Shown here piece by piece: positions 1-35,270 of a stretch of 35,270 nt of DNA. The stretch's first letter is position 1. Every line of letters starts with the position of its first letter. The stretch lies in assembly GCA_016234855.1 (NCBI GenBank), contig JACRNO010000025.1, positions 1 to 35,270 on the forward strand, in the 5' to 3' direction. The stretch comes from Deltaproteobacteria bacterium (GTDB taxonomy: Bacteria; Desulfobacterota; GWC2-55-46). The notes beneath the pieces were generated by a model. The model was not told where the DNA came from, searched no databases, and was given only the letters and a program-made list of their open reading frames with translations. Made by a program: the position numbers and the translations under genes.

Positions 1-75
1 CTTAAGCTGCGTCATCTCCGCAGAGAGATCGCGCAGTTCAAGACCATTATCGCCGAGAAGGAAAGGAAGGGTTAA
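1..75 (+). CDS. rpmC: 50S ribosomal protein L29, C-terminal fragment (5' truncated by window edge)
   Basis: Frame 1 reads [24 protein letters not shown] immediately upstream of rpsQ; matches L29 C-terminus and conserved synteny. Confidence 0.85.
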
Positions 76-76
76 G

Positions 77-346
77 ATGGAAGAGACTCAGGCCAAGGTC
101 AGGAGAAAGACCCTTGTGGGCAGCGTGCTGTCGGGCGGCAAGATGCAGAAGACCGTGACCGTTTCAATAGAGAGGCTCGCGAAGCATCCGTTCTACGGCA
201 AGTACGTAAAGACGCGCGTAAAGTACGCCGCCCACGACGAGAAGAACGAGTGCAAGACCGGCGATAAGGTCGTAATAATCGAGACGCGTCCGCTGAGCAA
301 GACCAAAAGATGGCGCGTCCAGCAGATACTGGAGAAAGCAAGATGA
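77..346 (+). CDS. rpsQ: 30S ribosomal protein S17
   Basis: ORF 89 aa, GxVxSxKMxKTVxVxIERxxxHPxYGKYVKR-type S17 sequence; synteny. Confidence 0.97.
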
Positions 347-711
347 TACAGATGCAAAGCGTGCTCGGGGTTGCGGACAACTCCGGCGCCAAGAGAGTGG
401 CATGCATCAAGGTGATAGGCGCATCCAACAAGATGATCGCCGGCATCGGCGACATAGTCATCGCAAGCGTCAAAGAGGCGATGCCCGAGGCCAAGGTCAA
501 GAAGGGCGACGTGGTGCGCGCGGTAGTGGTGCGCACGGTCAAGGAAACGCGCCGCATCGACGGCACCTATATCAGGTTTGACGAGAATTCATGCGTAATC
601 ATCAATAAGGACAACGAGCCTATAGGCACCAGAATCTTCGGCCCGGTGGCCAGAGAGCTCAGGGCGCGCAAGTTCATGAAGATTGTGTCGCTTGCGCCTG
701 AGGTACTGTAA
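343..711 (+). CDS. rplN: 50S ribosomal protein L14
   Basis: [26 protein letters not shown]...; start reassigned from ORF-track 310 to ATG 343 (ATGA overlap with rpsQ stop). Confidence 0.97.
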
Positions 712-846
712 AGGCGGCGTAAGGGTGTTAACGGACGGTTCGGCGGAGTTTTGCAAAAGGGTTTTAGCGAAGGCTGACAGGGCGCGTCGGCTGAAGACGG
801 TCTTGAGCCGGTTTAAAAACGGTAATTTTCATAAAAGGGTTTTCAG

Positions 847-1170
847 ATGATAAACTTCAAGATAAGGAAGGATGACCAGGTGATGGTCATAACGGGCAAA
901 GAGAAGGGCAAGACCGGCAAGGTCTCCCGCGTCAACCCGGCGAAGGCGACCGTTCTGGTGGAAAAGCTCAATATAGTCAAGCGCCATCAGAAGCCGTCGC
1001 AGAAGTACAAGCACGGGGGCATCATCGAGAAAGAGGCGCCGTTGGCCATATCGAACGTAATGTTCCTGTGCGTGAAGTGCAAGGGCCCGGTGCGCATCGG
1101 CAGGAAGCTGCTCGAGGACGGCAGAAAGGTCAGGGTCTGTAAAAAGTGCGGTGAGGTGCTCGACAAATGA
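847..1170 (+). CDS. rplX: 50S ribosomal protein L24
   Basis: [25 protein letters not shown] motif; C-terminal four-Cys zinc ribbon (CVKC...CKKC). Confidence 0.97.
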
Positions 1171-1721
1171 CGGCAAGACTCAAGACGATATATAACAAGG
1201 AAGTGGTGCCGCAGATGATGAAGGAGTTTAAATACTCCAACGTCATGCAGGTTCCGAAGCTGACGAAGATAGTCCTTAACATGGGGCTCGGCGAGGCAGT
1301 GCGCGAGGTCAAGGTCATCGAGGCCGCCACGCGCGACCTCAACCTGATAACCGGCCAGAGGCCCGTCGTGACCAAGGCGAAGAAGTCGATCGCCACCTTT
1401 AAGCTCCGCGCGGGCATGCCCATAGGCTGCATGGTGACGCTGCGCGGAGAGAAGATGTACGAGTTCTACGACCGTTTCGTGAACTTCTCCATCCCGCGCA
1501 TCAGGGACTTCAAGGGGATGCCAGACAAGTCGTTTGACGGCAGAGGCAACTATACCATAGGCGTTAAAGAGCAGATAATCTTCCCTGAAGTCGAGTACGA
1601 CAAGATAGACAAGCTCAGGGGTCTTAATATCACCATCAATACCAACGCCAAGTCGGACGAAGAGGCCAAGGCGCTCCTGAGGTTCATGGGCATGCCGTTC
1701 AAGAGCTCCGCGAAGAATTGA
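1167..1721 (+). CDS. rplE: 50S ribosomal protein L5
   Basis: 184 aa, [21 protein letters not shown]...; overlaps rplX stop (ATGA). Confidence 0.97.
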
Positions 1722-1850
1722 GCGGGACGCTTGCGTAATACTGAAGGCCGTGTAGAGCGCCGGATTGACGCGAAGAAAGGCGGATACGGACTGCGCCGCA
1801 ATGACAGGCCGCCGGGTCGGGCCGTTTACGGGCCGGGCGGGTAACGCTAA

Positions 1851-2041
1851 GCAGGTTGCTGAAAAACTCAATTTTTTTCAGGCTGCTCAAAAAGCTCCAT
1901 ATGCGAGGAGCGAGGAATGAGGCAAATCCCCCTCAATCCCCCTTTATAAAGGGGGAAGTTACGCCGTAGTGACGAACCGGGGCACCCGCGCCAAGTGGCG
2001 TGGGTCGGACAACGAAGCAGATGGACTTTTTGAGCAGCCTG
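1851..2041. mobile_element. MITE-like palindromic repeat element (copy 1) between rplE and rpsN
   Basis: Perfect 16-bp inverted repeat CAGGCTGCTCAAAAAG (1879-1894) / CTTTTTGAGCAGCCTG (2026-2041), additional outer GCAGGTTGCTGAAAAA at 1851; interior shared with 17370-17580. Confidence 0.75.
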
Positions 2042-2069
2042 AAAGAGAAAGATTATCGGAGGTCGCAGA

Positions 2070-2255
2070 TTGGCTAAGACGTCGCTTGTAGTTAAGGCTG
2101 GCCGCAAGGCAAAGTTCAAGGTCAGAGAGTATAACCGCTGTCCGATATGCGGCAGGGCTCGCGCGTATTACAGGAAGTTCGATATGTGCAGGATATGCTT
2201 CCGCAAGATGGCGCTCAAGGGCGAACTGCCGGGCGTGATGAAGTCGAGCTGGTAA
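2070..2255 (+). CDS. rpsN: 30S ribosomal protein S14, zinc-binding type Z
   Basis: 61 aa with CPICGR...[25 protein letters not shown] start. Confidence 0.96.
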
Positions 2256-2415
2256 GACCGCCTTCGCCGTCAACGGTCGCCGTGCACCCATGACCATGAC
2301 GCGAGCCGGATGTTTAGCCGGTATAACCGCACGGCATCCGATAGATTTCATTGCACAAAGCCGGGCCGCATCCATTCGCGGGCCGGTAACCTTTAAAGAT
2401 GGAGACAGAGAAAAG

Positions 2416-2814
2416 ATGTCGATGACAGACCCGATAGCGGACTTGCTTACGAGAATAAGGAATGCGGTTCAGGCCAAGAAGCGCGACGTGGTGCTGCCGG
2501 CTTCCAGCGTCAAGCATGATATCGCAAAGATTCTCAAGGAAGAAGGCTACATAAAGGACGTCAGCCTTATCAAGGAAGACAAGCGCTCGTATCTCAAGCT
2601 GCAGCTTAAATATACCGCGGCCAAGAAGGGCGTCATAACCGGCATAAAGAGGATAAGCAAGCCGGGACTGCGTAAATACGCTGGCGCGGACGAGCTTCCG
2701 ACCGTATTGAACGGCGTCGGCGTCGCCATCATATCGACCTCCAAGGGCATCATGACCGACCGGAAGGCGCGCGAGCTTGGGGTGGGCGGCGAGGTCATCT
2801 GTACCCTTTATTAA
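2416..2814 (+). CDS. rpsH: 30S ribosomal protein S8
   Basis: [22 protein letters not shown]...; start reassigned from 2290 to ATG 2416. Confidence 0.97.
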
Positions 2815-3009
2815 TCGGCCTTGCCAGCCGGCTTTTTGAGGCCCGTTCCGGTGCAGTAAGGGTCAGCGGCTATATGATAAGCGAATCACTCAGGCGCACC
2901 TCCGGTCTGAGGCGGATATAACAGACAGGATGTAAAAGCGGCGCAAGCTGGCCTCTGAAGGGGCCGCCCAATAAGCCGACAAACGAAATCATCAGAAGGG
3001 TCTTGAAAA

Positions 3010-3558
3010 ATGTCAAGGATAGGAAAGCTTCCGATAAACGTGCCGCAAGGCGTGAAACTAACCCTCGAGGGCAGACTTGTCAAGGTCTCCGGCCCGCAGG
3101 GCAACCTGAAGTTGGATATCAGGCCTGAGATAAAGCTCGAGATCAAGGACAACGTCGTCACGGTCTCGAAGAACGAAGAGACGAGGGCTGCAAGCGAGCT
3201 CTTCGGCCTTACGAGAACCCTTGTCGCCAACATGGTAAAGGGTGTTTCCGAAGGGTTTACAAAGAGACTCGATATCGTCGGCGTCGGTTACAAGGCGGAC
3301 GTGCAGGGCAACGTGGTTAATCTCGCCCTCGGCTACTCTCACCCTGTAAAATATGAGCTTCCGGCCGGGGTGCAGGCTACGGTCGAGAAACAGACCGGCA
3401 TCATCCTTAAAGGACCGGATAAGCAGATGATAGGCCAGGTCGCGGCCAACATAAGGTCTCTGAGACCTCCTGAACCGTACAAGGGCAAGGGTATCAAGTA
3501 CTCCGATGAGGTAGTTAGAAGGAAGGCGGGCAAGGCTGGCAAGGCGGGAGGGAAATAA
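3010..3558 (+). CDS. rplF: 50S ribosomal protein L6
   Basis: [21 protein letters not shown]... Confidence 0.97.
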
Positions 3559-3926
3559 TGGCTAACAGGGTTGTCAAGACCACGGGTCTTGAGCGCAGGA
3601 AGATAAGGGTCAGAAAGAAGGTCACGGGCACTACTGAGCGCCCGAGGCTCAACATATTCCGCAGCAACAAGCATATATACGCGCAGGTCATAGACGATAC
3701 CAAGGGCAGGACCATTGCAGCGGCTTCCACCAAGACCAAGGAAGTCGCAGGGCAGGCCGCGAAGCTCAAGAAGGCGGACGCCGCCAAAAAGGTAGGCGAG
3801 GCCGTGGCGAAGCTCGCCCTTGGCAAGGGTATAGACAAGGTAGTCTTCGATAGAGGCGGGTATATCTATCACGGACGCATCAAGTCGGTTGCGGACGGCG
3901 CAAGAGAGTCCGGGCTCAAGTTTTAA
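3558..3926 (+). CDS. rplR: 50S ribosomal protein L18
   Basis: L18 sequence; overlaps rplF stop. Confidence 0.97.
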
Positions 3927-4146
3927 TAGAAAGCGCCGCCTGCATGAAGGGCGGTCTCGAGTTGCGGGTTCGAGCTGCACGACCGTCAGCATCATGCTGA
4001 ACATAGAAGTTAACCGGACCTTTGCCGTTGAAATCACGAACTCACAGGCGGTCTAAGTAAACCGGCGCCGCAGGCAGGGTGAGGGACGTTCGCACGGGCA
4101 AGGGTGTAAAAAACCTGCTTACGTAAACACGTAGAGGGAGGCATTT

Positions 4147-4635
4147 TTGGACAAGATAGACGCAAGTAGCTTGGAAATCAAGGACAAGCTCGTATACCTG
4201 AACAGGGTTGCCAAGGTCGTCAAGGGCGGAAAGCGTTTCAGCTTTAACGCCATAGTGGTGGTCGGCGACGGCAAGGGTCATGTGGGCGCGGGTCTTGGCA
4301 AGGCCAACGAAGTCCCTGAGGCTATAAGAAAGGCGATTGAGCAGGGGAAGAAGTCGCTCATTCGCGTCGCTATAAAGGACGGGACTATACCCTACGAGGT
4401 TACCGGCGTATATGGCGCGGGCAGGGTCTTTTTAAGACCGGCCGGGCCTGGTACCGGCGTCATCGCCGGCGGCGCGGTCAGGGCGGTCATAGAGGCAACC
4501 GGCATCAGCAACGTCCTTACAAAGTGCATCGGCACGAGCAATCCGCATAACGTCGTAAAGGCCACGCTTGAGGCGCTCTCCCAGTTGAAGAGTCCCGAGG
4601 CGATAGCGGAGTTGCGCGGCAAGCGCGCCCTGTAG
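4147..4635 (+). CDS. rpsE: 30S ribosomal protein S5
   Basis: [36 protein letters not shown]...; TTG start. Confidence 0.97.
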
Positions 4636-4880
4636 CGGCAAGCCGGCCTGGAAGGCTGCGCGACGCTAAAGGGCAGGGCAGGAAGCCGGGGCTGATACTT
4701 GGTTTAGCCGGACCGCAGTGGGATTTAAGGGAAGGGTGGTGTTAAAGGGCAGGGCTGAATAGGACTGACGTTTTGTTGTACGGTCAGGCAGCGGAGATTC
4801 TATGCGCGGCCGTCGATAATGGGTCTTAACGGGCAAGCCGGGGTTCAGGCGGGCCGATATATTTCAATAAAGGCAAGGCG

Positions 4881-5069
4881 ATGACTGAAAAGAAGAAAAA
4901 GACGATAAAAGTAACGCTCACCAAGAGCGGTATCGGCTACAATGAGCGGCAGAAGAAGACCCTTCTCGGCCTGGGCCTCAGGAAGGTGGGCAGGTCCAAG
5001 GTGCTTGTCGACTCGGCCCCGGTGCGCGGGATGATAAACAAGGTCTCGCACCTCGTCTCGGTAGAGTAG
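4881..5069 (+). CDS. rpmD: 50S ribosomal protein L30
   Basis: 62 aa, IKVTLTKSGIGYNERQKKTLLGLGLRKVGRSKVL. Confidence 0.96.
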   Translation: MTEKKKKTIKVTLTKSGIGYNERQKKTLLGLGLRKVGRSKVLVDSAPVRGMINKVSHLVSVE

Positions 5070-5203
5070 TCGGCCTGTCATCCATCGGCCGTCTCTCACT
5101 TTGCAGGCGGTGCGCGTGACGCTTTGAGCGGCCTTATGCGGCCGTTTTTGAGCCTGCGGCGCAGGCCGATATCCTCAAACTCATTTTTATAGGAGCTACA
5201 ACC

Positions 5204-5644
5204 ATGTTGGACAGATTGAAGGCGCCGAAGGGCGCCGTTAAGAACAGAAAGAGGGTTGGCCGCGGCGAAGGCGGCGGCTCCGGCAAGACCTCTGGCAAGG
5301 GCGGCAAGGGCCAGACCGCGCGCAGCGGCGGCAGTATCAAACCGGGTTTTGAGGGCGGTCAGATGCCCCTTCAGAGGCGTCTGCCCAAGAGGGGTTTTAC
5401 GAATATATTCAAGGTGAAGGCGCGTATCGTAAACCTCGGCAGGATAGCCGAGTGCTTTGCCAAGGGTGCGGTCGTTACACCGCAGGTCCTTGAGGAGAAG
5501 GGTCTTATCAGGTCCGGCAAGGGCCCTGTTAAGGTGCTTGGCGAGGGCGAGTTCGGCAAGGCCCTGACGATAAAGGCCGGTATGTTCAGCGCCTCAGCCA
5601 TCGACAAGATCAAGGCGGCGGGTGGAGCGGCGGAGGTAATATAA
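5204..5644 (+). CDS. rplO: 50S ribosomal protein L15
   Basis: KRVGRGEGGGSGKTSGKGGKGQTARSGG... Confidence 0.97.
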   Translation: MLDRLKAPKGAVKNRKRVGRGEGGGSGKTSGKGGKGQTARSGGSIKPGFEGGQMPLQRRLPKRGFTNIFKVKARIVNLGRIAECFAKGAVVTPQVLEEKGLIRSGKGPVKVLGEGEFGKALTIKAGMFSASAIDKIKAAGGAAEVI

Positions 5645-5645
5645 G

Positions 5646-6953
5646 TTGGCGTCCCTCACCTCGACCATAGGAAAGATACCGGAGCTTAACCGTCGTATAA
5701 TCATTACGCTTATTGCCCTGGCCGTATTCAGGATAGGCGTATTCATACCCACCCCAGGCATAGACGCCGAGGCGCTCTCCGCGTTTTTCAAGGGGGCAAG
5801 CGGCACGCTTCTCGACTTCGCCACCATGTTTACCGGCGGAGCGCTTGAGAGGTTCTCCGTCTTCTCTCTCGGCATCATGCCGTATATCAGCGCGTCCATT
5901 ATCCTGCAGCTTCTTACCGCCGTTGTGCCGCACCTCGAAAAACTCTCCAAAGAAGGCGAGTCGGGCAGGCGCACGATAACCCAGTATACCCGCTACCTGA
6001 CGATAGCTTTAAGCATCGTTCAGGGCATGATGATAGCCGTGGGCCTTGAGTCGATGGCAGGGCCGGGCGGGGCGAATATCGTCATTCACCCCGGTTGGGG
6101 TTTCAGGCTCTTTACGGTCGTGACCCTTACCGCCGGCACAACCTTTCTCATGTGGCTCGGCGAGCAGATTACTGAAAGGGGCATCGGCAACGGGATTTCC
6201 CTCATCATCTTCGTCGGCATCATAGCGAGGATGCCCGCGGCGTTTACGCATACGATACAGCTTGTCAGGACGGGCGAGATGAGCTTTGTGGTCGTCTTGC
6301 TTATGATAATCATGATGGTGCTGGTCATCGGCTTCATCGTCTTTATGGAGATGGCCCAGCGCAGGATTCCCATACAGTATCCAAAGCGCGTCGTGGGCCG
6401 TAAGGTGCTCGGCGGCGGCACACAGCACCTGCCGTTGAAGCTCAACAGCGCGGGCGTCATACCGCCCATCTTCGCCTCGTCGATAATAGTCTTTCCGGCT
6501 ACGATTGCGAACTTTATCAAGATACCGGTCATGCAGACCATCTCCGCCAGCCTTAACCCGGGCGGGGTGCTGTATAACGTGCTTTATATCGCATTGATAA
6601 TATTCTTCACCTTCTTCTATACGGCAGTCCAGTTCAACCCGAAGGAAGTGGCGGAGAACCTGAAGAAGTACGGCGGCTTTGTACCGGGCATCCGTCCCGG
6701 CGCGCATACCGCCGATTATATAGACATGGTGCTGACAAGGATAACGCTCTGGGGAGCGCTCTATCTGGCCCTTGTCTGCGTGCTGCCATCGGTGCTCGTG
6801 GCCGAGTTCAACGCCCCGTTTTACTTCGGCGGCACCGCGCTCCTCATCGTGGTCGGCGTAGCCATGGACACCGCGCAGCAGATAGAGTCTCACATGCTCG
6901 CGCGCAGTTACGACGGTCTGCTTAAAAAGGGCAAGGTGCGCGGCAGGAGCTGA
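5646..6953 (+). CDS. secY: Preprotein translocase subunit SecY
   Basis: 435 aa polytopic protein with SecY signatures; TTG start directly after rplO. Confidence 0.97.
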   Translation: MASLTSTIGKIPELNRRIIITLIALAVFRIGVFIPTPGIDAEALSAFFKGASGTLLDFATMFTGGALERFSVFSLGIMPYISASIILQLLTAVVPHLEKLSKEGESGRRTITQYTRYLTIALSIVQGMMIAVGLESMAGPGGANIVIHPGWGFRLFTVVTLTAGTTFLMWLGEQITERGIGNGISLIIFVGIIARMPAAFTHTIQLVRTGEMSFVVVLLMIIMMVLVIGFIVFMEMAQRRIPIQYPKRVVGRKVLGGGTQHLPLKLNSAGVIPPIFASSIIVFPATIANFIKIPVMQTISASLNPGGVLYNVLYIALIIFFTFFYTAVQFNPKEVAENLKKYGGFVPGIRPGAHTADYIDMVLTRITLWGALYLALVCVLPSVLVAEFNAPFYFGGTALLIVVGVAMDTAQQIESHMLARSYDGLLKKGKVRGRS

Positions 6954-7014
6954 TAGAGGTCCACGCGCGTCAGACGCGGTCTTTCGGGTTTTATATGCTG
7001 CCCGCCTTAATCGC

Positions 7015-7046
7015 GGCCGCACCCGCGCGGGAGCGTGGATTGAGAC
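7015..7046 (+). repeat. Solitary CRISPR-repeat-like sequence (type I-C-like) upstream of adk
   Basis: GGCCGCACCCGCGCGGGAGCGTGGATTGAGAC: imperfect hairpin plus GTGGATTGA(A/G)AC 3' end characteristic of I-C repeats; 19-nt contiguous identity with 9777-9808; ends 16 nt before the adk ATG. Confidence 0.55.
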
Positions 7047-7062
7047 ATTATCGACGAGGTTT

Positions 7063-7722
7063 ATGAATATCATTCTTCTCGGCCCCCCCGGGGCCGGTAA
7101 AGGGACCCAAGGCAAGCTTATTGCCCAGCAATATTCCATACCGCAGATTTCAACGGGCGATATCCTGCGCGCAAACGTCAAGAACAAGACCGCGCTCGGG
7201 CTCAAGGCCAGGGAGTTCATGGACAAAGGCGTGCTCGTGACCGACGATATAGTCGTAGGCATGGTCGAAGACCGCATAGCTATGAAGGATTGTCAGGCCG
7301 GTTTCATACTCGACGGTTTTCCGAGGAATATCAATCAGGCCGGTGTGCTCGGCAGGATGCTCGAAGGCGCGGGAAAGAAGGTCGACTACGTCATCGGCAT
7401 AGAGGTGGACAAGAAGGCCCTTGTCAAGCGTCTTTCCGGCAGGCGCGTATGCAGGAAGTGCGGCGAGAGCTACCATATAGTCTTCAGCCAGCCGCTCAAC
7501 CAGGGCATCTGCGACAAATGCGGCGGCGAGCTGTACCAGAGGGAAGACGACTTGGAAGAGACCATTGCGGCGCGCCTGGACGTCTATGAGCAGGAGACGC
7601 TGCCGCTCGTGGCATATTACACAGAGCGCGGATTGTATCGCGCCATCAACGGCGCTGGGGCGGTAGACATGATAACCGGCGCAATCGTGGAAGCCATTGA
7701 GAAGGGAAAACATAATACTTAA
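7063..7722 (+). CDS. adk: Adenylate kinase, zinc-binding LID type
   Basis: MNIILLGPPGAGKGTQ P-loop; CRKCGESYH...CDKCGGELYQR zinc LID. Confidence 0.98.
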   Translation: MNIILLGPPGAGKGTQGKLIAQQYSIPQISTGDILRANVKNKTALGLKAREFMDKGVLVTDDIVVGMVEDRIAMKDCQAGFILDGFPRNINQAGVLGRMLEGAGKKVDYVIGIEVDKKALVKRLSGRRVCRKCGESYHIVFSQPLNQGICDKCGGELYQREDDLEETIAARLDVYEQETLPLVAYYTERGLYRAINGAGAVDMITGAIVEAIEKGKHNT

Positions 7723-8288
7723 GACTCCTGAGGAGATAGGTATTATGCGGCGCAGCGGCGGCATAGTCGCTTCCGTGTTACAGTCGCTTCGTGAGACGGT
7801 CAGACCCGGGATAACCACGCTCGAACTTGAGCGGTGCGCCGAGGCCGAGATTAAAAGACGCAAGGCCGTTCCGGCGTTCAAAGGGTATAAGGGCTACCCG
7901 TTCTGTCTGTGCACCTCCGTAAAGGAGCAGGTCGTTCACGGCATGCCGTCAAAGAGGGTCTTGAACGACGGCGATATCGTAAGCATTGACGTAGGGGTGC
8001 TATACGACGGTTTCTTCGGGGATGCCGCCATAACCGTGCCCGTAGGCTCCGTTAAAGATGAGGCCGCCGCCTCAGGTGCCTAACTTCGGTCCGCCCGGCG
8101 TAGGTGAGAAACTAAAGCCCGGGATGGTTCTGGCCATCGAGCCTATGATAAACGCTGGCGGCTATAAGGTAAAAGTCCTTGGCGACGGTTGGACGGCGGT
8201 TACGGAGGACGGCGCTCTTTCGGCCCATTTCGAGCACACCGTGGCCGTTACAAAGGAAGGCCCGTTGGTGTTGACGCGGCTGAGCTGA
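7697..8288 (+). pseudogene. map: Type I methionine aminopeptidase, internally deleted and frameshifted
   Basis: N-part 7697-8083 (LKTPEEIGIMRRSGGIVA...[28 protein letters not shown]) and C-part 8058-8288 ([29 protein letters not shown]...FEHTVAVT) in different frames; the roughly 60-70 residues normally between them, including GHGIG, are missing. Confidence 0.85.
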
Positions 8289-8424
8289 ACGCCCGCAGGC
8301 GCTCATGGCGCTCGGACGGATGCTTGCGCCGATTCTGTTGTTTCAGCCGGTTCGTGACGCCGCCTTCCTATTTTTAGTTTTTTTCATATTTTTGTCTTTT
8401 TCGCGTGTAGGGGCTTGACAAGTA

Positions 8425-8433
8425 TGTTATAAT
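8425..8433 (+). promoter_or_regulatory. Candidate extended -10 promoter (TGtTATAAT) upstream of infA
   Basis: TGTTATAAT in an AT-rich stretch between map and infA. Confidence 0.4.
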
Positions 8434-8587
8434 ACACAATTCGACGGCATGGAGAGACTCCTGTCTCGATATTCCTATAGGCAAGGCTTTGTGACCGGGC
8501 CTGCATCCGGTAATGGCTGGCGGTCTGACAAGCGGAAACATCCGTATAATGTATCAACAAACGCAATAGACAAGGCTAAACGCGGAT

Positions 8588-8806
8588 ATGGTCAAAGAGG
8601 AATCCATACAGGTGGAAGGCACGGTGGTGGAGACGCTGCCCAATGCCATGTTTCGCGTAGAGCTTGAAAATAAGCATGTAGTGCTTGCCCATGTATCAGG
8701 CAAGATGAGGATGCACTTTATAAAGATACTCCCGGGTGATAAGGTTACCATAGAACTTTCACCTTATGACCTGACAAGGGGCCGGATAACCTACAGGTCG
8801 AAGTAG
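8588..8806 (+). CDS. infA: Translation initiation factor IF-1
   Basis: 72 aa, [68 protein letters not shown]. Confidence 0.98.
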
Positions 8807-8970
8807 CGCGCAATCCGTCCGTGCATATTGCAGGGCGCTTGTTATTCGGTTATTGCAGGCGGCAGCGTTATGTAAGATGTATGTGGCGCGAGACAGCCTT
8901 AAATAGTTTGACCGACGCTATGTTGTAAAGCGCGCCGGGGCGTATAGTAAAATTTGGAGACGAGGATACG

Positions 8971-9084
8971 ATGAAGGTAAGAAGCTCGGTAAAAAAGATA
9001 TGTGTAAAGTGCAAGATAATCAAGCGTAACGGGGTTGTGCGCGTAGTGTGCGCAAATCCGAAGCATAAGCAGAGACAGGGCTAA
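8971..9084 (+). CDS. rpmJ: 50S ribosomal protein L36 (not in supplied ORF track)
   Basis: [37 protein letters not shown], 37 aa. Confidence 0.97.
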
Positions 9085-9165
9085 GACGTCTGTGAGGCCG
9101 GTTGAGCCGGTCTCGGGACGCACGTGACCCGGAAACCATCGTAAGCTCATCAAAGGAGGGGCAAG

Positions 9166-9540
9166 TTGGCCAGAATTGCCGGTGTAGACCTCAATAAAAA
9201 CAAGCGTATCAGCGTGGCGCTTACCAAGATATACGGTCTTGGCGACGCCTCTGTCGCAAGCATCCTCGCGAAGGCCGAAGTTGACCCGGCCACCAGGACG
9301 CAGGACCTTACCGAGGCGCAGGTTGGCGCCATAAGGAAGGTCATCGACACCACGTACAAGGTCGAAGGCGACCTGCGTAAGGAAGTCTCCATGCACGTCA
9401 AGATGCTCGTTGACATGGGTTGCTACAGGGGGATACGCCACAGGAAGAACCTTCCGGTCCGCGGCCAGCGCACGCATACAAACGCGCGCACGCGCAAGGG
9501 GCCGAGAAAGGGCGTCGTATCCATAAGAAAGACCGAGTAG
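9166..9540 (+). CDS. rpsM: 30S ribosomal protein S13
   Basis: [23 protein letters not shown]...[21 protein letters not shown] start. Confidence 0.97.
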
Positions 9541-9776
9541 TCAGGGCCGGGTGGGCATGGCGGCGGGTTAGTTCTCGCGCCGTAACGGTCTGCATAGCAA
9601 GGCATCTTTTTAATGCGCGGCCTGTAAGGGACGCATGACTGATTCAGACGGCATGACGGGCGCCGGACTTGTTAATCGCATTGCGGTTCTGGTCTGACTC
9701 GTTGAGGGTTTATATAGGGCTGCTTGATGAAGAACGGACTCCGGCTTTAAGCGTGACAGCCGTAGGCAGGAATAAC

Positions 9777-9808
9777 GCCGCTCCCCGCGCGGGAGCGTGG
9801 ATAGAAAC
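9777..9808 (+). repeat. Solitary CRISPR-repeat-like sequence (type I-C-like) upstream of rpsK
   Basis: GCCGCTCCCCGCGCGGGAGCGTGGATAGAAAC: 32 nt, 7-bp stem CGCTCCC/GGGAGCG, GTGGATAGAAAC tail; ends 15 nt before the rpsK ATG. Confidence 0.6.
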
Positions 9809-9823
9809 TAAAAAAAGAGGCGA

Positions 9824-10201
9824 ATGATGGCGAAGCAGAAGAAGGATAAAAGGTCGGTATCGAAGGCTATTGCCCATATAAAATCCACCTTCAACAACAC
9901 CATGATAACCATAGCGGACCCGGCCGGGAACGTAATCTCGTGGGCGAGCTCCGGCGGACAGGGGTTCAGGGGGTCGAGGAAGGGCACGCCGTTCGCCGCG
10001 CAGGTGGCGGCTGAGAAGGCCGCAAAGAGCGCGATGGACAGCGGCGTAAAGAGCGTTGACGTGTATATCAACGGCCCCGGCTCAGGCAGGGAAGCGGCGC
10101 TCAGGGCGCTTCAGACCGCCGGTTTCGGCATAAGCCTTATCAGAGACGTAACGCCGCTTCCGCACAACGGTTGCAGGCCGCCCAAGAGGCGCAGGGTTTA
10201 A
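9824..10201 (+). CDS. rpsK: 30S ribosomal protein S11
   Basis: S11 sequence ending [18 protein letters not shown]. Confidence 0.98.
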
Positions 10202-10267
10202 CAGGGCATGCGCGGCGCGTGAATGCGCCGGGGTTATCCGCAAATGCGGGGTTTCCGGCGGCGCCGC

Positions 10268-10300
10268 AAGGCGCCAAAGACACAACGTTAGCGCACAAGG
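10268..10300 (+). repeat. 33-bp direct repeat, copy 1
   Basis: AAGGCGCCAAAGACACAACGTTAGCGCACAAGG, identical to 10408-10440. Confidence 0.95.
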
Positions 10301-10407
10301 CCCATGACATAAGACGGGCGGGTTATTTTTACAAGGGTTGGTTTTAATACCGTTTGCCTGGCGCTCCGCGATTGAAGGCGGTTGTGGCCGGGTGGACACG
10401 TGAACAA

Positions 10408-10440
10408 AAGGCGCCAAAGACACAACGTTAGCGCACAAGG
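10408..10440 (+). repeat. 33-bp direct repeat, copy 2 (just upstream of rpsD RBS)
   Basis: AAGGCGCCAAAGACACAACGTTAGCGCACAAGG, identical to 10268-10300. Confidence 0.95.
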
Positions 10441-10452
10441 GAGGATAAGGAT

Positions 10453-11079
10453 TTGGCCAGGTACATCGAATCAGTCTGCAAGTTATGCAGGCGAGAGGGC
10501 ATGAAGCTCTTTTTCAAGTCCGAGAGGTGCTATACGGATAAATGCGCGTTCGAAAGGCGCAGCTACGCTCCGGGTCAGCACGGTCAGGGGCGCACCAAGG
10601 CCTCCGAGTACGCGCTCCAGCTTCGCGAGAAGCAGAAGATAAAGCGCATATACGGCCTGATGGAATCCCAGTTCAGGCTTACCTTCAAGGCCGCAGAGCG
10701 CGCAAAGGGCATCACGGGCGAAAACCTCGTGACCTTTCTCGAGAGAAGGCTTGATAACGTCGTCTACAGGACTGGCATTGCCGGGTGCAGGAGCGAGGCA
10801 AGGCTCATGGTCACCCACGGCTTCATCAGGGTGAACGGCAAGAAGGTCGATATCCCGTCCTACAGGATTAAGGCATCCGACGTAATCGAGGTCGCGCAGA
10901 AGGGCCTTAAGGACCAGCGGATTATAGAGAACCTCAAGGCTGTTGACCGCAGAGGCGTGCCGGAGTGGATAAGCCTTGACAAGACTACAATGAAGGGCGT
11001 GGCCGCAAGACTGCCGCGCAGGGAAGACGTAACGGTGCCGATGACCGAGCAGTACGTGGTTGAGCTCTATTCCAAGTAA
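10453..11079 (+). CDS. rpsD: 30S ribosomal protein S4
   Basis: 208 aa, CKLCRREGMKLFFKSERCYTDKCAFERR...; TTG start. Confidence 0.98.
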   Translation: MARYIESVCKLCRREGMKLFFKSERCYTDKCAFERRSYAPGQHGQGRTKASEYALQLREKQKIKRIYGLMESQFRLTFKAAERAKGITGENLVTFLERRLDNVVYRTGIAGCRSEARLMVTHGFIRVNGKKVDIPSYRIKASDVIEVAQKGLKDQRIIENLKAVDRRGVPEWISLDKTTMKGVAARLPRREDVTVPMTEQYVVELYSK

Positions 11080-11102
11080 CGGTTCCGGTGCGCGTGCCGC
11101 TT

Positions 11103-11130
11103 AACCCGGCTCGCGCAGCGGGTTTTTTTT
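11103..11130 (+). terminator. Possible rho-independent terminator between rpsD and rpoA
   Basis: AACCCG...CGGGTT stem followed by T8. Confidence 0.5.
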
Positions 11131-11182
11131 GAGGATAACAACGGCAACTCACCTATCTCTCAAATAAATTGACGGGGGAACA

Positions 11183-12208
11183 ATGCAGAAAAACTGGCGG
11201 GACCTTATCAAACCCAAAAAGCTTGAGGTTGAAAAGGAAACACTGACTCCCACCTACGGAAAGTTTACGGCGGAGCCGCTTGAAAGGGGATTCGGCATCT
11301 CGATTGGCAATTCGTTGCGCAGGATATTGCTCTCTTCGCTCCAGGGCGCGGCGATAACCTCCGTCAGGATAGACGGCGTGCTGCACGAATTTTCATCGAT
11401 ACCCGGGGTCAAGGAAGACGTATCGGATATTATTCTGAATCTCAAACAGGTCAAGCTCAAGATACACGGGGACGGCCCCAAGACCCTGAGGATAAAGGGC
11501 GCGCCTTCGAGCGGACACGTCAGGGCGGGCGACATCATCGGAGATTCCTCCGTAGAGGTCTTGAACCCTGAACTGCACATAGCGACCGTGGCCAGGGACG
11601 CGAAGTTCGACTGCGAGCTGATAGCCAACGTGGGCAAGGGGTACGTCTCCTCCGAGCGCAACAAGCTCCCGGAATCCCCCATCGGCACGATAGCGATAGA
11701 CTCGATATTCCAGCCGGTCACGAGATGCAACTTCAACGTCACCCACGCCAGGGTCGGGCAGAGGACGGATTACGACAAGCTCCTGCTCGAGGTCTGGACG
11801 AGCGGCGCCATAGACCCGCAGACCGCGGTTGCGATAGCGGCCAAGATATTCAAAGACCAGCTCTCGGTCTTCATAACCTTTGAAGAGGACGACGAGACCG
11901 GAGGAGGGCATACCTCGGATGAGAAGACGCCTCTGAACGACAACCTCTTCAAGACGGTTGACGAGCTTGAGCTCTCGGTGCGCAGCGCGAACTGTCTCAA
12001 GAACGCCGATATCAAGTTTATCGGAGAGATGGTGCAGAAGACCGAGCAGGACATGCTCCGCACGAAGAACTTCGGCAGGAAGTCCCTTAACGAGATAAAG
12101 GAGCTTCTCCACAGCATGGGGCTCGACTTCGGCATGAAGATAGACGGGTTCCCCACGAGAAAGGAACTCGACTCCAGACACACCGAGAAGCACGAGGAGA
12201 CGGCATAG
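11183..12208 (+). CDS. rpoA: DNA-directed RNA polymerase subunit alpha
   Basis: 341 aa, N-terminal FTAEPLERGFGISIGNSLRRILLSS and C-terminal alphaCTD. Confidence 0.98.
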   Translation: MQKNWRDLIKPKKLEVEKETLTPTYGKFTAEPLERGFGISIGNSLRRILLSSLQGAAITSVRIDGVLHEFSSIPGVKEDVSDIILNLKQVKLKIHGDGPKTLRIKGAPSSGHVRAGDIIGDSSVEVLNPELHIATVARDAKFDCELIANVGKGYVSSERNKLPESPIGTIAIDSIFQPVTRCNFNVTHARVGQRTDYDKLLLEVWTSGAIDPQTAVAIAAKIFKDQLSVFITFEEDDETGGGHTSDEKTPLNDNLFKTVDELELSVRSANCLKNADIKFIGEMVQKTEQDMLRTKNFGRKSLNEIKELLHSMGLDFGMKIDGFPTRKELDSRHTEKHEETA

Positions 12209-12351
12209 CCCTGTTTTTCCGGGGCCTCGGTCTTGGATATGACGGATTTTACACGGGACGGCTGCGGCGCTCTGATTGGAGCGAGCGGTGTGGATATTCC
12301 TGAACAAGAAAACGAAACTGCAGCGCTAATAGCTTGTAGAAGAACTTAAAA

Positions 12352-12372
12352 CTTTTTCAGCAGCCTGCTAAA
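12352..12372. repeat. Single-ended remnant of the MITE-like element terminus upstream of rplQ
   Basis: CTTTTTCAGCAGCCTGCTAAA differs at one position from the right end of the 17370-17580 element. Confidence 0.5.
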
Positions 12373-12385
12373 GAGAGGGCAGTCG

Positions 12386-12943
12386 ATGAGACACAATAGA
12401 GACGAGAAGAGATTTGACATGAACCCGGGGCATCTGAAGGCCGTGATGTCCAATATGACGTGCGACCTTGTCACCGCCGGCCGGATAAGGACCACGACTC
12501 CGAGGGCCAAGATGCTCCGCCGCTATGCCGAGCGCATGATAACGCTTGGAAAGGACGGCACCCTCGCTGCCCGCAGGCGCGCCATGGCGTTTCTGAGGGA
12601 CAAGACCGCGGTGACCAGACTTTTCGACAGCGTGGCCCCGCAGTTCAAGGAGCGTAACGGCGGATACACGCGGATATTGAAACTTGGCGTAAGGCCCGGC
12701 GATAACGCCCACATGTCCATAATAGAGCTGGTCGGGAGCCAGACAGAGGCCGTGGCGCAGTCCGCAAAGCCTAAGAAGGCCGTAAGGAAGACGGCTGCGA
12801 AGCCGAAGGCCGCTGCAAAGCCAAAGGCCCCGGCGAAGAAGACGGAGAGGGCGCCGAAGACGGCGGCTGCGAAGCCGGCCGCAAAGAAGCCCGCGCAGAA
12901 GAAGGCGGCGGCAAAGACCACCAGAAAGGCAAAGGGCGAATAG
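12386..12943 (+). CDS. rplQ: 50S ribosomal protein L17 with Lys/Ala/Pro-rich C-terminal extension
   Basis: L17 core (MRHNRDEKRFDMNPGHLKAVMSNMTCDL...) followed by a roughly 60-residue AKPKKAVRKTAAKPKAAAKPKAPAKK... tail. Confidence 0.96.
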   Translation: MRHNRDEKRFDMNPGHLKAVMSNMTCDLVTAGRIRTTTPRAKMLRRYAERMITLGKDGTLAARRRAMAFLRDKTAVTRLFDSVAPQFKERNGGYTRILKLGVRPGDNAHMSIIELVGSQTEAVAQSAKPKKAVRKTAAKPKAAAKPKAPAKKTERAPKTAAAKPAAKKPAQKKAAAKTTRKAKGE

Positions 12944-13021
12944 GTCTTCTCTGTCCTGTCTGGCGGTGGGCTGATATCGCGCCTCGATATTGATATTGAT
13001 AAGATTCATAACGCGCGCATG

Positions 13022-13061
13022 ATAACGGCAACCGGTTAGTTCACCGGTTGCCGTTATTTTT
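13022..13061 (+). terminator. Rho-independent terminator after rplQ
   Basis: Perfect 15-bp stem ATAACGGCAACCGGT/ACCGGTTGCCGTTAT, 6-nt loop, T tract. Confidence 0.9.
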
Positions 13062-13114
13062 GTATATGGCCGCGTCGTCCCAGCCGGTCTCAATCCTGTT
13101 TTTTCTTAATAGTC

Positions 13115-13142
13115 TTGACATTTCCCTTCTTTCGGATAATAT
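13115..13142 (+). promoter_or_regulatory. Candidate sigma70-type promoter for the HU gene
   Basis: TTGACA (13115-13120), 16-nt spacer, TAATAT (13137-13142). Confidence 0.5.
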
Positions 13143-13311
13143 CATACGGTAATCGTTGAAACCATGTCGCTTACGGCCTGCACGCTTATGTTTGCCGGGC
13201 GCTGGCACGGTTGCGGCGTCCCGGCATGTCAAGGGGCATTGGTTTATAAGCGGCATAAGAGGCGTAACATTAAGGCCTTATCAAAGTCTAACAAAGCAAA
13301 CGGAGGTGGAG

Positions 13312-13599
13312 ATGTCAAAATCAATGACTAAATCGCAGATAGAAGATACGATAGCAAAGGCAACGGGCCTGCCCAAGAAGTCGGTGCACGAGGTGCTGGC
13401 GAGCATGGCGGACCTTGCCTACAAAGAGGCGGGGAACTCGTTTACCATCCCGGGCGTCGGCAAGCTCGTGCTTGTAAACCGTCAGGCCCGCACAGGCAGA
13501 AATCCTCGCACCGGCGAGTCGATACAGATACCGGCAAAGAGGGTGGTCAAATTCCGCATTGCAAAGGCCTGTAAGGACGCAGTCCTCGGCGCGGGTTAG
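13312..13599 (+). CDS. HU family DNA-binding protein
   Basis: MTKSQIEDTIAKATGLPKKSVHEVLASMADLA...GKLVLVNRQARTGRNPRTGESIQIPAKRVVKFR; start set to ATG 13312. Confidence 0.95.
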   Translation: MSKSMTKSQIEDTIAKATGLPKKSVHEVLASMADLAYKEAGNSFTIPGVGKLVLVNRQARTGRNPRTGESIQIPAKRVVKFRIAKACKDAVLGAG

Positions 13600-13605
13600 T
13601 CTCAG

Positions 13606-13640
13606 GGCCTGGCAAGGCATGGCCTTGCCAGGCCTTTATT
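13606..13640 (+). terminator. Rho-independent terminator after the HU gene
   Basis: GGCCTGGCAAGGC/GCCTTGCCAGGCC hairpin followed by TTTATT. Confidence 0.85.
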
Positions 13641-13886
13641 ATATCCCAGCATCTTTTCAAGCGACGGGTCTTCCGGTTCGCGCCCCTGGCTATTGAGATA
13701 TCTCCGCCCGCCAGTTATCTAAAGACTAAAATCATCCTATGTTCCCCAATACGCATGCGGTCGCGCCACGCTATCCCATTCGATTATACGGCGTTGTGCC
13801 TGATGCAGCGCGAGAAAAGACGCCGTTATCCATGGCGCAAGGACGTCTGTGCGGCCTGCTTGAGCGCGCCTCAGGCAGCGCTTGAT

Positions 13887-13915
13887 TTGACAGTCTTTTT
13901 AAAGGGTGCTATGTT
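13887..13915 (+). promoter_or_regulatory. Orphan sigma70-like promoter
   Basis: TTGACA (13887-13892), 17-nt spacer, TATGTT (13910-13915). Confidence 0.4.
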
Positions 13916-14399
13916 TGGAGAAAGGTATGAAGGCCGTTGGTCCCGGACAATGCTCCCTTGATTATATAGCTTACGTGGATGGCTACCCCGTGATGAGGAC
14001 GCAAAGAAAGAGGCGTCCGGTATGGCGATTCAGGGCGGCGGGCCGGTGGCCACGGCCCTCGCGGTGCCCTTACGCCGCAACGCGCCGCGTCTCAAAGGCC
14101 GCTCCGTCCGGCTGGGATTGATGTCTATGTCCGTATTAAGGGGCGGCATCAGGCGGAAAGGTCGCGCAACGGGTCTTAGTATGGCGGATTAGCTTCGGAA
14201 AACCGAACCATAAGGCTTGAATTCATGGTTTGTATATGTTAAAAGAAGAGATATCATAAAAAGCCGTTAATGTAAAATTGTCAGAGGCCCTTCCGCGCAG
14301 GCACGGCTTAAGTTGGCAAGATCCCCTGCGAGGCATCCTTCGCGTTTATTCTTATATTGACGATATATAACCGGCAGCGGATAACTGTGAGGGTCATAA

Positions 14400-15788
14400 G
14401 TGATAATCCAATGCGATAAGTGTTCGACCAAATTCAAGCTCGACGAGTCCAAGATCACCGGTAAGGGCATCAGGGTCCGCTGCACCAAGTGTCAGAACGT
14501 CTTTGCCGTTACGCCTCCCGAGGCGCCTGTTGCTCCTCCACCGGCTGACGAGGATATCGGCTTCAACGCGCAGGGGCAAGAGGGCGCCTCAGGCGGCGAG
14601 GGTTTTGATGCCGGCGCGGGTTTTGACGCACGCGCCGGTGCGGGAGAGGGTTTTGACGCGGGCGCCGGCGGCGAGGGCGCGACAGGCGGTGATAAGGATT
14701 TTACCGGTTTTGATGTCTCGGCCCCAACCGGGCAGGATGCGGCGTCTCAGCCGCCATTTGGCGAGCAGGATTTTGACTTTGGCGCGCCGCCTGAAGGCGG
14801 GGTGGGCGCGTCCGGGGGCGAGCAGCTTGCGGCAGGCGGGACTAATGAATGGTCTTTTGACGGCGCCGGCGGCGGTACTCCGGGATTTGACGCGGGCGGC
14901 GGGACTGAATCCGGCGCAGGGGATGCCTTTGGAGGCGGGGCCGGTTTTGACGTCAATGAGAATGAGGGTGAGAGTGAACCTCCGGCATACGGCGGAGATG
15001 ACGCGAACGCTCCGTTGCCGCAGGAAGAGCCGTTTATGCAGCCGCCGCCTCAGGCCAAGCCCCCTGCCCCTGCGGGCGACGACTGGCAGTTAGGCAGCGC
15101 CGGTGAAGAGGGTGACGTTGGAGAGACCGGCCCTGACGGGAGCGCCGGTGATGAAGGCCTGACCCCCGGCGGCGCCGCTGGCGAGGCTGCTTCGTCTTCG
15201 GAGTCAGGGGCGTTGCGCGCCGGTATGTCGGACAAGGACTTCGCCGCCGGGTTGTCCAAATCCATGGAAGACGAGAGCAAGTCGGCCGTTGCCGAGAAGA
15301 AGGCGGCAAAGAAGAAGGCGGGCGCGGGCGCGTCTTCAAAGGGCGCCGGACTCATCCCGCTGGTCATATTGATAGTCATTATTATCGGCGCGCTGGCATG
15401 GTACTTCGGCATCCGCGGCAACGTAGAGCAGGCGGCCATGGTTAAGACGATTGATATCACGTCCATAGACGGGCGTTACGACCAGACGCCCAACCTTGGC
15501 AGCTTCTTTGTCATCGAGGCGAAGATAAAGAACATTACAGCCGTACCCCAGTCCGTAAAGGCCGTTACCGGCATCGTATACGACGCCAAGGGCGAACGGC
15601 TTGCCTCGATGCCGGGCAGGGTCATCTCCAGCGGTGATATAAAGAATCTGACCAAGGAAGACCTGGCAAAGACCGGGAATACCGGCGCTGTCGGGACGAT
15701 ACCGCCCAAGGGCACGCTGCCCGTTGTGGTGATATTTACAAAGACCCCGGAAGGGATGGCCGAGTACAGTGTCGAGATAACGCCCTGA
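14400..15788 (+). CDS. MJ0042-type zinc-ribbon protein with Gly/Asp-rich linker, TM helix and DUF3426-like C-terminus
   Basis: IIQCDKCSTKFKLDESKITGKGIRVRCTKCQNVFAV zinc ribbon; repeated GFDAGAG motifs; LIPLVILIVIIIGALAWYF TM segment. Confidence 0.8.
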   Translation: MIIQCDKCSTKFKLDESKITGKGIRVRCTKCQNVFAVTPPEAPVAPPPADEDIGFNAQGQEGASGGEGFDAGAGFDARAGAGEGFDAGAGGEGATGGDKDFTGFDVSAPTGQDAASQPPFGEQDFDFGAPPEGGVGASGGEQLAAGGTNEWSFDGAGGGTPGFDAGGGTESGAGDAFGGGAGFDVNENEGESEPPAYGGDDANAPLPQEEPFMQPPPQAKPPAPAGDDWQLGSAGEEGDVGETGPDGSAGDEGLTPGGAAGEAASSSESGALRAGMSDKDFAAGLSKSMEDESKSAVAEKKAAKKKAGAGASSKGAGLIPLVILIVIIIGALAWYFGIRGNVEQAAMVKTIDITSIDGRYDQTPNLGSFFVIEAKIKNITAVPQSVKAVTGIVYDAKGERLASMPGRVISSGDIKNLTKEDLAKTGNTGAVGTIPPKGTLPVVVIFTKTPEGMAEYSVEITP

Positions 15789-15883
15789 AGGATGTGAGGT
15801 AAGGGGGCGGGCGCGCCGAGCGCAGTTTTGCCGGCCTTTACAGCCCCTTGTATTCATTGCCGTTGCATGCTTTTAAGACCGGC

Positions 15884-15967
15884 AACCGCCCAGCACCACT
15901 TTCCGTTTCCATGCTTCGTTTTTGCGCGGGCTTTCGCGCCGGAAAGTGGTGCTGGGCGGTTTTTTAT
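15884..15967 (+). terminator. Long-stem rho-independent terminator
   Basis: Perfect 22-bp arms AACCGCCCAGCACCACTTTCCG (15884-15905) / CGGAAAGTGGTGCTGGGCGGTT (15940-15961) followed by T tract. Confidence 0.85.
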
Positions 15968-16009
15968 TTTACCCGGCTCCCTTGCCAGCGGGTCTTTTCA
16001 ATCCTGTCT

Positions 16010-16762
16010 ATGGAAGAGATAGAGGCAATCCTGCTGAAGGTTTTAAGCGATCTGGCGGCGCTGCCCGAAGACGAGATGGGTATCGCGCTTATCGGCAAGC
16101 GTCTGTCCGTTCTCAGCCATGAGGACGCGGCCCACTTCTTTGAACTCCTCTATAGGCGCGACCCGCAGGAACTCGTCACAAAGCGGGCAAGGCACATGCT
16201 CATCAACCCCGAAGGGCTGAAGCGCGTCCTCGGCGTTGACGCGTGCAGGCATATATATCTCGCCTCGCTCAAGTTCGGCTATACGAGGATAAGCAGGCTC
16301 TTCACCGACCTGCCGCCGTACAGGAAGGGGCTGGCGGGTTATGATAAGGAAGAAGATGTGAGGATGGAGCATATCTCGCTCGGCCAGCGCAGGGCCATGT
16401 CCAAGCGCAACATCAAGGATACCATCGACAGGCTCCTTTCCGACCCCGACCCCGTGGTCATAGGCAACATCCTCAACAACCCGCGCGTTACCGAGCGCGA
16501 GGTCTTAAAAATAGCCTCTAAACGGCCTAACTCTCCGGGCATACTAAAACTCCTTTCAAGCCACAGGGTATGGTCGAAGCGTTATTCCGTCATAAAGGCG
16601 ATTGCGCAGAACCCTTATACACCGCCCAGGATTTCCGTCGCGCTCCTTGAGTTGATGATGAGTCAGGATCTGAGGCGGCTGGCCGACGACGCGACCGTGC
16701 ACCCGCAGGTAAGCCTCTCGGCAAAGGACCTGTTAAACGAGAGGGATAAGGGGAGCGTGTAG
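16010..16762 (+). CDS. Conserved hypothetical protein, helical-repeat (LRV/HEAT-like)
   Basis: In-frame ATG 16010 preferred over 15848 because the latter lies upstream of and within the terminator hairpin; DPVVIGNILNNPRVTEREVLKIA... repeat-like segments. Confidence 0.65.
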   Translation: MEEIEAILLKVLSDLAALPEDEMGIALIGKRLSVLSHEDAAHFFELLYRRDPQELVTKRARHMLINPEGLKRVLGVDACRHIYLASLKFGYTRISRLFTDLPPYRKGLAGYDKEEDVRMEHISLGQRRAMSKRNIKDTIDRLLSDPDPVVIGNILNNPRVTEREVLKIASKRPNSPGILKLLSSHRVWSKRYSVIKAIAQNPYTPPRISVALLELMMSQDLRRLADDATVHPQVSLSAKDLLNERDKGSV

Positions 16763-16968
16763 GCGATTATAACGCGGGCGCATGGAGCGCTGTGAAATTG
16801 GCGTGCGGCTCCGCGATATTTAATCGGCGGGGGCACGGCGGTGATACCTGCTTCTTGAGATGAGCTCCAGGCACATGCTGGAGCGGGTCAGGGTTTGCGG
16901 TGGCAGGGGAGTCAAACAGGGACGTTGAAGAGATTATTTGACGCTGACAAGGGGGGAATGGCCGTACC

Positions 16969-17063
16969 TCTCGCTCCCAAGCTCTGGCTTGGGAGCGGAT
17001 TTGCATGGGAAGCTGAGCTTCCTGATAATTGCGTTACCAAGCAGAGCTTGGTAACGAGAACGA
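16969..17063. repeat. Cluster of three REP-like palindromes with AAGC/GCTT cores
   Basis: GCTCCCAAGCTCTGGCTTGGGAGC, GGGAAGCTGAGCTTCCT, GCGTTACCAAGCAGAGCTTGGTAACG in tandem. Confidence 0.75.
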
Positions 17064-17089
17064 AAAATATATCCGTCCGGTCGTCAGTC

Positions 17090-17293
17090 TCAGGCGTCTT
17101 TCTTGGCCGCGTTGCCGTCAATCTTGTGCGCCTCGGATTTTGCCGGAGAGTCAAGCTCGTCGCTCGTGGCCTTTTTGAAGTTCTTGATGGCCTTGCCCAG
17201 GCCGCTGCCCAATTCCGGCAGTTTCCCGACGCCGAAGATGATGACGACGATGACGAGTATGATAAGGAGTTCTGATGTGCCCATTCCAAACAT
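17090..17293 (-). CDS. tatA: Twin-arginine translocase TatA/TatE family subunit
   Basis: Minus-strand [46 protein letters not shown]; start set at 17293. Confidence 0.93.
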
Positions 17294-17369
17294 GGTAATT
17301 CTCCGTGATTGGGTGTAGAATAATTCTTGTTTTACATCTAACAGGTTGGTGAAAAATATGCTGTACATC

Positions 17370-17580
17370 CAGGCTGTTCAAAAAGCTCCCGACCCATCCT
17401 TCGGATGGGTGCCCCGAAGGCATCGAGGAGCGAGGAATGAGGCTGGGCTCCCGTTGCCGCCAGCCAAAGGCTGGCATTGCAACGGGAAGATTGTCCATAC
17501 GCCGCAATGACGAGCCGGGGCACCCACGCCAAGCGGCGTGGGTCGGATAACGCAGTAGATGGAGCTTTTTCAACAGCCTG
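17370..17580. mobile_element. MITE-like palindromic repeat element (copy 2) between tatA and the tonB-like gene
   Basis: CAGGCTGTTCAAAAAGCTCC (17370-17389) / GGAGCTTTTTCAACAGCCTG (17561-17580), one mismatch; interior GAGGAGCGAGGAATGAGGC and ...GACGARCCGGGGCACCC...GGCGTGGGTCGGATAACG shared with copy 1. Confidence 0.8.
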
Positions 17581-17610
17581 CTAAAATAATTCTGGCAGAA
17601 TTACCCCTTA

Positions 17611-18582
17611 ATGTCAATAAAAACTTTACCGTCCGCCAATGGCGGACCGGTCATAACGGCCCTGATACTCTCCATAATTGTGCATGGCGTCCTTGCCGTA
17701 CTGCTCGTAACCCTGCGGCCGGTAAATGATTCGGTCATGACCGCGCTCTTTGGCGAGCCGTCCGAACCCCTTGTCATAGATGTAATTGAGCTGCCGCCCG
17801 GCCCGGCCTCCTCGAGGCCGCCCGAGCATCCTTCGTTCTACTCGGACAGGAACCGGAGCGTGGATAAGGAGACCTGGCCTTCAGCGCGGGGTGTGAAGGG
17901 TGGCGTCGACGTCGTTGCAACGGGCCGCGCCCCTTCAGCCGGTCCCGCGCAAACCCCGCCCCAACCGGCCCAGGCATCGAAAGGCGGGCAATCCCCGGCC
18001 GGTCAGCCGGTGAAAAATACGCAGTCGTCAGGCGGCGACGCTAACGGCGCGGTGACGGTTGCCCCGTCGCCGGGCGCGGACGGTTCCGGGTCGCAGACCG
18101 CTGCCGCGCCTGTATCAGGTGGCGGTGACGCAAAGCCTGCCCCATTATCGCCTGCTTCTTCTCCAAGGCCCGGCCTCTTTCCGACCGGGGAGCGTCTGAG
18201 CGAGCTTGCCCGAAGGTATGAGGCTGAGGCCCCGAAGGGCGAGACCGGCAAGGTGCTCAACCTTAATACCTCGGAGCTTCGTTATCAGAGATATCTCATT
18301 AACATGAAGAACAGGATAGAGTATCTCTGGGAGTACCCGCTCGTGGCCTCGCGTAACGGTTGGCAGGGCAAGCTTAATATAGAATTCACGATACGCAGGG
18401 ACGGGACGGTGAGCGACGTCAAGCTCGTCAAGTCCTCGAACTATCCGGTGCTTGACGACGGGGCCATAACCGTCTTGAGGCTTGCCGCGCCGTTTGCGCC
18501 CTTTCCCGATGACTTTGCCGTGGACGAGATAACGATAAAGGGCGAGTTTGTGTATATCATCACGCCCGCCCCGCCCCGCTGA
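17611..18582 (+). CDS. TonB/TolA-like energy transducer (TonB C-terminal domain)
   Basis: N-terminal TM helix, Pro/Gly-rich linker, C-terminal GWQGKLNIEFTIRRDGTVSDVKLVKSSNYPVLDDGAITVLRLAAPFAPFP. Confidence 0.88.
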   Translation: MSIKTLPSANGGPVITALILSIIVHGVLAVLLVTLRPVNDSVMTALFGEPSEPLVIDVIELPPGPASSRPPEHPSFYSDRNRSVDKETWPSARGVKGGVDVVATGRAPSAGPAQTPPQPAQASKGGQSPAGQPVKNTQSSGGDANGAVTVAPSPGADGSGSQTAAAPVSGGGDAKPAPLSPASSPRPGLFPTGERLSELARRYEAEAPKGETGKVLNLNTSELRYQRYLINMKNRIEYLWEYPLVASRNGWQGKLNIEFTIRRDGTVSDVKLVKSSNYPVLDDGAITVLRLAAPFAPFPDDFAVDEITIKGEFVYIITPAPPR

Positions 18583-18734
18583 CGCCGTTGGCGCGCGCTG
18601 CGGCTTGCCCGCGGCGGTCTTGTCCTGTATACTTGTGCAATAGGGCCGCGGCGGCCCTGGCGATTGTAAAGAGCGGTGACGCCGTTAACCGCGCCGCGAA
18701 AGCCTTGGTCAGTGTCATTTGTTTTGGGTCTTGA

Positions 18735-19547
18735 ATGAAGAAGAGCCTTCCGTTATTCTTATACATCTGCGTCCTGGCAGGCCTCGGCTCTCTTGCGGCG
18801 TGCTCCGCCGGACAGGACCAGGACGTTGCCGTTGCAACGGTAAACGACGCGCCGATACTCCTTAAAGACCTGCGCGAAGAACTCCTGAAGTCGTCCGAGA
18901 GGAAGTCCGATGGCGAGTTCACGCGCTCCGAACTTGAGGCGCGCCTGGGCATCATGATAGACAGAAAGCTCATGGTGCAGGAGGCGGTAAACCTGGGGCT
19001 TGCCAACGACGAGCGGTTCCTCAAGACCATAAAGTCCTTCTGGGAACAGACGCTCATAAGGGAGCTTGTCGCGGTAAAGACAAAGCAGTGGAGCGAGACG
19101 CTCGCGGTCTCTGACGGTGAGATAAGCGCCCTCTACGCCCGGATGCGGTATAAGGTCTACGTCAAGGAGGCGCACACCCCGGACCCGCGCGTCGCGGAGG
19201 CGATATTGGGCAGGATGCGCGCCAATGGCCGGGTGGAGGGGATGACCAGGCGCGGTCCGCTCTTTGCCGAGCGCGTCGGCATGTACGACCCTCTCTATAA
19301 CGTCTTTGACATGAAGACCGGGCAGGCGGCCATCTGGCCGGAGCCCGGCGGGTACCTGATAGTCATGGTGACGGGAAAGACGCGGTTGGCGCTGCCGCCG
19401 TTTAAGTCCGTGCGCGCCGAGACGAAGAGGTATATATTCGAAAAGAAGAAGGAGCATGCGATAGATGAGTGGCTTGACGGGCTCAAGACGGCATCGCGCG
19501 TGAAGGTAAACGCCCCGGAGCTCGGTAAGATAAAGAGGGTGGAGTGA
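18735..19547 (+). CDS. SurA-N/PpiC-family-like lipoprotein
   Basis: Lipobox LAAC; VATVNDAPILLKDLREELL...LEARLGIMIDRKLMVQEAVNLGL SurA N-domain pattern. Confidence 0.75.
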   Translation: MKKSLPLFLYICVLAGLGSLAACSAGQDQDVAVATVNDAPILLKDLREELLKSSERKSDGEFTRSELEARLGIMIDRKLMVQEAVNLGLANDERFLKTIKSFWEQTLIRELVAVKTKQWSETLAVSDGEISALYARMRYKVYVKEAHTPDPRVAEAILGRMRANGRVEGMTRRGPLFAERVGMYDPLYNVFDMKTGQAAIWPEPGGYLIVMVTGKTRLALPPFKSVRAETKRYIFEKKKEHAIDEWLDGLKTASRVKVNAPELGKIKRVE

Positions 19548-20146
19548 TGAAGAATAAACGCAGGACCGTCTATATCAAAAAGAGGTTCCAGGCGACCTTC
19601 GCGATAAAGTTCCTTGCCATCATAGTGGCCGAGGCCCTGCTGGCCGCCGGGATACTGGTCTATATCTCGATGGGCACTATGGTTGCGGGATACCGCGGCA
19701 GCGAGATAGTCATAGCCCCCACGCGGGATTATTTCTTCCCAACGGCGCTCCTGGCCAACCTCGTTATCATAGCGATAACGGCGGCGGCCGGGTTTGTCGT
19801 CCTGTTGTTCGTCTCTCACAGGATTGCCGGGCCGCTTTACAGGTTCGAAAAGAGCCTCGACGAACTGGCGGAAGGAGACCTCACTCACAGGTCCCGGCTG
19901 CGTAACGCGGATGAGCTCAAGCCGTTTGCCGAGCGGCTCAACGCCTTCAGCGAGAAGATGGAGTCGTCGGTCGGCCGCATAAAGCGCGAGTCAGCCTCCC
20001 TCGGGCAGACCCTTGCGCAAATGCGCTCCGTCGTGGAGGAGGATAAGGCCATGACGGCGAAGTTGGATATACTGGTCAGCGACGCCATAGACAGGCTCGG
20101 CGCCCTTGACAGGGCCGCGGGTTTTTTCAAGACGTCCAGAGATTAA
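19544..20146 (+). CDS. HAMP-domain membrane protein
   Basis: Two TM helices then HRIAGPLYRFEKSLDELAEGDLTHRSRLRNADELKPFAERLN HAMP signature and coiled coil. Confidence 0.8.
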   Translation: MMKNKRRTVYIKKRFQATFAIKFLAIIVAEALLAAGILVYISMGTMVAGYRGSEIVIAPTRDYFFPTALLANLVIIAITAAAGFVVLLFVSHRIAGPLYRFEKSLDELAEGDLTHRSRLRNADELKPFAERLNAFSEKMESSVGRIKRESASLGQTLAQMRSVVEEDKAMTAKLDILVSDAIDRLGALDRAAGFFKTSRD

Positions 20147-20251
20147 CCTCGCAGGTTTGCCGGACTTTTTCCCGCGCTTGACCGACGCTTAATCCCCGAT
20201 ATCCCAGCCCAAGCCTTATGGAGAGAGCGGCCTTCCCGCGCCGGGGATACC

Positions 20252-20794
20252 GTGCATAGAGCGCGTAAGATAATCGCAGGGGCTATTGTTGCCGGCGCCC
20301 TTTTTCTGACGGGCGCGGCGCTCGCCTCTGATGCGCCGCAAAAGACCCTTGAGACGAGGTACGCGGACCTGTATTATCGCGACGACGAGACCCTGCGTTC
20401 TTTCGGCAGACAGATAGGCGCCATATCTTTTTTCAGCAGGGACGGGGCCAGGACCGCCGAGCTCGTCGCGGCGCAGTTGGAAGATATCGTATCCCGCGTA
20501 AGGAGGCGGCTCGATATGTATCCCGAGGGGCCGCGCTTCAATATACGGGTATATCCGACCTATCTTGAGATTCAGGCCGTCTATATGACATACGATATGA
20601 ACGCGCGAGCGCCGATAGCCTTCTATGCGCACGCGGCCAGGAGCATCTACGTCTCGGTCGCGGACGTCACAGACGGCGTGCTTGCCCACGAGATAGCGCA
20701 TGCCGTGATATCCATTTATTTTGTTACCCCGCCGCCCGCGCGGATGCAGGAGATACTCGCTCAATACGTAGACCGCCATCTGTGGGACGAGTGA
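20252..20794 (+). CDS. Secreted peptidase-MA-like putative metallopeptidase
   Basis: Signal peptide; HEIAH at AHEIAHAV followed 16 residues later by E in MQEILAQYVD (gluzincin-like). Confidence 0.65.
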   Translation: MHRARKIIAGAIVAGALFLTGAALASDAPQKTLETRYADLYYRDDETLRSFGRQIGAISFFSRDGARTAELVAAQLEDIVSRVRRRLDMYPEGPRFNIRVYPTYLEIQAVYMTYDMNARAPIAFYAHAARSIYVSVADVTDGVLAHEIAHAVISIYFVTPPPARMQEILAQYVDRHLWDE

Positions 20795-20955
20795 GGGCGG
20801 CGCTCCGGGGCGCGTTGGCGGCTTGAGCCTGTGCCGTCCGTCCTGCTTGTGTTGACGCCGGTTTGCTCTGGCGATTGTTTTTTTCCGAGTTCAAAGGCCC
20901 GCTTGTTTATTAAAGATATCGGAGTCCGCTATCTTAGCGATAATACTCTTTTTTC

Positions 20956-20984
20956 TTGACAGGAATTTTTACAGGGCATATTAT
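20956..20984 (+). promoter_or_regulatory. Strong sigma70-like promoter
   Basis: TTGACA (20956-20961), 17-nt spacer, TATTAT (20979-20984). Confidence 0.55.
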
Positions 20985-21085
20985 GAACCTATATCAGGAT
21001 GTCAATCTTTCCGTAGATTAGACGTCGTGGATGTCATTGCCTGCTGCAATCGTTCTCAGCTAATCTCAGCCATGGAGTTGCATCT

Positions 21086-21424
21086 ATGAGGAGCATCGGA
21101 ATCACTTCAGTGGCTCGCGTTACCCTTTTTAAAACCCTTGAATGCAAGTTAACGGCCGGTCTGTTCGCGCCCCTGTTCGTGGCGTTTATCTGTGCCTTTT
21201 AATACCGTGGTGCAGGCCGCGTTAGCCGCAGGCGCGAAGGGGTCGGATGCAGTCAAGGGCGCGCAGACCTCAGGCCTTACGGCTGACGAGGTGGCGAGCG
21301 CGTTGAGCGCTCAGGTCTTCGGTTTCAGCGATGCGCCTGCAGCAGGGCTGCTAAGCGTACGGCGCCTGCATACAGCGCCCCGGGCGGCGCCGCAGTCAAC
21401 GGTTGCAAGTCCGGTGATATGAAT
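21086..21424 (+). pseudogene. Decayed paralogue of the 23239-23814 repeat protein
   Basis: Short signal-like ORF 21086-21202 (MRSIGIT...LTAGLFAPLFVAFICAF*) then, in another frame, FNTVVQAALAAGAKGSDAVKGAQTSGLTADEVASALS...QSTVASPVI* resembling LKTVVAAAHNAGAKDKDITQGAKDAGVKPELAASTLA...PSTKVSSPII*. Confidence 0.6.
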
Positions 21425-21711
21425 AAGTGCAGGCCGGCTATCGCATCTTCAAGAACGGCTCAGGCCTTATTTGGGCGCGTATACACCGGATTTTTTTTGA
21501 CGCTTCCTTGAGAAATACCTCGGATGCCGGTTTTGTCGGATGAATGCAGTGGAAAGGCCTTGACAGGATAGGGAGACTGTAATACTCTAATGCATGTTAT
21601 TTCCCTCGATTAATCAATAAACTAATTAGTTTGCAGGGCTTTTTAATGCAGCCAATCTTCTTGCGTCAATCGCTTTGACGGAAGATCTGTTTTTTTATAT
21701 AAAAGAGCAGG

Positions 21712-21846
21712 ACAACACCCCCTCTTTTTTTAAAGAGGGGGCAGGGGGAGTTAACTAAAGGGCGCTGGATGAGAGAATGCGAGAGGGATTTGTGAAAGGC
21801 CTATCAGATAACCCCCTCAGCCCCCTTTTCCAAAGGGGGGATTATA
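21712..21846. repeat. Inverted pair of CCCCCT-rich palindromic repeats
   Basis: CCCCCTCTTTTTTTAAAGAGGGGGCAGGGGGAGTTA and TAACCCCCTCAGCCCCCTTTTCCAAAGGGGGG in opposite orientation. Confidence 0.7.
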
Positions 21847-21879
21847 ACGATGAATCTTAGCGGGAGGCGCAAGAGAGCA

Positions 21880-23040
21880 ATGAACATCATCAAGAAGGCG
21901 GCTATCGGAGCAATAGCATCTATTTTACTGCCGGTCGCGGCAATGGCGGAAGGCAACCTTCACGCCGGTCCGCTTGAATTCCATCCTTTCCTCCAGCTGA
22001 GGGAGGCGTACAGCAACAATATATATACGACGCCGAACCTGAAGAAGCCGGACTGGTATACGAATACCGTGGCCGGGCTCAGGCTCGACCTGCCGTTCAG
22101 GGAGCACAGGGCCCAGGCCGGGTATAGCGCCGAATTCAGAAGATATGCGAAGTACGACTCTGAGAATACGACTGACCACCATGCAAACGGCCTACTTGAT
22201 TTCAAGTTTGGCAGGCGTCTTGGTCTTACCCTTACCGACGTATATGCCAAGGGGCATGAGGGCCGCGGCGAGTCGTCCACCGGCTTCATAGAGCGGTATG
22301 AGACGAACGCGGCAGCGGCCTCGGCATCCTACGCGCTGGCGGACATATCAAAGGTTCAGCTTGATTATACGAGGATCAGTTGGGACTATAAGGAGAGCGG
22401 GTTCAGGAACAGGAACGAGGACCTTGTCTCCGCCTACATATATCTGAGATTCCTGCCGAAGACATCCGGCTTTATCGAGTATGACCATAAGTATATCGAT
22501 TATAACGCCAATAACTCCAATTTGAACAGCATGGAGGACTCCGGTTCTCTTGGCTTGAAATGGGAGGCGACCGAGACCTCCACCGGCACGGTCAAGGCCG
22601 GTTTTGTACAGAAGAACTTCAGCAATACGGCCAACAAGGACTTTAAGACATGGACGGCCTCGGCTGATGTCAATCATGAGTTTACGGATTTTTCCGGCTT
22701 CAGCCTCGGCGCGTACAGGATGGTCAACGAGACGACGTTGACCGGCAACAGGTATATCGTCAGCACCGGCGGCAATCTTGAGTTGAGGCATAAATTTTTC
22801 ACCAAGTTTACCGGCATCGTAACCGCCGCCATTGCCAACGACAGATTCTCGGATACCCAATCCGGCGTCGGGCCCGTAAGAAAGGACACCACCGTCTCAG
22901 GCGGGGCGGGCCTCAAGTATGCGATGCGGGACTGGCTTAACGCGGGGCTCGACTATACGCACAAGGATAAGAACTCGAATAATAACGCCAGCGACTATGA
23001 AGAAAATATCTATGGCGTCAACATCAATTTCGAGTTATAA
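21880..23040 (+). CDS. Outer-membrane beta-barrel protein (BBP2-like) of polysaccharide locus
   Basis: Signal peptide MNIIKKAAIGAIASILLPVAAMAEG; LEFHPFLQLREAYSNNIY...; alternating beta-strand pattern; terminal YGVNINFEL. ORF-track start 21850 also possible. Confidence 0.8.
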   Translation: MNIIKKAAIGAIASILLPVAAMAEGNLHAGPLEFHPFLQLREAYSNNIYTTPNLKKPDWYTNTVAGLRLDLPFREHRAQAGYSAEFRRYAKYDSENTTDHHANGLLDFKFGRRLGLTLTDVYAKGHEGRGESSTGFIERYETNAAAASASYALADISKVQLDYTRISWDYKESGFRNRNEDLVSAYIYLRFLPKTSGFIEYDHKYIDYNANNSNLNSMEDSGSLGLKWEATETSTGTVKAGFVQKNFSNTANKDFKTWTASADVNHEFTDFSGFSLGAYRMVNETTLTGNRYIVSTGGNLELRHKFFTKFTGIVTAAIANDRFSDTQSGVGPVRKDTTVSGGAGLKYAMRDWLNAGLDYTHKDKNSNNNASDYEENIYGVNINFEL

Positions 23041-23203
23041 TCAAACAGTTGCATGGTCGAAGGATGTATCTATTCCGAGGCCTGAGGCGTCTTGTATGAA
23101 ACGAAGCGTCCTGCCTTATCGCGTTTGAGTTTGCGCGGGATGACCGTTTTGGTCGTAATCTCGTCTCCATGAATGATGGTAGGGCGGTTGCCCGGCAAGT
23201 CGT

Positions 23204-23223
23204 ATGAGCGTTCTCACGCTCAT
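23204..23223 (+). promoter_or_regulatory. Hairpin immediately upstream of the RBS of the repeat-protein gene
   Basis: ATGAGCGT TCTC ACGCTCAT followed by TAAGGAGG. Confidence 0.45.
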
Positions 23224-23238
23224 TAAGGAGGAAGACGT

Positions 23239-23814
23239 ATGAAAAGACTGATTCTGGGCGTTGCCATGCTCGCGCTTACAGGCACCCTTTGCGCTCCGCA
23301 GGCATGGGCCAAGGAAGCGGTTAAGAACGGGGGGAATCAGGGCGCGGTCGCCTTGTCCATAGACCTCCAGATAGAGCGGATGGTTAAAGAGGGTGCGCCG
23401 GCAAAGGTTATCCTCTGGAAGTATGTGGACGCAGGTCTGGACGTCTCAGACGTCGTAAGGATGCTGCATAAGGCCGGGGCTAATGACGGCGCCGTTGTCA
23501 AGGCCGCCATAACCGAAGGTTTCTCCGCAAAGCAGGTGGTCAAGGCGGCGATCTCATCCGGAGCTGACCTCAAGACGGTCGTGGCCGCTGCCCATAATGC
23601 CGGAGCAAAGGATAAAGATATAACGCAGGGCGCGAAGGATGCCGGCGTAAAGCCGGAGTTGGCCGCAAGTACCCTGGCTGAAGTCAAAGGCGAGGGCGCG
23701 CCGCAGACGTTTGCGTTTACGCCGACGGGGCCGGCGCCGGAAAGGCCAGGTATTCCTGCTCCTGGTGTTGGCGGCGCACCGCCGTCAACAAAAGTGTCAA
23801 GTCCGATAATATAG
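23239..23814 (+). CDS. Small secreted protein with about 14-residue tandem helical repeats
   Basis: Signal peptide ending AQAWA-like; units DAGLDVSDVVRMLHK/AGANDGAVVKAAIT/EGFSAKQVVKAAIS/SGADLKTVVAAAHN/AGAKDKDITQGAKD. Confidence 0.8.
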   Translation: MKRLILGVAMLALTGTLCAPQAWAKEAVKNGGNQGAVALSIDLQIERMVKEGAPAKVILWKYVDAGLDVSDVVRMLHKAGANDGAVVKAAITEGFSAKQVVKAAISSGADLKTVVAAAHNAGAKDKDITQGAKDAGVKPELAASTLAEVKGEGAPQTFAFTPTGPAPERPGIPAPGVGGAPPSTKVSSPII

Positions 23815-24046
23815 GATAGGGCGTTCAGCGGAACTGCTTTTTTAAATGTGGCGCGAAGAGGTCTGATTCGCCCGGATGCGATTAAGGGATTGTTGCTTTG
23901 TAAATAAAAGGCTGACAATGCCTTACGCCAACGGGGTAAGAGGCTCGTGAAGGTTGGCGCCCCTGACGGTAATTACGCAACATGGCAGTATGGAATCAGA
24001 GTTATTGAGCAATCTCCGGTTAATCTGGCCACAACCATCCGGTAAC

Positions 24047-24778
24047 ATGAGAAAATGGCTTTGCCTGGCCGTTCAAAAGGAAGACGCTGCTATTCCTTTG
24101 AAGCCTGCCTGGCCGCCATTTTTTTTATTTGCGGCAAGGTCTGTTTGCGCGGCGTTGATATCCTTAAGCGTATGTATTGCAATATCATCCGAGGCGAAGG
24201 CCGCGGCGGCGGTCGCGGGCAAGTTGTCGATAGTAAAGGGCGGCGTTACCATTGAGAGGCCCGGCACAGGCAAGGTAACGGACGTGAAGCCGGGCGCGGA
24301 ATTGCTCGTCGGGGACGTCATTACCATAGGCGAAGGCGCCGATGCCCAACTCGTTTTGCCGGATTCGGCCTTTGTGAATCTTGCGCCCGGGGCCTCACTC
24401 AGGGTCAATCAATATTCCTTTGACCCCGGGTCTGAAAAAAGGATGGTCTTTGTCAGGCTCATGCGCGGGAAGGCGCGTTTCGTCGTCTACAACCGGATGA
24501 GCCATGATTCCGCCGTCATAGTGGAGACCGACAGCGCCAGGGTTACGGCGTCCGGGACGGTTGATTTTGTCATGAACGTCATGGCTGATGCTACGGAGAC
24601 GCTGGCGCTGTCAGGGTTCGTCCGGGTAAATAATTCATCGGATTTCGTCGTAGGGACGGTAAGCCTCGGTGAAAATCTCATGACTATCGTAAAGGCGAAG
24701 ACGCCGCCGTCCGGGCCCGTCGCTATGAACAGGCGGCAGAGAAAAGAATATATAAGACGGGTGCGGCAATCGCGCTGA
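24047..24778 (+). CDS. FecR-domain protein of polysaccharide export locus
   Basis: KLSIVKGGVTIERPGTGKVTDVKPGAELLVGDVITIGEGADAQLVLPDSAFVNLAPGASLRV; start placed at MRKWLCLAV (ORF track extends to 23954). Confidence 0.8.
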   Translation: MRKWLCLAVQKEDAAIPLKPAWPPFFLFAARSVCAALISLSVCIAISSEAKAAAAVAGKLSIVKGGVTIERPGTGKVTDVKPGAELLVGDVITIGEGADAQLVLPDSAFVNLAPGASLRVNQYSFDPGSEKRMVFVRLMRGKARFVVYNRMSHDSAVIVETDSARVTASGTVDFVMNVMADATETLALSGFVRVNNSSDFVVGTVSLGENLMTIVKAKTPPSGPVAMNRRQRKEYIRRVRQSR

Positions 24779-24784
24779 GGGCGG

Positions 24785-25621
24785 ATGAAGATAACTATAA
24801 TGAAGAGACCTGTATACATATTAATGATCGTGATGGCGTTGCTGTCCCTTGCCGTGCTTGCGGGGCCTGTCCCGTCCGTCCATGCGGATGAATACAGGGT
24901 CGGGGAGGGCGACCTCCTCAGGATAACCGTATACGACCATGCCGACATGAACACCGACGCAAGGGTAAGCGGCGACGGCAGGATAACCTTTCCCCTCATC
25001 GGCGAGGTGGACGTCATGGGCCTCACTTCCGCCGACGTGGAGAAGAAGATAGCCGGGGCGCTCAACCCGGACTATATCATAAAGCCGCAGGTCTCGGTCT
25101 TCATAGTCGAGTATAAGAGCAAGAAGGTGACCGTCCTCGGCGAGTTCATAAAGCCGGGGCTTGTCGAGCTTCGCGGCAACTCCACGCTCCTTGAGGTCAT
25201 ATCAGGCGCGGGCGGGATAACCGCCAACGCCGGTGATATGCTCTACATACAGAGGAAGATATTCCGCGGCGGGAGCGCCAGGGGCGAAGATATCACCGTG
25301 ACCGTGGAGCTCAAGAGGCTGCTTGAGGAAGGCGATATAGGAGCCAATGTCCCGGTCCAGGACGGCGACAGCATATATGTGCCGAGGGCGTCGTTCGTCT
25401 ACGTCACCGGCGAGGTCAAGACGCCGGGCGCATATAAGATAACGAAAGGACTTACAGTTCTGAAGGCCATAACCATTGCGGGCGGTTTTACTCCAAAGGC
25501 GTGGCAGGGCAGGACGAAGATAGTCCGCAAGGGCGATAAGGGAGAGGAAACCATCTCGGCAAGCCTGGACGCCCTTGTCATGGAAGACGACGTCATCGTG
25601 GTGCCCGAGAGCTTTTTTTAA
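24785..25621 (+). CDS. Polysaccharide export protein (Wza-like, Poly_export + SLBB)
   Basis: YRVGEGDLLRITVYDHADMNTDARVSGDGRITFPLIGEVDVMGLT; SLBB segments. Confidence 0.93.
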   Translation: MKITIMKRPVYILMIVMALLSLAVLAGPVPSVHADEYRVGEGDLLRITVYDHADMNTDARVSGDGRITFPLIGEVDVMGLTSADVEKKIAGALNPDYIIKPQVSVFIVEYKSKKVTVLGEFIKPGLVELRGNSTLLEVISGAGGITANAGDMLYIQRKIFRGGSARGEDITVTVELKRLLEEGDIGANVPVQDGDSIYVPRASFVYVTGEVKTPGAYKITKGLTVLKAITIAGGFTPKAWQGRTKIVRKGDKGEETISASLDALVMEDDVIVVPESFF

Positions 25622-25770
25622 CGACGGTTGTGAGTCCGGGGCGCTGACGCCTCCTTGCCGTCCGTCAAGCGGGTTTCGTCGAGACGGCTCGTAAAGAGTT
25701 GTTGTGGCCATCGTGTTCGGCCCCGTCAACTCCTGACGGCGGCCTGCCAACCTCTGGCGTGATAATAATC

Positions 25771-25787
25771 GGCCCGCAAGGCGGGCC
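25771..25787 (+). promoter_or_regulatory. Hairpin in the 241-nt leader of the BY-kinase gene
   Basis: GGCCCGC AAG GCGGGCC. Confidence 0.35.
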
Positions 25788-25862
25788 TCACGCCGTCCTT
25801 AAACCTTAATATAAAAATATCCGCATGCGCTTGCGGCGCAAAATATTTGCCAAGGAGACGTC

Positions 25863-28106
25863 ATGAAGCTCGATACGGATGAAATCCATCTGCTGGATTA
25901 TTGGCGGGTGCTTCTCAAGAGAAGGCATATTGCGATAAGCGTCCTTGTGGCCGCGGTGGGGCTTACGGCCATATACTCCTTCCTTCTGACGCCCGTCTAT
26001 CAGGGGACGGCGCGGATACTCATCGACCTTGAAAGGAACGGCACCATGAACTTTTCGGAGGACGGCGCCGCGGTCATACAGATGAGGGACACCTCCGATT
26101 ACTTCAAGACGCAGACGGAAATACTCGCCTCGCGCTCTTTCGCCGACAGGGTCGTCAGAAAGGCTAAACTCGACAAGAATCCCTATTATCTGGAGAAGCT
26201 GGCCCGGCGCAACAACAGTATCGTCAACTCCGTTGCCGGCGCCGTAAAAGACGCGATAGGGAGCGTATTCCCTCCCAAGGTAACGCAGATAGAGGGTTTT
26301 GCCGACCTTCAGTCCGAGCAGGAACTCGACCCCGGCCTGACCGATATAGTCCTCGATGAGGTAAGCGTCGAGACCGGCAGGGACGGCAATATCATGACGC
26401 TGCAGTATCAATCGGAGAGTCCGGTTGTCGCCGCCGCCATGGCGAACGCGGCCGCCGAGGCCTATATCGAGCATAACCTTGAGATACGCGTCAGGCCTTA
26501 TCGGAGCGCCGTTGAATGGCTTTCGGCCCGCCTGGTCGAGATAAGGGCCAAGGTCGAGAGCTCCGAGAAGGCCCTGCAACAGTACAAGGAAGGCAAGGGC
26601 ATAGTTTCGTTCGAGTCGAAGGAGAACGTCATTACGCAGAAGCTCGGCGAGCTCGTCACGCAGATGGTCGTAGTGCAGGGCAAGCGCGCCGAGGCCGAGG
26701 TAAGGTACAATCAGATAAAGTCGGTAATCAACAGTCCCGAACTCCTTTACACCGTTCCGGATATCATGAACAACCTTGTGATACAGGGGTTGCGTAACGA
26801 GGAACTGGGTCTCAAAAAGAAGATATCCGAGATGAGCGAGACGTACGGGCAGAAGCACCCTCAGATGATCAAGGCCAAGAACGAGCTCGACAGCGTTCAG
26901 AAGAACATACGCGACGAGGCCCGGAAGATGCTTAACGCCGCCAAGATAGAGTATGAGATATCAAGAAACAGGGAGACATCCCTTGAAAAAGAGGTCGAGG
27001 ACCAGAAGCGCGAGGTGCTCACCCTCAGCCAGAAGGCCATAGACTTCAATGTCCTGGCCGGAGAGTCCGAGTCGAACAAGCAGTTCTACGAGATTTTGCT
27101 CAAGAAGTTGCAGGAGGCGTCGCTATCGAGCGGCATAAATATCTCCGGCGCGCAGGTCATCGACCCGGCCGTGGTGCCGCAGTCCCCTGTCAGACCCAGG
27201 AAGGCCTTCAACCTGTTGCTCGCCCTTTTTGCGGGAGCCTTTGGCGGGGTTCTCGCGGCGATGTTCGTAGAGTATATGGACGATACGATTAAGGGGCCGG
27301 AAGACGTCGACAGGTTGTTTCAGACCCCGTGCCTCGGCGTGGTGCCTTCTTCAAATGAAGGAGAAGGGCCTCTATACGTCAAGGCTGACGCCAAGTCGTC
27401 CATAGTCGAGGCATACAGAGGCATACGCACGGGCATACTCCTGTCTTCCGTTGATAACGCCCTTAAGGTAATACTGGTGACGTCGACGACCCCGTCCGAG
27501 GGCAAGACGACCACGGCCGCGAACCTCGCTGTTTCAATGGCTTTGATGGGTGAGAAGGTGCTTCTCATAGACCTTGATATGAGACGGCACAACGTGCATG
27601 AAGTCTTCGGGCTTGATAACACGGTCGGCATAAGCGACATGATAATCAATCACGGCATCCTGCCCGGGGCTGAAAAAGACGCGCCCGGCATCCCGAATCT
27701 GAAGGTCATCACCGGCGGCACGGTCGCCCCGAATCCGGCGGAGATACTCGCCTCGGCGCATCTTGCGTCCATAGTCTCGGGCCTTCGCGGCCGTTATGAC
27801 AGGATTATAATCGATTCTCCGCCTCTCGTGATATTCTCCGATTCGCTTATCCTCTCGCGCATCGTGGACGGCACGATACTCGTCGTATGGGCGGGGGTGA
27901 CGGGCAAAGGGCTCGTAGACAAGTGTATACAGAGCCTTGTTAACGTCAATGCGAAGATGTTAGGCGTGGTCATCAACAAGTTTGCAGTCTCCGGCAAGCG
28001 CGGTTCCGGGTACAGTTCGTATAGCTACTATCATTACTACGATACCTACTACAACAGAAAGTCAGAGAAGAAGGCCTCGTTCTTCTCCGGCTGGTTCGGC
28101 AGGTAA
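25863..28106 (+). CDS. Wzz/GumC chain-length determinant fused to BY-kinase
   Basis: Wzz N-terminal; Walker A TSTTPSEGKTTTAANLA, A' LLIDLDMRR, B DRIIIDSPP; Tyr-rich tail YSSYSYYHYYDTYY. Confidence 0.95.
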   Translation: MKLDTDEIHLLDYWRVLLKRRHIAISVLVAAVGLTAIYSFLLTPVYQGTARILIDLERNGTMNFSEDGAAVIQMRDTSDYFKTQTEILASRSFADRVVRKAKLDKNPYYLEKLARRNNSIVNSVAGAVKDAIGSVFPPKVTQIEGFADLQSEQELDPGLTDIVLDEVSVETGRDGNIMTLQYQSESPVVAAAMANAAAEAYIEHNLEIRVRPYRSAVEWLSARLVEIRAKVESSEKALQQYKEGKGIVSFESKENVITQKLGELVTQMVVVQGKRAEAEVRYNQIKSVINSPELLYTVPDIMNNLVIQGLRNEELGLKKKISEMSETYGQKHPQMIKAKNELDSVQKNIRDEARKMLNAAKIEYEISRNRETSLEKEVEDQKREVLTLSQKAIDFNVLAGESESNKQFYEILLKKLQEASLSSGINISGAQVIDPAVVPQSPVRPRKAFNLLLALFAGAFGGVLAAMFVEYMDDTIKGPEDVDRLFQTPCLGVVPSSNEGEGPLYVKADAKSSIVEAYRGIRTGILLSSVDNALKVILVTSTTPSEGKTTTAANLAVSMALMGEKVLLIDLDMRRHNVHEVFGLDNTVGISDMIINHGILPGAEKDAPGIPNLKVITGGTVAPNPAEILASAHLASIVSGLRGRYDRIIIDSPPLVIFSDSLILSRIVDGTILVVWAGVTGKGLVDKCIQSLVNVNAKMLGVVINKFAVSGKRGSGYSSYSYYHYYDTYYNRKSEKKASFFSGWFGR

Positions 28107-28123
28107 GACGCCTTTATTGACAG

Positions 28124-28891
28124 ATGATAGATATCCACTGCCATATCCTGCCGGGTATCGACGACGGTCCGGCCGAGATCGACGAGTCCGTTGAGATGTG
28201 CCGCATGGCGGCCTCGGACGGCGTAACCGTCATCGTCGCCACGCCACACTTTACCCCCGGTCAATATATGGCGGGTTCCGCCAGGGTCTATGAAGAGGCG
28301 TCAAGGCTTTCCGCCGCTCTACGGCGCCTCGATATACCGATAAAGATATTTACCGGCGCCGACGTCGCCATAAGCCCGGAAGTCCCTGTCCAGTTGAGGA
28401 GCGTCGGGCATCTTACGATAAACGGCGCCGGCAGGTACTTTCTTGCGGAGTTTCCCCATACCCACGTTCCGCCCAACTGGGATGGGTTCCTGCTCTCCAT
28501 AGCCGCATCAGGCATAACGCCCGTGATAACGCACCCGGAGAGGAACCTCTGGTTCATGAACCATCCGGAAGCCCTTTATCCGGTCGTGGCCAAAGGCGTC
28601 TTGGTGCAGATTACGGCCATGAGCCTGACAGGCGAGTTCGGAGAGCAGGCGCAGGAAGTGAGCCTGTATCTCCTGCGGCATAACCTTGCGCACGTGATAG
28701 CCACCGACGCGCATTCAGCCACCTATAGACCGCCGATACTCTCCGAGGCGGCGGATATGGTTGCCGATCTCTTTGGCCGGGACAAGGCCGATAGACTCGT
28801 AAGAACGGCCCCTGCCGCCATTGTGGAAGGCAGGCCGGTAAGTTTCGAAGAACCGATTGTCCCATCCGGGAGCAAGGCCGGTTTATTCTAA
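28124..28891 (+). CDS. CpsB/YwqE-type PHP tyrosine-protein phosphatase
   Basis: MIDIHCHILPGIDDGPAEIDESVEMCRMAASDGVTVIVATPHFTPGQY. Confidence 0.93.
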   Translation: MIDIHCHILPGIDDGPAEIDESVEMCRMAASDGVTVIVATPHFTPGQYMAGSARVYEEASRLSAALRRLDIPIKIFTGADVAISPEVPVQLRSVGHLTINGAGRYFLAEFPHTHVPPNWDGFLLSIAASGITPVITHPERNLWFMNHPEALYPVVAKGVLVQITAMSLTGEFGEQAQEVSLYLLRHNLAHVIATDAHSATYRPPILSEAADMVADLFGRDKADRLVRTAPAAIVEGRPVSFEEPIVPSGSKAGLF

Positions 28892-29012
28892 GAGGGTCCG
28901 TCCGGGTGATATACAACCCGCGTCTCAGGCCTTCAGGCTTGACCCTGCCCGTGCCCCTGCATAGACGCGCAGCTTTCCAGGGCGTCAGCCCAAACCACGG
29001 AATACGGTCGAT

Positions 29013-30509
29013 ATGAATAATCTGGAGAAGAGAACCGGGCATAAACGCAGCGGCGTTGTCGACGAGGCCGGAGGCGCGGGACCGGGAGCCATTTTTAATC
29101 ATGTGATTGAGAAGGGGATATCCTTTCTTCTGATCTTTACGCCGCTTGCCTTCGGCACCGTGCAGCCGTGGTCTGTGGCCGTTATGGAGGCCGCAGCGTT
29201 CATCGTATTCGGCGCGTGGCTCATCCGTATGAGCGTATTGAAGAGGGCCGAGTTCTATATTACCCCGGTGCTCTTTTTTATGCTGATGTTGGCCGTAGTT
29301 GCCGTCATACAGATAACACCCATGCCGCCGGGTCTGCTCAGCGTTATCTCGCCTTCCAGCGCGCGGATATACTCGGCCTTTTCAAACGAGGGCGCGAGCG
29401 CCTGGCGCGCCATAAGCATAGCCCCGCAATCCACCCTTGACGAACTCTGGAAGCTCCTCTCCTATATCGCGGTCTTCACCGTGGTTATAAATCACTTCAA
29501 GAGGCGCGCACAGGTCTTCAAGGTGTTGAGGCTTGTCGTGTGGCTGGGTCTCGGCATAGCCGTCTTTGCCGTTGTGCAGAAGATGGCGTGGAACGGCCGG
29601 ATATACTGGATATACCCGGTCAGGGAGGGGTTGTCGTCAGGGAGCAGTTATATATGGGGGCCGTACATAAACCGCAATCACTTCGCCGGTTATATGGAGA
29701 TGGCCGTGCCCCTCGCGTTAGGCTTATTCCTCTATCGCATTACCGAGATAAAGACGCTGCCGGGCGTGCCGTTTAGGAAAAAGCTGATAGTCTATGCGAA
29801 TAGCAAGGCCCTGATGCCGATGGCCGTATTGCTTGCCGCGGCCCTTGTCATGAGCGGCGTTCTATTTATGACCCTGTCGCGCGGCGGCACGGCCGGGCTT
29901 GTGGCCGGGGTCGCCGTTTTTCTGGCCCTGTCGCTCAAGAGAAGGTCGCTGAAGAACAAGGCCGTTATAATGGCCGCAATCGCGGTCGTGCTTTTGCTTT
30001 TTGTCCTTTCTTTCAGTTGGAGCCGTCTTGAAGAGAGGTTCAGTGAGGTGAGCGAGGAAGGCAGGACCGCGCGCTTCGGCGTATGGGCTGATTCGCTCAA
30101 TCTGGCGGGAGACTTCCCCGTGCTTGGCGCCGGTCTCGGCGCGTTTGAGAAGGTATATCCCGCGTATCAGACCTTGCATCCGATATTTATATATATCCAT
30201 GCTGAGAACGATTTTGTGGAGATACTGACTGATACCGGTCTCGTTGGCGCGGCAACGGCCGGGGGCGTGATATTATTCTTCTTCTATCCTGTCGTGCAGG
30301 GTTGGCGCGCAAGGCGCAATAGCTTCGTGAAATGCATGGCAGCCGCCGGCACGGCCTCGTGCGGGGCTTTATTTGTGCATAGTTTCACCGATTTCAATAT
30401 GCGCATACCCGCCAACGCCATGTTGATAACGGTGATTGCCGGCGTTACGTACGCGATGGTTTTCAATGTAAGCGAAAGGGACGGGCGCCATGCAGCTAAA
30501 AAGATATGA
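29013..30509 (+). CDS. O-antigen ligase/polymerase family membrane protein (Wzy_C)
   Basis: Multi-TM; MTLSRGG, GAGLGAFEKVYP, HAENDFVEILTDTGLVG motifs. Confidence 0.88.
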   Translation: MNNLEKRTGHKRSGVVDEAGGAGPGAIFNHVIEKGISFLLIFTPLAFGTVQPWSVAVMEAAAFIVFGAWLIRMSVLKRAEFYITPVLFFMLMLAVVAVIQITPMPPGLLSVISPSSARIYSAFSNEGASAWRAISIAPQSTLDELWKLLSYIAVFTVVINHFKRRAQVFKVLRLVVWLGLGIAVFAVVQKMAWNGRIYWIYPVREGLSSGSSYIWGPYINRNHFAGYMEMAVPLALGLFLYRITEIKTLPGVPFRKKLIVYANSKALMPMAVLLAAALVMSGVLFMTLSRGGTAGLVAGVAVFLALSLKRRSLKNKAVIMAAIAVVLLLFVLSFSWSRLEERFSEVSEEGRTARFGVWADSLNLAGDFPVLGAGLGAFEKVYPAYQTLHPIFIYIHAENDFVEILTDTGLVGAATAGGVILFFFYPVVQGWRARRNSFVKCMAAAGTASCGALFVHSFTDFNMRIPANAMLITVIAGVTYAMVFNVSERDGRHAAKKI

Positions 30510-31335
30510 ACTCGGCGCAAGGCGCTCCGGTATCTTCGCCATCGCCTCCGTCGTCATTACGCTGGCGCTGCTCTCTGTGCCTGCGCGGGCCTTTATCTCG
30601 GATTACCGGTACGGCTCCGTACAGACGATACTCGACGACGCGGATACCGAGGCGCTCGATGCCGTCAGCATCAGCACGAAGTCCATTCCGGCCTTTATGG
30701 CGGCGGTTGAGCAACTCAAGGCCGCGTCGGCAATGGAGCCTTCGCGGGCCTTGTATCACAAGGCCCGCGGCGATATTTACTTCAAGCTCGGCAATTGGGC
30801 GCAGGCCATGAGACTGGCTGACGCGGAGTTGCCGCCCGGGGCGCTCCAGGCCGAAGAGGCTTTTGAGTCGGCCTCGGCCGAGTTTCGACGCGCGATAGAG
30901 CTGGAGCCGTTGGACCCTCACAATCACCTCGCCATGGGGATGCTGCTTGACGCGGCGGCCGCCGTTCCCGAGCTCTCGGAAAAGGAGTACGGGAAGGCGG
31001 CGGATGCATTCCCCGTGAATGCGCCGATACGCTACGCAATAGCGCAGCAGTATCTTCTTACGGGCAGGACGGGAAACGCGCTGGAGCAGGCGCGGATACT
31101 CGCGGCGCTCGACGACACCTATAAGCTGCCGTCCGGCACGGACAAGAAAATGACGATCGAGCGCATGGACAGGCGTTATCAGACGCAGCTGTCGAGGAGT
31201 TACCTCTTCCATGCGCTTGAAATAGCATGGCGCGTCTCAAAGGACCCGCAGGTGGTCAAGGGTATAACGCCGGATAATGACGAGGCAAGGGAAGTCCTTG
31301 CTCTCTTTTTTGAGTGGAATGATATTGATGGGTAA
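30490..31335 (+). CDS. TPR-containing membrane-anchored protein
   Basis: N-terminal TM segment and TPR-like helices (ALYHKARGDIYFKLGNWAQAM...); overlaps the upstream ligase gene. Confidence 0.65.
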   Translation: MQLKRYELGARRSGIFAIASVVITLALLSVPARAFISDYRYGSVQTILDDADTEALDAVSISTKSIPAFMAAVEQLKAASAMEPSRALYHKARGDIYFKLGNWAQAMRLADAELPPGALQAEEAFESASAEFRRAIELEPLDPHNHLAMGMLLDAAAAVPELSEKEYGKAADAFPVNAPIRYAIAQQYLLTGRTGNALEQARILAALDDTYKLPSGTDKKMTIERMDRRYQTQLSRSYLFHALEIAWRVSKDPQVVKGITPDNDEAREVLALFFEWNDIDG

Positions 31336-31407
31336 GATACAATATAAGATTCCGGCAGGATAAAGGTAATGTGCGGGCAGGTTGTTTAACGATGGGCAGC
31401 GTTGGTT

Positions 31408-31447
31408 TTACTCCTCCCCATTTTAAAGGGGAGGCTGGGGGGGGGGG
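31408..31447. repeat. CCCC/GGGG palindromic repeat ending in an 11-G run
   Basis: CTCCTCCCCATTTTAAAGGGGAGGCTGGGGGGGGGGG. Confidence 0.6.
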
Positions 31448-31568
31448 TAGCTTTTTCTAATGCTTCATACCAACCCTGGGGTATTACAACCGATGACTTT
31501 CAGATGTAATTATAATGCGGTTGAATGCGGGATTTAACCGCTGCTTTTGCTCGTAATGGTTATAGGTT

Positions 31569-32912
31569 TTGATGATGGACAGGGTTTTGAGGTTATTTGA
31601 CAGGGTCGGTTTCCTGCGCGGCGTATTTGACCATCACATGCGCGAGGTGGTCTCCGGCGCTGTAATAGCGGTTATTTGGCGCGTGCTCGGCGCCGCGGCC
31701 CAGTTCGTAATCGTTGTTGTCATAGCAAGATTTTTGGGCGCGGGCGGTCTTGGTCTTTACACGATTGCGGTTTTATTATGTTTTATAGCCTCTACCGTAA
31801 GCCGTATCGGTTTTGATCAGACGCTCTTGCGCATCATGGCCGTTTGCGCGGAGCGGGGCGAGTTGGCCGAGCTTAAAGGCATTTACAGAAATGGACTCGT
31901 TATTACAATGGCGGCGGCGCTCGCGGTTACGGCCGTATTATTTCTTGCGGCGCCATTGCTGGCTGATATTGTATTCAGGCATCACGACCTTGCGCCGCTG
32001 ATTCGCTTGCTGGCTTTGAGTATAATCCCGTTCAGTCTTCTTAATATTACGGCGACCGCCTTGCAGGCGGTTAAAAAGATACAGTATTCTTCCATCGTGC
32101 AGATTGGCGCGGTGCCGCTTCTGAATTGCCTTCTTCTCTTCCTGGCGTTAAGCTACGGTTTCGGTATAAAAGGCGCCGCATGGACTTATGTCATATCAAC
32201 GGTTGCGGCACTGTATGTAGGGATAAGGTTATGGAACAGGGCGATGCCCGGCCTTGCGGATGTAACGGCGCGAAGTCCGATGCCGGTTGGCGGGCTTGTC
32301 ACGGCCTCCATGCCTAATGCATGGACGGCTATTATGGTTGTAACCATGGTGCAGGTCGACACTCTCATCCTTGGCATATTCAGGCCGGTCGATGACGTCG
32401 GGATGTACAATGCCGCGCTCCGGTTGGTAAGTCTTGCCGGATTCGTGCTTGTATCGATTAACATGACCATTATGCCGAAGTTCGCGGCCATGTATGAGGC
32501 GGGTAATTTCGAGGGTATCAGGAGGATTGCCAAACATTCAACAAGGTTGATTCTCTTCGTAGTCGCCCCGCCGCTTCTTTTGTGCATGATAGCGCCGGAT
32601 TACATTATGTTGATATTCGGCAGCAGGTTCAATGGCGCTGGAACAACCCTCGTCATCCTCGCCGCCGGACAGCTCGCATACTCGGCTATAGGCATGGCGA
32701 TGCAGCTCCTCATAATGACCAGGAAAGAGACGGCCGTGAGGAATATAATGTTTGCTTCCCTGTTCGTGAACGTGGCGTTGAGTTTCGCGTTGGCGCCGGT
32801 TTATGGCGCGAAGGGGGTGGCTATGGCCCATGTCGTGGCGTATGCGTTGTCAGGATTGGCTTGTCAGTATGCGGTCAAGAGGCATATCGGCATAACCACG
32901 CATCTTTTTTGA
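31569..32912 (+). CDS. Wzx-like polysaccharide flippase
   Basis: 447 aa MATE/PST-like multi-TM; VVVIARFLGAGGLGLYTIAVLL. Confidence 0.88.
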   Translation: MMMDRVLRLFDRVGFLRGVFDHHMREVVSGAVIAVIWRVLGAAAQFVIVVVIARFLGAGGLGLYTIAVLLCFIASTVSRIGFDQTLLRIMAVCAERGELAELKGIYRNGLVITMAAALAVTAVLFLAAPLLADIVFRHHDLAPLIRLLALSIIPFSLLNITATALQAVKKIQYSSIVQIGAVPLLNCLLLFLALSYGFGIKGAAWTYVISTVAALYVGIRLWNRAMPGLADVTARSPMPVGGLVTASMPNAWTAIMVVTMVQVDTLILGIFRPVDDVGMYNAALRLVSLAGFVLVSINMTIMPKFAAMYEAGNFEGIRRIAKHSTRLILFVVAPPLLLCMIAPDYIMLIFGSRFNGAGTTLVILAAGQLAYSAIGMAMQLLIMTRKETAVRNIMFASLFVNVALSFALAPVYGAKGVAMAHVVAYALSGLACQYAVKRHIGITTHLF

Positions 32913-33040
32913 GGCGCGGCGGAATATTGCTGAAAAGAGAAGACGTTAAGATGCGTTGCGTCGAGAGATATGGCGGGGTCGAAAGAATACATGTTATTTG
33001 AGCTTGCGGTAAGAAGCGCCTATGGCGCGAGGCGCGCGAT

Positions 33041-33862
33041 ATGAAGGGCCGGGATTGGGTTAAAAGGGTATATATTCTTGGCGGCAAAAAAATGAGGATA
33101 GGTCTGCTGGGGCTGAGACCGGGCGCGCTTAAGGGGAGGTGTTGCGGTCCGAGGGTTTTGATGAACAGCATACCGAAGAGCGGGACGAATCTCCTGGAAA
33201 ACGCGCTTTTGAATCTGCCGTCTTTGAGGGGCGGGTTGCTAAGGACGTTGATGACGCTGCCTGGCATATCGGATGAAGTTATAGCGGCAAGGATAAGAGG
33301 TATAAAAAAGGGGCAGTTCATAGTGGCGCATCTTACCGCCAATCCGGGGTTGCTCTCGTTGGTTCATGATGAAGGCATCAGGAGTCTGTTGATGGTGCGC
33401 GACCCAAGGGACATAGCAGTATCGCATTTTAAATATCTGACCGGCATGGACCTGACGCATAGGTTTCACGGATATTTTGCCTCGCTCCCGAACGATGACG
33501 CCCGCCTTATGGCCTCCATAGATGGAGTGGTCGGCGCCTTGAGGGATTATGCGGACTGGCTTGACGACCCTGGCACGCTCGTGGTGAGGTTTGAAGATCT
33601 TATCGGTCCGGCAGGCGGCGGCAGCCAGGACAGACAGTTGAAGGCCGTTGGGGACATAGCCTCTCATCTCGGCATCGTGATATCCGAAAAAGAGATTCAG
33701 GAGATATCATTAAGGATATTCTCCACGAAAACGCCGACCTTCAGAAGCGGCAGGATAGGCGGCTGGAAGAAAACCTTCAAGCCGGAGCACGTGAAAGCCT
33801 TTAAGGACATTGCCGGGGATTTGATTTTAAGATACGGTTATGAGAACGACGTGAATTGGTAG
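33041..33862 (+). CDS. PAPS-dependent sulfotransferase
   Basis: 5'-PSB VLMNSIPKSGTNLLENAL; 3'-PB LLMVRDPRDIAVSHFKYLTG. Confidence 0.88.
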   Translation: MKGRDWVKRVYILGGKKMRIGLLGLRPGALKGRCCGPRVLMNSIPKSGTNLLENALLNLPSLRGGLLRTLMTLPGISDEVIAARIRGIKKGQFIVAHLTANPGLLSLVHDEGIRSLLMVRDPRDIAVSHFKYLTGMDLTHRFHGYFASLPNDDARLMASIDGVVGALRDYADWLDDPGTLVVRFEDLIGPAGGGSQDRQLKAVGDIASHLGIVISEKEIQEISLRIFSTKTPTFRSGRIGGWKKTFKPEHVKAFKDIAGDLILRYGYENDVNW

Positions 33863-34016
33863 CGTATTCAACGCTTGGGAGTAACCGGTTTCATCGTGAG
33901 AGCTTTTGCCGGTGAACCTCTTGTATTGAAGAAGTCGATGCAACGCGCGTTATTTTGCCGTTTCCATCCTGTATGCTTATAGTAGCCGGCAGGGGCGTTA
34001 AAATGGGATTTTTCGC

Positions 34017-35270
34017 ATGAATGTGGATTCAAGCCTGACGGCCGGCGGGACAATCATGAAGAAGCGCGTCAGCCGCAGCATTGTACTTATCGCGTTTTTT
34101 TTCATTCTCGCCATGCGCTATTTTACGTTGCCCATCGTTAAGATAGGCGGGGGCGCCAGTTTGAGACTGGATGCGTTTTTGTTCTTTTTCTTGTTCGTGT
34201 CTTCGCTTTTCGTGTTCTTGATGAGACGCAAGGAGATTGAGAGAGAGTTGCTATTTGCGTTCCTGCTTCCGGGCGTGGGCCTCTTATATTTAGGGTACGG
34301 ATATTTTATCGCGCATAACGACGCGCACAGGGCGTTCTTCGAATATCAGCCGTTCATGTTCTATCTTTCAGCCATGTTCCCGCTGATACTCCTGAGGGTT
34401 GAGACGGATGCGGAATATGTTCTTAAGGTGATTGTCTACTCAGGCCTCGCTTACCTGCCCATCCTTCTCCTTCAGTTTTTTATCTTGAAAATGACGGGAA
34501 TCATCTTTTTGCCGGGCGTAGAGGACATCGGCAAGGAGTGGCTTGGCGCGACCGGACGCTTCGTGCCTGACGCTCAGGACGTTGTGCTTCTTGTTTCAAT
34601 CTATCTTTACTGGAAGGTTGTCCGGGAACTTAACGCCCGCAACCTTATAGCGGCTGTTTTATCCGTAGTTGCATTGCTGCTGACCTACTCCAGGGGGCTC
34701 TGGTTGAGTTATGTCATAGGCTTTGTCTTCGTGAGTTGGCATGAAAAAAGGTTCTTTTTAAAGAGATTCCATACGCTGCCGCTGCTTGCGGCGGCGTGCG
34801 GGGCGGTGGTCATCTTCATATACATGTCCGGCCTCAGTGACTCGATACTTCACAGATTCGGGATGATGTCAACTTCGGCGGTATCGACGGATATGTCGCT
34901 TAAGTGGAGAGTATATGAAATCAAAGAGGCTATAAGGGCCATAGAGGCATCTCCCGTCATCGGTCATGGCCTGGGTTACGAGTATCACAGGCCTTTTGCC
35001 TTCGTGAGCGATAGTTTTTATTTTCATAATAACTACCTCTTTTTGTTGGTGAAGATGGGGTTGCCTGGATTCCTGGCAATGCTGGCCTTCATTGTCGTTT
35101 TTATCAAGACCGCGCTCGCGGTGTATAAAGAGTATGCCGGAAACAATCTCGTAAGCGGCGTAGCCATTGCCTCAGCGGCATATATGACGGCGATGTCCTT
35201 TGCCGTCATGGCCCGGTCGGCTTTTGTGACAACTACGAATACCGTCGCCCTCATATCTGTCATCTTCGGC
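34017..35270 (+). CDS. O-antigen ligase/polymerase family protein, 3' truncated by window edge (not in supplied ORF track)
   Basis: Open frame from ATG 34017 to the end; multi-TM; LTYSRGLWLSYVIGF, SPVIGHGLGYEYHRPF, HNNYLFLLVKMGLPGF. Confidence 0.8.
   Translation, partial: MNVDSSLTAGGTIMKKRVSRSIVLIAFFFILAMRYFTLPIVKIGGGASLRLDAFLFFFLFVSSLFVFLMRRKEIERELLFAFLLPGVGLLYLGYGYFIAHNDAHRAFFEYQPFMFYLSAMFPLILLRVETDAEYVLKVIVYSGLAYLPILLLQFFILKMTGIIFLPGVEDIGKEWLGATGRFVPDAQDVVLLVSIYLYWKVVRELNARNLIAAVLSVVALLLTYSRGLWLSYVIGFVFVSWHEKRFFLKRFHTLPLLAAACGAVVIFIYMSGLSDSILHRFGMMSTSAVSTDMSLKWRVYEIKEAIRAIEASPVIGHGLGYEYHRPFAFVSDSFYFHNNYLFLLVKMGLPGFLAMLAFIVVFIKTALAVYKEYAGNNLVSGVAIASAAYMTAMSFAVMARSAFVTTTNTVALISVIFG

Follow-up and report, generated by a model that had tools for sequence, protein, structure and literature searches.

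A chromosomal family of solitary type I-C CRISPR repeats in sense orientation before start codons in a class of Desulfobacterota

Introduction

Phages and plasmids are known to carry solitary CRISPR repeats that serve as RNA decoys, and to our knowledge few non-defense uses of CRISPR parts have been described. Viral solitary repeat units are RNA anti-CRISPRs (Racr) that bind Cas proteins (PMC10651486), and the RNA anti-CRISPRs made from viral solitary repeats have been reviewed (PMC11656645). Cas5d, the enzyme that processes type I-C repeats, reads the hairpin together with the 3' single strand and cuts at the hairpin base, which yields an 11-nt tag (PMC3890593). Here, we analyze a 35,270-nt stretch of DNA (the window) from a Deltaproteobacteria bacterium, in which a repeat-like sequence of this type precedes adk, the gene for adenylate kinase.

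Results

The element before adk

The sequence GGCCGCACCCGCGCGGGAGCGTGGATTGAGAC occupies positions 7015-7046 on the + strand, and its final base lies 16 nt upstream of the ATG of adk (7063..7722, +, identified by Pfam), exactly where the initial annotation had placed a repeat-like sequence. Comparison with the other copies described below showed that G7015 belongs to the flank and that the element proper is 31 nt long (7016..7046, +; defined by sequence, covariance model and fold prediction), so the 32 nt described initially exist as a sequence but exceed the unit by one base. The upstream ORF (5646..6953, +) has tblastn relatives along its whole length; we take it to be secY from its position in the ribosomal-protein operon region. 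The closest named SecY relatives share 60-68% identity and belong to mixed phyla. The part of the secY-adk spacer 5' of the element covers 6954..7015 (+, delimited by comparison with members of the bacterial family), and a GAGG Shine-Dalgarno-like motif is located between the element and the adk start codon.

The adk copy differs from the other copies by one C missing from the C-run and by two substitutions: T-to-A, which breaks the stem, and A-to-G in the tail, which reads GTGGATTGAGAC and corresponds to a GTGGATTGAAAC-type tail with one change. In the fold prediction, an A.A mismatch disrupts the canonical 7-bp I-C stem and the lowest energy is reached by another stem, of 6 bp (z -0.7, no better than shuffles). 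The covariance model gave this copy 40.9 bits, with E = 8e-9 in a search of this genome; this score and the pattern search below put the match far above chance.

Four dispersed copies in one genome

A whole-genome search with a 22-nt core pattern, GSGCGGGAGCGTGGATTGAAAC, gave four matches, whereas the reversed pattern, used as a control, gave none; the draft assembly searched measures 2.3 Mb and is 95% complete. Two of these four dispersed copies are inside the window (C24:7015-7046 before adk and C24:9777-9808 before rpsK, both sense, by pattern). The second one, GCCGCTCCCCGCGCGGGAGCGTGGATAGAAAC (9777..9808, +), was found by pattern, covariance model and fold prediction, is a better copy than the one before adk, and has an intact 7-bp stem followed by the tail GTGGATAGAAAC. 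It ends 15 nt upstream of rpsK (ribosomal protein S11; 9824..10201, +, by Pfam), whose orthologues start at the second ATG, 9827. The third copy (C8:25160-25191) points toward a following DUF374 acyltransferase-like gene and the fourth (C42:15678-15709) toward uppS, with both copies located by pattern and both genes assigned by Pfam. All four copies are thus in the sense orientation, 16 (adk), 15 (rpsK), 10 (DUF374 gene) and 5 nt (uppS) before the ATG, and the canonical 7-bp stem is predicted in all except the adk copy.

The statement that the window holds no second repeat was therefore mistaken, as the better copy precedes rpsK. The adk element is solitary in that it is a single repeat with no spacers, but it is not unique, being one of four copies in the genome and one of two in the window. 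The two window copies are 2.7 kb apart with no neighboring repeat, which does not make an array, and each is a single intergenic repeat with no partial repeat nearby, as expected of a solitary unit. Both sit in the conserved ribosomal-protein operon region and not on a virus, prophage or plasmid.

Repeats of other kinds are also present. Two MITE-like elements, at 1876-2044 (~170 nt) and 17370-17580 (~210 nt), with another at C13 of this genome (L004), have the terminal inverted repeats CAGGCTG(C/T)TCAAAAAGCTCC and the internal palindrome ACCC(A/G)CGCCAAG(T/C)GGCGTGGGT. The rpsK-rpsD spacer contains a perfect 33-nt direct repeat, AAGGCGCCAAAGACACAACGTTAGCGCACAAGG, at 10268-10300 and 10408-10440, the second copy of which directly precedes the rpsD Shine-Dalgarno region. 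A perfect 22-nt inverted repeat spans 15884-15905 and 15940-15961, with 34 nt between its arms.

Descent from type I-C repeats

True I-C arrays exist in the same bacterial family. One genome (G021) carries an array of 15 repeats, GTCGCTCCCCGCGCGGGAGCGTGGATTGAAAC, spaced ~66 nt apart and close to Cas5d and Cas7; a second (G005) has the identical repeat in an array at a contig end, and a third (G008) has a close variant, one base different in the core, also at a contig end. The best copy in the present genome is identical to the 32-nt G021 repeat at 31 of 32 positions, identities between solitary copies and same-family array repeats are 31 or 32 of 32 nt, and genome-wide covariance-model E values reach down to 5e-13. 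The dispersed family shows the features of an I-C repeat (~32 nt, a 7-bp hairpin and a GTGGATTGAAAC-type 3' tail), as do three of the four copies here, the adk copy having the altered tail and broken stem. Rfam gave no curated-model match in the window at gathering score, nothing at E up to 1 for 6900-9900, and no match besides one tRNA on ten related loci. The element is almost certainly a type I-C CRISPR repeat by descent, and the suggestion that it is CRISPR-derived gains a concrete source in the same-family GTCGCTCCCCGCGCGGGAGCGTGGATTGAAAC arrays, with which the dispersed copies share stem, length and tail type. The initial annotation would have taken the lack of an I-C array in the genome or close relatives, together with many unrelated hairpins, as a sign of an unrelated palindrome; instead, same-family arrays were found.

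Placement before genes across the class

We built a covariance model from 18 copies, searched 65 genomes of the class, and found solitary copies, apart from arrays, in 17 of them. Twenty-nine independent copies were left once we had excluded members of arrays, matches that were weak or coding, and one duplicate at an orthologous locus. A sense start codon lies 0-45 nt downstream in 19 of these and an antisense start in one, with ~12% expected from random non-ORF sites in the same loci (binomial p ~2e-11; sign test 4e-5); the counts are approximate because the start rule, although fixed, is an ORF heuristic and not a gene caller. The downstream genes comprise adk, rpsK, uppS, rpoZ, rpmC, rpmG, gapA, gcvT, secD, murI, cbiD, a 2-oxoacid oxidoreductase subunit and others (rpoZ, rpmC, rpmG, gapA, murI and the oxidoreductase subunit were named by reading translations). 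Two other copies sit 5-7 nt past the stop codon of rplA or lpxC. A phylum-wide pattern scan returned mostly true arrays and few solitary copies outside the class, a plasmid search returned Nitratidesulfovibrio records only, and a search of phage records returned no match. We are confident that these copies form a chromosomal family of solitary repeats, in sense orientation, before start codons.

In a test of promoter position, sigma-70-like sites were not enriched at a constant spacing upstream of the elements. The murI copy of G019 fits the idea that the element begins at the transcription start, but the test does not support this idea as a rule. Separately, at one locus (L104, G009:C232), AATTTTAAGGATTGAAAC lies ~45 nt upstream of the solitary repeat and looks like the 3' terminus of a different kind of CRISPR repeat.

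Constraint on stem and tail

In an alignment of 30 copies fitted to the structure, 90% of the stem cells pair and 19 cells carry two-sided changes, and the covariation score of the stem was reached by none of 500 shuffles; an earlier free alignment of 18 copies agrees. This covariation could instead be a legacy of the variety that already exists among I-C repeats. The least variable positions are the lower stem and the tail, of which the 12-nt GTGGATTGAAAC tail is nearly invariant, with the caveat that the search itself favors intact tails. The conserved lower stem and tail match the parts read by Cas5d, but their conservation could have the same inherited source.

Cas genes

Searches for Cas1, Cas5d and Cas7 detected none in this genome, and with a draft 95% complete their absence is likely, not proven. 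Most genomes bearing solitary copies, this one included, have no detectable I-C Cas7 or Cas5d. Among 61 genomes tested, I-C Cas7 was found in 2 of 16 with solitary copies and 5 of 45 without (p = 1), so no current Cas dependence is seen and a Cas5d-dependent role in this genome most likely belongs to the past. With none of the three Cas proteins found, the Cas5d-cleavable leader suggested in the initial annotation is not supported for this genome today, although such a leader may have existed in an ancestor and may exist in relatives with I-C. Solitary copies co-occur weakly with arrays (4 of 6 array genomes, p = 0.04).

Gain and turnover

In most members of the family, secY and adk are separated by just a few bases and the element is missing; it was also absent from all examined adk and rpsK leaders of other family members, including other species of the same genus. 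The conservation of the secY-adk spacer in relatives, which the initial annotation had proposed to check, was accordingly not seen, and the family's orthologous leaders without the element indicate that the copies here are lineage-specific gains. The sole shared locus is in two genomes of one genus (G010 and G017), which carry a copy at the same place. Taken together, the copies appear to have been gained recently and often.

Since a 32-nt sequence is unlikely to arise anew, copying must occur, and we know of no mechanism by which one CRISPR repeat is copied to a new site. Of the four copies here, three begin with GCCGC, in contrast to GTCGC in the family arrays, which hints at copying within the genome. 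The secY-adk and rpsM-rpsK spacers of other species do not align with those of this genome, so no target-site duplication could be demonstrated by comparison with empty sites.

Solitary I-C repeats on viral contigs

Viral contigs scanned for I-C repeat cores yielded 63 usable solitary copies. A start codon within 45 nt was found in sense for 19 of the 63 and in antisense for 8 (null 12%), so the viral copies partly share the leader position, while the orientation bias on its own is marginal (19 versus 8, p = 0.05). At the viral loci L345, L357, L368 and L373, a single contig holds two separate solitary I-C repeats with hundreds to thousands of bases between them. A number of viral copies, as well as chromosomal copies in G008, run on as GAAACAAAC(AAAC) before the start codon. 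At a further viral repeat (L297), a GC-rich hairpin (CCCCCGC...GCGGGGG) within ~50 nt downstream is perhaps a terminator, which suggests a free small RNA and not an mRNA leader.

Discussion

Our leading reading, which we hold tentatively, is that, in ancestors and relatives with I-C, the element is a decoy or a leader that Cas5d can cleave, and that it has been orphaned in this genome. Single I-C-derived repeat units would have been gained repeatedly in the mRNA leaders of genes in this class, many of which are housekeeping genes. The element would be transcribed within the mRNA and would form the pre-crRNA hairpin with a single-stranded GUGGAUUGAAAC tail, the two features recognized by Cas5d. 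Where I-C proteins are present, Cas5d would cut at the hairpin base, dividing the element into 21 nt and 11 nt; the released repeat fragment may then occupy Cas5d or Cascade as a decoy, like the phage RNA anti-CRISPRs, and the mRNA left behind would begin with the 11-nt tag, separated from the start codon by a few bases. In this genome, loss of the I-C system would have come after the gain. Because no Cas protein was found here, we regard the adk copy as most likely orphaned, with a hairpin that is already decaying. Against the decoy part stands the lack of an obvious advantage to the host chromosome, and against the cleavable leader the predicted failure of the adk copy to fold canonically.

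The serious rivals to a cleavable leader are a Cas-independent leader element and strand-biased insertion. The first, which is possible but in our view unlikely, holds that the repeat was captured as a ready 5' hairpin with an A-rich tail, a candidate for tuning mRNA stability or translation start that is kept without Cas. Such a use would account for the strong leader bias, the many highly expressed genes and the genomes without detectable I-C Cas, and it agrees with the compensatory changes in the stem and with copies that lie 0-10 nt from the ATG, leaving no space for a separate Shine-Dalgarno site. A plain hairpin, however, does not need the nearly invariant 12-nt tail, the copies before orthologous adk and rpsK are not conserved even within a genus, the covariation is perhaps a legacy of repeat diversity, and the adk stem is broken.

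The second rival, to which we give rather little weight, is that the copies are selectively neutral marks of a copy-and-paste process that prefers transcribed leaders and is followed by decay. High turnover is expected from such a process, and the loci indeed vary from genus to genus and among the species of a single genus; the scattered substitutions and indels in the copies and the shared GCCGC start, as if three copies here had been copied from each other, also fit. Nevertheless, the sense-only placement would require strand-biased insertion, and the tail and lower stem are more conserved than the loop, even if the search favors intact tails. Moreover, no process for copying a single repeat is known to us, and target-site duplication was not shown because the leaders cannot be aligned between species.

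A broader extension of the cleavable-leader reading, which we consider improbable, is that captured I-C repeats constitute a chromosomal regulatory network that ties the processing and abundance of housekeeping mRNAs to the CRISPR machinery; its rapidly gained and lost members would be cleaved by Cas5d or, after Cas loss, by a stand-in RNase. It is very improbable that the copies are remnants of CRISPR arrays reduced to one repeat: recombination is expected to leave such remnants and the weak co-occurrence with arrays is in line with them, but the copies occupy several unlinked sites in conserved ribosomal and housekeeping operons, in sense and without cas genes. Finally, a REP-like convergent palindrome without CRISPR kinship, conceivable in a genome with GC-rich palindromes and MITE-like repeats and named in the initial annotation, is effectively excluded by the 31-32/32 identity to same-family array repeats, the E values and the empty reversed-pattern control.

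Comparison with known systems

The closest described systems share different parts of this picture. First, the I-C array repeat, for example the 32-nt repeat of Bacillus halodurans (PMC3890593), has the same length, stem position and GTGGATTGAAA(C/T) tail; the site here differs in having no second repeat, spacer or cas genes. Second, REP and MITE palindromes are likewise short, dispersed and palindromic with high turnover, but lack the CRISPR-repeat identity, the 31-32 nt unit and the sense placement before start codons. Third, the exapted repeats of creA and scaRNA (PMC8730458) are also host-encoded single repeat-like units, theirs with a non-immune role; they are guides that work with Cas proteins, whereas here the repeat lies in cis before genes, a guide is not evident and cas genes were not found. 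The literature that we covered, which was partial and so cannot prove absence, contained no description of solitary repeats in the gene leaders of a chromosome. At last, the Racr and other viral solitary units are, like the copies here, single and intergenic, with a hairpin and a 3' tail and without cas genes or spacers, and some viral I-C units stand directly before a start codon. In contrast to Racr, the present copies are chromosomal, occur several per genome in the leaders of essential and other housekeeping genes, and are carried by genomes mostly without detectable I-C Cas proteins. The repeats described here make up a dispersed chromosomal family in front of essential genes and others, in sense and a few bases from the start codon. 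They raise the questions of how a lone repeat reaches a new site by copying, whether cellular mRNAs are substrates of Cas5d, and whether leader elements have been recruited from CRISPR repeats.

Follow-up and report, generated by a model that had tools for sequence, protein, structure and literature searches.

In this bacterium as in its relatives, solitary type I-C CRISPR repeats are found just ahead of essential genes, on the coding strand, at a frequency far above chance. The window, the whole 35,270-nt stretch of Deltaproteobacteria DNA that was analysed, holds two of them, upstream of adk and of rpsK (Table 1). We regard as established that the element is a solitary I-C repeat, that it lies in sense orientation with a strong proximity to start codons both in this genome and across the class, and that its variation in relatives preserves the hairpin. 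The family consists of a GC hairpin followed by the handle TGGATTGAAAC, placed in sense between operon genes and mostly 0–33 nt before the next start, and it occurs in two families of one class, the first of them uncultured and of Deltaproteobacteria type. Our preferred reading, to which we assign a probability of about one half, is that these copies form a dispersed family of repeat-derived intercistronic hairpins that would ancestrally have been readable by Cas5c, and that are now either passive 5'-UTR hairpins or relics.

Table 1. Features of the window and solitary copies in its genome and in relatives (distances are from the element to the following start)
Feature	Genome	Position	Strand	Details
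Solitary type I-C repeat element upstream of adk	window	7016..7046	+	31 nt, tail TGGATTGAGAC
adk (adenylate kinase)	window	7063..7722	+	Pfam PF00406, E=8e-54
Solitary type I-C CRISPR-repeat element upstream of rpsK	window	9777..9808	+	32-mer GCCGCTCCCCGCGCGGGAGCGTGGATAGAAAC
Stem of rpsK element	window	9779-9785 pairs with 9791-9797		7 bp, 5-nt loop
Tail of rpsK element	window	9798-9808		11 nt, TGGATAGAAAC, equal to the I-C crRNA 5' handle
AGAGG, likely Shine-Dalgarno of rpsK	window	9816..9820	+	between element and start; read from sequence
rpsK (ribosomal protein S11)	window	9824..10201	+	Pfam PF00411, E=1e-47
Four solitary copies	window's genome		all sense	adk 16 nt, rpsK 15 nt, uppS 5 nt, DUF374 gene 10 nt
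Solitary copies	G008			secD 1 nt, gcvT 6 nt, rpmG (after tuf) 14 nt, polysaccharide-deacetylase-like gene 28 nt
Solitary copies	G005			rpmC 3 nt (or about 21 nt to conserved start), MBL-fold gene 10 nt
Solitary copy	G001 (sister species)			rpoZ (after gmk) 15 nt
Solitary copy	G009			gapA 21 nt
Solitary copies	G010 and G017			pyruvate-ferredoxin-oxidoreductase-type gene in each, 27 nt
Solitary copies	G004			cbiD about 8 nt, fimbrial chaperone gene 31 nt
Solitary copies	second family of class (f11)			VapB-like gene 0 nt, unnamed gene 1 nt, Mut7-C-like gene 4 nt
Copies away from starts				after rplA, after lpxC, after FabH-like gene; four or five more without a near gene

On sequence grounds the element upstream of rpsK is a type I-C repeat, and a chance hairpin is ruled out, because 30 of its 32 positions are identical to the array repeat GTCGCTCCCCGCGCGGGAGCGTGGATTGAAAC of relatives (two positions differ; arrays G005:C12 and G021:C2, from two sister genera of the same family) and because its predicted fold is that of the array repeat, a 7-bp hairpin with an 11-nt tail (−13.3 kcal/mol). 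By its I-C sequence, hairpin and ATTGAAAC-type 3' end it belongs to the type I-C repeat sequence class. An earlier note on this DNA had described a CRISPR-repeat-like sequence here, 15 nt before rpsK and close to the canonical I-C form with a 7-bp stem, and both its position and its form hold up. The 15 nt are counted to the ATG at 9824; going by the starts of relatives, the real rpsK start is possibly the second ATG (9827), which makes the distance 18 nt. The element sits in a ribosomal protein operon, secY-adk-map-infA-rpmJ-rpsM-rpsK-rpsD-rpoA. Insertion of the element as the cause of the long rpsM-rpsK gap was ruled out, this gap measuring 33–593 nt in family members free of the repeat. Searching the window with the covariance models of Rfam 15 returned no family at gathering score.

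The element upstream of adk differs from the rpsK element by a loop one base shorter and by one A-A mismatch in the stem; its canonical stem is damaged, and its minimum free energy fold is a shifted hairpin. The 19-nt core CCCGCGCGGGAGCGTGGAT is identical in the two elements (7022-7040 in the adk element). Dinucleotide shuffles of the window gave a mean of 0.04 matches to this 19-mer, and one shuffle in 100 reached two. The 19 contiguous nt that had been noted as common to the two copies are thus exact, and so is the observation that they share a strand and a near-equal distance from the start, both lying on the + strand, 15 nt from rpsK and 16 nt from the adk ATG (7063).

When the 19-mer was searched across the genome to which the window belongs (2.30 Mb, 95 contigs, 94.9% complete), not two but four non-coding copies turned up, each with one mismatch or none. 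The sole further match carries three mismatches and lies inside a coding stretch, and a genome-wide control with the reversed pattern gave zero matches. All four copies are in sense and end 5–16 nt before a start. Under a null model that uses our own codon-usage gene calls on ∼94 kb of this genome, 3.6% of intergenic position-strand pairs are followed within 18 nt by a co-directional start, and the chance that this would hold for four of four copies, given an intergenic position, is ∼1.6e-6. The genome-wide search by strand and start distance that the earlier note had proposed thus bore out its prediction, an enrichment 10–20 nt upstream of same-strand starts, which we see genome-wide and again in relatives. 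We found no CRISPR array in this genome: the four copies are isolated, with no second repeat at spacer distance, and the rpsK element does not have the two or more repeats and regular spacers of a functional type I-C array. No neighbouring repeat or leader was seen beside either window copy. A relaxed tail pattern, GCGTGGATNGANAC with one mismatch, gave 11 extra matches, mostly within coding sequence and without a hairpin, and these were rejected; its match upstream of purU (C87) was too weak and was likewise excluded.

Start proximity is not general to the intergenic repeats of this genome, since a 29-bp dispersed repeat, GGCGCCAAAGACACAACGTTAGCGCACAA, does not have such geometry. This control repeat is present in at least 83 copies; of 21 examined loci, 2 have a co-directional start ≤30 nt downstream, whereas all four I-C copies do (Fisher p=0.001; rpsD was taken at its known start in this count). 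Nearly all examined loci are intergenic, and they are often in tandem with a 29-bp period. The repeat follows the pattern GGCGC[CT]AAAGACA[CT]AACGTTAGCGCACAA. Two copies stand in the window, at 10270-10300 and 10410-10440, with 12 nt between the end of the second and the rpsD start; we found no identity for this repeat.

Relatives were searched by sequence patterns and covariance models, with genes named from N-terminal sequence unless stated, and their solitary copies precede a different gene in each genus. In the family, 15 of 22 loci are followed by a co-directional start within 33 nt, where 5.9% of intergenic positions are expected to be (binomial 4e-14; the porC pair of G010 and G017 was entered once, and the 33-nt limit was picked after the data had been seen). 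By the same limit 18 of 30 loci are start-proximal class-wide, and among the start-proximal copies none is antisense. A phylum sample of 297 genomes yielded mainly arrays and array remnants, and solitary copies outside the class were remnant-like and not start-proximal. Weak covariance-model matches (E above about 0.01) fell mostly within ORFs and were excluded. A weak match to the element model in G002 (G002:C101:5632-8175 and C52) is an array with a different 31-nt repeat on a Cas5-gene contig.

Cas5 (Cas5d/Cas5c) is the nuclease that acts on I-C repeats. The 11-nt tail is nearly invariant across copies, and Cas5d leaves an 11-nt 5' handle on I-C crRNAs (PMC5965380). Diverged copies keep their pairing, with GCCTCC/GGAGGC in G005:C4, GCCCTT/AAGGGC in G008:C97 and TTCC/GGAA at rpmC in G005, and the G004:C73 copy has a 10-bp stem. 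Pairing holds in 92.5% of stem cells across 19 copies. Shuffling the 3' arms 5000 times never gave as much, a signal inflated by the covariance model used for the search, which rewards pairing; an earlier, less diverged set of copies gave a weaker signal (8 of 500 shuffles as high). The rebuilding of stems by compensatory changes in several copies, with the tail kept, speaks for a CRISPR-repeat-derived element at the RNA level and against stray repeats. A fixed handle and stem base together with a free upper stem and loop would be the trace expected of recognition by a Cas5d-type nuclease. Where a copy lies ≥14 nt from the start, a Shine-Dalgarno sequence usually fits in between (AGAGG at rpsK, GAGG at adk, AAGGAGG at rpoZ, CGGAGG at gapA), and copies ≤10 nt away mostly have none there, AGGAGG lying upstream of the element at gcvT. 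In these closest copies initiation would depend on the upstream gene, or else the element itself would have to provide or stand in for the initiation region.

As we picture it, the repeat-derived element would work within the mRNA, forming an intercistronic hairpin. With a I-C Cas5 in the cell, it would ancestrally have been cut at the hairpin base, so that the messages on either side would be separated and the downstream one would start with the 11-nt handle. In the window's genome today only a role as a Cas-independent 5'-UTR hairpin, or as a remnant of earlier use, would be left to it, because no Cas5 was detected there: neither Cas5 (PF09704) nor Cas1 (PF01867) was found in this genome, and the controls worked, though at 94.9% completeness a small part of the genome escapes the search. 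No Cas5 turned up in G000, G001, G005, G008, G009, G010 or G017, of which G005, G008, G010 and G017 are copy-rich, and it was found in G002, G003, G004, G011 and G021. Because arrays in G005 and G008 lie at the ends of contigs, an assembly gap may account for their lack of detected Cas5.

Several results argue for an RNA element: the identity to the array repeat, the four sense copies out of four and the start proximity of most family loci; the near absence of such proximity in the control repeat, the covariation of stems beside an intact tail, and the coincidence of the handle with the conserved part; and the remnant-like nature of solitary copies outside the class. Other results argue against it. 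Most copies are near the consensus, as expected of young insertions, the diverged ones were found by a model that rewards pairing, the adk stem is damaged, four family copies lie away from starts (at upstream-gene ends or elsewhere), and Cas5 and Cas1 went undetected. Absence from orthologous loci in relatives, which the earlier note had named as evidence against its idea, is what we found for both the adk and the rpsK copies, the sister species included; intergenic DNA is unalignable between the two species of the genus, so that exact insertion boundaries are not definable. The proposal that the copies serve translation or transcript processing, and are not stray repeats, is thus upheld in part, by covarying stems and enrichment, and weakened by empty orthologous sites and an undetected nuclease. 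Tentatively, and at somewhat less than even odds, we also entertain a chromosomal class of cis-acting RNA derived from I-C repeats in housekeeping leaders, in which hairpin and handle would be under selection and repeat recognition, past or present, would have been recruited for operon processing or control.

A rather unlikely alternative is that the copies are neutral remnants of collapsed or fragmented I-C arrays, or products of illegitimate recombination, that survive where they are harmless, namely in the gap before a start in compact operons. The sense bias would then arise because an A-rich unstructured tail is harmless beside the ATG, whereas a hairpin there blocks initiation. This would fit the lack of detected Cas5 and of any array in the window's genome, the copies missing at orthologous loci, the orphan arrays in G005 and G008, and the array remnants elsewhere in the phylum. 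However, the gaps are long (109 nt at adk, 283 nt at rpsK), so survival in short gaps fails to explain ends 5–16 nt from the start, and the 29-bp repeat of the same genome occupies similar gaps without the geometry. Nor are compensatory stem changes expected of remnants, and the window copies show no adjoining second repeat or leader. Even if the copies are mere remnants, their strand and start-codon bias still calls for a mechanism, because the control repeat of the same genome does not have it. If they are functional, CRISPR repeats have been recruited into housekeeping expression, and offer a natural test of Cas5-type cleavage of cellular mRNAs.

We consider it improbable that the copies belong to a small REP/MITE-type mobile element that arose from a CRISPR repeat and prefers to insert just upstream of starts. 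In its favour, the copies are single and dispersed, stand at genes that differ from genus to genus and turn over fast; intergenic regions are expanded in the same lineages, and an A-rich flank follows the tail, with (AAAC)n runs directly after it in G008:C41, G008:C59 and G004:C83 (L219, L221, L259). Against this, we saw no target-site duplication and identified no mobilising enzyme, and the copies are sense-only and very few (four in the window's genome). The likeness to REP/MITE-type palindromes lies in short hairpins scattered through intergenic regions; the present elements differ from these in being of CRISPR-repeat sequence, very low in copy number, sense-only and start-proximal.

It is very improbable that the elements are RNA anti-CRISPRs (Racr), that is, solitary repeats expressed as decoys of a type I-C system. 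Solitary I-C repeat units do act in this way in phages and prophages (RacrIC1, PMC10651486), but the present elements sit in core ribosomal and metabolic operons outside prophages, no Cas5 target was detected in the window's genome, and a single match was found among 50,697 phage records. A self-targeting guide, in which repeat and gene start would together form a crRNA, was set aside, the would-be protospacer being flanked by the repeat itself, where no proper PAM is expected.

The closest described objects are the solitary repeat units of mobile elements, which have been reported in viruses, proviruses and plasmids, some beside acr genes (PMC10651486). They share with the present elements a single repeat without cas genes; they differ in that ours are chromosomal, in core operons, several per genome and of fixed start-codon geometry. 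The rpsK element, lying in a ribosomal protein operon, is in none of the three locations reported for such units. The type I-C (Cas5d/Cas5c) direct repeat of the G005 and G021 arrays is alike in sequence, 7-bp hairpin and 11-nt 3' tail, but here it occurs in housekeeping mRNA leaders without array, spacer periodicity or nearby cas genes. Among CRISPR-resembling RNAs, creA is likewise a host-reused repeat-like unit outside arrays, and has a spacer-like guide that works with Cascade on a promoter (PMC8730458), whereas here a coding gene follows the repeat directly, in a genome where Cas5 went undetected. Our literature search found no description of chromosomal solitary CRISPR repeats in host gene leaders of the rpsK, secD or rpmC type.

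Three further features of the window were observed. The secY-adk gap is 40–187 nt in G000, G001, G005 and G008 (window, L149, L144, L147), as against mostly 0–13 nt in relatives, and three of these four lineages are the richest in solitary repeats. Compared with the intact gene of the sister species, the map gene (methionine aminopeptidase, 7697-8287) is ∼54 residues short in its central part and shifts frame near 8060, and is either a pseudogene or an assembly fault. Finally, a 72-nt direct repeat (1960-2031 and 17498-17569, 86% identical) is flanked by inverted copies of TTTCAGGCTGCTCAAAAAG and resembles a MITE-like element.
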